Shown one piece after another: positions 1 through 64,000 of a stretch of DNA of 64,000 nt. The stretch's first letter is position 1. Each line of letters begins with the position of its first letter. The notes beneath the pieces are model-generated. The model ran no database searches. It was not told the origin of the DNA and saw nothing but the letters and a program-made list of their open reading frames with translations. The position numbers were made by a program, and so were the translations under genes. Source of the stretch: Candidatus Zixiibacteriota bacterium (GTDB lineage: Bacteria; Desulfobacterota; Binatia; UBA9968); the NCBI GenBank assembly GCA_035574315.1, contig DATLYW010000033.1, positions 124,001 through 188,000 on the forward strand. The letters are read 5' to 3'.

Positions 1-283
1 GATAGAGGGCGGCGAGCGCCCCGAGCGCGTAGACCCAACCCGCCTGCCAGAAAAGAGCGGCCGCAAAGACCGTCAGCAGGATCACGCCGAGGCTCAGTCC
101 GAAAAACAGGAGGAGCGAGAGCAGCAGGGTCACCCTGAGCCTTTCGCGCTCCTCCTGCAGCTCGGTGGTCAGCAGCTCCAGCCGCGTGTGCAGGGCGGCG
201 GCTGCGGCGGCGGCCGCCGCCCTGAACGAGGGCGCGATGCCCGCCGGATCCGGGGCGCTCCTGGGGGGCTCGGACTGGCTCAT
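1..283 (-). CDS. YqjE-like phage-holin-superfamily membrane protein (partial, 3' end outside window)
   Basis: The reading frame starts at ATG 283-281 on the minus strand and runs open to the window edge, giving the first 94 residues. The translation has an Ala-rich amphipathic start, a charged helical stretch with ELQEERERLR, then a hydrophobic run (TLLLSLLLFFGLSLGVILL) and a second hydrophobic segment. This is the layout of the YqjE / Phage_holin_3_6 (DUF1469) family of small inner-membrane proteins. It begins 9 bp after the DUF883 gene, reproducing the known yqjD-yqjE neighbourhood. The family name mentions holin, but nothing here suggests a phage. Function is unknown; such pairs are usually linked to envelope or stress physiology. 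Confidence 0.75.
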   Translation of the reverse strand, partial: MSQSEPPRSAPDPAGIAPSFRAAAAAAAAALHTRLELLTTELQEERERLRVTLLLSLLLFFGLSLGVILLTVFAAALFWQAGWVYALGALAALY

Positions 284-292
284 GCAGTCGGC

Positions 293-598
293 TCAGCCGC
301 GCCGGATCAGCATTCCGAGCACGAGCCCCAGACCGGCGGCGGCGCCGACGGCGGTCCAGGGGTTTTCGCGAACGTAGTCGTCGGCGATGTCGGCGAACTC
401 CTTGGTCTTCTTCACGAAGACCGCTTCGGCGTCGGCGAGCGACTTCTTGCCTTCGATCAGGCTTTGCTCGATCTTCTGGCGCGCCGCGGCGACCTTTTCG
501 CCCGCCTGGGTGGCGGTGACCTTCAACAGTTCCTCGGCGTCGTTGATCAGCGTCTTGAGATCCTGGACGAGTTTCTCCCTGGCCGCGTCTCCGTTCAT
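293..598 (-). CDS. DUF883 (ElaB/YqjD/YgaM-like) membrane-anchored protein
   Basis: A 101-residue protein with an Ala/Lys/Glu-rich amphipathic helical body (residues about 5-75) and one C-terminal hydrophobic segment rich in glycine (WTAVGAAAGLGLVLGMLI) that ends in two arginines. This matches the DUF883 family, whose E. coli members YqjD and ElaB are inner-membrane-anchored and associate with ribosomes in stationary phase. Whether that applies here is inference. The next gene on the same strand is the YqjE-like gene, so the two probably form one transcript. The start ATG 598-596 follows a GGAGGAG ribosome-binding sequence. Confidence 0.8.
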   Translation of the reverse strand: MNGDAAREKLVQDLKTLINDAEELLKVTATQAGEKVAAARQKIEQSLIEGKKSLADAEAVFVKKTKEFADIADDYVRENPWTAVGAAAGLGLVLGMLIRRG

Positions 599-696
599 AA
601 CTCCTCCTGCCCCCGGGGATTTCTATCCACGCATGATAACAGCCCCCGGCGGTGATGCAAGGACCGCCGGCGCCCCGGAAGCCTCCCCCGACGCCG

Positions 697-725
697 TTGA
701 TTTCGCCGGCGCCATTGCATACATT
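697..725 (+). promoter_or_regulatory. Putative sigma70 promoter for the binding-protein gene
   Basis: TTGATT (697-702) and TACATT (720-725) are separated by exactly 17 bases, each matching four of six consensus positions. They lie 42 bases upstream of the start codon at 768, which has AGGAGG just before it. No experimental support. Confidence 0.45.
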
Positions 726-767
726 ACGCGGGCGGAAGGACCGAATTACAGGGCCAGGAGGAAACCC

Positions 768-1790
768 ATGTTCAAGCACCGGCTTCCAATCGTCGCCTCG
801 CTATTCGCCGCGCTTCTCTGGTTGCCGTCCGCCGCTCGGGCCCAGAAGGCTCCCGACCCGAAGGTCGTCGAGGGAGCGAAAAAAGAAGGACAGCTCGTCT
901 ACTACACGACGATGACGCTGGACCAGAGCAAGGCGACCGTCGACCGGTTCGAGAAAAAATATCCCTTCATCAAGGTCACGTTGTTTCGAACCGGCGGGGG
1001 GCCGCTCCTGAACAAGATCCTCACCGAGTCGCGCGGCGGCCGGCACGACTGGGATGTCGTCGTCGGCAGAGGCGAGATGGTGCTGCCGCTGATGCAGCGC
1101 AAGCTCCTCGCCTCCTACCACAGCCCCGAGAGCAAGGCGATCGACGACCAGCTGGTCGACAAGGAGGGGTTCTGGACCGCCTACTACGTGAACAGTTACG
1201 TCCTCGGCTGGAACACCAAGCTGGTGAAGCGCGAAGACGTGCCCAAAACCTACGAGGGCCTGCTCAACCCGAAGTGGAAGGGTGGGCAGATCTCGCTCGA
1301 TACGGAAGCCTACGGGATGCTCGAGGGGCTCAAGGGCGTGTGGGGGGCGGAGAAGGCGATCGCGTTTTTCCGCAAGCTCGCGGCGCAGGAACCGGTCCTC
1401 AAGCGCGGCAACACGGAGAGAGTGCAGCTCGCGGTGGCGGGAGAGTACCCGTTGATCATCGCCTACAACCAGACGATCCAGCGCATGACGTCGCGCGGCG
1501 CGCCCATCGACTGGCTGCCGCTCGAGCCGGTGGTCACGCAGGTGAACCCGGCGATGATCGGCGCGAAAGCGCCGCACCCGAACGCCGCGCGGCTCTTCTA
1601 CGACTACATTCTCTCGAAGGAAGGCCAGGAGCAGCTGCGGGGCTTCCAGCGGATCCCCGTGCGGCGGGACGTCGATCCCGATCCGCCGCGGCTGTTCCGC
1701 GGCTTCAAGTACGTGATCGAGAATCCGGAGGATTACCAGGACTTCAACGCGACGGTGAAGCAGTACCTGGAGATTTTCAAGCTCCGCTGA
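768..1790 (+). CDS. Extracellular solute-binding protein, family 1 (iron/thiamine/spermidine-type ABC transporter component)
   Basis: A 340-residue secreted protein. The ATG at 768 is chosen over longer upstream frames because AGGAGG precedes it and it begins directly with a signal peptide (MFKHR, a hydrophobic core, then SAARAQ). The mature part has features of family 1 binding proteins that resemble the Fe(3+) binder AfuA/FutA: KKEGQLVYYTTM near the start, the WDVVVG segment, and a C-terminal region with SKEGQEQLRGFQRIPVR. No permease or ATPase gene is adjacent; the next gene is the convergent purA. It may therefore be an orphan receptor. The ligand cannot be assigned from sequence. Confidence 0.8.
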   Translation: MFKHRLPIVASLFAALLWLPSAARAQKAPDPKVVEGAKKEGQLVYYTTMTLDQSKATVDRFEKKYPFIKVTLFRTGGGPLLNKILTESRGGRHDWDVVVGRGEMVLPLMQRKLLASYHSPESKAIDDQLVDKEGFWTAYYVNSYVLGWNTKLVKREDVPKTYEGLLNPKWKGGQISLDTEAYGMLEGLKGVWGAEKAIAFFRKLAAQEPVLKRGNTERVQLAVAGEYPLIIAYNQTIQRMTSRGAPIDWLPLEPVVTQVNPAMIGAKAPHPNAARLFYDYILSKEGQEQLRGFQRIPVRRDVDPDPPRLFRGFKYVIENPEDYQDFNATVKQYLEIFKLR

Positions 1791-1797
1791 TCGTTCG

Positions 1798-4717
<2,920 letters not shown>

Positions 4718-4718
4718 T

Positions 4719-5861
4719 CTATGCGAGAGCCTCCATCAGGATTTCCTCGGCGGCCGCCACGCCGCGGCCGAACGGCAGCTCGACCCCGAACCTGCGCAGC
4801 GCCATCTCGAGCGCGGCGATCGCGGTAATGACGTCGAACGCGCCCATGTAGCCCACGTGCGCGATGCGGATCACCTTGCCCTTCAGCTTGTCCTGGCCCT
4901 CGGCGAAGGTGACGTTCATCCGGTCGCGGAGGTAGTCGAGCACCCGGTCGGCGTCGACGGCCGGCGGCAGGAAGACGCCGGTGGCGGCCGGGCTGGGATG
5001 CTCCGGGGCGAGCAGCGTGAGCCCAAGGGCGACGGCGGCGGCGCGGGTGGCGCGCGCCATGCGCTCGTGGCGCGCGTAGACGCGATCGAAGCCTTCCCGC
5101 TCCATCATCTTGAGCGAGGCCTTCAGGCCGAAGATCAGGGAAACCGCCGGCGTGAACGCGCCCGAGCCCTTCGCCTGGTTTTTCCGCTCAAGCCTGAGGT
5201 CGAAGTAAAACCGCGGCAGGGTCGCGCTCTCGGTCCGCTTCCATGCACGGTCGCTCAGCGCCACGAACGCGAGGCCCGGAGGGAGCATCAGGGCCTTCTG
5301 CGACCCCGTGACGAGGGCATCGATGCCCCACGCGTCCATCGGCACCGGGAGCACCCCGACGGCGGTCACGCCGTCGACGATCAGCAGCGGGCCGTTGCGC
5401 GTGAGCTTCGCGATCTCGCGCACCGGGTGCAGCACCGTCGTGGAGGTTTCGCTCGCCTGGATGAGGACGCCCTTGAGGTCCGGGTGGGTCTTCAACTGTT
5501 CCTCCACCGCGCCCACCTCGACCGCCTTGCCCCACTCGACCTTCACCTCCACCGGGGCGAGGCCGAAGGCGCGCGAGATCTGCAGCCAGCGCTCGCCGAA
5601 CTTGCCGCCGTTGACGACCAGCACCTTCTCGCCCGGGGAAAACAAGTTGGCGACCGCCGCTTCCATCGCTCCGGTACCGGAGGAGGCGAGCATGAGAACG
5701 TCGTTACGCGTGCCGAAGAGGGTCTTCAACCCCTGCCGCGCTTCTTCGAACACCTCGTTGAACCGGGGCGTGCGATGATGGATCATCGTTTCCGACATCG
5801 CCAGCGCGACCTCGTTGGGGATCGGAGTCGGACCGGGCGAGAGCAGGTAGTGTTTGATCAT
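4719..5861 (-). CDS. Class V PLP-dependent aminotransferase (alanine/serine-glyoxylate type), likely phosphoserine aminotransferase role
   Basis: A 380-residue PLP enzyme of the serine-pyruvate / alanine-glyoxylate aminotransferase family. The SSGTGAMEAA phosphate-binding segment lies near residue 60. Asp163 in IVDGVTAVG contacts the pyridine nitrogen, and Lys189 in TGSQKA is the Schiff-base lysine. It is the first gene after the ZTP riboswitch and is coupled to serA with one base between them. Known family members placed next to serA in bacteria and archaea that lack SerC can supply the phosphoserine aminotransferase step; assigning that role here is inference from context. An alternative is serine-glyoxylate or alanine-glyoxylate aminotransferase. 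No serC or serB is in the window. Confidence 0.85.
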   Translation of the reverse strand: MIKHYLLSPGPTPIPNEVALAMSETMIHHRTPRFNEVFEEARQGLKTLFGTRNDVLMLASSGTGAMEAAVANLFSPGEKVLVVNGGKFGERWLQISRAFGLAPVEVKVEWGKAVEVGAVEEQLKTHPDLKGVLIQASETSTTVLHPVREIAKLTRNGPLLIVDGVTAVGVLPVPMDAWGIDALVTGSQKALMLPPGLAFVALSDRAWKRTESATLPRFYFDLRLERKNQAKGSGAFTPAVSLIFGLKASLKMMEREGFDRVYARHERMARATRAAAVALGLTLLAPEHPSPAATGVFLPPAVDADRVLDYLRDRMNVTFAEGQDKLKGKVIRIAHVGYMGAFDVITAIAALEMALRRFGVELPFGRGVAAAEEILMEALA

Positions 5862-6013
5862 GAATTCGTCTCCCGTTCGAGCGGAGCGCGGCCGGCCGCG
5901 GCATGGGGCGACCCGCGGCCCCTGGGGCGAGCGAAGGAATGCTTCAGCGGGTACGTCGCACGAATCAACGGCATCAACTTTCCGCGGGCGGCCGCCTGAG
6001 TACCGCGAGCAAT

Positions 6014-6051
6014 AAAAAAAGCCTGAACCTCTTGGGCTAAGAGACCCAGGC
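6014..6051 (-). terminator. Intrinsic terminator of the ZTP riboswitch expression platform
   Basis: On the minus strand GCCUGGGUCUCUU (6051-6039) pairs over all 13 positions (including three G-U wobbles) with AAGAGGUUCAGGC (6033-6021), leaving the loop AGCCC, followed by seven U (6020-6014). The 5' arm contains the conserved GCCUGGG of the ZTP aptamer. Aptamer folding and terminator folding are therefore mutually exclusive, as expected of an ON switch. Confidence 0.9.
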
Positions 6052-6121
6052 GTTCGGCCGTCTTATGCCTTGCACTCCCCCGTGGTTAATTCCACGTTGA
6101 CGCCAGTCGCGCAAAACGTAC
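6039..6121 (-). promoter_or_regulatory. ZTP/ZMP riboswitch (pfl motif) aptamer
   Basis: Reading the minus strand, the RNA contains the diagnostic pfl-motif blocks in order: GCGACUGGCG, a short hairpin CGUGG/CCACG, GGGGAGUGC, then GCCGAACGCCUGGG. These are the conserved parts of the ZTP riboswitch, which senses ZMP/ZTP, intermediates that build up when 10-formyl-tetrahydrofolate is short. It lies between a promoter (6128-6156) and the aminotransferase-serA-purA genes. Its conserved 3' block is also the 5' arm of a terminator, so ligand binding should permit read-through. About 150 bases of leader separate the terminator from the first start codon at 5861. Confidence 0.93.
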
Positions 6122-6127
6122 AGAAAA

Positions 6128-6156
6128 CATCTACCGCACCCCGGTTCCCTTGTCAA
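6128..6156 (-). promoter_or_regulatory. Sigma70-like promoter of the riboswitch operon
   Basis: On the minus strand a perfect TTGACA (6156-6151) is followed by 17 bases and TAGATG (6133-6128). Transcription would start about 6121, a few bases before the first conserved aptamer block. The position fits a short riboswitch leader. Confidence 0.7.
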
Positions 6157-6220
6157 CGGCCGGCGGGAAACAGCGCAAGGAGTTGTGGTAAGAAAAGAGC
6201 GGCGGGCGCCTCCGCCAACC

Positions 6221-7312
6221 ATGCGCATCATCGTGCACGTCGACATGGACGCCTTCTACGCCGCGGTGGAGGAGCGCTACAATCCGGCGTTGCGGGGTCT
6301 TCCGGTCGTCGTCGGCGCCGACCCCAAGGGAGGACGGGGCAGAGGCGTGGTGACGACCGCCAATTACGCCGCCCGGCGCTACGGCATCCATTCGGCCCTG
6401 CCGATCTCGCGGGCCTGGCGGCTCGCCGAGGCGGCGCGCCGGCGCGGTGAGCCCGCCGCCGTTTTCGTGCGGCCGAACTTCCCCCTTTACGCGGAGGTTT
6501 CGACCCGCATCATGGAGATCCTCGCGCGCGCCGCCGATTCGTTCGAGGAGGCGAGCATCGACGAGGCGTATCTCGATCTTTCGTCGCTGGGGAGCTTCGA
6601 GGCCGCCGCCGAGCGCATGAAAGCGCTCAAAGCCGAGATCCGGGAGAAGGAAGGCCTCGGCTGCTCCGTCGGGATCGGGCCGAACAAGCTCGTCGCGAAG
6701 ATCGCCTCCGGCCACCAGAAGCCGGACGGCCTCACGGTGGTCCGGCCGGAAGAGGTCCAGGCGTTTCTCGACCCGCTTCCCGTGCGGGCGATTCCCGGCA
6801 TCGGCCCGAAAAGCGAAGCGTTCCTCCGCCAGAGGAAAATCAACACCGTCAACGACCTCCGGCAGATCCCCGAAGCGACGCTGTCGGACTGGTTCGGCAA
6901 ATGGGGGCGCAAGTTGTTCGAGAAAGCCCGCGGCATCGACGACTCGGCGGTTTCGAACGAGTGGACGCCCAAGTCCATCGGCGAGCAGGAGACCTTCGAG
7001 CGGGACACGCGGAGCATCGCTTTCGTGGCGGAGCGGCTCGACGGGATGGCGCAACGCGTCGTCTCCCGCTTGCGCGCGCGGGGCTTTTCCGGCTTTCGAA
7101 CCCTCACGCTGACGGTGCGCTTCTCCGACTTCGAGACCAGGAACCGCTCGCGCAGCGTGAAAGAGGGGTTTTCGGCGGTCGACGACGAGGAGGCGACGGG
7201 TCGGGTCAAGCGCGAAGCGCTCAAGCTTCTGTTGCCGTTCTTCGACGCGCGCGAGAATCCGCGCGGGAAAGCGATTCGCCTCGTCGGCCTTCGACTGGAA
7301 AGGCTTTTTTAG
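6221..7312 (+). CDS. dinB: DNA polymerase IV (Y-family translesion polymerase)
   Basis: A 363-residue error-prone polymerase. The start is placed at ATG 6221 because the protein then begins MRIIVHVDMDAFYAAVE, the family's usual N-terminus with the first catalytic aspartate; an upstream GTG at 6185 would add 12 unlikely residues. The second catalytic motif SIDEAYLD, the helix-hairpin-helix PVRAIPGIGPKSEAFL and the little-finger domain follow. It is transcribed divergently from the riboswitch operon with about 65 bases between the promoter there and this gene. No LexA-type box was recognised upstream. Confidence 0.95.
   Translation: MRIIVHVDMDAFYAAVEERYNPALRGLPVVVGADPKGGRGRGVVTTANYAARRYGIHSALPISRAWRLAEAARRRGEPAAVFVRPNFPLYAEVSTRIMEILARAADSFEEASIDEAYLDLSSLGSFEAAAERMKALKAEIREKEGLGCSVGIGPNKLVAKIASGHQKPDGLTVVRPEEVQAFLDPLPVRAIPGIGPKSEAFLRQRKINTVNDLRQIPEATLSDWFGKWGRKLFEKARGIDDSAVSNEWTPKSIGEQETFERDTRSIAFVAERLDGMAQRVVSRLRARGFSGFRTLTLTVRFSDFETRNRSRSVKEGFSAVDDEEATGRVKREALKLLLPFFDARENPRGKAIRLVGLRLERLF
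7287..7310 (+). terminator. Intrinsic terminator overlapping the dinB stop codon
   Basis: GCCTT (7287-7291), an 8-base loop and AAGGC (7300-7304) are followed by six T (7305-7310). The last T is the first base of the dinB stop codon TAG. The stem is only 5 bp, so strength is uncertain. Confidence 0.5.
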
Positions 7313-7475
7313 TCGCTTCGCTCCGGCTGGTCGCTTCGCTCCGGTTCAAACCGTTCAAGCCGTTCAACCGCTTCGCTCCGTTCAAGCAGTGCGCCGCTCC
7401 CCGCGGCCAACTGCTCACGGGGCACTGCTTACTGCTCGCCGGCGCGTAAACCGGAAAGCCGGAACCGAAGAACGT
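7311..7475 (+). repeat. Modular intergenic repeat, copy A (forward)
   Basis: Directly after dinB lies a tract of degenerate 9-nt units (CCGTTCAAN) mixed with CGCTTCGCTCCG blocks (7329-7386). It is followed by a GCGCCGCTCC...CTGCTCACGG...TTACTGC module (7390-7434) and a GGAAAGCCGGAACCGAAG tail. Positions 7329-7434 match the reverse complement of 9297-9397 almost base for base apart from a few substitutions and small gaps. No protein with family features is encoded in it. Confidence 0.85.
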
Positions 7476-7525
7476 TATTGCCGCGGCTGGCATTGCCGGC
7501 GAGTTTGTGAGAAACTTTCGCTGTT

Positions 7526-8221
7526 TTGACGGATCGCCTGGTTCTGTTCGACATCGACGGCACGCTCACGCGCACGCGCAACGGCTTTATGCCGTTCAAC
7601 GAGGCAGTCTCGCGGGTCTTCGGGGTCGCCGCCGACATCCGCTCGGTGGTTCCCGACGGCAACACCGATCCTCTGATCGTGCTCGAGATTTTCCGGAAGG
7701 CGGGGCTCGAGGTGGAGACGACCCCGGAAAAATGGGCAAGCTTTGCCCGGGAGCTGGCCGCAAGCTACGCCGAAGCACTCAGCCGCGGCGCGGTCTCCGT
7801 TCGCGCGCTCCCTGGAGCGCGGGAGCTGCTGGCGGCGCTCGCCGCCGAGCCGGCCGTGGGACTGGGAGTGGTTACGGGAAACCTCGAGGCACCAGCCGCG
7901 ATCAAGCTCGAAGCGGCGGGGTTGCGTTCCTACATCGCCTGCGGCGCGTATGCGAGCGACTCCCGTTACCGCGAAGAGCTGCCGCCGATTGCCAGGCGAC
8001 GCTACGAGAGGCTCGCGGGCCGGAGCATCCCCGCCGAGCGTTGCATCATCGTCGGCGATACGCCGAAGGACCTCGATTGCGCGAGAAAAAACGCGATGCG
8101 CTGCCTCCTGGTCGGAACGGGACGATATCCGGTCGAAGAGCTCCGCGGTTACGGTCCCGATGCCTGCCTTCCGGATCTGTCGGATACGGAGGCCGTGCTG
8201 TCCGTGCTGGCGAAGCTCTGA
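7526..8221 (+). CDS. HAD-superfamily phosphatase
   Basis: A 231-residue cytoplasmic hydrolase of the haloacid dehalogenase superfamily, phosphoglycolate-phosphatase-like. Motif I is DIDGT (residues 9-13, two catalytic aspartates), a helical cap follows, motif II is VVTGN, and the C-terminal motif IV is GDTPKDLDCA. The likely start is TTG at 7526, because the protein then begins MTDRLVLFDIDGT with no room for a better start. Together with the aldo/keto reductase 11 bp downstream it forms a two-gene unit flanked by inverted copies of an intergenic repeat. The substrate is not predictable. Confidence 0.85.
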   Translation: MTDRLVLFDIDGTLTRTRNGFMPFNEAVSRVFGVAADIRSVVPDGNTDPLIVLEIFRKAGLEVETTPEKWASFARELAASYAEALSRGAVSVRALPGARELLAALAAEPAVGLGVVTGNLEAPAAIKLEAAGLRSYIACGAYASDSRYREELPPIARRRYERLAGRSIPAERCIIVGDTPKDLDCARKNAMRCLLVGTGRYPVEELRGYGPDACLPDLSDTEAVLSVLAKL

Positions 8222-8232
8222 CGGGGAGAGGC

Positions 8233-9240
8233 ATGCGGTATCGAAGCGTCGGAAAAACCGATCTGAGAATCTCCGAAATCGGGTTCGGCTGCGGCAACAA
8301 CGCGGTGCTGATGGTCAAAGCCTCCTACGACGAGCAGATGCGGGCGGTCCGCCATGCCCTGGACTGCGGCATCAACTATTTCGACACCGCGTTTGCCTAC
8401 GGTCTGGGCAAGTCCGAGGGGAACCTGGGCCGCATTTTACGGGAGCTCGGGGCCCCGGCGGTCGTTTCGACCAAGATTCGCCTCGGGCCGGAAGCTCTGG
8501 GCGATGTCAAGGCCGCCACGGCGCAGGCCGTGGACGGAGCGCTCGAACGGCTCGGGCGGGACCGTATCGACGTGATCCAGCTCCACACCCGGGTGACATC
8601 GAAGGGAGGCACAGCCGGACGTTTCAGCCTCACGCCGGCCGACGTGCTGGGTCCGAACGGGGTGATCGAAGCCTTCAAGGCGGCCCGGGACAAGGGCAAG
8701 GTCCGTTACTTCGGCTTCAGCGGCCTCGGCGATCCGGGCGCCCTGTGCGAGCTGGTCGACAGCGGCGAGTTCCACGCGTTCCAGGCGTACTACAACCTGC
8801 TCAATCCGAGCGCGGGGCAGCCGGTGCCTGAGGGTTTCAGCGCTCTCGATTACCGCGGGATCATCGATCGCGCGGCGGCGAAGGGAATGGGGGCTTTCGT
8901 CATCCGGGTGCTCGCGGCGGGGGCGCTGACATCGGACCCGAGCGCGGGCGGCGGAAGCAGCCCGGAGCCGCTCTCCCCGGGCTCGGACTACCGGCTCGAT
9001 TGCGAGCGCGCCGAGAAGGTGCGCGAGGCGCTCGGGGTCGACCCCGGGAGCCTCGCGGGGGCGGCGATTCGCTTTGCTTTGATGAAGCCGGAGGTGTCGA
9101 GCGTGCTCGTCGGGTTTTCCAATACCGGCCACATCGACCAGGCGGTCGCGTGCTCCGGCGCCGCCGGCCTTTCCGCGGAGCAGCTCGCGCGCCTGCGGGA
9201 GCTTTGGAGAACCGATTTCGGAAGGCTTGCCGATGGATGA
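8233..9240 (+). CDS. Aldo/keto reductase
   Basis: A 335-residue NADPH-dependent oxidoreductase of the AKR superfamily. The ATG at 8233 follows GGGGAGAGG. The catalytic tetrad is visible: Asp and Tyr in FDTAFAYG, Lys in VVSTK and His in IQLHT. The LxxLGRDRIDVIQLH and SSVLVGF segments are typical of the AKR11/12-like bacterial branch. It directly follows the HAD phosphatase and is probably co-transcribed with it. The physiological substrate is unknown. The gene stops at the edge of the second (inverted) intergenic repeat. Confidence 0.88.
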   Translation: MRYRSVGKTDLRISEIGFGCGNNAVLMVKASYDEQMRAVRHALDCGINYFDTAFAYGLGKSEGNLGRILRELGAPAVVSTKIRLGPEALGDVKAATAQAVDGALERLGRDRIDVIQLHTRVTSKGGTAGRFSLTPADVLGPNGVIEAFKAARDKGKVRYFGFSGLGDPGALCELVDSGEFHAFQAYYNLLNPSAGQPVPEGFSALDYRGIIDRAAAKGMGAFVIRVLAAGALTSDPSAGGGSSPEPLSPGSDYRLDCERAEKVREALGVDPGSLAGAAIRFALMKPEVSSVLVGFSNTGHIDQAVACSGAAGLSAEQLARLRELWRTDFGRLADG

Positions 9241-9400
9241 TTTCCGGGTTCCGGTTCTTGTCTTTCCGGTCTTCGGTTTCCGGCCTGCCCCCCGTTGCAG
9301 TAAGCCGTGAGCAGTTTGCGGCTGCGGAGCGGCGCACGGCTTGAACGGAGCGAAGCGGTTGAACGGTGTGAACGGTTTGAACCGGAGCGGAGCGACTTTT
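9241..9400 (-). repeat. Modular intergenic repeat, copy B (inverted relative to copy A)
   Basis: The minus strand from 9397 to 9297 repeats copy A: GTCGCT, GGTTCAAACCGTTCA, CCGTTCAACCGCTTCGCTCC, GTGCGCCGCTCC, AACTGCTCACGG, TTACTGC. Then come CCGGAAACCGAAGACCGG and AACCGGAACCCGGAAA modules (9284-9241). With copy A it forms an inverted repeat around the 1.7-kb HAD/aldo-keto reductase pair. Confidence 0.85.
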
Positions 9401-9437
9401 CCTTGAATCTTTTGACCCGCCGAGGGGCGGCCGAACG

Positions 9438-9662
9438 ATGTCGATTCGCATCCGGGTGATCGTCAAACCGGCGGCGAAGAAGGAGGGCGTGATCGAGCTT
9501 GCGCCCGGCGAGTACCGGGTGTCGGTCAACGCTCCGCCCGCCGAGGGAAGAGCCAACCAGGCGGTGCTGGAGCTTCTGGCAGATTATTTTTCGGTTCGCA
9601 AATCGGCGGTGCGCATCGTCGCCGGCCGCTCGGCGCGAAAGAAGATCGTCGAGATAGGCTAG
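9438..9662 (+). CDS. DUF167 (YggU) family protein
   Basis: A 74-residue protein with the DUF167 core: an N-terminal strand IRIRVIVKPAAKK, then VSVNAPPAEGRANQAVLELL and a C-terminal strand region GRSARKKIVEI. The family is widely conserved and has a known fold but no settled function. It lies 38 bp after repeat copy B and 36 bp before the MFS gene; it could share their transcript. Length is normal for the family. Confidence 0.9.
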   Translation: MSIRIRVIVKPAAKKEGVIELAPGEYRVSVNAPPAEGRANQAVLELLADYFSVRKSAVRIVAGRSARKKIVEIG

Positions 9663-9698
9663 CATCGCCGTTCGTGCGCCGCGGCCGGAAGGAGAGAA

Positions 9699-10919
9699 AT
9701 GTCCAGGGTGGAAACGACGTACGCCATGGCCCGGCCATTCGCCGCGTGGGGGCGACTGGCCGCCAACTCGATCGCCCACACCACCGAGCACCTGTTCGGT
9801 GCGGTGGTTGCGGTGGTGCTCCCTTTGATCGCGGCATCGCTCGGCCTGAGCATGGCGCAGGCCGGAGCGCTGGTCTCGGCGCGGAGCCTGATGGCCGCGG
9901 CGGGCAGCATGCCCTGCGGTTTTCTCGCCGACCGCGGGCGCGGGCGGCACTGGCTCGTCGGCCTCTGTCTCGTTTTGCTCGGCATGGCGAGCCTGGGCTT
10001 GAGCCTTTCAGCGAGCTTTGCGGCCCTGGCGGTCTTCATGGCGATGAGCGGGCTCGGAGGGGGAGGGTTCCATCCGCCGTCACTTGCGATCCTGTCCTCG
10101 CGCTATCGTGAAAGGCGGACGTTTGCCGTCGGGGTCCACGACAGCAGCGGCAACCTCGGAGAAGTCATCGGCCCGCTCGCCATCGGGTTCCTTCTCACGT
10201 TTCTGGACTGGCGCTCCGCGCTGCAGGTATGGGCCGTTCCCGGCCTGGTCGTGGGCGTCGCTTACGCCCTGCTCGGCGCGGAGGCGGCCGCGCCAGCCGA
10301 AGGCACGCGCGAGTACCGGAGAGTGCTGTGGAACGAGGTCCTCAAGAACAGGACCGTCCTGGGCCTCGTCGCGGTTTCCACGCTGCGCGCCATGGGCCAG
10401 GTCGCGTTGAGCGCGTTCCTGCCCCTTTATCTGAGCCTGCATCTCAAGCTCGGCGCCGGCGCCACGGGCTTTTACATGTCCGTGCTGTTTTTCTTCGCCG
10501 GGACCGCCCCGACGTTCGCGGGCTGGATTTCCGACAGGTTCGGCAGGAATTTCCTGATCATGCTGTTCTCTCTGGCGAGCGTGTTCGCGATCGCCGCGGT
10601 CCCCTTCCTCGAAACCGGCTGGCCTCTCGCGGCGGCTTTCGGCGCTATCGGGCTGGTGCTCTGGGCGCTCAGGCCGGTGCTGATCACGGCGGCAATGGAC
10701 GCGGCGCCCCAGAGCGTCTCGGGAACGATCGTGGCTTTCATCTTCACCGCCAACGCCGCTTTGTCTTTTCTCGCTCCGCTCGCAGCGGGGCTGGTCGCCG
10801 ACGCCCGCGGCCTGCCCGCCGCAGTCGGCTCGATCGCGCTCTTTCCGCTCCTGGCGTTCGGGCTCGCTGCGGTCGTTTTCGCCCGCTCGCGCGGCCCGGG
10901 GGCCGGGCTTCGCTCTTGA
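9699..10919 (+). CDS. Major facilitator superfamily transporter (fosmidomycin-resistance-like branch)
   Basis: A 406-residue integral membrane protein with about twelve hydrophobic helices. The MFS signature between helices 2 and 3 reads GFLADRGRGR, and a second loop motif GWISDRFGRN occurs in the second half. The N-terminal AHTTEHLFGAVVAVVLPLIA pattern resembles the Fsr/YnfM-type drug efflux group; substrate is unknown. The start ATG 9699 has AAGGAG seven bases upstream. It is followed by a 184-base gap before the M24 gene, containing a GC-rich hairpin that may end transcription. Confidence 0.85.
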   Translation: MSRVETTYAMARPFAAWGRLAANSIAHTTEHLFGAVVAVVLPLIAASLGLSMAQAGALVSARSLMAAAGSMPCGFLADRGRGRHWLVGLCLVLLGMASLGLSLSASFAALAVFMAMSGLGGGGFHPPSLAILSSRYRERRTFAVGVHDSSGNLGEVIGPLAIGFLLTFLDWRSALQVWAVPGLVVGVAYALLGAEAAAPAEGTREYRRVLWNEVLKNRTVLGLVAVSTLRAMGQVALSAFLPLYLSLHLKLGAGATGFYMSVLFFFAGTAPTFAGWISDRFGRNFLIMLFSLASVFAIAAVPFLETGWPLAAAFGAIGLVLWALRPVLITAAMDAAPQSVSGTIVAFIFTANAALSFLAPLAAGLVADARGLPAAVGSIALFPLLAFGLAAVVFARSRGPGAGLRS

Positions 10920-10991
10920 GGAAGGCGCCCGCGCTCGCGGCTTCGGCTCGGGGCGTTTGCAGGGGCCGGGGCTCTTTGCGCCCGGAGGAAA

Positions 10992-11017
10992 CGCGGGCAA
11001 TCGGTTGCAAGCCCGCG
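10992..11017 (+). other. GC-rich hairpin after the MFS gene
   Basis: CGCGGGC (10992-10998) and GCCCGCG (11011-11017) can form a 7-bp stem with a 12-base loop, followed by CCTTTCC rather than a clean T run. It may be a weak terminator. It also overlaps the -35 element proposed for the downstream gene. Confidence 0.35.
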
Positions 11018-11032
11018 CCTTTCCATAATAAT
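11005..11032 (+). promoter_or_regulatory. Putative promoter of the M24-CoA transferase-LLM genes
   Basis: TTGCAA (11005-11010), 16 bases, AATAAT (11027-11032, five of six consensus positions). Transcription would begin about 11039, at the foot of a strong leader hairpin. Confidence 0.4.
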
Positions 11033-11035
11033 AGA

Positions 11036-11068
11036 CTCGTCCGCCGAGGAGGAGCCTTGGCGGACGAG
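11036..11068 (+). promoter_or_regulatory. Strong leader hairpin upstream of the M24-like gene
   Basis: CTCGTCCGCCGAGG (11036-11049) pairs with CCTTGGCGGACGAG (11055-11068) along 14 positions with a single G-U wobble and a 5-base loop. It sits between the proposed promoter and the ribosome-binding site AGGAGG (11092-11097). It resembles no riboswitch class I recognise. It might protect the mRNA 5' end or bind a regulator. Confidence 0.5.
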
Positions 11069-11103
11069 GGCTCGCACACCGAACCAGTTCCAGGAGGTTC
11101 GTC

Positions 11104-12351
11104 ATGGTCAAACTGGCGTCCAAACTGACCTTCGGCCCCGAGACGGCTGACTGGCAGGAGCGCCTCAATCCGGACCGCATGCGGCGCCAGCGGGTGGAGC
11201 GTGCACGGATGCTCATGCGCAGGTACGGCATCGCGGCGATTCTGGAAGCCAACCATCAGAACATCCGTTACCTGACGGCGCTGAAGGGCTTCGCCTATCC
11301 GATGTGCCGCTACGTCCTGTTCTTCGCCGAGCACGATCCCGTCATGTACGAGCACGACGGCTACTACCATCAGATGCCCGATCAGTGCCCATGGATCCGC
11401 GAGTGGCGCCCGGCGCGCTCCTGGCTCACGGGTTCGCCCGGCCCGGAAGCCTCCGCCGCCGAAGCCAGGGCCTTCGCCGGCGAGATCAAGGCGGAGCTCG
11501 AAAAGCGCGGCCTTCTCGGAGAAAAGCTCGGCCTGGGCGGCTTCGACGGAACCGCACGCGAGGCGTTGATCCAGGCGGGCATCAAGAACATCGTCGACTC
11601 CCGCAGCCTCATGCTCGAGGCTCGCATGATCAAGAATCAGGACGAGATCAGCTGTCTCAAGACCTGCGCTGCGATGGTCGACGGCGTGTGGTTTCGCGTC
11701 TGGGAGAGCCTGAAACCCGGGATGAAGGACACTGACCTGATGGCGCTCGCCTCGGCGGCCGGCTACGAATACGGGCTCGAATCGGCCGTGCCCGGCGGGT
11801 GGCGCACCGGCCCGATGACCTTCGATCGCGGCTGTCACGCGACCAGCCGGATCATTCAGGTCGGCGATCTGGTTTACGGCTCCTACTGCGGCGCGACCTA
11901 CATGGGCTACGGGAGCTGCACGTACCGGACGTTCATCGTCGGGCGCGAGCCGACCGCGAAAGAGAAGGATTGGTACAAGGCGGTCCGCGACCGCGTCGAC
12001 GCGGTGATCGACGAAATCAAGCCCGGCAAGACGACCGCGGACGCGGCGAAGCATTTTCCCCCGGCGGAGCGCTGGGGGTACAAGAGCGAGGTCGAGCTGC
12101 TGGCGAGCGAGATCGGCCACGGGATCGGCCTGGGGACGAGCACGGGCTATGACATGCCGATCATCAACCGGCTCTGGTCGTTCGATCACCCGCAGGTCTT
12201 CGAGGAGGGGATGACGCTGGCCGTGGAGTGCCGTGAGGGCGAGACCCGGGTGGGTGGCGTGCGCCTCGAGAACATGCTGGTGGTCACGAAGAACGGCGCG
12301 GAGATCATGGATTGCTTCCCGCGCGACGAGATCCTCGTGGCGCCGCGGTAA
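11104..12351 (+). CDS. M24 (Xaa-Pro aminopeptidase/creatinase-like) family protein lacking both Asp metal ligands
   Basis: A 415-residue two-domain protein of the pita-bread fold: an N-terminal creatinase-like domain with ANHQNIRYLTALKGF and a C-terminal M24 domain. Canonical M24 enzymes bind two metals through Asp, Asp, His, Glu, Glu. Here the His is present in GHGIGLG, the first Glu in EEGMTLAVE and the last Glu in VRLENM. The segment that should hold the two Asp (normally D...GY.SD.TR) reads YGSYCGATYMGY followed by GSCTYRTF, so both are replaced. It may thus be a metal-free creatinase-like hydrolase, or bind metal differently as in DddP-like relatives. It is followed closely by a CoA transferase and a flavin monooxygenase, suggesting a catabolic set. 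Confidence 0.82.
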   Translation: MVKLASKLTFGPETADWQERLNPDRMRRQRVERARMLMRRYGIAAILEANHQNIRYLTALKGFAYPMCRYVLFFAEHDPVMYEHDGYYHQMPDQCPWIREWRPARSWLTGSPGPEASAAEARAFAGEIKAELEKRGLLGEKLGLGGFDGTAREALIQAGIKNIVDSRSLMLEARMIKNQDEISCLKTCAAMVDGVWFRVWESLKPGMKDTDLMALASAAGYEYGLESAVPGGWRTGPMTFDRGCHATSRIIQVGDLVYGSYCGATYMGYGSCTYRTFIVGREPTAKEKDWYKAVRDRVDAVIDEIKPGKTTADAAKHFPPAERWGYKSEVELLASEIGHGIGLGTSTGYDMPIINRLWSFDHPQVFEEGMTLAVECREGETRVGGVRLENMLVVTKNGAEIMDCFPRDEILVAPR

Positions 12352-12374
12352 GCGGGTCTCCGCCAACCCCGTCG

Positions 12375-13571
12375 ATGCCCTTTCAGCTCCTCAACGACGT
12401 CACGGTGATCGAGTGCGCGACTTTCGTCACCGGCCCGTATGCCGGGACGCTGCTGGCGGACCTGGGCGCGCGCGTGATCAAGCTGGAATCGCCCCCCGAC
12501 GGCGACCCTTATCGTTACTTTGCGCCCGATCCCTGCTTCAGCTTCAACTTCGCGCATCTCAACCGGAACAAGGAAAGCCTCGCGGTCGACCTGAAATCGA
12601 CCGCGGGCAGGGAGATCTGTATCGAGTTGATCAAAACGGCGGATGTTTTCATCGAGAACTTCCGCCCGGGAACGGCCGAGCGGCTGGGCCTCGGATACGA
12701 AAAGCTCAGCGCGTTGAATCCGCGTCTGGTTTACTGCTCGATTTCCGCCTTCGGCCAGACCGGACCGTACGCCGACAAGCCCGGGTTCGACACTCTCGGG
12801 CAGGCCGCCAGCGGCCTTCTCAGCTTGCTGAACGACGTGGATCGGCCGAAGATCATGGGAATGGCGATTTCGGATTACGTGACCGGACTCTCCGCCGGGT
12901 ACGGCGTTCTCGGCGCGCTCGCGGCGCGCGGCCGGACCGGCTCCGGCCTGCGGGTCGAGACCTCGCTCCTGCGGGCGACGCTTTCGTTCATCGGAGAAAC
13001 GGCGGCCGGGTTTCTCCGGACCGGAGTCGTTCCCGACCGCAAGGCGCGGGTGAAGAACGCGCACGCGTTCGCTTTCGTCTGCCGCGACCGGTTGCCGGTC
13101 GTCGTCCACTGCTCGGTGCCGGAAAAATTCTGGTTGTCTTTCTTGCAGGCTCTCGAGCGCGAGGATCTCGCATCCGATCCCCGGTTTGCCTCGCGAGACG
13201 CCCGGCGCGAGCACTTCGAAGAGCTCGAGGCCGAGCTCGCCTCCGTTTTTGCAAGGCGAACGCGGCAGGAATGGCTCGAGCGTTTTGCCGCCCGCGACGT
13301 TCCCGCCGCTCCCCTTTACAACGTCGCCGAAGCGCTTGCCGACCCTCAGGTCCGACACCTTGACCTCACCGAGGAAGTGGAGCACCCGAAATCCGGGAAG
13401 CTCGGCTTTGTCCGCGGGCCGGTTGCTTTCCAGGGAGCTCCGGCAAAAACCTCCGGCGCGCCGCCGCTCGTCGGTGAGCACACCGTAGCGATTCTGACCG
13501 AAATGGGGTACGGTCGTGAGGTCGTCGACGAGTGGATCGCGCAAGGCGTCGTCAAGACGTTTCACGGTTGA
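12375..13571 (+). CDS. Family III CoA transferase (CaiB/BaiF/Frc type)
   Basis: A 398-residue enzyme moving CoA between carboxylic acids. The ATG at 12375 gives the family's usual N-terminus (LLNDVTVIECATFVTGPYAG, then LLADLGARVIKLE). The catalytic aspartate of the family corresponds to Asp167 in ISDYVTG, close to Asp169 of formyl-CoA transferase. The segment FGQTGPYADKPGFDTLGQA is also typical. The gene follows the M24-like gene by 23 bp and precedes the LLM-class gene by 93 bp. Donor and acceptor are not predictable from sequence. Confidence 0.92.
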   Translation: MPFQLLNDVTVIECATFVTGPYAGTLLADLGARVIKLESPPDGDPYRYFAPDPCFSFNFAHLNRNKESLAVDLKSTAGREICIELIKTADVFIENFRPGTAERLGLGYEKLSALNPRLVYCSISAFGQTGPYADKPGFDTLGQAASGLLSLLNDVDRPKIMGMAISDYVTGLSAGYGVLGALAARGRTGSGLRVETSLLRATLSFIGETAAGFLRTGVVPDRKARVKNAHAFAFVCRDRLPVVVHCSVPEKFWLSFLQALEREDLASDPRFASRDARREHFEELEAELASVFARRTRQEWLERFAARDVPAAPLYNVAEALADPQVRHLDLTEEVEHPKSGKLGFVRGPVAFQGAPAKTSGAPPLVGEHTVAILTEMGYGREVVDEWIAQGVVKTFHG

Positions 13572-13664
13572 CGGCTCGAGCGGAATTTTCGGCGGCACCG
13601 CTTCCCGGGGTGGATCCGCGCCGGGGCGGAAGCCGCCCGGACACGACACGGGACAGGAGTCGAT

Positions 13665-14666
13665 ATGATCTACGACATCGAAATCAACTCGGCCGCCCAT
13701 TATCCGGCGGCTGGCGTGGTCGAGCTGATCGAGCTGGCCGAGCAGGCGGGATTCGGGGCGTTCTGGAAAGGCGAATCCAACAGCACCGATCCGATGGTTC
13801 TGCTGTCAGGCGTCGCCACCAGAACCAAAAGGATCAAACTGGGCACGGCGATCTACCATATCTATGGCAGGAGCCCAGTGACGCTCGGCATCCAGGCCGC
13901 GACGCTGCAGGACCTTTCCGGAGGCAGGCTGCTTTTGGGGCTCGGGGTGGCGAACAAGAGCATCGCCGCCTGGCACGGGGGCGTGTTCGACCGGCCGCTG
14001 AAACGGGCGCGGGAATACATCGACATCGTCCGGAGGGTCGCCGCCGGCGAGCGGGTCGAGTACGAGGGCGAGATCTATCGAACCGGCACGAGGTTCCAGC
14101 TCTCCTGGAAGCCGCAATATCCCCATCCGCCGATCTATCTCGCGGGCCTGGGCCCTCAGATGACGAAGCTGGTCGGGAAAATTTCCGACGGCGTCTTCAT
14201 CAACATGGCGACTCCGGCGAAGGTCAAGGAAATCGCGGCGCGCGTGCGCGAAGGCGCCGTCGCTGCGGGCCGGGACCCGAGCAAGATCGAGATCATCGCC
14301 AAGAGCCGCGTCTCGCTCCATCCCGATAAGACCCTCGCCCGGGCCAAGCTGCGGCAGGTGCTGACTTTTTACAACATCGCCGATCATTACAGCGACATGC
14401 TCCGCGGAATGGGATTCGAGAAGGAAGTCGACGCGATTCATGAAGCGTTTCAGAAGGGCGGATTCAAGGCCGCCATGGGCGCCCTGACGGACGAATACAT
14501 GGACAAGCTGCCGGTGGTTCCGGCCAGCGACGTCCGAGAAATCAAGGAAAGGATGAAAGAGTTCGAAGAAGCCGGGGTGACCCGGATGGTGATTCCGTAC
14601 GTACCCGTGACCGAGCCAGTTGTCGAGGACGCCAGGCGGTTCCTGGAAGCCTGGCAACGCTCATAG
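13665..14666 (+). CDS. LLM-class flavin-dependent oxidoreductase (luciferase-like)
   Basis: A 333-residue TIM-barrel protein of the bacterial luciferase / methylene-tetrahydromethanopterin reductase-like superfamily, which uses FMN or F420. Visible blocks are VELIELAEQAGFGAFW, the TKRIKLGTAIYHIYGRSP strand-loop, LSGGRLLLGLGVAN and PPIYLAGLGPQMTKLVGKISDG. The start ATG 13665 has AGGAG upstream. Its place behind a CoA transferase suggests degradation of an organic acid, but neither substrate nor cofactor is clear. The gene ends just before a fragment of the intergenic repeat family. Confidence 0.88.
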   Translation: MIYDIEINSAAHYPAAGVVELIELAEQAGFGAFWKGESNSTDPMVLLSGVATRTKRIKLGTAIYHIYGRSPVTLGIQAATLQDLSGGRLLLGLGVANKSIAAWHGGVFDRPLKRAREYIDIVRRVAAGERVEYEGEIYRTGTRFQLSWKPQYPHPPIYLAGLGPQMTKLVGKISDGVFINMATPAKVKEIAARVREGAVAAGRDPSKIEIIAKSRVSLHPDKTLARAKLRQVLTFYNIADHYSDMLRGMGFEKEVDAIHEAFQKGGFKAAMGALTDEYMDKLPVVPASDVREIKERMKEFEEAGVTRMVIPYVPVTEPVVEDARRFLEAWQRS

Positions 14667-14993
14667 GTTTCGAGTCCCTGGTTTCCGGTTCCCGGTTTTT
14701 ATCCTGGACTTTTGAGCTGACCATCAGCGAGTTTGCGAGCATGTAGACATCGTATCAGGGGAGCCCGGGACGAGACCTTTCGACCGCGGTCCAAGGGCCG
14801 GTGCCTCGCCGGGCGCCATGCTGCCCGCGGGTTGGATCGTCGGACCGCCCGGGACGCAACGAGCTTTGCGTCCCGGGCCCGCGCTCGCCAGGTGTCGTCC
14901 TTCTCTCGGGCGAGGTCTGCCGACGAGCGAGCTCCTTGAACCACCGAGCCATCATCGAACGCATCAACAAACAGAGGAAGGGAGAAGGGTTCC
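14667..14993. other. Intergenic region with repeat fragments and a 13-bp perfect hairpin
   Basis: This 327-base gap begins with GGTTTCCGGTTCCCGG (about 14680-14695), similar to the tail module of the dispersed repeat. It then holds a GC-rich stretch (about 14790-14905) that is partly repeated downstream of the next gene (16190-16240). No protein with family features was found on either strand. The ribosome-binding site of the DUF6282 gene (GGAAGGGAG) lies near its end. Confidence 0.7.
14847..14878. repeat. Perfect 13-bp inverted repeat
   Basis: GCCCGGGACGCAA (14847-14859) and TTGCGTCCCGGGC (14866-14878) are exact reverse complements around a 6-base loop CGAGCT. No T run follows, so it is not a standard terminator. 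Its right arm belongs to a stretch shared with 16190-16240. Confidence 0.8.
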
Positions 14994-16064
14994 ATGTGTG
15001 ACTTCGCTGCAGATGCCCAGGCGGCCGAGCAGCTCATGGTCGGACGGACCTTGAGCGTGGCCCGGGTGCGCCAGCTCAACGCCAAGGACTATTTCTACCA
15101 GATGCTCAAGGACAACCCGGAGATGCTCAAGATCCATCCCGGGATCGAGGACGAGCTGCTCAAGGGCGCCATCGACTGCCACATCCACGCGTATCCCGAT
15201 TTCGTCCATCGCTCGCAGGACATGATCCAGATCGCGGTCGAGGCGTCGCGGTGCGGCATGCGGGCGATCGCCTTCAAGGACCACTGGAATCTCAGCGCTC
15301 CGGCGGCGTACCTCGTGCAACGGCACATCGACGAGCTGGTCGCACGCGGGGAGCTGACGCATCGCGTCGAGGTTTACGGTGGGGCGGGCATGTGCTTCGG
15401 CATGCGGCCGGACTACGTCCGCGTGGGCCTGCAGTACCCGAACTTCAAGATGATCTGGTTCCCGACCTTCACCTCCTACGGCTTCTGGCGCGGCGCCGGC
15501 CATCCGGAGCACGAGGGCGTGCGATTGTGCGACGAGGACGGGAAGGTGCTGCCGGAGGTGAGGCAGATCATGGAGATGGCGGCTGAAAAAAAGGTGGGCA
15601 TCGGCTTCGGCCACACCGATTTCCAGGAGCTGCTGCCGCTGGCGCGGCTGGCCAAGGAGATCGGCGTGCGCGCGACCCTCGACCATCCGCTGCTCGAGCT
15701 CAACAAGCTCCTGCTCGACGAGATGAAGCAGCTTCGCGATCTCGGCGTTTACGTCGGGACCTACTGCCAGCCGATGATTCCCAGCCTGTACCAGCCGGTC
15801 GCCGATCCGATGGAAACTATCCGGACGATCAAGGAGATCGGACCGGACCGCTGCATCATCGGCAGCGACTTCGGCCAGGTGCTCCACATGGACGCGATCG
15901 ACGGCATGCGCGTCTTCATTCGCGCGCTCCTCGGCTTCGGCATCAAGCCGGCGGAGGTGAAGATGATGTTGCAGGACAATCCGGCGAAGCTCATGTGGCT
16001 CGACCAGGCGGAAGCCGCCACGGTGAGCCCTGAGGCGGTTGCAGGGTACCGGCGGAAGCACTAG
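14994..16064 (+). CDS. DUF6282 family metal-dependent hydrolase (amidohydrolase-like)
   Basis: A 356-residue TIM-barrel protein. The metal-binding HxH lies at His63 and His65 in GAIDCHIHAYPD, a strand-end Lys in AFKDHW, further histidines in GFGHTDF and TLDHPLL, and a terminal Asp in IIGSDFGQ. This ligand series is the amidohydrolase pattern, and the family matches DUF6282 proteins of soil bacteria. The ATG at 14994 follows GGAAGGGAG. The substrate is unknown; relatives often sit near decarboxylase, CoA and transporter genes. The gene is flanked on both sides by copies of a GC-rich repeat. Confidence 0.85.
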   Translation: MCDFAADAQAAEQLMVGRTLSVARVRQLNAKDYFYQMLKDNPEMLKIHPGIEDELLKGAIDCHIHAYPDFVHRSQDMIQIAVEASRCGMRAIAFKDHWNLSAPAAYLVQRHIDELVARGELTHRVEVYGGAGMCFGMRPDYVRVGLQYPNFKMIWFPTFTSYGFWRGAGHPEHEGVRLCDEDGKVLPEVRQIMEMAAEKKVGIGFGHTDFQELLPLARLAKEIGVRATLDHPLLELNKLLLDEMKQLRDLGVYVGTYCQPMIPSLYQPVADPMETIRTIKEIGPDRCIIGSDFGQVLHMDAIDGMRVFIRALLGFGIKPAEVKMMLQDNPAKLMWLDQAEAATVSPEAVAGYRRKH

Positions 16065-16383
16065 CGAGCTCCTGAGTTGGCGGACATCGCGTGCCGGCGG
16101 GTCGCGGCCGAGGCCTTCGGATTGCAGTCCACGAACCGCTGCGTCGCGGCCCGCCTCCGCCCCGGGAGGGGGTATCCCGCCGCTCGGGCCGCAGCGGGGC
16201 TTTTACGTCCCGGGCCCGCGCTCTCCAGGTCTCGGCCCGGCTTCCGATGGATGTCTTCCTGCCAGGAGCCCCTCAGCAGGTTTTCCGGCGAAAGGCGCCC
16301 CGATGGTGCGGGGCGCCCCGCCAACCCAAAGCTCGCTCTTCTGGTTTGTCCGCGAGGGGCGCCTGCGCTCCTCGAGCCCGGAG
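16065..16383. other. GC-rich intergenic region with second copy of the 14.85-kb repeat and a hairpin
   Basis: This 319-base gap contains ACGTCCCGGGCCCGCGCTCT (16208-16227) and flanking bases that match about 45 bases at 14853-14903 with few differences. It also contains a perfect 8-bp hairpin (GGCGCCCC 16294-16301, GGGGCGCC 16310-16317). No coding region with recognisable features was found. The MFS start codon follows directly. Confidence 0.65.
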
Positions 16384-17616
16384 ATGAGCCGCATGGATCC
16401 GAAGTGGTGGATGGTGATCGCCGGCTGCGCGGCGCACGCGGTCTATACCGGCCTCAGCTATTTCGGCCTCAGCGCCTATTTTCCCTCCCTTGAGCGCGAG
16501 TTCGGCTGGAGCCGGACCGCGATCTCGGGAGCCTTTTCCCTGGCGCGGATCGAGTCCGGGCTGCTCGGGCCCCTCGAAGGATACGCCACCGATCGCTTCG
16601 GCCCGCCGAGGATGATGTACGTGGGCATCGGCCTCGGCGCCCTGGGCTTTTTCTGCCTCAGCATCGTTAATTCCCTTCCGATGCTCTATGCGGCGATCGT
16701 GCTGGGCATCGTGCTGGGGTCGAGCCTCGGCAACAACATGCCGGTGAGCGTCGCCATCGCCCAGGTTTTTCGCGAGCGGCGCAGTCTCGCCTTCGGCATC
16801 TACCGCATGGGCCCGGGGCTCTCCGGCGCGCTCGTGCCGGTGGTCGGCTGGATGATCGGGCTTTGGGGCTGGAGGGCGGCGGCGATCCTGTCGGGGCTGG
16901 CGCTCTTGGCCGTGAGCCTGCCGCTCGCGGTCGTGATCAGCCGGATCTACCTTCAGTACCGGTCGCCCGCCGGCGCCCTGCGCGGCGAGGCCGACGACGG
17001 CGGAAAGACGTACCCGCGCTCCTCGAACGAGGTCGAGTTCACTTTGAGGGAAGCGATGCGGACGAGATCGTTCTGGCTGCTTTCGATCGCCATGGGACTG
17101 CGCCACCTTGTCACCGAGGGCGTCTCGGTCCATTTCGTCATCCTGCTCGTCGACCGCGGCTGGAGCACGGCGGCCGCGAGCAGCCTTTTGGGTCTTTCGG
17201 CGCTGATCGGCGCCCCCGCACGCCTCGGCGTGGCCTGGCTGGGAGACCTGATGGACAAGCGGCGGCTCATCATCGCGCTGCTCCTGTCGCTCGCCCTTTC
17301 GGTTCTCGTAATGGGGCGGGCATCGGGGCCGACGCTCTTTACGACCTTCATGGTGGTCTACTCGCTGGCTTACGGCGGGCTGGCCTCCCTGCAGGAGCCG
17401 ATTCGAGCCGACTATTTCGGCACGCGTTCCTTTGCGACCATTCACGGGATGAGCCGCTCGATCACCACGCTCGGAACTTTCATGGGCCCGGTGATCGCCG
17501 GCCTTTCCCACGACCTGACCCGGAGCTACGCCGCCGGATTCTCGATCTTCGGCGGCGTGGGCGCGCTCTCGGCCCTGTGCATGTGGCTTGCCAAACCCCC
17601 GAAGCGCCCCGCGTGA
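16384..17616 (+). CDS. Major facilitator superfamily transporter (oxalate:formate antiporter / monocarboxylate-like)
   Basis: A 410-residue, roughly 12-helix carrier. ATG 16384 is chosen because the upstream frame is GC-rich repeat sequence with no membrane character; ATG 16393 is an alternative. N-terminal blocks LSYFGLSAYFPSLEREFGWSRTAISGAFSLARIESGLLGPL and the GYATDRFGPPRMMYVG motif are typical of the OFA/MCT-like branch that moves organic acids. A central hydrophilic loop falls around residues 185-215. It probably imports or exports an organic acid related to the neighbouring catabolic genes, which is inference. Confidence 0.85.
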   Translation: MSRMDPKWWMVIAGCAAHAVYTGLSYFGLSAYFPSLEREFGWSRTAISGAFSLARIESGLLGPLEGYATDRFGPPRMMYVGIGLGALGFFCLSIVNSLPMLYAAIVLGIVLGSSLGNNMPVSVAIAQVFRERRSLAFGIYRMGPGLSGALVPVVGWMIGLWGWRAAAILSGLALLAVSLPLAVVISRIYLQYRSPAGALRGEADDGGKTYPRSSNEVEFTLREAMRTRSFWLLSIAMGLRHLVTEGVSVHFVILLVDRGWSTAAASSLLGLSALIGAPARLGVAWLGDLMDKRRLIIALLLSLALSVLVMGRASGPTLFTTFMVVYSLAYGGLASLQEPIRADYFGTRSFATIHGMSRSITTLGTFMGPVIAGLSHDLTRSYAAGFSIFGGVGALSALCMWLAKPPKRPA

Positions 17617-17640
17617 GCAAACGGCCGCGGCGGGCGGGCC

Positions 17641-17670
17641 TTGACATCGCCGCCGAGAAAGAGGGATATA
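17641..17670 (+). promoter_or_regulatory. Putative promoter of the TAXI-TRAP genes
   Basis: A perfect TTGACA (17641-17646) is followed by GATATA (17665-17670, 18-base spacing) or TATACG (17667-17672, 20-base spacing). The -10 assignment is weak. The start codon is about 70 bases further on. Confidence 0.35.
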
Positions 17671-17741
17671 CGGCCGTGCCCCGCCCGGCGGCCGGACATC
17701 CGCCCGCCTTCTTATCGACTCGATGACGCGGAGGGAAGCCG

Positions 17742-18770
17742 ATGCGGATCCCCGTACACTTTCCGGTTCCGGTTCTGCTCGCGCTTTTGCTTTCAGCGCC
17801 GCCGGCGTCAGCAGCCAGGCTGGATTGCGGGCCGGTTACCAACAAGGAGACCGGTCTCCCGCGGACGGTCGCGATCGGGACCAATCCTGCGGGAACCGGC
17901 GCGCACGCAATCGCCTCGGGTCTCGCAGCCGTCGCGAGCAAGAAGACCCCTATCGGCGCCAAGGTACAGCCTTACAACGGGCCGAACGCGTGGATTCCGT
18001 TGCTGGAGAGCGGCGAGATCGAGATGGGAATCATCAACATTCTCGACTCCTACATGGCCGCGACCGGAACCGGCAACTACAAGAAGCCCCACCCAGGCGT
18101 GAGGATCATCTCGGGCGGCGTCTTTCCGTTCACCGTGGGGCTGATCGTGCGCGACAAATCCGACATCAAGCAGGTCGCCGACCTCAAGGGCAAGCGGCTG
18201 GCTTGGGATTACGGCGGGCACGCGATCAATCAGACCTGGCAGAACGCCGCGCTGGAGGCCGCGGGGCTGAAGCCCTCGGACGTGGTGCCGGTTCGGGTCT
18301 CCAACCTCAATGACGGGATCCGCGCGGTCCCGGAAGGAAAGGTCGACGCGTCGTTCACGGGCGTGGGGATCGGCATCATCGAAGAGGTCAACGCCATGGA
18401 GCCGATCCGCTTCCTGAGCATTCCCAACGACGACGCGGCCAGAAAGATCATGGATCGCTACGGCGCTTCGATCGTCAAGTCGGCGCCGGCCACGGGCATT
18501 CGGGGAGAGACCTACGTGATCGGGTACCCGCTGCAGCTCGCCGGCTCGAGCAAGGTCAGCGAAAAAACCGTTTATACGCTGGTGAAGGCGTGGTGGGAAA
18601 ACCTGCCGGAGCTGCAATCGATCCATCCGCTTTTCAAGCGCTGGACCAAGGAGACGCAGGCGATCACGAATTTTACCGTTCCCTACCATCCCGGCGCGAT
18701 CAGCTTCTACAAGGAAGTCGGGGCCTGGACCGCCAGGCATGAGGCGCGCATGAAAGAAATCTGCCGGTAG
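17742..18770 (+). CDS. TAXI-family TRAP transporter solute-binding protein
   Basis: A 342-residue periplasmic binding protein with a signal peptide (MRIPVHFPVPVLLALLLS then PPASAA). The segments IGTNPAGTGAHAIASGLAAV, KVQPYNGPNAWIPLLESGEIEMGI and the DLKGKRLAWDYGGHA block are hallmarks of the TAXI (TRAP-associated extracytoplasmic immunogenic) family. It lies 58 bp upstream of the fused TRAP permease with which it must work. TAXI ligands include dicarboxylates and amino acids in characterised cases; the ligand here is unknown. ATG 17742 is preceded by GGAGGGA. Confidence 0.92.
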   Translation: MRIPVHFPVPVLLALLLSAPPASAARLDCGPVTNKETGLPRTVAIGTNPAGTGAHAIASGLAAVASKKTPIGAKVQPYNGPNAWIPLLESGEIEMGIINILDSYMAATGTGNYKKPHPGVRIISGGVFPFTVGLIVRDKSDIKQVADLKGKRLAWDYGGHAINQTWQNAALEAAGLKPSDVVPVRVSNLNDGIRAVPEGKVDASFTGVGIGIIEEVNAMEPIRFLSIPNDDAARKIMDRYGASIVKSAPATGIRGETYVIGYPLQLAGSSKVSEKTVYTLVKAWWENLPELQSIHPLFKRWTKETQAITNFTVPYHPGAISFYKEVGAWTARHEARMKEICR

Positions 18771-18828
18771 AGTTGCAGAACCGGGGCCCGCGCGCGTCAG
18801 GCCCGCGCGGCGACGTCCGGCAGACTCG

Positions 18829-20790
18829 ATGGAAATCGAGGAAACCGCTCGCGCTCGATCTCTCGGCGGCCCCGCCGACGGCGCGATCCGCTGCCTGCTG
18901 ACCGCAATCCCCGTCGCCGGGATCGTTTTTCTTCTCAGCGTGCCCCAGCGCCTGGGCTGGCTCGTGTTCAACGAGCAGTACATGGGGCTTTTTCTCGCCC
19001 TGTGTCTCTCGGCAACCTACCTGCTCGTTCCCGCCCGCTCCGCGCACGCGCGGCGGCTTCCCCGGCTCGACGCCGCCGCGGCTCTCGGCGGCGGCGCGAC
19101 CGGGCTCTACATCTTCCTCTACTACCCCGAGATCGTGAATTCGCTCGGCGAGATCTCGCCGGAGCGGGTCGTGCTCGGCTGCGCCACAGTCCTGCTGCTG
19201 GCGGAAGCGTGCCGCAGGCTCGTCGGCCTGCCGCTCGTGACCATCGCCGCCTGCTTCGTTCTTTACGCGCTCTTCGCCCATCTTTTTCCCGGCGACTTCT
19301 ACGGCAGGGGCTGGGCCGTCGCGCGGCTCGCCACGTACCTCTATCTCGACGCCAACGGGATCTTCGGCCAGGCGTTGCAGGTCGGCTCGAGCATCATCGT
19401 GGTCTTCGTCCTCTTCGGCGAGGTGCTCTACGCCGTCGGGGGAGCCGAGTTTCTCAGCGACTTCTCGCTCGCGCTCATGGGGCGCTTCCGCGGCGGGCCG
19501 GCCAAGATCGCGATCGTCTCCTCCAGCCTGTTCGGCAACATCAGCGGCAGCGCCGTGGCCAATGTCGTGGTCGACGGCGCGTTCACGATTCCGATGATGA
19601 AAAAGGCGGGCTATCCACCGCCGGTGGCCGCCGCGGTGGAGGCGGTGGCTTCCACCGGCGGGCAGATCATGCCGCCGGTCATGGGAGCCGCGGCGTTCCT
19701 CATCGCGGAATATCTGCAGGTTCCCTACGCGCAGGTCGCTCTGGCGGCGCTCGTGCCCGCGCTGCTGTACTACGCGGCGCTCTTCATCGAGGTCGATCTC
19801 CTCGCGGCGCGCAACGGCATTCGCGGCCTGCCGCCCGCCGAGCTCCCGAGCCTGCTGCCGGTCCTGAAGCGCTCCGGAAGCTTCGTGATTCCGCTGGGCG
19901 TGCTGATACTCTGCATGTTTTTCCTGAACCGCCGGCCGGAGGAGTCGGGCCTGCTGGCGGCGGGCGCGGCTCTGGTCGTCGGCTGGCTCACGCCGGGCGT
20001 GCGGCTGGGGCCGCGGGAGATCCTGAAGATCCTGACGAACGCGGGCCGCGGCATGCTGGAGATCGCCGCGATCACCGGCCTGGCCGGCGTGGTCATCGGG
20101 ATCCTGCAGCTCACGGGGCTCGGGTTCACGCTGACCCTGACCCTGCTGGGCCTGGGCCAGGAGAGTACCTTTTTGCTCCTGCTCTTGACCGCGGGCGTGA
20201 GCATGGTCCTCGGCATGGGCATGCCGACCACCGCCGTTTACGTCCTGCTCGCCGTGCTGGTCGCGCCGGGACTCTCGAAGCTCGGTGTGGCGCCGATCGC
20301 GGCGCACCTGTTCATCTTCTATTTCGGCATGCTGAGCATGATCACGCCCCCGGTCTGTCTGGCGAGCTACGCGGCCGCGTCGATCGGCAAGACCGATCCG
20401 GTCAAAACCGGCTGGGAGGGGATGCGGCTTTGCGCCATCGCTTACGTCGTGCCGTTTCTTTTCGTTCTTTCTCCGTCGCTGCTGCTGATCGGGACCTGGT
20501 ACGAGGTGGCCCTTTCCATCGTGACCGCGATCGGCGGCGCGATTCTGCTGGGGGTGGGGCTCGTGGGCTATCTCTTTCGGCCGCTGGGGCTGGCGCGCCG
20601 CGCGCTCTTTCTCGCCGCCGCCATGGGGTTGCTGGTCCCCGTCGTTCAGAGCGGCGACCATGCACTGCTCACCTGGGGAAGCAACGGGGCCGGACTGCTC
20701 CTGGCCGCCGTCTTGTGGTCGGTGGAATGGCTTGCGCGCGAGAGGGCTGGCGCGCCGGGGCTCATCGGCGGCGGCGCCTCTACTGGATGA
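18829..20790 (+). CDS. TRAP transporter permease, fused small and large membrane subunits (DctQM type)
   Basis: A 653-residue inner-membrane protein. The first ~170 residues carry the DctQ-like helices. The remainder is the DctM-type 12-helix domain with FGNISGSAVANVVVDGAFTIPMM, STGGQIMPPVMGAAAF and GMGMPTTAVYVLLAVLVAPGL, all highly characteristic of 4TM/12TM fused permeases paired with TAXI binding proteins. It uses a sodium gradient in known homologues. No clear ribosome-binding site precedes ATG 18829. The 3' end overlaps the convergent hypothetical gene by 11 bp. Confidence 0.93.
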   Translation: MEIEETARARSLGGPADGAIRCLLTAIPVAGIVFLLSVPQRLGWLVFNEQYMGLFLALCLSATYLLVPARSAHARRLPRLDAAAALGGGATGLYIFLYYPEIVNSLGEISPERVVLGCATVLLLAEACRRLVGLPLVTIAACFVLYALFAHLFPGDFYGRGWAVARLATYLYLDANGIFGQALQVGSSIIVVFVLFGEVLYAVGGAEFLSDFSLALMGRFRGGPAKIAIVSSSLFGNISGSAVANVVVDGAFTIPMMKKAGYPPPVAAAVEAVASTGGQIMPPVMGAAAFLIAEYLQVPYAQVALAALVPALLYYAALFIEVDLLAARNGIRGLPPAELPSLLPVLKRSGSFVIPLGVLILCMFFLNRRPEESGLLAAGAALVVGWLTPGVRLGPREILKILTNAGRGMLEIAAITGLAGVVIGILQLTGLGFTLTLTLLGLGQESTFLLLLLTAGVSMVLGMGMPTTAVYVLLAVLVAPGLSKLGVAPIAAHLFIFYFGMLSMITPPVCLASYAAASIGKTDPVKTGWEGMRLCAIAYVVPFLFVLSPSLLLIGTWYEVALSIVTAIGGAILLGVGLVGYLFRPLGLARRALFLAAAMGLLVPVVQSGDHALLTWGSNGAGLLLAAVLWSVEWLARERAGAPGLIGGGASTG

Positions 20791-21388
20791 CGGTGACGCT
20801 GGCGGTCTCGACCGCGATCTCGCGAATCTCCGCCGGGAGATCGAACGGGGCGTCCATGTCGATGCCGGCGGGGTTTGCCGGCGTGCGCGAGAAGAAGCTC
20901 ACGAGCTCCCGGACGATCTCCTTCGGGAGCGGGATGCCTCGAAGCTCCGCGGACTCGAAATAGAAGCGACCCTTCCCGGCCCGGGTGCGCAGCACGCCGC
21001 GCCCTGTGAGAGGCACCCGGCCGGAGACGTAGGTCAACGGATCGGCGAACCCCCCGGTGCCGCGCTGCCGCTTGAACTCGTCGAGATCGACGATCACCCG
21101 GCCCGCCAGGCGCCCGCCGCCCAGGAGAGCGACGCGCGGATCGGTCAGACCCGCGGGCGTTTTCTCCCGCAGATTGAACGCAAGATAGGAATTGATCTCG
21201 TTCTCGGAGAATCGGGTTGTTTTCGGCTTGACCGGCCGGGCGGCGCCGTTTCGCGCGATCTCGTCGATCTTGCGTTGCAGGCGGTCGGCGGCTTCCCGGT
21301 CGAGTCCGGGCGACGGCGTCGGCGTCGAACCTGCGGCGGTCATGAAAAGTCCGAGCAGTGCTGCTGCCACCTGTCTGGCGCCGCTCAT
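20780..21388 (-). CDS. Secreted hypothetical protein
   Basis: Unrecognised 202-residue protein. The N-terminus looks like a signal peptide (hydrophobic ARQVAAALLGLFMTAAGS). A short helical part is followed by FSENEINSYLAFNL and an alternating hydrophobic/polar region that looks beta-rich (LLGGGRLAGRVIVDLDEF, GRVPLTGRGVLRTRAGKGRFYFESA). The end, AVETASVTVIQ, could be a terminal strand. This is reminiscent of periplasmic lipid- or envelope-associated beta proteins, but no family is assigned. It is convergent with, and overlaps, the TRAP permease by 11 bp, and is transcribed divergently from ilvD. Confidence 0.6.
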   Translation of the reverse strand: MSGARQVAAALLGLFMTAAGSTPTPSPGLDREAADRLQRKIDEIARNGAARPVKPKTTRFSENEINSYLAFNLREKTPAGLTDPRVALLGGGRLAGRVIVDLDEFKRQRGTGGFADPLTYVSGRVPLTGRGVLRTRAGKGRFYFESAELRGIPLPKEIVRELVSFFSRTPANPAGIDMDAPFDLPAEIREIAVETASVTVIQ

Positions 21389-21540
21389 CCGCGATCAACA
21401 TACGGAGCCGTCGTGAACGCTTCAAGAGCTCCCGGACCCTCGAAGGGGAGCCGAAACTTGCAAACGCCGCCGCCGCCCGGCTATGTTACAAAGAACTTGA
21501 TTCGCTGGCGGCGGGACATCGATCGGTTTCGAGATCCTGG

Positions 21541-21600
21541 CATCTCGGTTTTCACCTGAACGTTTGAATTTTTGAACGGTTGAATCGCGCCAAAGCGGCC
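21541..21600 (-). repeat. Fragment of the modular intergenic repeat
   Basis: The sequence CTGAACGTTTGAATTTTTGAACGGTTGAA shows the same roughly 9-nt TTGAACGG periodicity as copy B at 9.3 kb, in more degraded form, upstream of ilvD. The rest of the 291-base gap (21389-21679) shows no gene; the ilvD ribosome-binding site (TTGAGGAG) is at its end. Confidence 0.5.
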
Positions 21601-21679
21601 GCGGGACGGGCCATGAAACCTCGATGCCAGCGAGCCCGCCATCACGGCGGTTCCGCAGACCCAGCTTGAGGAGTGTTCG

Positions 21680-23353
21680 ATGGCAGAAAATCTCAAACCC
21701 CGAAGCCGAGTGATCACCGACGGACCGAACCGCGCGCCGACGCGAGCGATGCTCAAGGCGGCCGGGTTCTCCGACGAAGACCTGGCAAGGCCGATCGTGG
21801 GAGTGGCCAACACCTGGATCGAGATCGGACCGTGCAACTACCATCTCCGGCGGCTCGCCGCCAGGGTCAAGGAGGGTATCCGCGCGGCCGGAGCCACGCC
21901 GATGGAGTTCAACACCGTGTCGATCTCGGACGGCATCAGCATGGGCGCCGAAGGGATGAAATGCTCGCTGATCAGCCGCGAGCTGATCGCGGATTCGATC
22001 GAGCTGGTCGCGCGCGGCAATCATTTCGATGCGCTGGTGTGCATCTCCGGCTGCGACAAGACCAATCCGGGAGTGGTGATGGCGCTCGCACGCCTGGACA
22101 TTCCGGGGCTGGCGCTCTACGGCGGATCGATCGCGCCGGGGCGGCTCGGCGACCGCGATCTGACGATCCAGGACGTCTTCGAGGCCGTCGGTGCTTACGG
22201 GCGCGGCAAGATCAGCGCGGAAGAGCTGAAGGCGGTCGAGGACCGGGCGTGCCCCGGTGCGGGCGCCTGCGGCGGGCAGTTCACCGCGAACACCATGTCG
22301 ACGGTCATGGAGTTCCTCGGCATCTCGCCGCCGGGGGCCAACGGCATTCCCGCAACGGCGCCGGAGAAGGACGAAGCGGCCTTTGCGGCCGGCAGGCTGG
22401 TCGTCGACCTGCTGCGGCGCAACCTGAGACCGAGTGAAGTGATCACCCGGCAATCGATCGAAAACGCGATCACCGCGGTCGCCGCCACCGGCGGCTCGAC
22501 CAACGCCGTGCTCCACCTGCTGGCCATCGCCCGGGAAGCGGGGGTGGAGCTGACCATCGACGACTTCGATCGCATCAGCGTGCGCACGCCGCTGATCGCC
22601 GATCTCAAGCCCGGGGGGCGGTTCGTGGCCAACGACCTCTACCGGGCGGGCGGGATTCAGCTCGTCGCCAAGAGACTGCTCGAGGCGGGCCTGTTGCACG
22701 CCGACGCGATCACCGTCGGCGGCCAGACGATCGGCGAAGCGGCTCGCGCGGCTCGCGAAACGCCCGGCCAGGAGGTGGTGCGGCCGATCGCACGGCCGCT
22801 CAAGCCGACCGGCGGCCTCGTTATCCTGAAGGGCAACCTCGCCCCGGAGGGTTGCGTCGTGAAAATCGCGGGCCACGAGCGGACGCATCACCGGGGGCCG
22901 GCGCGGGTCTTCGACCGCGAGGAAGACGCCTTTCGCGCCGTTCAAAACGGGGAGATCAAGCCCGACGACGTGGTCGTCATCCGCTATGAGGGTCCGAAGG
23001 GCGGGCCCGGGATGCGCGAAATGCTCGGCGTCACGGCCGCGCTGGTCGGGGCCGGCCTCGGCGATTCCGTAGCGCTGCTGACCGATGGGCGCTTTTCCGG
23101 AGCGACGCACGGCCTGATGGCGGGTCACGTGGCTCCCGAAGCGGCGGCCGGCGGGCCCATCGCCGCCCTGCGCGACGGCGACACGGTGGTCTTCGACATC
23201 GAGCGGCGCCGTCTCGACGTGGAGATTTCGGAAGCCGAGCTTCGATCGCGGATGGCGGCGTGGTCCGCTCCCGAGCCGCGCTATCGGAGCGGAGTGATGG
23301 CGAAATACGCCAAGCTCGTGGCGTCCGCGTCCGAGGGGGCGGTCACGCGCTGA
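21680..23353 (+). CDS. ilvD: Dihydroxy-acid dehydratase
   Basis: Catalyses the third step of branched-chain amino-acid synthesis, dehydrating 2,3-dihydroxy acids to 2-keto acids. The protein has 557 residues. Cys52 (GPCNYH), Cys125 (SGCDKTNPG) and Cys197 ([13 protein letters not shown]) are the three iron-sulfur ligands; presence of all three fits the [2Fe-2S] subgroup. The C-terminal [21 protein letters not shown] motif is intact. No other ilv gene is nearby, so it may also act on sugar acids, as some IlvD/Edd members do. The length and motifs favour IlvD. ATG 21680 follows GAGGAG. Confidence 0.93.
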
Positions 23354-23390
23354 GCGGCGGGCTTTCCGGGCGGCCCGGCGAGGAGGGAGC

Positions 23391-23711
23391 ATGATCGAGA
23401 GCTGGACCGTCTGGCTTTCCATTTTCGGCGCGAGCACCACGGCGGCGGCGCTCGGGGCTTATTTCGCGCTCCGTGCCCGGGCGCGGGAGCTCGACCGGCG
23501 CGTCGTCCTGCTCGAGCGGGAGCTGGCCCTCAGCCGGGAGCGCGAGGCCTACAACCAGCGAAAGCTCGAGGAGCTCGCCGAATCGGTTCTCGCGGCGCGC
23601 CGGTCGGCGGAAGAGGAGCTGCGCCGCTTCAAGATCAGGATCGACGGATTGTTCGCGATTCTCGAGGGCGAGCGCCGTCCCACGCCGGGCGCGCCGATCG
23701 GGTTGAGCTGA
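23391..23711 (+). CDS. Small membrane-anchored coiled-coil protein, hypothetical
   Basis: A 106-residue protein not recognised as a named family. Residues about 5-27 form one transmembrane helix (WTVWLSIFGASTTAAALGAYFAL). The remainder up to about residue 90 is a highly charged heptad-like helix (ELDRRVVLLERELALSRERE and onward), so it should be an N-terminally anchored cytoplasmic coiled coil. The start has a strong AGGAGGGAGC sequence upstream. It lies 37 bp after ilvD and could be co-transcribed. A role as a scaffold or membrane tether is only a guess. Confidence 0.6.
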   Translation: MIESWTVWLSIFGASTTAAALGAYFALRARARELDRRVVLLERELALSREREAYNQRKLEELAESVLAARRSAEEELRRFKIRIDGLFAILEGERRPTPGAPIGLS

Positions 23712-23759
23712 GCGCTTCGCCGAGCCGAGGCGGTCCCGCCGGACAGCCGGGAGATTCAT

Positions 23760-23788
23760 TTGACAGGCCGCCTGCGGTTGGTTACCTT
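23760..23788 (+). promoter_or_regulatory. Putative promoter of the FMN-dependent dehydrogenase gene
   Basis: A perfect TTGACA (23760-23765) with 17-base spacing to TACCTT (23783-23788). It is followed by a transcribed leader of about 120 bases. Confidence 0.45.
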
Positions 23789-23839
23789 CCGGCAGGCCGG
23801 CCGCGCGGGGCGTCTCCGTCGGATTCGATTTCCGCCCGG

Positions 23840-23895
23840 CGCGGCTTGAACGAAGCGGAACGGTCGAATTCTCGAAGGAGCGAAGCAGCCGGGGT
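23840..23895 (-). repeat. Fragment of the modular intergenic repeat
   Basis: CTTGAACGAAGCGGAACGG followed by TCGAATTCTCGAAGGAGCGA resembles the GAACGGAGCGAAGCGG part of copy B at 9.35 kb. It lies in the leader of the next gene, just before its ribosome-binding site. Confidence 0.5.
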
Positions 23896-23915
23896 ACGGC
23901 GGAGGAGCAGGCGCG

Positions 23916-24992
23916 ATGAGCGTGGATTTCGTCACCAACCAGGAAATCATCGTCGAGGCCCGGCGAAAGCTCAGCCAGGAAGTCTGGGATTACCTCACCG
24001 GCGGCTCGGAGTCGGAAACGACGATGCGACGCAACCGGCTCGGCTTCGACAGTCTCGCCTTTCGCCCGCGGGTCCTGGTGGACGTGAGCCGCATCGATCC
24101 CTCCACCACCTTCCTCGGGCACAAGCTGCGGATCCCGGTGATGACCGCGCCCATCGGTTCGTTGCAGGCGATCACACCCGGAGGCGGAGCGACGGTGGCG
24201 AAGGCGGTGGAGCGGTTCGGAACGCTCTGCTTCATCAGCTCGGTGACTCAACCCTCGCTCCAGGAGATCGCCTCCGCGAGCAAGGCGGTCAAGATCTACC
24301 AGCTCTATCTGCGCGGCGATCTGGGGTGGGTCGAGGGCGTTCTCGAGCAGGTGCGGCAGGCGGGATACGTCGCCCTCTGCCTTACCCTCGACACGGCCCA
24401 CTACAGCCGGCGCGAGCGCCAGCTCATGAATCGATGGCTGCCGCCGAGCAAGCGGGTGGAGTCGAACCGCCAGTATCAGGCGGCGCTCACCTGGGAGACG
24501 ATGGCGGCGATCAAGAAGATCGCCGGCATGCCGCTCATTCTCAAAGGGATCGCGACCGCCGAGGACGCCAGGATCGCGCTCGACCACGGCGTCGAGGTGC
24601 TCTACGTTTCGAACCACGGCGGCCGCCAGCTCGACCACGGGCGGGCGACCATCGACGTGCTTCCCGAGATCGTCGGCGTCGCCAAGGGCAGGGCGGAAAT
24701 CGTCCTGGACGGCGGCGTGCTGCGCGGCACGGACGTTCTCAAGGCGATCGCGCTGGGCGCGAACGCGGTGACTATCGGCAAGCTTCAGGGTTGGGGGCTC
24801 GCAGCTGCGGGCGAGGAGGGGCTGGTCCGGGTTCTGGAGCTGCTCGAAGAGGAGATCGTGGTCGCGATGGGGCTGCTCGGCGTGACGAGCGTCGACCAGC
24901 TCAACCCCAACTACGTATGCGCAGCGCCACCGGTGGCGCTGCCGCACGAGATGAGCGCCTTTCCCCACCTGCCGGGCGGACGCCTGATTTGA
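23916..24992 (+). CDS. FMN-dependent alpha-hydroxy-acid dehydrogenase/oxidase
   Basis: A 358-residue TIM-barrel flavoenzyme of the lactate dehydrogenase / glycolate oxidase family. The catalytic His234 and Arg237 lie in YVSNHGGRQLD, Lys210 in LILKGI contacts FMN N1, and the N-terminal segment QEVWDYLTGGSESETT with MTAPIGS is typical. It oxidises a 2-hydroxy acid to the 2-keto acid; whether the electron acceptor is oxygen or the quinone pool is not visible. The neighbouring ilvD yields keto acids from dihydroxy acids, but a pathway link is speculative. ATG 23916 follows GGAGGAGCAGG. Confidence 0.9.
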   Translation: MSVDFVTNQEIIVEARRKLSQEVWDYLTGGSESETTMRRNRLGFDSLAFRPRVLVDVSRIDPSTTFLGHKLRIPVMTAPIGSLQAITPGGGATVAKAVERFGTLCFISSVTQPSLQEIASASKAVKIYQLYLRGDLGWVEGVLEQVRQAGYVALCLTLDTAHYSRRERQLMNRWLPPSKRVESNRQYQAALTWETMAAIKKIAGMPLILKGIATAEDARIALDHGVEVLYVSNHGGRQLDHGRATIDVLPEIVGVAKGRAEIVLDGGVLRGTDVLKAIALGANAVTIGKLQGWGLAAAGEEGLVRVLELLEEEIVVAMGLLGVTSVDQLNPNYVCAAPPVALPHEMSAFPHLPGGRLI

Positions 24993-25008
24993 GCCGGCAC
25001 GGCCTCTT

Positions 25009-25764
25009 TCAAGGATACGGGTGCTCGAGCGCCGCCCGCTTCATCTGGGCGTGCAGGTCGATCATCGTGAGCGCGCAGTACTCAAGGGAGTAGCCGGCGC
25101 GGAACTCCACGGTGTCCTGGAGCGCCCGCGTCAGCACCGCCCGGTTGAAAGCGCCGTGGCCCATCGCCTGTTCGCCGCCCTGCCCGAGCGCGTGCGTCTC
25201 CAGGTCGGCCTCTTCATGCGTGGAAAAATAGACGGCCTGCTCGCGGGTGAAACCGTAGCGGGTGGTGAGAGCGGTGTACCACTCGCCCGACCACTGCGAC
25301 AGCGATTCCTCGAAGACGTGCAGCCCCCACAGCTCGACGATCGAGCCGTCGAGAAAGATCTTGTGGCAGAAGTCGTTGATCGCGCGCGCGGCGGGGAGAT
25401 AGGGGTCTTCGAGAATCTCCTTGCGGCTCAGCCCCATCGCTTCCGCCGTCTGCAACAGCACCAGCACGTGGCCCGGCGGCCGGGGCGATATCAGCTCGTC
25501 GGCGATCTTGGCGCAGAAGGGGCCGAGCAGATCGAAGTTGCGGACGAAGAACGGCAGATGCGTGTAGTAGGAAACCGCGTTGAGCCCGTTGACCTCGAGC
25601 GAGAAACGACCCCAGTTCTTGAAGAACTGCCGGATGACCGGAAGCGGCAGGCTCCCTTCGCGAAGCCGGGTCATGAACTCGCTCGCGTGGATCTTTTCGC
25701 GCCAGGCTTGGTAGAGCGCGGCGTAAAGGTAGTCGACGTACGCTCGCGCTTCGTCGGCTGTCAT
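25009..25764 (-). CDS. Heme-oxygenase-fold iron-containing redox enzyme (TenA/PqqC/CADD-like)
   Basis: A 251-residue all-helical protein. The start ATG 25764 begins MTADEARAYVDYLYAALYQ; longer upstream frames overlap queF and are rejected. Sequence blocks such as FSLEVNGLNAVSYYTHLPFF, IADELISPRPPGHVLVLLQTAEAMGL and FSTHEEADLETHA match the iron-containing redox enzyme group of the heme-oxygenase-like fold. Plausible metal ligands are Glu90, His99, Glu144, His183, Asp187 and His191, a set comparable with diiron oxidases of this fold; this is inference. The substrate is unknown. It is convergent with the FMN dehydrogenase and divergent from queF. Confidence 0.75.
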   Translation of the reverse strand: MTADEARAYVDYLYAALYQAWREKIHASEFMTRLREGSLPLPVIRQFFKNWGRFSLEVNGLNAVSYYTHLPFFVRNFDLLGPFCAKIADELISPRPPGHVLVLLQTAEAMGLSRKEILEDPYLPAARAINDFCHKIFLDGSIVELWGLHVFEESLSQWSGEWYTALTTRYGFTREQAVYFSTHEEADLETHALGQGGEQAMGHGAFNRAVLTRALQDTVEFRAGYSLEYCALTMIDLHAQMKRAALEHPYP

Positions 25765-25911
25765 TTTCTCCCCGGCCCTCGGTTCCCTGGGCTTTTCCAC
25801 AGATTCCCTCCGCCCCGGCGGAGACCTCCCGTCGGGTACGGCGGCGTTTACCATTTGGCGCCCCGCCTTGTCAAGGTAGCCTCGGGGCGCAAAAGCCGCT
25901 AAGATGGCGCC

Positions 25912-26268
25912 ATGGGCGCGCAACCGCGAACCGAGCTCGAAACTTTCCCCAATCCCCGTCCCGGGCGCGATTACGAGATCGCCATGGAATGCCCCGAGTT
26001 CACCTGCGTCTGCCCGCGAACGGGACAGCCGGACTTCGCGACGATCCGCATCCGCTACGTCCCGGACACGCTCTGCCTGGAGCTCAAGTCCCTCAAGCTC
26101 TATCTCTGGTCGTTTCGCGATCAGGGCGCGTTCCACGAGGCCGTGGTCAACCGCATCCTGGACGATCTCGTGCAGGCCTGCCGGCCGAAATCGATGACCG
26201 TCACCGGCGACTTCAACGTTCGCGGCGGGATCCATACCGTGGTGACGGCGGAATACAGGGCGGGTTGA
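25912..26268 (+). CDS. queF: NADPH-dependent 7-cyano-7-deazaguanine (preQ0) reductase, short unimodular type
   Basis: Reduces preQ0 to preQ1 in queuosine biosynthesis. At 118 residues it is the short QueF type. The catalytic cysteine is most likely Cys34 in [14 protein letters not shown] with Asp41 as acid. The QueF signature reads [20 protein letters not shown] (residues 57-76), in which the usual second residue is Leu. No other queuosine genes and no preQ1 riboswitch were recognised nearby. The gene is followed 64 bp later by the antiporter gene. Confidence 0.95.
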
Positions 26269-26332
26269 CCTCCCGGCCGGACCGGCTCCTTCCTGCGCCC
26301 GTGACGAGCTGCCTTCGACTCGAGTGACGGCC

Positions 26333-28324
26333 ATGCCCGATCTGGACGTTTTCAAGGAGCTCCTGATCGTGCTGGCGGCGACCCTCGCCATCGTCTTCGT
26401 TTTCCACAAGCTGCGTCTCTCTTCGATCGTCGGGTTTCTCCTGACCGGGGTGATCATCGGCCCGCACGCGCTCGGCCTGATCAAGAGCGTGGCTCAGGTC
26501 GAGCTGCTGGCGGAGATCGGCGTGGTGCTGCTGCTTTTCACGATCGGAGTCGAGTTCTCACTGGAAACGATTTTTCTCTCGGCGCGGCGGCTCCTCTGGG
26601 CGGGAACGCTCCAGGTGCTCCTTACGGTGGCGGCGGTGGCGGCGGTCGCCCGGCTGTTCGGCGCGCCCCTCGAGGTGGGTATTTTCTACGGTTTTCTGGT
26701 CTCTCTCAGCAGCACGGCGATCGTGCTTCGGATCTACAACGAGCGCGGGGAGACCCACTCGATCCAGGGGCGGCTGGCGGCCGGCATTCTATTGCTCCAG
26801 GACCTTTGCATCATTCCGATGGCGTTGCTCGTTCCGGTCCTGGGACGGGCGGCCGGGGGCTCGCTCGCGGAGGTCGGGCGGGCTTCGGCTGTGGCGGTGG
26901 CGGCTCTGGCGGTGATGGTCCTTGCCGCGCGCAGGCTGCTGCCGTTTCTCCTGCACCAGGTCGCGCGGCTGCGCAACCGCGAGATTTTCGTGCTGTTCGT
27001 CGTTTTCGTCTGCCTCGGGACCGCCTGGCTGGCGTCTGCCTCGGGACTGTCGCTCGCCCTCGGCGCGCTGGTGGCGGGGCTGGTCATCTCGGAATCGGAG
27101 CTCAGCCATCAGGTGGTGGCCGACGTGCTGCCGCTTCGGGACTGCTTCAGCGGAATTTTCTTCATCTCGGTCGGCATGTTGCTGAACCTGGGTTTTCTCA
27201 CCCGCGAGCTGGCTCCGGCGCTGGTCGAGCTGCTCCTCCTGGTCGCCATCAAGACCGTGGTGGTCTTCGTCGTCTTCTGGCGGTTGTACCGTTCCGTGAG
27301 GCTCGGGATCGTTCTCGGCCTCAGCCTGGCGCAGGTCGGCGAGTTCTCTTTCATTCTCGCCAAGGCCGGCATGGCCTACAGCCTGCTCACGCCGGAAAGC
27401 GAACAGATCTTTCTGGCGGCGTCGATCCTCAGCATGATGGCCACGCCGTTCCTGATTCAATCGGTCCACGGCCTTGCCTTCGGGTTGGAGCAGGCTTTAG
27501 GCCGCGCCGCGCGCCGCCCGCGCGTCGAGGGCGAGGCCGCCGGGGACCGGCCCGAACAGGGCCACGTGATCGTTGTGGGGTACGGGCTGAACGGCCAGAA
27601 CCTTGCGCGGGTTCTGAAGGAAGTGGGCATCCCGTATACGGTTCTCGAGATGAATCCGGATCTGGTACGGTCGGCGCGGGCCGCCGGCGAGCCGATCGTT
27701 TTCGGGGACGGGACCCGACCGGAAATCCTGCGGGAGGTCGGGATCGAGCGGGCGCGGGTGGTCGTGGTCGCGATCTCCGATCCGGCGGCGACCGCCCGCG
27801 TGGTCTCCCAGGCCCGTCGCCTGCGGCCCGACGTCTACCTGATCGTCCGGACGCGCTATGTCGCCGAAATCGAGCATCTCTACCAGCTGGGGGCCGACCA
27901 GGTGATTCCCGAAGAATTCGAGACTTCCGTGGAAATCTTCGCCCGGGTGCTCCAGGAATACCACGTTCCCCGGAACGTGATCTCCCTCCAGGTCGACCTG
28001 ATCCGAAAGGAGCACTACGGGACGCTGCGGGGGCTGCGCCTCCAGGGGAGGCGGCTCGATGAGCTGAGCGATTTCCTGGCCGGGACCACCACCGACATCG
28101 TCTCGATCCTGGAGGGCTCCCCGGCCGCGGGGCGCAGTCTCGGAGAGCTCGATCTACGCAAGCGGACCGGAGCGCTGGTGATCGCGGTGGTGCGCGACGG
28201 CAAGCCTTGCGAAGGTGTCGGCCCCGACTTCGTTCTGGCGGTCGGCGACCGCCTGGTTTTGTCGGGACCGCACCAGGCTCTCGACGACGCCGTTCGGGCG
28301 CTCAATCCGCCGGCTTCGGGCTGA
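26333..28324 (+). CDS. KefB/RosB-type monovalent cation:proton antiporter with TrkA-N and TrkA-C domains
   Basis: A 663-residue CPA2-family protein. Residues about 1-380 form a 12-helix Na+/H+ exchanger domain (FLLTGVIIGPHALGLI, LLLFTIGVEFS, SLSSTAIVLR). A cytoplasmic RCK/TrkA-N domain with VIVVGYGLNGQNLARVL follows at about 405-520, then a TrkA-C domain near residues 570-655. Such proteins export K+ or exchange Na+/K+ for H+ under regulation by bound nucleotide. ATG 26333 is preferred over an in-frame GTG nine bases upstream, without strong evidence. No accessory KefF/G gene is adjacent. Confidence 0.92.
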   Translation: MPDLDVFKELLIVLAATLAIVFVFHKLRLSSIVGFLLTGVIIGPHALGLIKSVAQVELLAEIGVVLLLFTIGVEFSLETIFLSARRLLWAGTLQVLLTVAAVAAVARLFGAPLEVGIFYGFLVSLSSTAIVLRIYNERGETHSIQGRLAAGILLLQDLCIIPMALLVPVLGRAAGGSLAEVGRASAVAVAALAVMVLAARRLLPFLLHQVARLRNREIFVLFVVFVCLGTAWLASASGLSLALGALVAGLVISESELSHQVVADVLPLRDCFSGIFFISVGMLLNLGFLTRELAPALVELLLLVAIKTVVVFVVFWRLYRSVRLGIVLGLSLAQVGEFSFILAKAGMAYSLLTPESEQIFLAASILSMMATPFLIQSVHGLAFGLEQALGRAARRPRVEGEAAGDRPEQGHVIVVGYGLNGQNLARVLKEVGIPYTVLEMNPDLVRSARAAGEPIVFGDGTRPEILREVGIERARVVVVAISDPAATARVVSQARRLRPDVYLIVRTRYVAEIEHLYQLGADQVIPEEFETSVEIFARVLQEYHVPRNVISLQVDLIRKEHYGTLRGLRLQGRRLDELSDFLAGTTTDIVSILEGSPAAGRSLGELDLRKRTGALVIAVVRDGKPCEGVGPDFVLAVGDRLVLSGPHQALDDAVRALNPPASG

Positions 28325-28346
28325 AGCGCGGCGGCGGAAATTTTTC

Positions 28347-28374
28347 TTGCTTTTTATTCCCCATCGTGTACGTT
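28347..28374 (+). promoter_or_regulatory. Weak putative promoter of dnaB
   Basis: In an AT-rich patch unusual for this window, TTGCTT (28347-28352) and TACGTT (28369-28374) are 16 bases apart. The start codon is at 28466. Matches to consensus are modest. Confidence 0.3.
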
Positions 28375-28465
28375 TTTGAAAAAATTTTCCCGGTCCAGAG
28401 GCATCGACGGGAGAACGGCGGACGCCCGCGCCGCCGGCGCCCGTCTTCGCCCGCCTTCCCGAAGC

Positions 28466-29839
28466 ATGGCAACGCTCGAAGAGAACCTCCGTAAGGTCCC
28501 GCCCCAAAGCCTGGAAGCCGAGTCTTCGGTCCTGGGAGGCATCCTCCTCGAGAACGAGGCGATCAACCAGGTCCTCGAGCTGCTCCGCCCGGAGGATTTC
28601 TACCGCGAATCGCACCGCAAGATCTTCCGGGCGATGATCGAGCTCTCGGATCGCAGCGAGCCGGTCGACCTGATCACCTTGAGCGAGGCGCTCAAGAGCC
28701 GCGGCGAGCTCGAGGCGGTGGGCGGCACGGCCTACCTCGCTTCGCTCGCGGATTTCGTGCCGACCGCCGCCAACATCGCGTACTACGCCCGGATCGTGCG
28801 GGAGAAATCGATCCTGCGCCATCTGATCAACGCCGCCACCGACATCGCCACCCGGGGCTTCGAGGAGCAGGGTAACGTCGAGGAGTTCCTCGACAACGCC
28901 GAGAAGGTCATCTTCGACATCTCTGAGCGCAAGATCAAAGCTTCCTTCGTCGCCGTCGGCGACATGATCAAGGACACGCTCAAGGCGGTCGAGCGGCTCT
29001 ACGAGCGCAAGGAGATGGTTACCGGCGTGCCGACCGGTTACGACGATCTCGACCGGCTGACCGCCGGCCTCCAGCCCGCGGACCTGATCGTCGTCGCGGG
29101 CCGGCCGAGCATGGGCAAGACCGCTTTCAGCCTCAATATCGCCACCAACGCGGCGTTTCGCGGCGTCGGAGTGGCGGTCTTTTCCCTGGAAATGGCCCGC
29201 GAGCAGCTCGTGCTCCGCATGCTTTGCTCGGAGGCGCGGGTGGACAACTCCAAGATGCGTTCGGGTTACCTCGGCGAGCGCGACTTTCCGAAGCTGGCGA
29301 GCGCGGCGGGCCGGCTCCACGAGGCGCCGATCTACATCGACGATACGCCGGCGATCTCGGTGCTCGAGCTGCGCGCCAAGGCCAGGCGGCTGGTGCGCGA
29401 TCGCTCCAAGAAGGTGGGCCTGATCGTCGTCGACTACCTGCAGCTGATGCGCGGCATGGGCACCGCGAGCAACCGCGAGCAGGAGATCTCCGAGATCTCG
29501 CGCTCCCTGAAGGCTCTCGCCAAGGAGCTGAACATCCCCGTGATCGCCATCTCCCAGCTCAACCGCCGGGTCGAGGATCGGGGGGACAAGCGGCCGATGA
29601 TGTCGGACCTCCGGGAGTCCGGGGCGATCGAGCAGGACGCCGATGTCATCATGTTCATCTACCGCGACGAGGTCTACAACCCGAAATCCGAGAACAAGGG
29701 AATCGCGGAAGTCATCGTCGCGAAGCAGCGAAACGGTCCCACCGATACCGTAACGCTCACCTTTCTCAGTCAGTACACCCGGTTCGAGAACTACACGCAG
29801 CGGGACGACGATTACTACGCAGAGGCGGAAGAGGGCTGA
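28466..29839 (+). CDS. dnaB: Replicative DNA helicase
   Basis: Unwinds DNA at the replication fork as a hexamer. With the ATG at 28466 the protein has 457 residues and starts MATLEENLRKVPPQSLEAE, the family's normal N-terminus. The N-terminal primase-interacting domain is followed by a linker and the RecA-like motor. The Walker A motif reads VAGRPSMGKTAF near residue 210, Walker B is LIVVDYLQLM, and the arginine-rich loop SEISRSLKALAKEL and SDLRESGAIEQDAD are intact. The usual neighbour rplI is absent; flanking genes are an antiporter and a MaoC protein on the opposite strand. No intein is present. Confidence 0.97.
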   Translation: MATLEENLRKVPPQSLEAESSVLGGILLENEAINQVLELLRPEDFYRESHRKIFRAMIELSDRSEPVDLITLSEALKSRGELEAVGGTAYLASLADFVPTAANIAYYARIVREKSILRHLINAATDIATRGFEEQGNVEEFLDNAEKVIFDISERKIKASFVAVGDMIKDTLKAVERLYERKEMVTGVPTGYDDLDRLTAGLQPADLIVVAGRPSMGKTAFSLNIATNAAFRGVGVAVFSLEMAREQLVLRMLCSEARVDNSKMRSGYLGERDFPKLASAAGRLHEAPIYIDDTPAISVLELRAKARRLVRDRSKKVGLIVVDYLQLMRGMGTASNREQEISEISRSLKALAKELNIPVIAISQLNRRVEDRGDKRPMMSDLRESGAIEQDADVIMFIYRDEVYNPKSENKGIAEVIVAKQRNGPTDTVTLTFLSQYTRFENYTQRDDDYYAEAEEG

Positions 29840-29864
29840 GCCCCGCTGCAAAGGCCTTTTCGGG

Positions 29865-30356
29865 TCAACCGGGTCGGGAGGAGGACCTCCGGCAGCGTAC
29901 GAAGTTGACCATCGTCAGGGTCATTACGACCTCGCGCTTTTGATTGAGCGTCTCCACGAGGGAGCGGACGATGCCCCGGTCCGGCTTGCTTTCCGAGCGT
30001 CGGGCGTCGAGGACGGTGACGCGCACCGAGAGCTCGTCCCCGGGAAAGACCGGTCTGGTCCACCGCAGCTCGTCGCAGCCGGGCGATCCGAGATTGGCGA
30101 CGCGCGAGAGGTAGTGCTCGGCGTAAAGCCGCATCATCAGCGCCACGGTGTGCCACCCGCTGGCGATCAGGCCGCCGTAGATGCTCTGCCGGGCGGCGTC
30201 GGGGTCGGTGTGGTAGGGAAGCGGAACGTAGCGCCGGCCGAACTCCAGCACCTCGGCTTCCTCGACCCGCGCGGTGCCGAACTCGTGGACCGATCCGACC
30301 GTGTAGTCTTCGAAGTACCGCTCCTCGGGCGGCACCGTGAAGCCGTCGCGCCTCAT
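29865..30356 (-). CDS. MaoC-family (R)-hydratase / dehydratase
   Basis: A 163-residue hot-dog-fold protein. Blocks RYFEDYTVGSVHEFGTARV, then FGRRYVPLPYHTDPDAAR with the catalytic-type Asp/His region, IYGGLIASGWHTVALMMR, and WTRPVFPGDELSVRVTVL are typical of MaoC-like hydratases acting on enoyl-CoA or mesaconyl-type thioesters. Its start codon overlaps the end of thiE by four bases, so it is translated from the ntrB-ntrC-thiE transcript. Substrate is unknown. Confidence 0.88.
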   Translation of the reverse strand: MRRDGFTVPPEERYFEDYTVGSVHEFGTARVEEAEVLEFGRRYVPLPYHTDPDAARQSIYGGLIASGWHTVALMMRLYAEHYLSRVANLGSPGCDELRWTRPVFPGDELSVRVTVLDARRSESKPDRGIVRSLVETLNQKREVVMTLTMVNFVRCRRSSSRPG

Positions 30357-31012
30357 GAGCCCTCCTGCCGCGCGCCGGAGGCCAGGGCGCGGTGGGCGGC
30401 CAGGATGCGTCGCGCCGCGGCGGCGGCGTCGCCGCGGACGAGCGCGCCGATCATCGCCGCGCTGTCGGCGCCGGCGCGCCAGACCGCGGCGACGTTCGCT
30501 TCGTCGATGCCCCCGATGGCGACCACGGGAATCGTCACGGCGCGCCGCACCCGTCGCAGCATCTCCGTCCCCCGCGGCTCGTAGCCGGTCTCCTTGGTGG
30601 TGGTGCCGAACACCGGACCGAAGCCGATGTAGTCGGCGCCGCCGCGCTCGGCCTCGAGCGCCTGCTCGACGGTGTGGGTGGAAATCCCCACGATCTTCGA
30701 GCCCATCAGCGCGCGCGCGCGCGACAGGGGCAGGTCCTCCTGCCCGAGGTGGACGCCGTCGGCGTCGCTCGCCAGGGCGATGTCGGCCCGATCGTTGACG
30801 ATCAGCCGGCAGCCGGCGGCCCGGGTGGCCTGCCGTGCCCGCTCGGCGAGCGCGAGAAAAGCCCGCGCGCCGCCGCTCTTGACGCGCAGCTGCAGCAGCC
30901 GCACGCCTCCCGCCAGCAGCGCGGCGAGGACGGCCTCGGGACCGCGGCCGGCGGTCTGATCCGGGTCGAGAATGGCGTACAGCGGCTCGAGGCGCAGGGG
31001 CGGTCGGCTCAT
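30353..31012 (-). CDS. thiE: Thiamine-phosphate synthase
   Basis: Joins the thiazole and pyrimidine phosphates to make thiamine phosphate. The 219-residue TIM barrel has the family motifs LLQLRVKSGGARAFLALA, LIVNDRADIALASDADGVHLGQEDL, GISTHT, DYIGFGPVFGTTTKE and PVVAIGGID. It begins four bases after ntrC and overlaps the MaoC gene by four bases. No other thi gene and no TPP riboswitch are visible nearby, so control would come from the two-component operon. Confidence 0.94.
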   Translation of the reverse strand: MSRPPLRLEPLYAILDPDQTAGRGPEAVLAALLAGGVRLLQLRVKSGGARAFLALAERARQATRAAGCRLIVNDRADIALASDADGVHLGQEDLPLSRARALMGSKIVGISTHTVEQALEAERGGADYIGFGPVFGTTTKETGYEPRGTEMLRRVRRAVTIPVVAIGGIDEANVAAVWRAGADSAAMIGALVRGDAAAAARRILAAHRALASGARQEGS

Positions 31013-31016
31013 CGGC

Positions 31017-32465
31017 TCAGGAGCTGCTCTCCCTCTTCACCTCGATGCGGAGATCGGCGATCTTCTTGCGCAGCGTGTTGCGGTTGATTCCGAGGATCTG
31101 CGCCGCGCGGATCTGGTTGCCGCGCGTCTTCTTCAGCGTCAGCTCGATCAGCGGTCGCTCGATGCGCTCGATCACCAGCGAGTAGAGGTTGTCGACGTCG
31201 ACGCCCTTGGTGCGCTTGAAATAGTCTTCGAGCTTGTGCCGGATCAGCTCTTCGAGGGAGAGCTGATCGACCTCGAGCGCCGCCGGCGCCTGCTTGTTCT
31301 GCAGGCTGAAGTCCTTGGGGAACAGGATGGGCCCGGAAGACAGCACCGCCGCCCGGATGAGCGCGTTCTCCAGCTCCCGGACGTTGCCCGGCCAGCTGTG
31401 CTCCTCGAGCAGCTTGAGCGCTTCGGGCGAGACGCCGGAGATGCGGATCCCCATCTCGCGGTTGATCTTCTCGATGAAGTACCCGACGAGCAGCGGGATG
31501 TCGCCCCGGCGCTCGCGCAGCGGCGGCAGGTGGATCGGGATCACCTTGAGGCGGAAGTAGAGATCCTCGCGAAAGCGCTTCTCGCGCACCGCCCGCTCGA
31601 GATCCTGATTGGTTGCGGCGAGGATGCGGGCGTTGGCCCTGAGCACCTCGCGCCCTCCGACCCGGCTGTATTCACGGTCCTGCAGCACGCGCAGGAGCTT
31701 CGTTTGCAGGTCGAGCGGGATGTCCCCGACCTCGTCGAGGAAGAGCGTCCCGCCCTCGGCCAGCTCGAATTTGCCGATGCGCCGGTCCAGGGCGCCGGTG
31801 AACGCCCCCTTTTCGTGGCCGAACAGCTCGCTTTCGAGCAAGTCGCGCGGAATGGCGGCGCAATTGACCGCGACGAACGGCTGGTTCCAGCGCGGCGAGT
31901 TGTAGTGGATGGTCTTGGCGACGAGCTCCTTGCCGGTCCCGCTCTCGCCGAGAATCAAGACTGTCGCCTGGTTGTCGACGACCTGTCCGATCGTCTTGTA
32001 GACCCGCTGCATGGCCGAGCTGGTGCCGATGATGTTGACTCCCGGCTCGAAGCGCTTCTTGACCTCCTCCTTGAGCTCGCGAAAATCCCGGCTGAGCTTG
32101 CGGCTGTCGAGCGCCCGCTTGACCAGCAGCATCACCTCTTCGAGATCGAACGGTTTGGTGATGTAGTCGAACGCGCCGTTCTTCATGGCGCCGATGGCGT
32201 TGCGCATCGTGTTCTGAGCGGTCATGACGATGACCGCGGTCTCGACGCCGTTTTCCTTGAGTTCTTTGAGCAGCTCAAGCCCGTCGACATCCGGCAGCTT
32301 GATGTCCAGGAGCGAGACGTCGAACGCGGCCTCGCCGAGCAGCCGGCGCGCGGCCGCGCCGTCGGCAGCGGTTTGCACGAAATAGCCTTCGTCCTCGAGC
32401 GCTTTCTTGAGCACGAAGCGCAGCGATTCCTCGTCCTCGGCGACCAGTATCTTGCCCTGATCCAT
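31017..32465 (-). CDS. Sigma54-dependent response regulator, NtrC family
   Basis: A 482-residue transcription activator. An N-terminal receiver domain has the phospho-acceptor Asp54 in LLDIKLPDVDG. The AAA+ domain has Walker A GESGTGKE, the sigma54-contact loop GAFTGA and Walker B GGTLFLDEVGD. A Fis-type helix-turn-helix (QIRAAQILGINRNTLRKKI) closes the protein. It lies one base downstream of the ntrB-like kinase stop codon, so the two form a cognate pair. The stimulus may be nitrogen status as in NtrBC, but glnA or amtB are not nearby. Confidence 0.94.
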   Translation of the reverse strand: MDQGKILVAEDEESLRFVLKKALEDEGYFVQTAADGAAARRLLGEAAFDVSLLDIKLPDVDGLELLKELKENGVETAVIVMTAQNTMRNAIGAMKNGAFDYITKPFDLEEVMLLVKRALDSRKLSRDFRELKEEVKKRFEPGVNIIGTSSAMQRVYKTIGQVVDNQATVLILGESGTGKELVAKTIHYNSPRWNQPFVAVNCAAIPRDLLESELFGHEKGAFTGALDRRIGKFELAEGGTLFLDEVGDIPLDLQTKLLRVLQDREYSRVGGREVLRANARILAATNQDLERAVREKRFREDLYFRLKVIPIHLPPLRERRGDIPLLVGYFIEKINREMGIRISGVSPEALKLLEEHSWPGNVRELENALIRAAVLSSGPILFPKDFSLQNKQAPAALEVDQLSLEELIRHKLEDYFKRTKGVDVDNLYSLVIERIERPLIELTLKKTRGNQIRAAQILGINRNTLRKKIADLRIEVKRESSS

Positions 32466-32466
32466 G

Positions 32467-33567
32467 CTAGCTCGCCACCACCAGCGATACCTTGAAAACG
32501 CTCCCTTTCCCCTCGACGCTCTCGACCCGGATCAGGCCGCCGTGCTCCTTGACGATGCGGTAGCAGATCGCCAGTCCGAGCCCCGTGCCGCTGGTTTTCG
32601 TCGTGAAGAAGGGCGAAAAGATGTGAGGCAGGTCCTCTTCCTTGATGCCCACTCCCCGGTCCTCGACGTCGACCCAGATGAAGCGGCTGCGCCCGGCCCC
32701 CCGGCCGCGGATGTGAAAGTCCGTCTCCACCCGGGTGGTGATGGTTACGGTACCGTTTTTTTGAGTCGCTTGAAAGGCGTTCTTGATCAGGTTGAGAAAA
32801 ACCTGCGTGAGCTGGGCGCGGTCCCCGAGAATCGGGGGCAAACTGGGGTCGAACCGCTTCTGAACGGCAATGCCGCGCTCGGCCGCCTCCTGCGCCTCGA
32901 GCAGGAGAACTTCCTCCAGCACCTCGTGGATGTTGAGCGGCGCCAGGTCCACGGCCGCCGGGCGCGAGAGATCGAGGAGCTGGTCGATCAGCTTGTCGAC
33001 GCGATCTACTTCGCGGATCATGATCTCGGTGTATTCGCGGAGCGCCGGGTCGCGCTCCACCGCGCGCCGCAGCAGCTGCGCGGCGCCCTTGATGCCCCCG
33101 AGGGGGTTGCGGATCTCGTGGGCGAGGCCCGCGGCGAACATTCCCATCGCCGCCATGCGGTCGGCTCGCTTGAGGTCTTCCTCGAGCTCCTTGCGGTGGG
33201 TGACGTCGCGCAGCAGCAAGATGCTCCCGAGGAAGCTGCCGTGGTTGTCCTGGAGCGGCGAAGCGGTGGCGGCCACCGCGACCTTGCGCCCCGACCGGGT
33301 CACCACTTCGCCCTCGGTCCGGACGCTCTCGTGATGCGGGGGTGCGCTTTTGCGGGCGACTTCGACCAGCCACGGCTCGGACCGGAAGACCGTGGCGACC
33401 GGTTGGCCGAGCGCCTGCGAAGCCGGCAGCTCGGTCAGGGTTTCCGCCGATTCGTTGAAGGCGGTGATCCTGCTTTCTGGGTCAAGCATCACCACGCCGT
33501 CTTCCAGGCTGGCAAGGATCTGCTGCCAGGAAATTTTCGGGGCGAGGCGGTAGTCTCGGGCTCTCAT
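32467..33567 (-). CDS. PAS-domain sensor histidine kinase, NtrB-like
   Basis: A 366-residue cytoplasmic kinase with no transmembrane segment. A PAS domain (LASLEDGVVMLDPESRITAF) is followed by the HisKA helix with His150 in AGLAHEIRNPLGGIKGAA and a HATPase domain (NLIKNAFQA, DRGVGIKEEDL, GTGLGLAICYRI). Architecture and the pairing with an NtrC regulator fit the NtrB group. The start at 33567 is the most likely, though ATG 33597 and ATG 33639 are in frame. The leader region is shared with the divergent rimP operon. Confidence 0.9.
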   Translation of the reverse strand: MRARDYRLAPKISWQQILASLEDGVVMLDPESRITAFNESAETLTELPASQALGQPVATVFRSEPWLVEVARKSAPPHHESVRTEGEVVTRSGRKVAVAATASPLQDNHGSFLGSILLLRDVTHRKELEEDLKRADRMAAMGMFAAGLAHEIRNPLGGIKGAAQLLRRAVERDPALREYTEIMIREVDRVDKLIDQLLDLSRPAAVDLAPLNIHEVLEEVLLLEAQEAAERGIAVQKRFDPSLPPILGDRAQLTQVFLNLIKNAFQATQKNGTVTITTRVETDFHIRGRGAGRSRFIWVDVEDRGVGIKEEDLPHIFSPFFTTKTSGTGLGLAICYRIVKEHGGLIRVESVEGKGSVFKVSLVVAS

Positions 33568-33692
33568 GGAGGAGTCGTCCGGGCAGCAAAAAATCATAAC
33601 AGATAGGCGGTAGGGCGCAAACTCCGGTCGGGCTTGCATGGCGCGGGTGCATGTGGTAAAAAATTCTTACACTTTAGGCGGTTACACCCGAA

Positions 33693-33714
33693 GTGGGCTT
33701 TGCCCGCTTTTTTT
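33693..33714 (+). promoter_or_regulatory. rimP leader hairpin with T run
   Basis: GTGGGC (33693-33698), loop TTT, GCCCGC (33702-33707), then seven T (33708-33714), ending 11 bases before the rimP start codon. Such terminator-like hairpins in front of rimP-nusA operons are common in proteobacteria and probably allow NusA-dependent attenuation. That role is inferred from position. Confidence 0.6.
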
Positions 33715-33725
33715 GTTTTAAGGGC

Positions 33726-34229
33726 ATGACAACGGATCCGCAAATGACCGAGCTTTGGGATTTGGCGACGGGGGTGGCCGAGAACGAAGGCATGGAGGTG
33801 GTCGACATCGAGTTTCGCCGGGAAGGGCGCCGCGGGGGTCGGGTGCTGAGGATCTATCTGGATCGAACGGGCGGCGTCAACATCGACGAGCTGAGCCATG
33901 TCAGCCGCCGGCTGAGCGATCTCCTCGACAGCCGGGACCTGATCGACGGCGCCTATACCCTGGAAGTCTCGTCGCCCGGGGTCAACCGGCCGCTCAAGAA
34001 GCCGGAGCACTTCGCGCGCTACGTCGGTAAGCGGATTCGCGTCCGCGCCCGGGAACCGATCGAGGGGCGGCGCTCGTTTCTGGGGATCCTGAAATCCGTC
34101 GGCGGCGAGCGGATCGAGGTGTTGCAGGAAGGCAAGGCGTACACGATCCCGTTCGAGCTGATCGAAAAGTCCAATTACGAGCACGATTGGAGCGGCTCCT
34201 ATGCAGCAAGATCTCAATCGAGTCATTGA
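33726..34229 (+). CDS. rimP: Ribosome maturation factor RimP
   Basis: A 167-residue cytoplasmic protein needed for maturation of the 30S subunit. ATG 33726 gives MTTDPQMTELWDLATGVAE, followed by the family block GMEVVDIEFRREGRRGGRVLRIYLD, then DLIDGAYTLEVSSPGVNRPL and a C-terminal SH3-like domain. It is the first gene of the classic rimP-nusA-infB cluster. Its 3' end overlaps nusA by 29 bases, so translation is probably coupled. Confidence 0.95.
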   Translation: MTTDPQMTELWDLATGVAENEGMEVVDIEFRREGRRGGRVLRIYLDRTGGVNIDELSHVSRRLSDLLDSRDLIDGAYTLEVSSPGVNRPLKKPEHFARYVGKRIRVRAREPIEGRRSFLGILKSVGGERIEVLQEGKAYTIPFELIEKSNYEHDWSGSYAARSQSSH

Positions 34230-35541
34230 GCAGGTGAGCAAGGAGAAAGGCATCGACAAGGCGATTCTCATCAGCGCCCTGGAAAATGCCATGGTCTCCG
34301 CCGCCAAGAAAACGTTCGGCGCCCAGCGCAAGATCGAGGCGAAGTTCAATCCGGAGATCGGCGAGGTCGAGCTGTTCGAGGCGAAGACCGTCGTGGAGAC
34401 CGTGCAGGATCCGGCGGTAGAGATCAGCCTGACCGAAGCCCGCGAGACCCTCGACCCGGAGGCCGAGATCGGCGACGAGCTGCTCTGCAAGCTCGACTCC
34501 AGCATGTTCGGCCGCATTGCGGCCCAGGCCGCCAAGCAGAACATCGTGCAACGCGTGCGGGACGCCGAGCGGGAGATCATCTACAACGAGTTCAAGGGAC
34601 GCGAAGGGCAGCTGGTCAATGGCATTGTGCAGCGGTTCGAGAAGCGCAACATCATCGTCAACCTCGGCCGCACCGACGCGATCCTTCCTGAGAAGGAGCA
34701 GGTGCCGCGGGAGCGCTACCGCCAGGGCGACCGTATCCGCGCCTACATCGTCAGCGTGGATATGACCAGCCGGGGACCGCAGATCGTGCTCTCCCGAACG
34801 CACCCGGGAATGCTGATCAAGCTCTTCGAGCAGGAAGTGCCCGAGATCTATGAAGGAATCGTGGAGGTGAAGGGCGCTGCCCGCGAGCCCGGAGGGCGGG
34901 CGAAGATCGCGGTGGTCTCGCATGACCCCGATGTCGACCCGGTGGGTGCCTGCGTGGGCATGAAGGGGACCCGGGTGCAGGCGGTGGTCCAGGAGCTGCG
35001 CGGCGAAAAAATCGACATCGTTCACTGGACCGCGGATCCGGCGGAGTACGTCTGCCGGGCGCTGGCCCCCGCTAAGGTTTCCAAGATCATCATCGATGAC
35101 GAGGAGCACAGCATGGAGGTGATCGTCCCGGACGATCAGCTGTCGCTCGCCATCGGAAAGAAAGGGCAGAACGTGCGGCTGGCGTCGCGCTTGACGGGGT
35201 GGCGCATCGACGTGCGCAGCGAGGCCGAAGCCGAGGAAGAGACGCGTCGCGCGCGCCTTTCGATCGGGTCGATTCCGGGAATCAACGATCTGGTAGCGGA
35301 GCTCCTCTACCAGGCGGGCTTCAAGTCGGCCGAGGACGTGGCGGCGAGCGAGCTCGAGGAGATTCTCGAGATCGAGGGGATCAGCAAGGAGAAAGCCGAA
35401 GCGCTGCACAAGTCCGCGCGTGAATACGTCGCCGAGAAGCGCCGCCGCGAGGAGGAAGAGGCGGCTGCGGCCGCCGCGGCAGCCGAGCGTGAGGCGGCCG
35501 AGGCCGAGGCTGCGAAACAGGAGGAAACGCCGGAGGCCTAG
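34201..35541 (+). CDS. nusA: Transcription termination/antitermination protein NusA
   Basis: A 446-residue RNA polymerase-binding protein. Domains in order are the N-terminal RNAP-binding domain (about 1-125), S1 ([20 protein letters not shown]), KH1 and KH2 ([37 protein letters not shown]). A single C-terminal helix-hairpin-helix repeat follows ([23 protein letters not shown]) and an Ala/Glu-rich tail. The start ATG 34201 lies inside rimP. Confidence 0.97.
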
Positions 35542-35824
35542 CTCGAGATGTCGCGGGGGCGGCATCGGCCGCAGCGGACCTGCCTCGGTTGCGGCGGCAG
35601 AGACGACCAGGAGAGGCTGATTCGCGTGGTCGCGGAAGCCGGAGGCAAGCTCCGGATGCTGCGGCGCTCCGGCGGACGCGGCGGCTATCTGCACCGCCGG
35701 CGCGAATGCTGGGCGGCGTTCGTCAGGCGCAAGAGCGTTTTTCGGGCTTTTCGTGTGGAGGTGAGCAGGGAAGCGCGGGAAAGGCTGGTACGCGATTTGA
35801 GCGAAGGGCATTGGGAGTTACCAG

Positions 35825-38578
<2,754 letters not shown>

Positions 38579-38599
38579 CTCCGGCCGTAGTCCTCCATC

Positions 38600-38887
38600 A
38601 TGGTGGTGGGAGTTCTCAAGCTCAGCCTCCTCCTGCCCGAGAACCACTCGTTGAAAGGCAAACGGGGGGTGTTGAGGAGCATCCAGGCACGCGTGGCCAA
38701 CCGCTTCAACGTTTCGGTGACGGAGTGCGGGGACCAGGACCTCTGGCAGCACGCCGTTCTCGGCTTTGGAGCGGTGGGGAGCAGCCGGCAGGTGGTCGAG
38801 GCGATGCTCCAGAAGCTCGTCGAATTCATCGACGGCCTCGGGCTGGCACAGGTGGGAAAGGCCGAAACCGAGTTTTTCTCCTGCTAG
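38600..38887 (+). CDS. DUF503 (YlxP) family protein
   Basis: A 95-residue protein with the DUF503 pattern: VVGVLKLSLLLPENHSLKGKRGVLRSI, then NRFNVSVTECGDQDLWQHAVLGFGAV. Members nearly always lie between infB and rbfA, as here; function is unknown but a ribosome-maturation role has been suggested. The start follows infB by 21 bases. Confidence 0.92.
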   Translation: MVVGVLKLSLLLPENHSLKGKRGVLRSIQARVANRFNVSVTECGDQDLWQHAVLGFGAVGSSRQVVEAMLQKLVEFIDGLGLAQVGKAETEFFSC

Positions 38888-38924
38888 CCCGCGGCGGCTC
38901 GGAAATTTCGGGAATACCGGAGCC

Positions 38925-39266
38925 ATGGACTACCAGCGCGCCGACCGCGTCGGCGATCTGCTCGTGGAGCTGATCTCGGAGCTGCTGCGCGCCGAGGTTC
39001 GCGACCCGCGCATCCGGGAGGTGACCATCACCGGTGCGAAGGTCACCCGGGACCTGCGGCAGGCCCGGATCTATTTCACCACTCTCGGAGGGGCGGCCGA
39101 CAAGGACGAGGTGCTGGCCGGGCTCAAGAGCGCGGCGGGGTTTATCCGGTCGAAAGTTGCCAGGCAATTGAATCTGCGGTTCGTTCCCGCCATCGAGTTC
39201 GTTCACGACGAAAGCCAGGACCAGGCTCAGCGCATCGACGCCCTGCTCAAACAAGCCAAGCGTTGA
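38925..39266 (+). CDS. rbfA: 30S ribosome-binding factor RbfA
   Basis: A 113-residue KH-like protein that aids late 16S rRNA maturation and cold adaptation. ATG 38925 gives MDYQRADRVGDLLVELISELL, the normal start. VRDPRIREVTITGAKVTRDLRQARIYFTTLG and LRFVPAIEFVHDES complete the family pattern. The stop codon lies 29 bases before the preferred truB start. Confidence 0.95.
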   Translation: MDYQRADRVGDLLVELISELLRAEVRDPRIREVTITGAKVTRDLRQARIYFTTLGGAADKDEVLAGLKSAAGFIRSKVARQLNLRFVPAIEFVHDESQDQAQRIDALLKQAKR

Positions 39267-39295
39267 GACGGCGTCGCGCCGCGGATGTGCCGGCC

Positions 39296-40195
39296 ATGCT
39301 GGAAAACGGGATCCTGCTCATCGACAAGCCTGAAGGGCCGTCCTCGGCTCAAGTGGTGCATCGGGTCAAGACGCTGCTCGGCGCGCGGAAAGTCGGGCAT
39401 CTCGGCACGCTGGATCCTTTTGCCTCCGGCCTGCTGGTGGTCGGCGTCAACGAAGGTACCAAGATCGCAGACGTGTTTTTGAGCGCGCCCAAGAGCTACC
39501 GCGGAATCATGGCGCTCGGGGTGGCCACCGATTCGCAGGACGCGACCGGCAAGGTGGTGGAGGTGCGCCCAGTTCCCTTCTTCGGCGAGCCGGAGCTGGA
39601 AGACCTCGCGCGCCGGTTCACCGGCGAGCTCAAGCAGGTGCCCCCGATGTTTTCGGCCCTCAAGAAGGACGGCATGCGTCTTTACCGGCTGGCCCGGCAG
39701 GGCAAAGAGGTGCCGCGCGAGCCGCGCACGATTCGGGTCGAGCGGCTGGGACTGAAGAAGCTCAGCGACTCGGAGATCGAGTTCGAGGTGACCTGCTCGC
39801 GAGGAACCTACGTGCGCACGCTTGCCGCCGACATGGGCACCGCCATGGGCTGCGGTGCGCATCTGAAGAGCCTGAGGCGGACCGCCTGCGGCCCCCTTAC
39901 GCTCGACCAGGCGCTCAAGATGGAGGTGGTCGAGCGCCTCCTTGGCAAGAGTCGCTCTCCTCTACTGCCGATCAACTCGGCCCTGGCGCACATCCGTGCG
40001 GTCTGCTGGGACCGCCGCTGGGTCACCCAGCTCAGGCTGGGACAGCAGAAAATCCTGAGCCAGCTCGGAAGGCCGCAGCAGGGAGAAACCCTGGTGCGGG
40101 TCGTCGATCCGCAAGGGCGCCTGGTGGCCCTGGTGGAGTGGAGCGATGGACCCGCAACTTGCGGCTGGCGTCTCGCCCGCGTGTTCCGCGAGTAG
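39296..40195 (+). CDS. truB: tRNA pseudouridine(55) synthase
   Basis: Isomerises U55 in the T loop of tRNAs. ATG 39296 gives 299 residues beginning MLENGILLIDKPEGPSSAQVV; a TTG at 39263 overlapping rbfA would add 11 Arg-rich residues. The catalytic aspartate is in VGHLGTLDPFASGLL. Further TruB blocks are VPPMFSALKKDGMRLYRLARQGKEV and CSRGTYVRTLAADMG. A short C-terminal PUA-like region follows. In many relatives rpsO and pnp come next; here the next gene is pckG. Confidence 0.95.
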   Translation: MLENGILLIDKPEGPSSAQVVHRVKTLLGARKVGHLGTLDPFASGLLVVGVNEGTKIADVFLSAPKSYRGIMALGVATDSQDATGKVVEVRPVPFFGEPELEDLARRFTGELKQVPPMFSALKKDGMRLYRLARQGKEVPREPRTIRVERLGLKKLSDSEIEFEVTCSRGTYVRTLAADMGTAMGCGAHLKSLRRTACGPLTLDQALKMEVVERLLGKSRSPLLPINSALAHIRAVCWDRRWVTQLRLGQQKILSQLGRPQQGETLVRVVDPQGRLVALVEWSDGPATCGWRLARVFRE

Positions 40196-40216
40196 CGGCC
40201 GGGGGGCCGGGCTCGG

Positions 40217-40246
40217 TTGACTTCCCGCCGGCCGATCGGATAGTTT
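40217..40246 (+). promoter_or_regulatory. Putative promoter of pckG
   Basis: TTGACT (40217-40222), 18 bases, TAGTTT (40241-40246). It would leave a leader of about 120 bases before the pckG start, in which I saw no recognised regulatory RNA. Confidence 0.4.
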
Positions 40247-40371
40247 GATCGAGTGTCTGGCAGCGCCCGGCCGAACCAGCCTCCCGCGAAGTTCGCAAGC
40301 TCCTGCAGACAGAATCTGAGCCCCGGCCCGCGAGATGGTGCCGGGAAACCACAGGGGGAGATGATTTTCAC

Positions 40372-42147
40372 ATGAGCAACCCGAATGCGCCGGTAACGGC
40401 CAACCGCCACGTTCAAAGCTGGGTCAAGGAGGTCGCGGATCTCTGCCGCCCCGACGACGTCTTCTGGTGCGACGGATCCGAGGATGAGCGCGACCGTTTG
40501 ATCGAGATCGCGCTGCGCTGCGGCGACCTCATGCCGCTCAACGGCGAAAAGCTGCCGGGGTGCTATCTCCACCGTAGCGCGGCGAACGACGTGGCGCGCA
40601 CGGAGGACCTGACCTTCGTCTGCACGCCCGAGCGGGACGACGCGGGTCCGAACAACAACTGGATGGCTCCCGCCGAATCGTACGATCGCCTGGCGAAGAT
40701 TCTGGCCGGCTCGATGCACGGTCGCACCCTGTACGTGATTCCTTTTCTCATGGGCCCCGAGGGCTCGCCGTTCAGCAAGGTGGGGATCCAGGTTACCGAC
40801 AGCGTCTACGTCGTGCTCAACATGCGGATCATGACGCGGATGGGAAACGTCGCGCTGCGCCATCTCGGGGACTCCGACGATTTCACTCGCTGTCTCCACG
40901 GCAAGGCCGATCTCGACCCGAAGCGCCGCTTCATCTGCCACTATCCGCAGGACAACACGATCTGGAGCGTCGGCTCGGGCTACGGCGGCAACGCGCTGCT
41001 GGCGAAGAAGTGCCTGGCGCTCCGGATCGCGAGCAAGCTGGGGCATGCGGAAGGCTGGCTGGCGGAGCACATGTTGATCGTCGGCGTGGAGAGTCCGGAA
41101 GGGGAAGTGAGCTACATCTGCGGCGCGTTCCCGAGCGCTTGCGGCAAGACCAACCTGGCGATGCTCGTCCCGCCGGAAGGGATGAAGGGCTGGAAAATCC
41201 GCACCATCGGGGACGACATCTCATGGCTGCGCATCGGCCCGGACGGCAGGCTCTGGGCGATCAATCCGGAAGCAGGCTTTTTCGGCGTCGCTCCCGGGAC
41301 CGGCTCGAAAACCAACCGCAACGCGATGGCGATGCTCGGCCGAGACACGATCTTTACCAACGTCGCCCTGCGTTCGGACGGGACGGTCTGGTGGGAGGGG
41401 CACGACGATCCCCCGCCCGAAGGTGCTCTGGACTGGAGGGGCCGCCCATGGAATCCCGACAGCGGCGAGCCCGCCGCCCATCCCAATTCGCGCTTCACCG
41501 TTTCGCTGAAGCAGTGCCCCACCTATGCGCCCGAATGGGAGTCGCCCCAGGGGGTTCCGATCAGCGCGATCCTGTTCGGGGCGCGGCGGGCGAGCCTCGT
41601 GCCGCTGGTTTTCGAGGCGTTCGACTGGCAGCACGGCACATTTCTCGGCGCCACTCTCGCTTCGGAAACCACGGCCGCGGCCACGGGAGCGGTCGGCGTC
41701 GTGCGCCGCGACCCCATGGCCATGCTGCCTTTCTGCGGTTACAACATGGGAGATTACTGGGCCCACTGGCTCGCGATGGGAAAGCGAGCCTCGAGACCGC
41801 CCAAAATCTTCCGCGTGAACTGGTTCAGGCGCGACGAGCACGGAAAGTTCATCTGGCCGGGATTCGGGGAAAATCTCCGTGTGCTGCGATGGATCGTCGA
41901 GCGCTGCAAGGGGGCCGGCCAGGCGGAGGAGAGCGCGATCGGCTATCTGCCCAGGCCTTCGAGCCTGAACGGCGGCGGGCTCGACCTCGGCCGCTCGGAC
42001 CTCGAGCGGCTCCTGGGCGTGGAGCGCGACGGCTGGATGGCGAACCTGAGAAGCCAGCGAGAGTTCTTTGAGCGGTTCGGTGACCGCCTGCCGGCAGGGA
42101 TTCGAGAGGAACAGGAAGCGCTGGCGCGCCGGCTCAAAGCGAAGTAA
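40372..42147 (+). CDS. pckG: Phosphoenolpyruvate carboxykinase (GTP)
   Basis: Converts oxaloacetate and GTP to PEP, CO2 and GDP at the start of gluconeogenesis. The 591-residue length fits the GTP class. The active-site P-loop and Cys are in GAFPSACGKTNLAML, the Mn-binding region in IGDDISWLRIGPDGRL, and the guanine-binding segments PEAGFFGVAPGTG and FCGYNMGDYW are present. ATG 40372 follows AGGGGGAGATG. The gene stands alone with its own likely promoter and a hairpin 37 bases after its stop. Confidence 0.97.
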   Translation: MSNPNAPVTANRHVQSWVKEVADLCRPDDVFWCDGSEDERDRLIEIALRCGDLMPLNGEKLPGCYLHRSAANDVARTEDLTFVCTPERDDAGPNNNWMAPAESYDRLAKILAGSMHGRTLYVIPFLMGPEGSPFSKVGIQVTDSVYVVLNMRIMTRMGNVALRHLGDSDDFTRCLHGKADLDPKRRFICHYPQDNTIWSVGSGYGGNALLAKKCLALRIASKLGHAEGWLAEHMLIVGVESPEGEVSYICGAFPSACGKTNLAMLVPPEGMKGWKIRTIGDDISWLRIGPDGRLWAINPEAGFFGVAPGTGSKTNRNAMAMLGRDTIFTNVALRSDGTVWWEGHDDPPPEGALDWRGRPWNPDSGEPAAHPNSRFTVSLKQCPTYAPEWESPQGVPISAILFGARRASLVPLVFEAFDWQHGTFLGATLASETTAAATGAVGVVRRDPMAMLPFCGYNMGDYWAHWLAMGKRASRPPKIFRVNWFRRDEHGKFIWPGFGENLRVLRWIVERCKGAGQAEESAIGYLPRPSSLNGGGLDLGRSDLERLLGVERDGWMANLRSQREFFERFGDRLPAGIREEQEALARRLKAK

Positions 42148-42183
42148 AGAGCCGAAAAGGCGTCGAGCGCATGCCCCGGCGAA

Positions 42184-42200
42184 CCTCCGGACAACGGAGG
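42184..42200 (+). terminator. Possible terminator hairpin after pckG
   Basis: CCTCCG (42184-42189), 5-base loop, CGGAGG (42195-42200), followed by CCTTTCGGGTTT rather than a pure T run. It is the only clear hairpin close to the pckG stop. Confidence 0.35.
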
Positions 42201-42351
42201 CCTTTCGGGTTTGAGCTCGATCGAGCGAACCCCCTTCAATCAGGCCCCGCCGTCCGGTGCGACCGGAACGGTGAGATCAGGCCTTTGCCATCTCTCGCGG
42301 GGTGTCTTTCGAGATCTCTTTTGGGGGCAGTGTAACGGTCTGAAATTTTAG

Positions 42352-42380
42352 TTGATTTTTTCCCGCCCTGCCCGTACCAT
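42352..42380 (+). promoter_or_regulatory. Putative promoter of the 174-residue hypothetical gene
   Basis: TTGATT (42352-42357), 17 bases, TACCAT (42375-42380), four of six matches each. The predicted start site is near 42387, just before the GGGGAG ribosome-binding site. The -35 lies in a short AT-rich patch. The rest of the 254-base gap after pckG shows no gene. Confidence 0.5.
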
Positions 42381-42401
42381 TTCAAGTCCGGGGAGCGGTG
42401 T

Positions 42402-42926
42402 ATGCCAGTCAAAGCCGTGGGCGCCGCCCGAGGGGCTCGCATGAAGCGGCGAATCAGCTATTCGATGGCTTTACGGTGTATCGGGCAGGACCTGGAGTTG
42501 CGCGGCCTGAGAACCTTTGTCATCGAGCCGGAGGCCGGCCAGTACCTCGTACGATGCGGCTATCAGTCGCCGCCGGCCGAAATGCCGGTCACGCTGAGCT
42601 ACACCGACGAGGACATCGAGGCGCTGGATCAAGCGGGAAAGGAAAGGCGGGGTAAGGTACCCGCTCCAAAGGAATTTCTCAATCCGGTTCAGATCTTACG
42701 GACCATCGGGGGATACCTGGACCGGCTCGAAGCGCGCCTGATCCGCATTTCCAACAACCATCCTTCCGGCCAGGACGGCCTGTTCAAAACAGAGTACGAA
42801 ACCCAAGACGGCGAGCGGGTCACCGACGACCGTGCCGGGTCGGCGATCTACGATCTATGCGTGAGCATGTACAAGCAGAGAGGGCGGTTGACCGGGACCG
42901 GCTCCCGCTACGGCCGCTGGCGATAG
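42402..42926 (+). CDS. Hypothetical protein, 174 residues
   Basis: Not recognised. The protein starts with a basic segment (Lys/Arg in the first 17 residues), then SMALRCIGQDLELRGLRTFVIEPEAG and LVRCGYQSPP, a possible small alpha/beta domain. A TYD-like acidic stretch, SYTDEDIEALDQAGKERRG, comes next. The C-terminal half has a helix-rich part (FLNPVQILRTIGGYLDRLEARL) and ends in a basic tail. No signal peptide or membrane segment. A near-consensus promoter and strong GGGGAG support expression. An internal ATG at 42441 would remove the basic leader. It precedes the J-domain gene by 65 bp. Confidence 0.65.
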   Translation: MPVKAVGAARGARMKRRISYSMALRCIGQDLELRGLRTFVIEPEAGQYLVRCGYQSPPAEMPVTLSYTDEDIEALDQAGKERRGKVPAPKEFLNPVQILRTIGGYLDRLEARLIRISNNHPSGQDGLFKTEYETQDGERVTDDRAGSAIYDLCVSMYKQRGRLTGTGSRYGRWR

Positions 42927-42991
42927 CTCCCGCCGGCTCTCCGGCACCGACGCTGGATGCCGGGTAAACCCCCGCCGGAGGCGAATCGGCT

Positions 42992-43474
42992 TTGGACAAC
43001 CCCGATTACTATTCGCTGCTCGGCATTTCCCGAAACGCGAGCCCTGCGGAAATCAAGCAGGCCTACCGCAAGATGGTGTTCCGCTACCATCCCGACCGGA
43101 ACCCGGGAGACAGGGATGCGGCGGAAAAGTTCAAGCAGGTCCTCGAGGCGTACGGCGTGCTTTCGGACTCGGCCAAGCGCGCCGACTACGACCAGGCCAC
43201 GCGCCCTGAGGGCGAGGGCCCGCGGGAGCGCGAGAGCCGGGAGGAGACGTTCGGCGCAAGCCCCGGCGACGGTTTTCGCTTCTCCTACGAGTTCAAGCAA
43301 AAGGTCGAGCCTCAGCCCAAGTGCCCGCAGTGCGCGGCGGTCGGGATCGAGTACGTGGTCTCGCGCAAGGGGGGCTCGGGCGGCACGCGCGGGAAGCAGT
43401 TCGTGCTGTCCCCTTTCAACATCATCTTCTGCAGTGAATGCGGCCACGTTTACGGCGTGACCGCGCAGACCTGA
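42992..43474 (+). CDS. J-domain protein with C-terminal zinc ribbon
   Basis: A 160-residue DnaK co-chaperone-like protein. Residues about 4-70 are a J domain with the essential HPD in [12 protein letters not shown] Glu/Arg-rich linker follows, then a four-cysteine zinc ribbon made of CPQC (near residue 111) and CSEC (near residue 149). This is not the DnaJ type with four CxxCxGxG repeats. The likely start is TTG 42992 with GGAGG upstream. The zinc ribbon may recruit a specific client; which one is unknown. No dnaK or grpE is nearby. Confidence 0.88.
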
Positions 43475-43492
43475 GACCTCCGGGCGTCCCGT

Positions 43493-44254
43493 TCAGTAGA
43501 GGACGCCCCCGCCTTCCACCACCAGCAGCTGGCCCGTCATGAAGTCGCTTTCGGAGCTCGCCAGGAAGAGCGCCGTGCCTACGACGTCCGCGGGCGTCTC
43601 GACCCGCTTGAAGCAGCGCTTTTCGACGCTACCCTCGCGGCGCTTGCGCACCGCGTCGGTCACCGCCTCCTCGCTCATCGTCGAGCCCGGGGTCATACAG
43701 TTGACGTTGATGTTCCAGTCGCCGAGCTGGCGCGCCATCACTCGCGTGAGCGCCACCACGCCTCCCTTGGCGGCGGTGTAGTGCGGCATGTTGCCCGAGC
43801 CGCTGAAAAACGTGCCGGAGGCGATGTTGATGATCTTGCCGGCGCGCTGACGCTTCATCACGGGAATGACCGCTTTGCAGCAGAGAAAGACGCCCTTCAG
43901 ATTGACCTCGAGAACCCGATCCCACTCGTGTGGCTCGAGCTCCTCGAGCGGCCCTTTCCACAATCGCTGGGTTACGTAGATCGCCGCGTTGTTGAGCAGC
44001 ACGTCGATGCGGCCGTAGCGATCCACCGTCTCCCGCACCAGGCCCTGGAGCGAAGTGAAGTCCCTGACATCCGTCGGGCGCGCCCAGGCCGAAAGCCCCG
44101 CTCCCGAGAGCGCGTCCGCAACGGCCGCGCCGCCGCGGGCGTCGATGTCGGCGATCACGACATGGGCGCCCTCCTCGGCAAAGCGGCGCGCGTAGGCACG
44201 GCCGATTCCGTGGGCCGCCCCGGTGATGATCGCAACCCTGTTCTGCAGTCGCAC
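43493..44254 (-). CDS. Short-chain dehydrogenase/reductase
   Basis: A 253-residue classical SDR. The NAD(P)-binding motif is TGAAHGIG near residue 12, NNAA marks the beta4 motif, the catalytic Ser is in NIASGTFF, and YTAAKGG gives the Tyr/Lys pair. An Asp after beta2 (VIADIDA) suggests NAD preference. The start is taken as GTG 44254, which has GGGGGAG upstream and yields RLQNRVAIITG; longer frames run into chdC. It lies 16 bases after chdC on the same strand. Substrate is unknown. Confidence 0.9.
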   Translation of the reverse strand: MRLQNRVAIITGAAHGIGRAYARRFAEEGAHVVIADIDARGGAAVADALSGAGLSAWARPTDVRDFTSLQGLVRETVDRYGRIDVLLNNAAIYVTQRLWKGPLEELEPHEWDRVLEVNLKGVFLCCKAVIPVMKRQRAGKIINIASGTFFSGSGNMPHYTAAKGGVVALTRVMARQLGDWNINVNCMTPGSTMSEEAVTDAVRKRREGSVEKRCFKRVETPADVVGTALFLASSESDFMTGQLLVVEGGGVLY

Positions 44255-44270
44255 GTCGTCTCCCCCTATC

Positions 44271-45131
44271 TCACGTGAATGCCGGAGTTCTCCCTTCCAG
44301 CAGCGTCGGCAGGTTGGCCGGAGGAAAGCGCAGGCCGACGAAAAAACCGCCGAACAGCCCGTAGACGGCGCTGGCTTCATCGAAGCGCATTTCGTAGACC
44401 AGCTTCTTGAAGACCAGCGGGTCGTCCGCGAAGAGGTCCACTCCCCATTCCCAGTCGTCGAAGCCGATCGAGCCGGAGATGATCTGGATCACCCGCCCCG
44501 CGTAGCGCCGGCCGATCAAGCCGTGCTCGCGCATCATCGCCTGCCGGCGGGCGATCGGCTCGCTGTACCAATTCTTGTGCTCGCCCCGGAGCTTGTTCAT
44601 CGGATAGAAGCAGAGGTAACGGCGCAAGGGTATTTCCGGCCAGAGGCGGGCCGCGGAGGCTTCGCGCTGCCGAGCGAGCTCGGCGTCGACCTCCCGGTTC
44701 CACTCCGCCGTCCCCGGTTGAAGTCCCCTCGCGAGCCATTCGGCATAGAGCTTGACGGAAGCCTCGTAGAGCCCCAGCTCGATCACCGACACGTAAGAAG
44801 GTCCGGGCTCGAGAAACTCGCGCAACCGGCTGTGGGCGATCCGCAGCTCGGCCTGGTTCAGCTCGTCGAGGGTGCGCCGGAAATGAAGGATCATGAGATC
44901 GCCCTTGTGTCCGACGACCGAATAGAGCGCCGTCCGGCCGGGGTCGGCCTGCTCGAGGGAGGCGAAAAGCGCCATCGCCCTGTCGAGAATCGTTCGCTGG
45001 TCCGACGCGCCGAGCGCGCGCCACGCCGGCCAGCGGATCCGGAACAACTGGTGCAGTACGTAGGAGCCGTCCAGCGTGAGCGGGGCGGCCGGGAGGGGAA
45101 CGGTCTGCGGAAACGGAGCTTCGGGACTCAT
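44271..45131 (-). CDS. chdC: Coproheme decarboxylase / chlorite-dismutase-family heme protein (ChdC/HemQ)
   Basis: A 286-residue protein of the chlorite dismutase superfamily. The HemQ-type blocks are clear: CFYPMNKLRGEHKNWY containing the catalytic Tyr used for radical decarboxylation, then MREHGLIGRRYAGRVIQIISG and DDWEWGVDLFADDPLVFKKL. The Arg needed by true chlorite dismutases is not evident. ChdC converts coproheme to heme b in the coproporphyrin-dependent route, so its presence suggests that route, or a mixed one, in this organism. It lies 7 bases after DUF4126. Confidence 0.88.
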   Translation of the reverse strand: MSPEAPFPQTVPLPAAPLTLDGSYVLHQLFRIRWPAWRALGASDQRTILDRAMALFASLEQADPGRTALYSVVGHKGDLMILHFRRTLDELNQAELRIAHSRLREFLEPGPSYVSVIELGLYEASVKLYAEWLARGLQPGTAEWNREVDAELARQREASAARLWPEIPLRRYLCFYPMNKLRGEHKNWYSEPIARRQAMMREHGLIGRRYAGRVIQIISGSIGFDDWEWGVDLFADDPLVFKKLVYEMRFDEASAVYGLFGGFFVGLRFPPANLPTLLEGRTPAFT

Positions 45132-45138
45132 CGGGATC

Positions 45139-45777
45139 TCAGCTCGACGGCGTGGCCCCCGGCAACACGGGCTCGTCGGATTTGGCGCCGCGCAGCCGTT
45201 CGCGGAGCGCCCGGAACCCTCGCCTGGCGAGCCGAAAGAGCCTGGGCGTCAGCCAGGCGACGGCGGCGGTAAAAGCCGCGACCAGCAGCAACATGATGAG
45301 CGGGTGATTGAAGATCATCCACAGGCTTCCCAGGACGGTGAGGTCCTCCGCGACGCTCGCCGCCCAGTTGCTGAACGGCTCCGGGCTGACGTTGATCGCC
45401 AGCCGCGTGGCCGCCTTGGTCGCATGGGCGGCCAGGGCTACGGTTCCGCCGGCGAGAACCGCCGCCAGCTCCAGCGCCGGGTTGAGGTCTCCGAGAGACC
45501 GTGCCGCCAGGATCGCTCCGGCAGGGACGCGAATGAAAGTATGGAGCACGTCCCAGCCGCTGTCGACGTAGGGGACCTTGTCGGCGAAGAACTCGACCAC
45601 GTACATCACGCAGGCGACGGCGATGACGAGCGGATGCGTCAAGACTTCGAGGTCGGGAGGTAAAGCGATCATCTGCAGCCGCCCGGCGATCCCCAGAGCG
45701 GCCACCGTCGCGTACAGGTTGATGCCCGAAGTCCAGGCCGTGCCCATCGCCAGGCTCAACGCTTCCAGGGTGCCCAT
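45139..45777 (-). CDS. DUF4126 family membrane protein
   Basis: A 212-residue integral membrane protein with about five or six hydrophobic segments (ALSLAMGTAWTSGINLYATV, PLVIAVACVMYVVEFFADKV, and AALAGGTVALAAHATKAATRL-like parts). The N-terminal TSGINLYATV and FFADKVPYVDSGWD elements are characteristic of DUF4126. Start ATG 45777 is preferred over ATG 45789 because GGAG then lies eight bases upstream. Function is unknown. The basic C-terminal tail is cytoplasmic by the positive-inside rule. It is followed by chdC. Confidence 0.88.
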   Translation of the reverse strand: MGTLEALSLAMGTAWTSGINLYATVAALGIAGRLQMIALPPDLEVLTHPLVIAVACVMYVVEFFADKVPYVDSGWDVLHTFIRVPAGAILAARSLGDLNPALELAAVLAGGTVALAAHATKAATRLAINVSPEPFSNWAASVAEDLTVLGSLWMIFNHPLIMLLLVAAFTAAVAWLTPRLFRLARRGFRALRERLRGAKSDEPVLPGATPSS

Positions 45778-45819
45778 GGCGAGCTCCATCGCCGCGTACG
45801 CCGGCTGCGGCGTTCATGG

Positions 45820-45957
45820 CGGTAAAGGTTCAAGCCGTTCCGGGCCGCCTCGCCGCAGTTGAAAAGCTCAGGGAGAACGACCGGGGACCGGAAACCGAAG
45901 ACCGGTACGAACTGCTCGCTGCTCACGGCTCAGCGGGAACCGGAAACGGGAAACTCC
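45820..45957 (+). repeat. Modular intergenic repeat, copy C
   Basis: This gap between ubiD and DUF4126 has GGTTCAAGCCGTTCCGGGCC, ACCGGAAACCGAAGACCGG, AACTGCTCGCTGCTCACGG and GGAACCGGAAACGGGAAA. These correspond to modules of copies A and B but in a different order and number. No gene of its own. Confidence 0.7.
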
Positions 45958-47394
45958 TTACTCGATCTTCCACTTCTCCTCGACGCGGTCCTTGAACTCC
46001 TTCGGGAAAGCGTTGACCGGCGGAAACCGATCCATCCACTTGTAGGGACGGCAGGCGTCGATCAAGACCCGGTCGGAGGTGTAGCCGCGCGGCGAACGCT
46101 CTTCGGGCGGCAGCGCCGGCTCGCACACCGACGCCCATACCCCCTTGACCACGTCCACCCCCTCGCGGACGTAACACCGGGTCGCCACCGCCCAGATCAC
46201 GTCGGCCGGGTTGGTTATGTCCACGTCGTCGTCGACCACGACCACGAATTTTCCGCCGTAAGCGCCCGCGCGAGCTCCCGCCGCCACCAGCAGGGCCTGC
46301 TTGGAGTGGCCGGCGTAGCGCTGCTTGATGGAGATCACCGTGAACGGCCCGGGCTGACCGCCGTAGACGAATCCCCATACTCCTTTGACGTCGGGAACGC
46401 CGGCTTTCTCAAGCTGCTCCCAGAGCGTCGCCGCGCCGAGGGGGATCGGCAGATAGCTCGCCGGCGGTTTGAGCGGCGGGGCGCCGAGGAGAATGGGATC
46501 GTTTCTGAAGTAGACGCGCTTGACGACCATCACGGGCGTCTCGCCGACGTTCTCCTCGGTGAAGTAGCCGGGCCATTCGCCGAACGGCCCTTCTTTCGGC
46601 ATTTCCTCGTCCTTCATCGGAGGCAACTCGCCTTCGAGGACAATCTCCGCGTTCGCGGGAATCGGTAACCCTGTCACGCCGCCGCGGACCACGGGCACCG
46701 GCGCTCCCTGGAGGTAGCCCGCGAACTCGTACTCGTTGACGTCCGGCGGCAGCGGCATCTGCGCGGCGAGAAAAATCGCGGGGCCCTGGCCCAGCGTGAT
46801 CGCGGCGGGAAGCGCTTTCCCGGCGGCGCGCGCCCGCTCGAACGCGAGCCGGCCGTGCTTCCCCATGTTCATCTTGACCGATACCGTGTTGCGGTTCTGG
46901 ACCATGACGCGGTAGGTACCGATGTTGATCCGCCCGGTTTCCGGGTCCCGCGTGATGACGCCGCAACCGGTGCCGATGTATGGACCGCCGTCGAGCTCGT
47001 GCCAGCGCGGGGCGGGAAATCGGTGGAGATCGACCTCGTCGCCGCTCATTTGATTCTCGAAAATCGGCCCGCCTTCGAGCTGCTCGACCGGCACCGGCTT
47101 GTAGGAGGCGAGCTTTTTTCTCCACGCGTAGAGATAGTCGACGCCTTTGAGGTTCGAGTCGATTCCCATCGCGGGTCCCGTGCGCCGGCAGGTGCGAAAG
47201 ACGTTGGTCACGACCCGAAAGCCCGCGGGATAGCCGTCGAATCGGTCGAACAGGAGCGCCGGTCCTTCCTTCTCGGCGGCGCGCTCCGTCAGCGCGCCGA
47301 CCTCGAGGTTCAGGTCGGCGCCGGAAATGCGACGAAGCTCGCCCATCGCTTCCAGAGTTTCAAGGTATTCCCGCATGTCGATGACGCCCGCCAT
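45958..47394 (-). CDS. UbiD-family prenylated-FMN decarboxylase
   Basis: A 478-residue cytoplasmic (de)carboxylase acting on aromatic or unsaturated acids through prenylated FMN. The prFMN/metal-binding segment INIGTYRVMVQNRNTVSVKM and the catalytic Glu-rich KEGPFGEWPGYFTEE motif are intact, as is the Arg in RGYTSDRVL. ATG 47394 is used because GGAGGT lies upstream and the protein starts as family members do. UbiX, needed to make prFMN, is not in the window. Neighbours suggest no specific substrate; ubiquinone/menaquinone or aromatic degradation are both possible. Confidence 0.9.
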   Translation of the reverse strand: MAGVIDMREYLETLEAMGELRRISGADLNLEVGALTERAAEKEGPALLFDRFDGYPAGFRVVTNVFRTCRRTGPAMGIDSNLKGVDYLYAWRKKLASYKPVPVEQLEGGPIFENQMSGDEVDLHRFPAPRWHELDGGPYIGTGCGVITRDPETGRINIGTYRVMVQNRNTVSVKMNMGKHGRLAFERARAAGKALPAAITLGQGPAIFLAAQMPLPPDVNEYEFAGYLQGAPVPVVRGGVTGLPIPANAEIVLEGELPPMKDEEMPKEGPFGEWPGYFTEENVGETPVMVVKRVYFRNDPILLGAPPLKPPASYLPIPLGAATLWEQLEKAGVPDVKGVWGFVYGGQPGPFTVISIKQRYAGHSKQALLVAAGARAGAYGGKFVVVVDDDVDITNPADVIWAVATRCYVREGVDVVKGVWASVCEPALPPEERSPRGYTSDRVLIDACRPYKWMDRFPPVNAFPKEFKDRVEEKWKIE

Positions 47395-47418
47395 TTCGGA
47401 CCTCCGCCGTTCGACGGC

Positions 47419-47447
47419 ATAGTAGCCCGAGGCGCTCCGGAGCGCAA
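47419..47447 (-). promoter_or_regulatory. Putative promoter of ubiD
   Basis: On the minus strand TTGCGC (47447-47442), 17 bases, TACTAT (47424-47419). The -35 is weak. The start codon is 25 bases downstream of the -10. Confidence 0.35.
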
Positions 47448-47545
47448 ACAGCCGCCCCGCTCTTCGAGCGGTCCGGGAAACCGAACGCGGCCCTCGGCAT
47501 CTTGCCAACCGGCGGAGCTTCCTTTACGCTGAGAACGTTTTGACG

Positions 47546-48868
47546 ATGCGGCGATCAATCCTTTTCTTTATCCCTTTTTTGGCCGTGTCGAGTTTCCGTC
47601 CGTCCGCCGTGGCCGCGCCGGTGCAAGAGTTCGTGCTCGACAACGGGCTCAAGGTTCTCCTGCTCGAGGACCGCAAGAGCCCGGCGGTGACCTTTCAGGT
47701 CTGGTACCGGGTGGGCTCGCGCAACGAAAAGGACGGCAAGAGCGGGCTCTCGCACTTTCTCGAGCACATGCTCTTCAAGGGGACGGCCAAGGTCGGGCCC
47801 GAGGAGTACTCGCGCATCATAGCGAAGAACGGGGGGCGCTCGAACGCCTTTACCACCCAGGACGTCACGGTCTATTTCGCCACCATGAGCCGCGAGAAGA
47901 TCGGGGTCGAGATCGAGCTGGAGGCGGACCGGATGGCCAACGCGTCGCTGAGCGCGGAGTTCTTCGAGCCGGAAAAGAAGGTCATCCAGGAAGAGCGCCG
48001 GCTGCGGACCGAGGACCAGCCGGTCTCGGCGCTCGCGGAGACGACCGGCGCGGTGGCCTATCTGGTTCATCCCTACCGCCGGCCCGTCGTGGGCTGGATG
48101 GAAGACATCGTCCGCTTGAGCCGGCAGGATCTCGTCGATTACTACAGGCTCTATTACGTGCCGAACAACGCCTTCATCGTCATGGTGGGAGACTTCGAGA
48201 TCGCCGAGGTCCTGCCGAAGATCAAGGCCGCGTTCGGCGCGATCCAGCGAGGCCCTCAGCCACCGAAGGTCGAGGTGGTCGAGCCGCCGCAGCGCGGCGA
48301 GCGGCGCGTGATCCTGAAAAGGCCCGCCGAGCTGCCGTTCATTCTGATCTACTACCACGCGCCTAACCTGAAGAACCCGGACAGCTTCGCGCTGGAGGTG
48401 CTGACCTACATCCTGGCGGGAGGGCGCAGCTCCCGCCTCTACCGCGAGCTGGTGTACGAGAAGCGCCTGGCGCGCAGCATCGACGCGGACTACAGCAGTG
48501 TCTCGGTCGATCCGCCGGTCCTTTCCATAACGGCGCAGCTGATGCCCGGCCGGGACGTCGCGGCGGTGGAGCGGGAGATCGACGCCCTGATCGACCGGGT
48601 GAAAACCGAGGGCGTGACCGAGCGCGAGCTCGAAAAGGCCAAGAACCAGATCGAGGCCGGGTTCGTCTTCGCGCAAGATTCGGTCTTCGGCCAGGCGCTC
48701 AAGATCGGCTACTACGAAGCGGTCGGCGACTGGCGGCTGATGAACAATTATCTCGACGGGATCCGCAAGGTAAGTCGGGACGACGTCGTCCGGGTCGCCC
48801 GACAGTACCTGGACCGCGACCGCCGCACCGTAGGGATCCTCGTGCCGACATCGGAAAACGTGCAGTGA
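47546..48868 (+). CDS. M16 zinc peptidase, catalytic subunit (PqqL/MPP-beta-like)
   Basis: A 440-residue secreted protein with a signal peptide (SILFFIPFLAVSSFRPSAVA). The inverted zinc motif HxxEH is His70-Phe-Leu-Glu73-His74, and the distal glutamate sits in EIELEADRM. The two-domain M16 fold is complete, ending with DYSSVSVDPPVLSI and FVFAQDSVFGQALKIGYYEA. It is translated with the next gene (overlap of four bases), a homologue without the zinc motif. Together they probably make a periplasmic heterodimeric peptidase. ATG 47546 is preferred over TTG 47540. Confidence 0.9.
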   Translation: MRRSILFFIPFLAVSSFRPSAVAAPVQEFVLDNGLKVLLLEDRKSPAVTFQVWYRVGSRNEKDGKSGLSHFLEHMLFKGTAKVGPEEYSRIIAKNGGRSNAFTTQDVTVYFATMSREKIGVEIELEADRMANASLSAEFFEPEKKVIQEERRLRTEDQPVSALAETTGAVAYLVHPYRRPVVGWMEDIVRLSRQDLVDYYRLYYVPNNAFIVMVGDFEIAEVLPKIKAAFGAIQRGPQPPKVEVVEPPQRGERRVILKRPAELPFILIYYHAPNLKNPDSFALEVLTYILAGGRSSRLYRELVYEKRLARSIDADYSSVSVDPPVLSITAQLMPGRDVAAVEREIDALIDRVKTEGVTERELEKAKNQIEAGFVFAQDSVFGQALKIGYYEAVGDWRLMNNYLDGIRKVSRDDVVRVARQYLDRDRRTVGILVPTSENVQ

Positions 48869-50190
48869 AACCGTTTCTATGGCTTTCCACAGTCGCGCTG
48901 CTTGAGTGTCTTGCCGTGACCTCTTCGTCCGCCGGACTGGCTCCCAAACGATCGGTGCTGGACAACGGCCTGGTGCTCGTGACCTCGGAGCGAAGGGCGC
49001 TGCCGATGGTCGCCATCGAGCTGCTGATCGCCGCGGGCTCCCGCTACGACCCGCGCGACCGCGAGGGCGCGGCCAACCTGGTCGCTCGCCTGCTCACGTA
49101 CGGGACCAGGGAGCGCTCGGCGCTGCAGATCAACGAGACGCTGGACTTCATCGGCGCGAGCCTGTCCACCTCGTGCGCCGAGGACCTGGTAACGGTAAGC
49201 CTGACGATTCTCAAAAAAGATCTGGACACCGGCCTCAAGCTGCTCTCGGAGATCCTCACCGAGTCGGTCTTCCCGCCGGAAGAGGTCGATCGGCAGAAGC
49301 AGTCGGTCGCGGCGCTCATCAGGGCCAAGGAGGAAAATCCCGGGGACGTCGCGCAGAGGAAATTCCAGGAGACGCTCTATCCCGACAGCCGGCTGGGCAA
49401 GCCGGTGGAGGGCACCGAAGTTTCCCTCCGGGCGATCGGCCGGGACGATCTGCTGGACTTCTTCCACCGGTATTACCGGCCCAACCGGACCATCGTCGCG
49501 GTCGTCGGCGACATCTCCCATGCCGAGATGGAGCGAGCCGTTGCGGCGGCGTTTCGTTCCTGGCGCGAAGGGGAGCCTCCCGCGGGCCCGCTCACTCCGG
49601 CGGTTCCCGAGGCGGCGCGGACGGTGCGCGTCGACAAGGAGCTGACGCAGGCCAACATCATTCTGGGCCACGAAGGCATCGGCCGCGAAAATCCCGACTA
49701 CTACGCCGTTCAGGTCATGAACTACATTCTCGGCGGAGGCGGCTTTTCCTCGCGCGCCGTGGAGGCGATCCGCAACCAGCGGGGGCTCGCCTATTCGGTG
49801 TACAGCTATTTCGGCGCCGAGAAAGGCCGCGGCACGTTCGAGTTCGTGATGCAGACCCGGAACGAGACCGCGCGCGAGGCGATCCGGCTCGCGCGCGAGG
49901 AGATCCGGCGGATCCGGGAGCAGCCGGTCGGGGAAGAGGAGCTGAGCGACGCCAAACAATACCTGATCGGAAGCTTCCCGCTGCGGCTCGACACCAATCG
50001 CAGGATGGCAAGCTTTCTGGCCCAGGTGGAGTACTTCGGGCTCGGCCTGGACTATCCGGAGCGGTATCCGGAATACATCCGCCGGGTGAGCCGCGAGGAC
50101 GTGCTGCGAGTGGCGCAAAAATACCTGCACCCGGACAAGCTCATTACGGTCATCGTCGGCGACGCGAAGAAGATCGGCGACAGCGGGTGA
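48865..50190 (+). CDS. M16-family non-catalytic partner subunit
   Basis: A 441-residue homologue of the upstream peptidase with its own signal peptide (FLWLSTVALLECLAVTSSSA). At the place of HxxEH it reads REGAANLVARLL, so the zinc ligands are absent. The C-terminal substrate-binding features (LGHEGIGRENPDYYAVQVMN, GGGFSSRAVEAIRNQRGLAYS) remain. This catalytic/inactive pairing is known from mitochondrial processing peptidase and from bacterial M16 pairs. It starts at GTG 48865, overlapping the first gene by four bases. Confidence 0.9.
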   Translation: MKPFLWLSTVALLECLAVTSSSAGLAPKRSVLDNGLVLVTSERRALPMVAIELLIAAGSRYDPRDREGAANLVARLLTYGTRERSALQINETLDFIGASLSTSCAEDLVTVSLTILKKDLDTGLKLLSEILTESVFPPEEVDRQKQSVAALIRAKEENPGDVAQRKFQETLYPDSRLGKPVEGTEVSLRAIGRDDLLDFFHRYYRPNRTIVAVVGDISHAEMERAVAAAFRSWREGEPPAGPLTPAVPEAARTVRVDKELTQANIILGHEGIGRENPDYYAVQVMNYILGGGGFSSRAVEAIRNQRGLAYSVYSYFGAEKGRGTFEFVMQTRNETAREAIRLAREEIRRIREQPVGEEELSDAKQYLIGSFPLRLDTNRRMASFLAQVEYFGLGLDYPERYPEYIRRVSREDVLRVAQKYLHPDKLITVIVGDAKKIGDSG

Positions 50191-50238
50191 CACGGAGGTC
50201 GATTTCCGCGCTCGCCGTTTCCGGGCGCGGCAAATTGC

Positions 50239-50268
50239 TTGACAGTCCGCCGACGGCTGCGGCATAGT
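50239..50268 (+). promoter_or_regulatory. Putative promoter of the response-regulator gene
   Basis: A perfect TTGACA (50239-50244), 18 bases, CATAGT (50263-50268). The start codon of the regulator is 25 bases beyond the -10. Confidence 0.55.
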
Positions 50269-50293
50269 GGATACGTCACCGCGAGCCGGGAAC

Positions 50294-50665
50294 ATGAAGA
50301 AAGTTCTCATCGTGGAAGACCACGCCGACATGCGCGAGCTGCTGGCGTGGCAGATCGAGCTGATGGGCTTTCAGCCGATCTCGGCGAAGCACGGCCGCGA
50401 GGGGCTCGAGAAGGCGATTGCGGAAAAGCCGCAGCTGGTGCTCATGGACATCATGATGCCGGGAATGGACGGCTGGGAGACCGCGCGCGCGTTGCGCTCG
50501 CATCCGGAGACCAAGGACATCCCCATCCTGGCCGCCACGGCGCTGTTCCGCGACACCGATCTCAAGAGCTGCGTGGACGCCGGCTGCAACAGCTACATCG
50601 TCAAACCGTTCACTTTTCAGGAACTCCAGGGTAAGGTCCGGGAATTGCTGCCTTCCGGTCAGTGA
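50294..50665 (+). CDS. Single-domain response regulator (CheY-like)
   Basis: A 123-residue receiver domain without an output domain. The acidic pocket is VEDH (residues 7-10), the phospho-acceptor is Asp52 in LMDIMMPGMDG, the conserved Thr/Ser is in ATAL, and Lys in IVKPF. ATG 50294 gives MKKVLIVEDH. Partners are not adjacent: the closest kinases are the three-GAF kinase (7 kb away) and NtrB. It may work as a phosphate shuttle or protein-protein switch. The following cca-type gene begins 66 bp later. Confidence 0.92.
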   Translation: MKKVLIVEDHADMRELLAWQIELMGFQPISAKHGREGLEKAIAEKPQLVLMDIMMPGMDGWETARALRSHPETKDIPILAATALFRDTDLKSCVDAGCNSYIVKPFTFQELQGKVRELLPSGQ

Positions 50666-50731
50666 CCGGAAGCCCCGGTCTCACGCTTCCCGTTCCGGCT
50701 CTCTCCCAAAAGGCCGACCCGCGAGGCTGCC

Positions 50732-52051
50732 ATGCCCCAGAAGGACCAGGCGGTTGCGATCGTCAAGCGGTTGCGCGAGCACGGATACCAGAGCTATCTC
50801 GCGGGCGGCTGCGTGCGCGATTTCCTGCTGGGCAGGGAGCCGCAGGATTACGACGTGACGACGGACGCCAGACCCGAAGAGGTCCGGCGGCTGTTCGACC
50901 GGACCGTTCCCGTCGGGGCGCAGTTCGGTGTTGTGCTGGTGATCGTCGATGGCGAGGGGTACGAAGTCGCCACCTTCCGCTTCGACGGTCCGTATCTCGA
51001 CGGCCGCAGACCGAGCGAGGTGCGCTATGGCACGCTCGAAGAGGACATCCGGCGCCGAGACTTCACCATCAACGGGATGGTTTACGACCCGCTGGCCGAC
51101 AAGATCATCGATCTGGTGGGAGGCGTCGAGGACCTCAGGAGACGCCGGGTGCGCGCGATCGGGGATCCCGCCGCCCGGTTCGAGGAAGATCGCCTGCGCA
51201 TGATCCGGGCAGTCCGCTTCGCCGCAGCGCTCGGCTTCGAGATCGAGCCCGACACGCTCGCCGCCATCCGGAAGCTGGCCGGCGGGATCACGACGATTTC
51301 CTGGGAGCGGATCGGCGACGAGGTCACGCGCATCCTCACGGAAGGGGGAGCGCGGCGCGGGTTCGAGTTGCTCGACGAGACGGGGCTGCTCCGGCCGATC
51401 CTACCGGAGATCGAGGCGTTGAAAGGCGTGGAGCAGAGCCCCGATTATCACCCGGAAGGGGACGTCTTCACGCACACGCTGCTGATGCTCGGCCATCTCG
51501 AGAACCCGTCCGAGACGCTGGCCTACGGCTGCCTGCTGCACGATATCGGCAAGCCGGCCTGCCAGCGCCGCGAAGGGGAACGGATCACGTTCTACGGCCA
51601 CGCGGAGCTCGGCGCCGAGATGGCGGAAGCCGTCTTGAAGCGGCTGAAGCGAGGGCGGGCCGCATGGGAGCGGGTCGCTTTTCTGGTGCGCAACCATCTG
51701 CGCCACACGCAGGCGCCCAACATGCGCCTGAGCACGCTCAAGCGTTTCCTGCGCCAGGAGGGCATCGAAGAGCTGCTGGAGCTCACCCGGATCGACGCGC
51801 TGGCGGGGAACGGCGACCTGCGATACTACCGGTTCTGCAAGGAAAAGCTCGCGGAGTTCAAAGAGGAGGAGATCCGTCCGGCGCCGCTTCTGCGGGGGGC
51901 GGACTTGATCGAGATGGGATTCGAACCGGGACCGCTTTTCAGCGAGATCCTCGGGCAGGTCGAAGAGAGGCAGCTCTCGGGCGAGCTTGCCACCCGCGAA
52001 GCGGCGGTCGACTGGGTGCGGCGACACTACAAGCGTGAGGTCCAAGGATGA
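50732..52051 (+). CDS. tRNA nucleotidyltransferase / poly(A) polymerase family protein with HD domain
   Basis: A 439-residue class II nucleotidyltransferase. The N-terminal head has AGGCVRDFLLGREPQDYDVTT with the two catalytic aspartates (D-x-D), then RRRDFTINGMVYDP and RFEEDRLRMIRAVRFAA. A C-terminal HD domain (CLLHDIGKP, HAELGAEMA) resembles bacterial CCA-adding enzymes with phosphohydrolase activity. Either CCA addition or polyadenylation could be its task; sequence does not separate them securely. It overlaps the molybdenum hydroxylase gene by four bases. Confidence 0.88.
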   Translation: MPQKDQAVAIVKRLREHGYQSYLAGGCVRDFLLGREPQDYDVTTDARPEEVRRLFDRTVPVGAQFGVVLVIVDGEGYEVATFRFDGPYLDGRRPSEVRYGTLEEDIRRRDFTINGMVYDPLADKIIDLVGGVEDLRRRRVRAIGDPAARFEEDRLRMIRAVRFAAALGFEIEPDTLAAIRKLAGGITTISWERIGDEVTRILTEGGARRGFELLDETGLLRPILPEIEALKGVEQSPDYHPEGDVFTHTLLMLGHLENPSETLAYGCLLHDIGKPACQRREGERITFYGHAELGAEMAEAVLKRLKRGRAAWERVAFLVRNHLRHTQAPNMRLSTLKRFLRQEGIEELLELTRIDALAGNGDLRYYRFCKEKLAEFKEEEIRPAPLLRGADLIEMGFEPGPLFSEILGQVEERQLSGELATREAAVDWVRRHYKREVQG

Positions 52052-54417
52052 AGAAAGCGGGGGCATACAACATTGTCGGCAGAGCGCAGCCGCGCATCGA
52101 CGGCGAGGAGAAGACGACAGGCCGGGCGCTCTACACGGTGGACGTGGCGCTGCCGGGGATGGCCCACGCCAGGGTCCTGCGGAGCCCCTATGCGCACGCC
52201 CGGCTGCTTCGTGTCGACGCCAGCAAGGCGGAGCGACTGCCGGGCGTCTACGCCGTGATCACCCGCGAGGACCAGCGGCACCTCGGGATGTTCGGAGCCG
52301 CTTACAAGGACCAGACGATCGTGGCCGTCGACAAGGTGCGGTACGCGGGCGATCCGGTCGCCGCCGTGGCCGCCGCGGACGAGGAGATCGCCGAAGAGGC
52401 GCTCGATCTGATCGAGGTGGACTACGAGGAGCTTCCCGCGGTCACCTCGATCGAAGAGGCGCTGGCGCCGGGCGCTCCCCTGGTGCACGATACGGCTTCC
52501 TCCGGCGGCGAGCTGATGGGCCAGCGCTACGAGGCGCCGAAGGAGTTCGCGGGGACCAACCTCTGCTACCGCTTCAGCTACTCCAAAGGAGACGTGGAGA
52601 AAGGATTCTCCCAGTCGGATTACGTTTTCGACCACACCTTCACCTTCCCGCGCGTGCAGCATTTCTCCATGGAGCCGCACGCGACGGTGGCGCACGTCGA
52701 AGGGGATCGCATCACGCTCTGGACCGGGACGCAGGAGCCCTTTACCCTCCGCGAGCACCTCGCCGAGATCTTCCATTTGCCGCTGAACCGCATCCGGATC
52801 ATCGTTCCGTACGTCGGCGGCGGATACGGCGGCAAGCTTGCGGTCAAGACCGAGCCTCTGGCCGCCGCGCTTTCCTGGAAGGCGCGCCGCCCGGTCCGGC
52901 TCGTGCACACGATCGAAGAGAGCTTCAAGACGGTGACCCGCCATCCTTCCCGCGTGCGGATCAAGACCGGCGTGACCCGGGACGGCAGGCTCGTCGCGCG
53001 CCAGTGCGTTATCCACATGAACACCGGCGCCTACGCGGACGCCGGCCCCCGGGTCACGCAAAAGGCGGGCTACCGCTGCTTCGGACCGTACCGGCTGCCT
53101 CACATGAAGACCGACGCCTACACCGTGTACAGCAACACGGTTCCGGCCGGAGCCTACCGCGGGTTCGGAACCTTGCAGGTCACGTGGGCCTACGAGTCGC
53201 AGATGGACATCATCGCCGAAGCGCTCGGCCTGGACCCGCTCGAGTTTCGCCTGAAGAACCTGCTCAGGAAGGGGGAGCTGTATACGCCGGGGGACACGCC
53301 CGTGGACTGCGATCTCAGGGCGGGCCTGCTGCGGGCCGCCGAGGAGATCGGCTGGCGGGAAAGGGCGAAGCCGCGTCGCGGCAAGGGGCTGGCGGTATGC
53401 ATGAAAGACGGGGGCGGTACGTACAAGATCTCGTCGGCCGCGGTCAAGCTGAACGCCGACGGAAGCGTGGTGCTGCTCACCGGCACGGTGGAGATCGGCC
53501 AGGGAGCGAGAACCGCGCTCAGCCAGATCGTGGCCGAAGAGCTGGGGCTGCCGTTCGACCGGATCACCGTGGCGCAGCTCGATACCGACGTCACGCCTTA
53601 CGACGTCAACACCAACGCCAGCAGCTCCACGGTGGTCATGGGGCTCGCCGTTCAACGGGCGGCTCAGGACCTCAAGCGGCAGCTCATCCGTCACGGGGCG
53701 AAGCTCCTCGGGGTCCGGCCGGATCGGCTGTCGCTGCGCGACGGCGCGGTGCACGCGGGCAAGGGAAAGTCCGTTTCCTTCGCGCGGATCATGCAGCACG
53801 TTTTTCTCTCCAAAGGCGGCGAGCTGATCGGGCGGGGCGCCTATCAGGACATCAAGAGCACCAAGGCGGCGCTGGGCTCGCCGACGACCTTCTGGGAGAT
53901 CAGCTGGGGAGCCGCCGAAGTCGAGGTCGATCCGGAAACCGGGGTCATCCGGCTGGTGAAATACATTTCGCTGTCCGACGTCGGGCAGGCGATCCATCCG
54001 GTGTTGTGCGAGGGGCAGGACGAAGGGGCGGTGGTGAACGCTATCGGCCACAGCCTGTTCGAGGAAATGGTCTATCGGGACGGCCAGCTCTTGAATCCCA
54101 ACCTGATCGACTACCGGATCCCGACCTTCGCCCATCTGCCCGACCGACTGGAGACGGTTCTGATCGAAAGCCACAACGGGCCCGGTCCGTTTGGCGCCAA
54201 AGGGATGGGGGAAGGTGGGCTATTGCCGGTTGCGGCGGCGATCGCAAACGCCGTTTACCGGGCCGCAGGAGTCAGGCTCTTCGATCTGCCCCTCTCGCCC
54301 GAAAAGGTGTGGCGCGCCCTGCGGCAACAGGGGGGTGCCGTCGGCGTCCGGCCGGATGAAGCGGCTATCCGGCGCCGAAAAGCTGAAAGACCAGGCCCTC
54401 GGGAAAAGGAACGTTGA
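52048..54417 (+). CDS. Xanthine-dehydrogenase-family molybdopterin-binding large subunit
   Basis: A 789-residue large subunit of the molybdenum hydroxylase family (CO dehydrogenase CoxL, XdhA, nicotinate/quinoline oxidases). Domains: the aldehyde-oxidase ab-hammerhead at about 15-120, then MoCo domains. The active-site segment GAYRGFGTLQ and the catalytic Glu in GPFGAKGMGEGGLLPV are present. The CoxL-specific AYXCSFR loop is not seen, so CO oxidation is unlikely. Normally FAD and [2Fe-2S] subunits are encoded alongside; neither is found here. Start overlaps the cca-type gene by four bases and the 3' end overlaps the convergent tctAB by 53 bp. Confidence 0.88.
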   Translation: MKKAGAYNIVGRAQPRIDGEEKTTGRALYTVDVALPGMAHARVLRSPYAHARLLRVDASKAERLPGVYAVITREDQRHLGMFGAAYKDQTIVAVDKVRYAGDPVAAVAAADEEIAEEALDLIEVDYEELPAVTSIEEALAPGAPLVHDTASSGGELMGQRYEAPKEFAGTNLCYRFSYSKGDVEKGFSQSDYVFDHTFTFPRVQHFSMEPHATVAHVEGDRITLWTGTQEPFTLREHLAEIFHLPLNRIRIIVPYVGGGYGGKLAVKTEPLAAALSWKARRPVRLVHTIEESFKTVTRHPSRVRIKTGVTRDGRLVARQCVIHMNTGAYADAGPRVTQKAGYRCFGPYRLPHMKTDAYTVYSNTVPAGAYRGFGTLQVTWAYESQMDIIAEALGLDPLEFRLKNLLRKGELYTPGDTPVDCDLRAGLLRAAEEIGWRERAKPRRGKGLAVCMKDGGGTYKISSAAVKLNADGSVVLLTGTVEIGQGARTALSQIVAEELGLPFDRITVAQLDTDVTPYDVNTNASSSTVVMGLAVQRAAQDLKRQLIRHGAKLLGVRPDRLSLRDGAVHAGKGKSVSFARIMQHVFLSKGGELIGRGAYQDIKSTKAALGSPTTFWEISWGAAEVEVDPETGVIRLVKYISLSDVGQAIHPVLCEGQDEGAVVNAIGHSLFEEMVYRDGQLLNPNLIDYRIPTFAHLPDRLETVLIESHNGPGPFGAKGMGEGGLLPVAAAIANAVYRAAGVRLFDLPLSPEKVWRALRQQGGAVGVRPDEAAIRRRKAERPGPREKER

Positions 54418-56374
54418 GCGCGCGCTCGAACAGCCCCCAGAAGAAAAGCCAGGTGCACGCCGTTACCGCGAGCGTTATCGGCCATCCCTCTCGGCCCGGA
54501 AACTTGAGGTAGAGCAGCATCATCAACGGCACCGCGTAGGAAAAACCCAGAAACCAGATCGCGAGAAAAAAGGCGAGCGTCCAGCCGAGAATGTTGAGCG
54601 TCCGTCGCCGGGCGATCTCCGGTGGAACCTCCACGGCCGCCGCAGCCGGTTTTTTGTCCCGGGCGAACATGTCCTTTACAAGCTGGCCGAGCGCGAGAAG
54701 CAACGTCGGGGTGCCGACGACCCACGGAAACAGGCCGGCGCGCAAGCCGAAGTTGCGGCTTTGCCACAGCGCCGCTGCCAGCGTGACGACCACCACCAGG
54801 CTGAAGAGCGCTGGCGCGCCGAAATGGAAGCGATGGGGCGTTGCGGTGCGGATCGTCGCACCGCCTTCCGGCCGCTCGCTTCGCTTCGCCCTTTCTTCGC
54901 TTCGTCCCTTGAGGATCGGAAAGAAGATGCCGGCCAGGGTCAGAAGGAAGATCGCGATCACCCCGGGGCGCGTGGTCCAGGCAAGGCCGTAATTATCGGT
55001 GGAAAGAAAGAGCCGGTTCTCGGCGAGAGGCCCGAGCACGAGGCCGAGCAGGACGGGCGGCCGCGGCCATTCCAGCTTTTCCATGATCCAGCCGAGCGCG
55101 CCGAAAAACAGCACCACGATCATGTCCGGGAAGGCGTTCTTCTCCGCGAACGCCCCCAAGTAGATCAGCACCAGGATGACGGGAATGATGATCCCGCCGC
55201 GCACCTGAGTTACTTTCGCCAGCGGGTTGAGGAACACGAAACAGACCGCCACCGTGACGATGTTCGACAGAATGATGACCCAGACGAACGAAAAGGTGAG
55301 GTCGAGCTTGCCTTTGGGAGGAGGCAGAAGCATGTCCGGCCCAGGAACGATTCCCTGAATGATGAAAGCCCCGAGCAGGATCGCCATGACCACGCTCGCC
55401 GGCACCCCGAAGGCGATCGTCGTTATGAGGCTTCCTCCCAGCGTCGAGTTGTTGGCCGCGCCGGGGCCGAGCACTCCCTCGACGGCGCCCTTGCCGAAAC
55501 GCTCCTTGTTGGGCGAGCTCTGCACCGCGTGAGCGTAAGCCAGCCACTGCGTGGTCGCCGCCCCCATTCCCGGGATGATTGCGGTGAAGGTCCCGAGAGC
55601 GCTGCAGCGGATGACGAGCCACCAGTGGCGGAACGTGTCTCGGACCCCCTCCATCACGCCGCCCAGCTTGCCCACCTCCTGCTTGGCGATGCTGGTGCCC
55701 AGCACCGCCAGCTCGATCGTCTCCGGAATGGCGTAAAAACCGATCGTGATGGGAACGAGCCCGATGCCGTCCCAGAGGAACAGCTGGCCGAAGGTGTAGC
55801 GCTGGATCCCCGAGATCGGGTCCAGGCCGATGGTTGCGAGCATCAGTCCGATGCCGCCGGCGATGATGCCCTTGAGCACGTCCTCGCCGCTGAGCGAGGC
55901 GACGAACGTGATGCCGAGCAGGGCGAGCATGAAGAATTCCGGGGAGCCGAAGGAAAGGACGAGCGGGCGGATGACGGGCACGGCGACCGCGAGCGCGACC
56001 GCGGCGAAAATGGCGCCGACGAGCGAGCTCATGAGCACCGCCCCCAGCGCGCGCCCCGCTTCGCCGTTCTTGGCCATCGTATGGCCGTCGACGATGGTGG
56101 ACGCCGTGGTCGGCTCCCCCGGGACGCCGAACAGAACCGACGTGATGTCGCCGGTTGTCGCGGTGACGGCGGTCATCCCCAACAGGAACGCGAACGCCTC
56201 CACCGCCGACATCTTGAAGATGAACGGAAGCATGAGCGCCATCGCCGTCGGCCCGCCGAGCCCGGGGAGAATGCCGACGACGAACCCGATCGCGATGCCG
56301 ATCAGCATCAGCGAAAGGGTGGACCAGTTGAAGCACTGGATCAGCCCGGAGATGAGCGCTTGGACGAATTCCAT
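54365..56374 (-). CDS. Tripartite tricarboxylate transporter, fused TctA (large) and TctB (small) permease
   Basis: A 669-residue inner-membrane protein. Residues about 1-490 are the TctA family: GIAIGFVVGILPGLGGPTAM, MTAVTATTGDITSVLFGVPG, NNSTLGGSLITTIAFGVP. A charged linker containing GRSEERAKRSERPEGG follows. Then come TctB-like helices (LFSLVVVVTLAAALWQSRNFGLRAGLFPWVV, TLAFFLAIWFLGFSYAVPLMMLLY). In most systems TctB and TctA are separate genes, so this is a fusion in the order A then B. It lies 54 bases after tctC on the same strand. Confidence 0.93.
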   Translation of the reverse strand: MEFVQALISGLIQCFNWSTLSLMLIGIAIGFVVGILPGLGGPTAMALMLPFIFKMSAVEAFAFLLGMTAVTATTGDITSVLFGVPGEPTTASTIVDGHTMAKNGEAGRALGAVLMSSLVGAIFAAVALAVAVPVIRPLVLSFGSPEFFMLALLGITFVASLSGEDVLKGIIAGGIGLMLATIGLDPISGIQRYTFGQLFLWDGIGLVPITIGFYAIPETIELAVLGTSIAKQEVGKLGGVMEGVRDTFRHWWLVIRCSALGTFTAIIPGMGAATTQWLAYAHAVQSSPNKERFGKGAVEGVLGPGAANNSTLGGSLITTIAFGVPASVVMAILLGAFIIQGIVPGPDMLLPPPKGKLDLTFSFVWVIILSNIVTVAVCFVFLNPLAKVTQVRGGIIIPVILVLIYLGAFAEKNAFPDMIVVLFFGALGWIMEKLEWPRPPVLLGLVLGPLAENRLFLSTDNYGLAWTTRPGVIAIFLLTLAGIFFPILKGRSEERAKRSERPEGGATIRTATPHRFHFGAPALFSLVVVVTLAAALWQSRNFGLRAGLFPWVVGTPTLLLALGQLVKDMFARDKKPAAAAVEVPPEIARRRTLNILGWTLAFFLAIWFLGFSYAVPLMMLLYLKFPGREGWPITLAVTACTWLFFWGLFERALNVPFPEGLVFQLFGAG

Positions 56375-56428
56375 TCCCTGAGCTCCTGAGGCGCCGTTCG
56401 ATGCGGCCGTTCGCTTTTCGGGGGCGTG

Positions 56429-57454
56429 TCAGTTGTAGAGGATTTCCTTCAGCTTGGCCACCGTCGCGGCATCGAGCTTGAACAGGCCGGCGATGTCCTT
56501 CTCGATGTCCTCGGCCGAGACCGGATCCATGTTGAGCTTGGATTTCTTCGCGTCGGCGACGAACTCGGGATCCTTCAGTGTCGCCTCGAAGGCTTTACGG
56601 AGCAGCAGGACGCGGTCCTTCGGTGTTCCCGGCGGCAGCGTGTAGGTGCGCACAATCTCGCTGTCGCCGTGAATGCCGACCTCGATCAGCTTGCGGCCTT
56701 CCTCGGTCTTGGCGAGCTTGATGGCCTGCGGCACCTTGGGCAGGTCGGGGTGGGTCTTGCGGTTCGCCTGCAGGACCACTACCACCTCGCCGCTGTCGAG
56801 TCCCTTGCGCCAGGTAACGCTCACGGAATCCCATCCCCAGCAGCCGCCCGCGATCTCGCCGGCTTCCGCCGCCAAACGGATGTCCGCGGTCCCCTTGTAG
56901 CCGCTCACGAGCTGGATCGGCAGCCCCAGAGCGTACTTCAGGATGCGCGTGGCGTTGTCCGGCGTCGAGGTGCCGGGCGCGATGCCGCCCATCTTGATCG
57001 GGGTCTTCGAGGCCATCCATTTCTCGACGCTGGTGATGCCGCTTGCCTTGGTGAGGGCGCAGACCACGTGGTCCGTGACCGGCGCGCCGATGAACTCGAA
57101 CTTGCGCGCGTCGAACTCGATGCCTTTCTGACCCAGGACCTGCCCCAGGAACAGCCCCCCGATGAAGTGGCCGATCGTGAGGCCGTCGGGCTTGGCGACC
57201 TTGAAAATGTGATTCGCGGCGATCAAGCTCCCGGCGCCGGTCATGTTCTCGACCACGACCGCGGGGTGCCCGGGAATGTGCTTGCCCATGTGGCGCGCGA
57301 TCGCGCGCGCATAGGTATCGAAGCCGCCGCCGGCCGAGAAGCCGACCACGATGCGAATCGTTTTGCCCTTGTAGAAATCCTGCGCGGCGGCGGATCCGTG
57401 CAGAGCGAGCAGTAAAACCACCGCCAGCCACCGTCGAGTTGCCTTTCGATCCAT
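56429..57454 (-). CDS. Tripartite tricarboxylate transporter substrate-binding protein (TctC/BugT family)
   Basis: A 341-residue periplasmic protein with a signal peptide (RRWLAVVLLLALHGSAAAQ). The conserved Bug motifs KTIRIVVGFSAGGGFDTYARAIARHM and NMTGAGSLIAANHIFKVAKPDG are present, as is the GxxGxxD-type central region. It should capture an organic acid and deliver it to the fused TctA-TctB permease. Ligand unknown. A likely promoter with an embedded perfect dyad precedes it (57517-57549), inside the end of the upstream kinase gene. Confidence 0.93.
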   Translation of the reverse strand: MDRKATRRWLAVVLLLALHGSAAAQDFYKGKTIRIVVGFSAGGGFDTYARAIARHMGKHIPGHPAVVVENMTGAGSLIAANHIFKVAKPDGLTIGHFIGGLFLGQVLGQKGIEFDARKFEFIGAPVTDHVVCALTKASGITSVEKWMASKTPIKMGGIAPGTSTPDNATRILKYALGLPIQLVSGYKGTADIRLAAEAGEIAGGCWGWDSVSVTWRKGLDSGEVVVVLQANRKTHPDLPKVPQAIKLAKTEEGRKLIEVGIHGDSEIVRTYTLPPGTPKDRVLLLRKAFEATLKDPEFVADAKKSKLNMDPVSAEDIEKDIAGLFKLDAATVAKLKEILYN

Positions 57455-57516
57455 AGCTTCTTTCCTCCGAGGTTGGTGCCGCTCGGGAGCGGGACCGGAA
57501 TCCGGCGAGTTGGCAA

Positions 57517-57549
57517 AGGCTATCCGATTGATTTCTAAAAATCAATCAA
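57517..57549 (-). promoter_or_regulatory. Putative tctC promoter with overlapping perfect dyad (possible operator)
   Basis: On the minus strand TTGATT (57545-57540), 17 bases, TAGCCT (57522-57517). The inverted repeat GATTGATTT (57526-57534) / AAATCAATC (57539-57547), with a 4-base spacer, covers the -35 and most of the spacer. It lies in the end of the kinase gene, in an AT-rich patch of a GC-rich region. A regulator site is likely but unproven; the dyad could also form an RNA hairpin at the end of the kinase mRNA. Confidence 0.45.
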
Positions 57550-60475
57550 CGGAGTTCTTGCTGTTGGAGGGCTCGGAATTCAGGGCGGGCTTTCCGGCGG
57601 GCGGGTGCCGCCGACCGCCCGGTTCCTGCGGCCGCGCCCGGGCTTGCGGGTGGTTCACGGGCAGCGTCACGGTGAAGGTCGACCCCTTCCCCAGCTCGCT
57701 TTCCACCTCCACGCTGCCCCCCAGCAGCTCGACGAGACGCTGGACGATGCAGAGCCCCAGTCCCGTCCCCGGATACTTCTGCCGGTCGACCCCCTCCGCC
57801 ATGTAGAAAGCCTCGAAGATGCGCTTGAGGTCCTCCTGTTTGAGGCCGATCCCGGTGTCGCTCACGGACAGGGCCACCCGGCCGGTTCCCGCCGGCCCGT
57901 CGAGGAGCGAGGCGCGGACGTCGACCCGCCCGCGATCCGTATACTTGATCGCGTTCGCAACCAGGTTCTGCAGCACGGTTCTGATCTTGGCCGCATCGCT
58001 CTCGATCGCGATGTCCCCGGCCGCCGCCAGATTCAGCTCCAGCCCTTTCTTGGCGGCGAGCGGCTGCAGACCCGAGACAAGGTCCAGCAGCAGCGGCGCG
58101 ATCTCGACCCGGTCGATCTGCAACGGCACCCTTTTCGACTCCAGGCGCACCAGGTTCAAGATCTCGTTGATCAGATCGAGAAGGGCCTGAGCGTTGCGGC
58201 GAACCCGCTCCCAGGCTTCTTTCTGCTCTTCGGTGAGCTCCCCGTAAATTCCCTGGGCGAAAAGCTCGTGCGTGCCGAGAATGACGCTGATGGGGGTCCG
58301 CAGCTCGTGCGCCATGGTGTTCATGAAAGCGGTCTTTGTGCGGAAGGCTTCCTCGATCTTCTTCGAGGCCTCCTGGACTTCCTGGAAGAGTTTGGCGTTC
58401 TCGATCGCGACGGCGGCACCGGCGGCGAGCTGCTCGGCCAGCACGATCTCGTCGTTGGTGAAAGAGCGCTCGCCCAGGCTGGTGGCGATCAGGACCCCGA
58501 TCGCCTGCTGCTGCCGCGAGATCAGCGGCACGCCGAGGTAGGCCTTTACGCCGAGCTCCTGCATGAGGTTGCCCGGGCCGAAATACATGTCCTGACCGAC
58601 GTCGCGGATCACGAGCGGCCGGCGGTTCTTCATGATCCAGGTCGACCGCCCCTCGCCCGACGCGCGCGTCTGCGAGCGGTACCGTTCGGCGCCCTCTCCG
58701 GCCAAGGCGACGGTCCGGATCGCTCCGTTATCGTCGACCAGCCGCACCTGGATGTGGTCAACGCGCAGGAGCTTCAGCGCCCGCTCCGCGAGCACGGTGA
58801 GCAGCTGGTCGAGGTCGGGCAGGTTGATCTGGCGGACGATCTCGCGCAGCGCGGCCTGCTCCTCCAGGAGAGTTTCCAGTCGCTGGTTGGCAGACTCCAG
58901 CTCGCGGGTCTTGTCCCGCAGATCGCCGAGCAGGCGAGCGTTCTCGATCGCGAGCGCGGCGCTGCTCGCCAGCTGCTCGATCAGGTGTTTTTCGCGCGCG
59001 GCGAACTCCCGCGGCCGACGCGTCAGGATCGCGATCAATCCGAGCGGCTCGCGGTCGCGGCTGAGAATCGGCGCTCCGAGGAACCCGTGCAGGTCGGCTG
59101 CCCGGGCGGCGGCGGCGTAGCGCCGCCGGGAATCGAAAGCCAGGTCGTAAACCGCGAGCGGCTCCTTGTGGTCGAGAATCCACCGCGCGTGCCCCGCCAG
59201 CTTGTTCTCCACTCCGGTCTGGAACCGTCCGACGAGGGCTTCGTCTCCCGCAGCGGCGCGCGTGGCGATCCGGCCCCGCTCGTCGAGGAGCCGGAGCCAC
59301 GCCAGATCGGCTCCGAAGAGCGCAGCCGCTTCCGTCGTCAGTTTCTTCAGCCACGGCTCGACCTCGAGCAGAAAAACATCGGCCAGCAGACTGCGCAAGG
59401 CGAGCTGCTCGCGGGAGGTCCGCTCCAGCTCGGAGTTGGACGATTTGAGTCTTTCGATCAGGCGGGTGTTTTCGAGCAGGATGGCCGCCCAGCTCGCCAT
59501 CTGCTGCAGGAGCGCGACTTCCCGCGGAGTAAATTCGCGCGGCTCGTAGGTGAGGGCGCGCAGCGCTCCGATGACCTCACCCTGACGGGACAGGAAAGGC
59601 ACGGCAAGGTAGCCGCGAACACCCGGATACCGTGTCGCTCCGGATTTCAGCGCAGCGCTTTCCCGGGCAACGTCCGAGGCCACGACCGGCTCGCGGGTCT
59701 CGATCAACCGAACAAACCGCCCCGAGCGGCTTCCCAGCGGAGCGTCCCCGCTCGACGCTCTCCCGCCGGAGCATGCGAGGAGCCGCACCGTCGAGCCGTC
59801 CACCAGCCGCACGTCCGCGATATCGGCCGCGAGGAACGCACGCGCGAGCTCGGCGAGCTTTTGCGTCAGGGTCGGAACGTCGAGGGTCGCGATCTCCTGG
59901 TTGAGTTCGATCAGGACCCGCTGAATTTCCGCTTCGCCGCCCGACCGGCGTCGAGGATCGGTCTCCGCCGCGTCGCCTTGGCGGTGAAGCAGTTGCGCGA
60001 TCCGGCCCCCGATCAAGGCGCTCACGAGCGTGGCCAGGACGCCGAGATAAAGCCCCGGTTCCCCCGTGCTCCGGCCGGCCACAGCGAAATAATAGAAGGA
60101 TACCACGAGCCCGGCGCCGATCAGGGCGCGCTCGGGATCGCGGCTCAGAAAAGCAAGCGCAACCGACAGCAGGTACATCGCGTAGAATTCACTTCTCGCC
60201 TGCCCGTTCAGGAGGAGCGCGAACATCGAGCCCGCGAAGTCGACGAGACCCAAAGCAGCGTAGAATCCAGCTCCCCGCGGCACGGGGGATCGCCGGTGGA
60301 GAGCCACGTTGGAGGCGGCCCACGCAAGAAGGAAGCCGTAAGCCCAGAACGGATGGACCGGCAGGGGCGCGCCGCCCAGAACCAGGGCCGCGCCGGTGGC
60401 AATCAGAACCCAGCGCAGCAGCCGGTGGCAATTTTCGTCCGCCGCCGCAAAGAGCGGCTCGAGGTAGCGCGCCAT
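57542..60475 (-). CDS. Multi-GAF membrane sensor histidine kinase
   Basis: A 977-residue hybrid of an N-terminal membrane domain (about residues 20-170, five or six helices) and three GAF domains (about 185-345, 370-530, 560-710). A HisKA helix follows with phospho-acceptor His723 in [16 protein letters not shown], then a HATPase_c domain ([34 protein letters not shown]). No receiver domain is attached and no response regulator is adjacent. Three GAF domains imply small-ligand or redox sensing. The gene is directly upstream of tctC-tctAB on the same strand, which may hint at organic-acid sensing, but that is inference. Confidence 0.93.
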
Positions 60476-60554
60476 GACCGGTTGCTATACTATGCCAATC
60501 CCGCTGGAAAATAAAGGAAATTTAGCGCGGCACGGTGACGGGCGGACGGAGCCG

Positions 60555-60583
60555 TTGTCTTCGGCGCGGGAGACTCCTAGAAT
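60555..60583 (+). promoter_or_regulatory. Putative promoter of the aldehyde dehydrogenase-aminotransferase genes
   Basis: TTGTCT (60555-60560), 17 bases, TAGAAT (60578-60583, five of six). The start codon at 60639 follows a GGGGGG-containing leader. Confidence 0.55.
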
Positions 60584-60638
60584 GGGCGCGAATACAACAG
60601 AGGACCCGCCGTGCGGCGGCACATACCCGGGGGGTGCC

Positions 60639-62129
60639 ATGGCGGAAATCTTCAAGAACTATATCGATGGCCGGTGGCGAGACGCGAGGAGCGGGCGCAC
60701 CTTCGAGAACCGCAATCCCGCCAACCGCCATGATCTGATCGGCGAGTTTCCGGCGTCGAGCGCTCAGGATATCGAGGAGGCGGTGTGCGCCGCGGAAAAG
60801 GCCGCGCGGCACTGGCGGCTCGTTCCCGCGCCGAAGCGGGGCGAGCGGCTCTATAGAGTCGGGGAGCTGCTGCGCCAGCGCAAGGAGGAAATCGCGCGGG
60901 TCATGACCCGGGAGATGGGAAAGATCCTCAAGGAAACCCGCGGCGACGTCCAGGAAGGGATCGACACGGCTTTTTATGCTGGCGGCGAGGGGCGGCGGCT
61001 CTTCGGCGAGACCACGCCGTCGGAGCTGCCGGACAAATTCGCCATGTCGGTTCGCTCGCCCGTCGGGGTGTGCGGCTTGATCACGCCGTGGAATTTCCCG
61101 ATGGCGATCCCCACCTGGAAGCTCTTTCCGGCCCTGCTTTGCGGTAACACCGTGATCCTGAAGCCGGCGGAGGACACGCCCCACACTGCCGTGAAGCTGT
61201 TCGAGATCCTGGAGGAGGCCGGCCTGCCGCCGGGAGTCGCGAACCTGGTCCACGGGCGCGGTGAAGAGGTCGGCGCCGCTCTGGTGCGGCATCCGCGCGT
61301 GGCCTTGATTTCGTTCACCGGCTCCGCCGCCGTCGGGCGGGAGGTCGCCGCGGTTTGCGGCCAGCAGCTCAAGCGGGTCGCGCTCGAGCTCGGCGGCAAG
61401 AACGCCCAGCTGGTCCTGGAGGACGCGGACCTGGATCTTGCCCTGGAGGGAGCACTGTGGGGCGCCTTCGGCACCACCGGCCAGCGCTGCACGGCGACCA
61501 GCCGGCTGATCCTGCATCGGGCGATCAAGCAGCGGTTCACCGACATGCTCGTGGCGCGCGCCGAGAAGATCCGCATCGGCGACGGGCTCGACGAGAGCGT
61601 CGAGATGGGTCCCTTGATCAATCAGGCGGCACGCGAAAAGGTGCAGCGGTACGTCGAGATCGGCAAGCAGGAAGGGGCGCGTCTGCTGACGGGCGGATCG
61701 ACTTACGAGGAAGGGCGCTGCGCCGACGGCTATTTTTACCGGCCGACGATCTTCGATCAGGTGCGCCCTTCGATGCGCATCGCGCAGGAGGAGATCTTCG
61801 GCCCGGTGCTCTCGATCATCGAGGTCGGGAGCTTCGAGGAAGGGATCGAGGTGATGAACGGGACTTCTTACGGGCTCTCCAGCTCGATTTACACCCGCGA
61901 CGTCGACCGCGCTTTCCGCGCCGTGCGCGACATCGAGGCCGGGATCACCTACGTCAACGGCCCCACCATCGGCGCCGAGGTCCACCTTCCGTTCGGCGGC
62001 GTCAAGAACACCGGCAACGGCCACCGCGAGGCGGGCACCACGGTGTACGACATCTTTACCGAGTGGAAATCGGTGTACGTCGACTATTCGGGAAAGCTGC
62101 AGAAGGCGCAAATTGACAACGTCGATTAG
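60639..62129 (+). CDS. Aldehyde dehydrogenase (semialdehyde-type)
   Basis: A 496-residue NAD(P)-dependent ALDH. The catalytic Cys284 lies in [11 protein letters not shown], general base Glu250 in ALELGGKN, the NAD site in [11 protein letters not shown] and [13 protein letters not shown], and the C-terminal [15 protein letters not shown] is typical of ALDH7/alpha-ketoglutaric or aminoadipic semialdehyde enzymes. ATG 60639 gives [13 protein letters not shown], the usual start. It precedes the class III aminotransferase by 82 bp on the same strand. An omega-amino acid route (amine to semialdehyde to acid) is the likely joint task. Confidence 0.9.
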
Positions 62130-62211
62130 GGTCGCGCCGGCCGGATCCGGCGCGGTTCTCCGCCGTGCTTCAGGCCGGACCCGGAGGTGAAAAGCGCGAA
62201 GCGAGCAACCC

Positions 62212-63537
62212 ATGGTGAACGACGCCCCTCACATCAAGGTCCCGCCGCCGGGACCGCGGGCGAAGGCCCTGCTCGAAAAGGATCGGTCGTACAGCGCGCC
62301 CGCTTACGGCCGCGTCTATCCCCTGGTCGTCCACCAGGGCCGGGGAATGATCGTCGAGGACGTCGACGGCAACCGGTTTCTCGATTTCATGGCGGGAATC
62401 GCCGTGGCCTCGACCGGACACGCGCACCCCCGAGTGGTCGCGGCCATCGCGGAGCAGGCGCAAAGGCTCATTCACATCTGCGGCAGCGATTTCTATTACG
62501 AGCCGATGGCGCAGCTGCTCGAGAAACTGGCCCGGCTCGCGCCGGGAAGCGCTCCGAAAAAAGTCTTCCTCACCAATTCCGGCACCGAAGCCGTGGAAGC
62601 CGCCTTCAAGCTTGCGCGCTTCGCCACCGGGCGCAAGCACGTCGTGGCGTTCTGGGGGGCGTTCCACGGGCGCACGCTGGGCGCGCTTTCGCTGACGGCA
62701 AGCCGCGCCTCCCATCGAGCCCATTTTTCCCCGTTGATTCCCGACGTGCATCACGTTCCTTTCGGATACTGCCGCCGCTGCCCCTGCCGCCTGCAGTACG
62801 GCAGCTGCGGCATCGCCTGCGTCGCCGACATCGAAAATCGGCTCTTCCGCCACGAGGTGGCGCCGGAGGAGGTCGCCGCCGTTTTCGTGGAGCCGATCCA
62901 GGGCGAAGGCGGGTACGTGGTGCCGCCGCCGGAGTTTCTCCCGCTGCTGCAGGAGCTCTGTCGCAAGCACGGCATCCTGCTGGTGGCCGACGAGATCCAG
63001 TCCGGCTTCGGCCGGACCGGCAGGATGTTCGCCTGCGAGCATTGGGGAGTCGAACCGGACATCCTCTGCGTGGCGAAGGGCCTCGCCAGCGGGATGCCGA
63101 TCGGCGCCATGATCGCGCGCGCCGACATCAGCACCTGGCCTCGCGGGAGCCACGGCAGCACTTTCGGCGGCAACCCGGTCGCGTGTGCGGCGGCGCTCGC
63201 CACGATCGCGCTGATCGAGGACGGTCTGATCCAGAACGCAGCCGAGGTCGGGGCGCATTTGAAAGGCCGGCTGGAGCGGTTGCGGGGCGCCGTGGTCGGC
63301 GACGTGCGCGGGCTCGGATTGATGATCGGAGTGGAGATCGAGAAGGCGGACGGAAGCCGCGCTCCCGATCCCTCGCTGCGCGACCGGCTGGTGCAGCGGT
63401 GCTTCGAAAAGGGACTGCTGCTGCTGGGATGCGGCGAGAGCACGATCCGCTTCTGCCCGCCGCTGATCGTTACCCGGGAGCACGCCGACGCCGCGGTCGA
63501 GATTTTCGCCGACGCGCTGCGCGAGCTCGGCGGGTGA
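62212..63537 (+). CDS. Class III PLP aminotransferase (4-aminobutyrate/omega-amino acid type) with Cys-rich insertion
   Basis: A 441-residue aminotransferase. PLP-binding lysine is Lys289 in LCVAKGLASGMP, with Asp in LLVADEIQSGFGRTG and the FLTNSGTEAVEAAFKLAR segment. Residues 187-203 form a cysteine cluster (Cys187, 190, 192, 199, 203) in GYCRRCPCRLQYGSCGIAC, which resembles the short Cys motifs in some thermophilic and archaeal GABA/ornithine aminotransferases. The cluster may hold a structural metal. Its partner is the upstream aldehyde dehydrogenase. GABA, 5-aminovalerate or lysine-derived substrates are possible. Confidence 0.9.
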   Translation: MVNDAPHIKVPPPGPRAKALLEKDRSYSAPAYGRVYPLVVHQGRGMIVEDVDGNRFLDFMAGIAVASTGHAHPRVVAAIAEQAQRLIHICGSDFYYEPMAQLLEKLARLAPGSAPKKVFLTNSGTEAVEAAFKLARFATGRKHVVAFWGAFHGRTLGALSLTASRASHRAHFSPLIPDVHHVPFGYCRRCPCRLQYGSCGIACVADIENRLFRHEVAPEEVAAVFVEPIQGEGGYVVPPPEFLPLLQELCRKHGILLVADEIQSGFGRTGRMFACEHWGVEPDILCVAKGLASGMPIGAMIARADISTWPRGSHGSTFGGNPVACAAALATIALIEDGLIQNAAEVGAHLKGRLERLRGAVVGDVRGLGLMIGVEIEKADGSRAPDPSLRDRLVQRCFEKGLLLLGCGESTIRFCPPLIVTREHADAAVEIFADALRELGG

Positions 63538-63543
63538 GATCGC

Positions 63544-64000
63544 TCACTGGATCTTGGTTTCCAGCTGCTCGATCAACCGCGCGAGATCCTTGTCTTGCGG
63601 AGTCAAGGCGAGGGCGCCGCGGAATTCCTCCAGCGCCCGGTGGATCATTCCCTTGGCGAGATAGAGCCGTCCCAGGTTGAGATACGGAAAGTGGCGCGGC
63701 TCGTAACGTTTGGCGGTCTTCGCGCGCTCGAGCCACGGGATCGCTTCGTCGGGCCGTCGCTGCTGCATGAGATAGACGCCGATGTCGTTGTAGGGATTGC
63801 CGAAATCCGGGTCCAGCCGGATGGCGATCTCGCACTGCTCGATCGCCTCGTCGATACGCCCCTGAAAGCTGTAGGCCCAGCCGAGATAGGTGTGGGCGTC
63901 GGCGGTCGGACAGAGTTCGATCGACAGCTTGTACAGGCGGATCGCCTCGTCGAGCTCTCCGGCCATCTGCCGGTCCATTGCCTGCTTGATCAGCTCGTAG
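63544..64000 (-). CDS. TPR-repeat protein (partial, 5' end outside window)
   Basis: The frame stays open past 63978 to the window edge, reading YELIKQAMDRQMAGELDEAI, so the true start is probably just outside. The visible 150 or so residues contain at least three tetratricopeptide repeats (LYKLSIELCPTADAHTYLGW, AIEQCEIAIRLDPDFGNPY, ALEEFRGALALTPQDKD) and no signal peptide or other domain. Such proteins are protein-interaction scaffolds. Its partner cannot be named from sequence. It is convergent with the aminotransferase gene, ending 6 bp from its stop. Confidence 0.85.
   Translation of the reverse strand, partial: YELIKQAMDRQMAGELDEAIRLYKLSIELCPTADAHTYLGWAYSFQGRIDEAIEQCEIAIRLDPDFGNPYNDIGVYLMQQRRPDEAIPWLERAKTAKRYEPRHFPYLNLGRLYLAKGMIHRALEEFRGALALTPQDKDLARLIEQLETKIQ

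Follow-up and report, generated by a model that had tools for sequence, protein, structure and literature searches.

The window, by which we mean the whole 64,000-nt stretch of DNA that was analysed, contains a HAD-family hydrolase gene and an aldo-keto reductase (AKR) gene that are bracketed by two inverted copies of a short repeat. The features of this locus are as follows.

4719-5861, minus strand: class V aminotransferase
6221-7312, plus strand: DinB/IMS-family DNA polymerase, left flank
7311-7473, plus strand: repeat copy 1, with an 18-nt 5' duplication, a core of 9-nt period, then CTGCTCA-type and CCGGAAA-type modules
7526-8221, plus strand: HAD-family hydrolase (PF00702, PF13419), enclosed by the pair and outside the element
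8233-9240, plus strand: AKR, enclosed by the pair and outside the element
9254-9396, minus strand: repeat copy 2, with the same module order as copy 1 and without the 18-nt 5' duplication
9438-9662, plus strand: DUF167/YggU, right flank

A ZMP/ZTP riboswitch (RF01750, 60 bits) was also located at 6037-6120 on the minus strand. It lies upstream of a minus-strand run with the aminotransferase gene, serA (3134-4717, phosphoglycerate dehydrogenase) and purA (1798-3105).

The strongest inverted pair of the entire window was the ungapped match of 7330-7400 with 9326-9396 (71 nt, 94% complementary). With gaps allowed, the homology extended over ~145 nt (7330-7473 against the reverse complement of 9254-9396), and 121 of the 139 aligned bases were identical (87%). 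When the own genome was searched, copy 1 matched copy 2 with E = 1.8e-30, and the inverted pair is thus far beyond chance. An earlier sequence-only reading had proposed matching inverted repeats of about 100 bp (7329-7434 and 9297-9397) that enclose exactly two genes; alignment bore out the repeats, at a somewhat greater length, and the HAD and AKR genes are indeed the two that lie between the copies. The gaps between DinB and HAD (213 nt) and between AKR and YggU (197 nt) are mostly filled by the two copies. The first bases of copy 1 overlap the TAG stop codon (7310-7312) of the DinB gene, and the copy opens with the 18-nt duplication (AGTCGCTTCGCTCCGGCT / GGTCGCTTCGCTCCGGTT; 7311-7346), which occurs in three genomic copies in all, copy 1 and two others. 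Its core has a 9-nt period (CCGTTCAAN..) with a CGCTTCGCTCC module.

We then found the two copies to be members of a much larger family. In the own genome of the window (4.26 Mb, 53 contigs), copy 1 used as a query gave 46 matches at E <= 0.001. A core pattern of 27 nt, with up to 3 mismatches allowed, occurred at 49 places (26 forward and 23 reverse), and the same pattern read backwards as a control gave no match in this genome. After merging, ~59 elements were counted, and the family size is therefore given as about 50-60 copies. The two copies in the window are each other's best match, and are otherwise nothing special compared with the other genomic copies. Aligned copies gave the consensus AGTCGCTTCGCTCC-GTTCAAACC-GTTCAAGCC-GTTCAAYCG-CTTCGCTCC-GTTCAAGCCG, a string of 9-nt period with a repeated CGCTTCGCTCC module. 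This ordered string of ~60 nt, with the CGCTTCGCTCC module at fixed places, is common to many loci at ~90% identity. In many copies CCGGAAA, CGGTCTT and TCGAACC-type modules were present 3' of the core, and nearly none 5' of it. The whole element measures ~60-145 nt, with a gene-proximal core and 7-nt-type modules on its 3' side; from the position of the core and these 3'-side modules it follows that the element is a polar composite that is longer than its core.

The placement of the copies relative to genes was far from random. In the own genome 43 of the 49 cores were intergenic, compared with 10-12% expected from the intergenic share of the window (p about 1e-34). Genes were called for this purpose with a simple codon-usage caller trained on the window; since a large stretch at 52048-54417 that is probably a gene escaped it, the true intergenic share is lower still. 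The orientation relative to genes was even: among the intergenic copies, the gene on the 5' side of the element was forward in 22 and reverse in 21. In 36 of 41 intergenic copies the core was nearer to the 5'-side gene than to the 3'-side gene, with median core-to-gene distances of 66 nt and 215 nt, respectively (p = 4e-6). Several copies had hinted at an insertion rule of "right after the stop codon"; we rejected this rule, as gene calls put copies by starts and stops alike. Altogether, the suggestion of the sequence-only reading that the pair might come from a family of repeats which merely tend to end up at gene borders was supported, given the copy number, the intergenic preference and the occurrence in both orientations.

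Copies of the element also lie close together more often than under uniform scatter, with 11 close pairs (<=4 kb) observed in the own genome and 3.1 expected. When within-contig density was taken into account, the expectation rose to 7.1 (p = 0.06), so that much of the excess of close pairs can be ascribed to uneven density between contigs. With such clustering, two inverted copies at a distance of 2 kb come as no surprise. The density itself differed ~40-fold between contigs, from 8.2 copies per 100 kb on C28 to 0.2 on C48, the contrast being between contigs C28, C29 and C47 on the one hand and C12 and C48 on the other. Contigs totalling 1.6 Mb were without a detected copy. Candidate causes of this contrast are a chromosomal region or a mixed bin.

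The other suggestion of the sequence-only reading was a mobile or invertible cassette, in which the inverted copies would act as ends or recombination sites and HAD-AKR would be moved or flipped together. The inverted arrangement around whole genes is what such a cassette would look like, and 6 of the 11 close pairs likewise point inward, against ~2.75 expected, although this comparison is post hoc and weak. In related genomes, the place and orientation of AKR were kept. The AKR gene was present in 30 of the 39 genomes searched, the own genome included. In all 11 relatives in which both genes were in view, its orientation with respect to the aminotransferase gene was the same, the aminotransferase being upstream of AKR on the opposite strand as in the window, and HAD was directly upstream of AKR in 12 loci of the same family. 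DinB was not seen between the aminotransferase and AKR in the relatives' loci with both in view. Arrays of GTTCAA/TTGAAC units were not detected at the orthologous AKR borders, where only scattered single hits were found. As the gene order is kept in relatives and the borders carry no arrays, these genes stay put and are oriented alike while the repeats are absent. The close pairs, in turn, are largely due to uneven contig density, and no recombinase gene was found within or directly beside the segment, which is flanked by the DinB polymerase, YggU and MFS. A cassette was thus unsupported, and we regard it as very improbable.

That repeats vary in presence while the flanking genes stay was also shown between two divergent genes at another locus, where the element is present in the sister species G018 and G022 and the gap is empty in G004, G012, G006 and G014. 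This distribution would fit insertion or deletion alike, and the gaps are too diverged for exact junctions or a target-site duplication to be read. Genes in a fixed orientation with repeats that vary independently of them argue against the cassette and in favour of a family that settles at gene borders. In three loci (L042, L048 and L152), TTGCCTG-type 7-nt units were observed beside the element; these units are kept in the empty site of G004, and may therefore be older than the insertion at that locus. At an element locus in genus g9, the neighbouring genes are multi-copy.

An element near gene ends could also be a structured RNA, such as a terminator, an attenuator or an mRNA stabiliser, that is under selection at these positions. 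In line with this idea, copies are near gene ends and some have a GC-rich hairpin just 3' of the core. It is at odds with the even orientation to genes and with the absence of the element from the orthologous AKR borders. Furthermore, the element had no Rfam match, and when 114-nt segments were folded they were barely more stable than shuffled sequences (mean z -0.38, with 5 of 49 below -2); a conserved RNA structure of the element was rejected on this comparison. A terminator or regulatory-RNA role is not supported by these data, and we consider selection for a structured RNA improbable.

We next considered how widely the family is distributed. Of the 25 genomes from the same family, including that of the window, 24 had matches, as did 1 of 33 genomes from other families of the same order and class. 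Across 84,980 species genomes, a 34-nt core pattern identified 13 stretches, in records titled Deltaproteobacteria, Candidatus Binatia or, in one case, Syntrophobacter. An earlier exact core pattern that was stricter than the 34-nt one gave 0 matches in the species genomes, and a shorter core pattern gave no match in viral contigs. As far as searched, the repeat is confined to one bacterial family. Within this family, the form of the element differs. An inverted TTGAAC-type arm was present within 160 nt in 15 of 27 copies in relatives, versus 1 of 51 in the own genome, and neither copy in the window has such a second arm. Four two-armed copies were folded and formed long hairpins, e.g. L035 at -74 kcal/mol. 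In L032, L034, L035 and L037 a second, G-rich hairpin (CCTCCCCCGCG...CGGGGGAGG) occupies the centre of the two-armed element, an arrangement that looks like one repeat nested in another. It is conceivable, though we hold it to be doubtful, that the repeat is a lineage-wide Candidatus Binatia family in which, in one genus, a two-armed REPIN-like hairpin gave rise to a one-armed form that is tailed by 7-nt modules and is still spreading. If true, this would imply a copying mechanism that dispenses with the second arm.

The periodic modules (9 nt and 7 nt) and the 18-nt tandem duplication common to three copies raise the possibility that the heptamer and nonamer arrays have grown in place by replication slippage and were dispersed by gene conversion instead of transposition. 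Such arrays would be akin to cyanobacterial STRRs, which are intergenic strings of short units, or to long simple sequence repeats. However, growth in place alone is insufficient to account for the fixed order of ~60 nt with its CGCTTCGCTCC module at ~90% identity at many loci, and the inverted two-armed copies of relatives also speak against it. We therefore think this origin quite unlikely.

The reading that we prefer, with a probability of roughly three in four, is that of a dispersed intergenic repeat copied in trans, with the pair in the window representing two independent insertions and no cassette. The element is best explained as a new REPIN/MITE-like, non-autonomous intergenic repeat family. 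Its mobilisation in trans is likely, and we infer that a gene at another place supplies the copying enzyme. This might be a Y1 (RAYT-type) transposase, which would act on the hairpin of a two-armed ancestor. Copies that land in coding sequence would be purged, leaving survivors at gene borders, and both insertions around HAD and AKR would have occurred in a genome in which the repeat is locally clustered. The element would then neither invert nor move these genes, and their flanking looks like a by-product of the repeat's landing sites. The Y1 family was present in 27 of 29 genomes, and the own genome had only three partial Y1 matches. A related repeat was beside 1 of 10 Y1-transposase loci inspected in relatives. 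The correlation between repeat and Y1 copy numbers was weak (rho about 0.5, p about 0.04, n = 17), with counts that are lower bounds and raw for genome size.

Several known systems resemble the element in part. According to the REPIN model (Bertels and Rainey 2011, PMC3116915), short palindromic units arranged as inverted doublets fold into a hairpin, and these doublets are linked to RAYT transposases. Like REPINs and REP sequences, the element is short, extragenic, dispersed, lineage-specific, non-coding and present in many copies, and in sister genera inverted arm pairs fold into one long hairpin as in REPINs. Unlike in REPINs, nearly all copies in the own genome are one-armed, the arms are 9-nt periodic GTTCAA strings, and the association with Y1 transposase genes is limited to the single locus in ten mentioned above. 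With MITEs (reviewed in PMC10969869) it shares a small size, an apparently non-autonomous nature, an intergenic position and, in the two-armed form of relatives, inverted terminal arms; the own-genome copies differ from MITEs by having no terminal inverted repeats, which many copies in relatives do have. The TAACTGA repeats of Beggiatoaceae and cyanobacteria are intergenic heptamers in tandem copies of one unit, mostly aimed at start codons (PMC4679880). Similar to these and to STRRs, the element contains intergenic strings of short units (7 nt in its 3' modules), whereas its core combines different units in a set order and is oriented at random, unlike the TAACTGA repeats. No description of repeats in Candidatus Binatia was found in the open-licence literature. 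The element represents a new family within a known kind of sequence, that of short dispersed intergenic repeats, and its one-armed form in this genus is unusual. More generally, a conspicuous pair of inverted repeats on either side of two genes can arise as a side effect of a dispersed repeat that is clustered, and a lineage-specific family in an uncultured group, with one-armed and two-armed forms in sister genera, could teach how such repeats spread.

Finally, in one related genome (G019) a two-armed relative of the element is present in at least 20 copies that closely resemble one another (L160-L179). The homogeneity of this subfamily suggests that it is young and has spread recently, and it is suited to defining the ends of the element and its target sites. 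The G019 copies share further sequence outside the arms.
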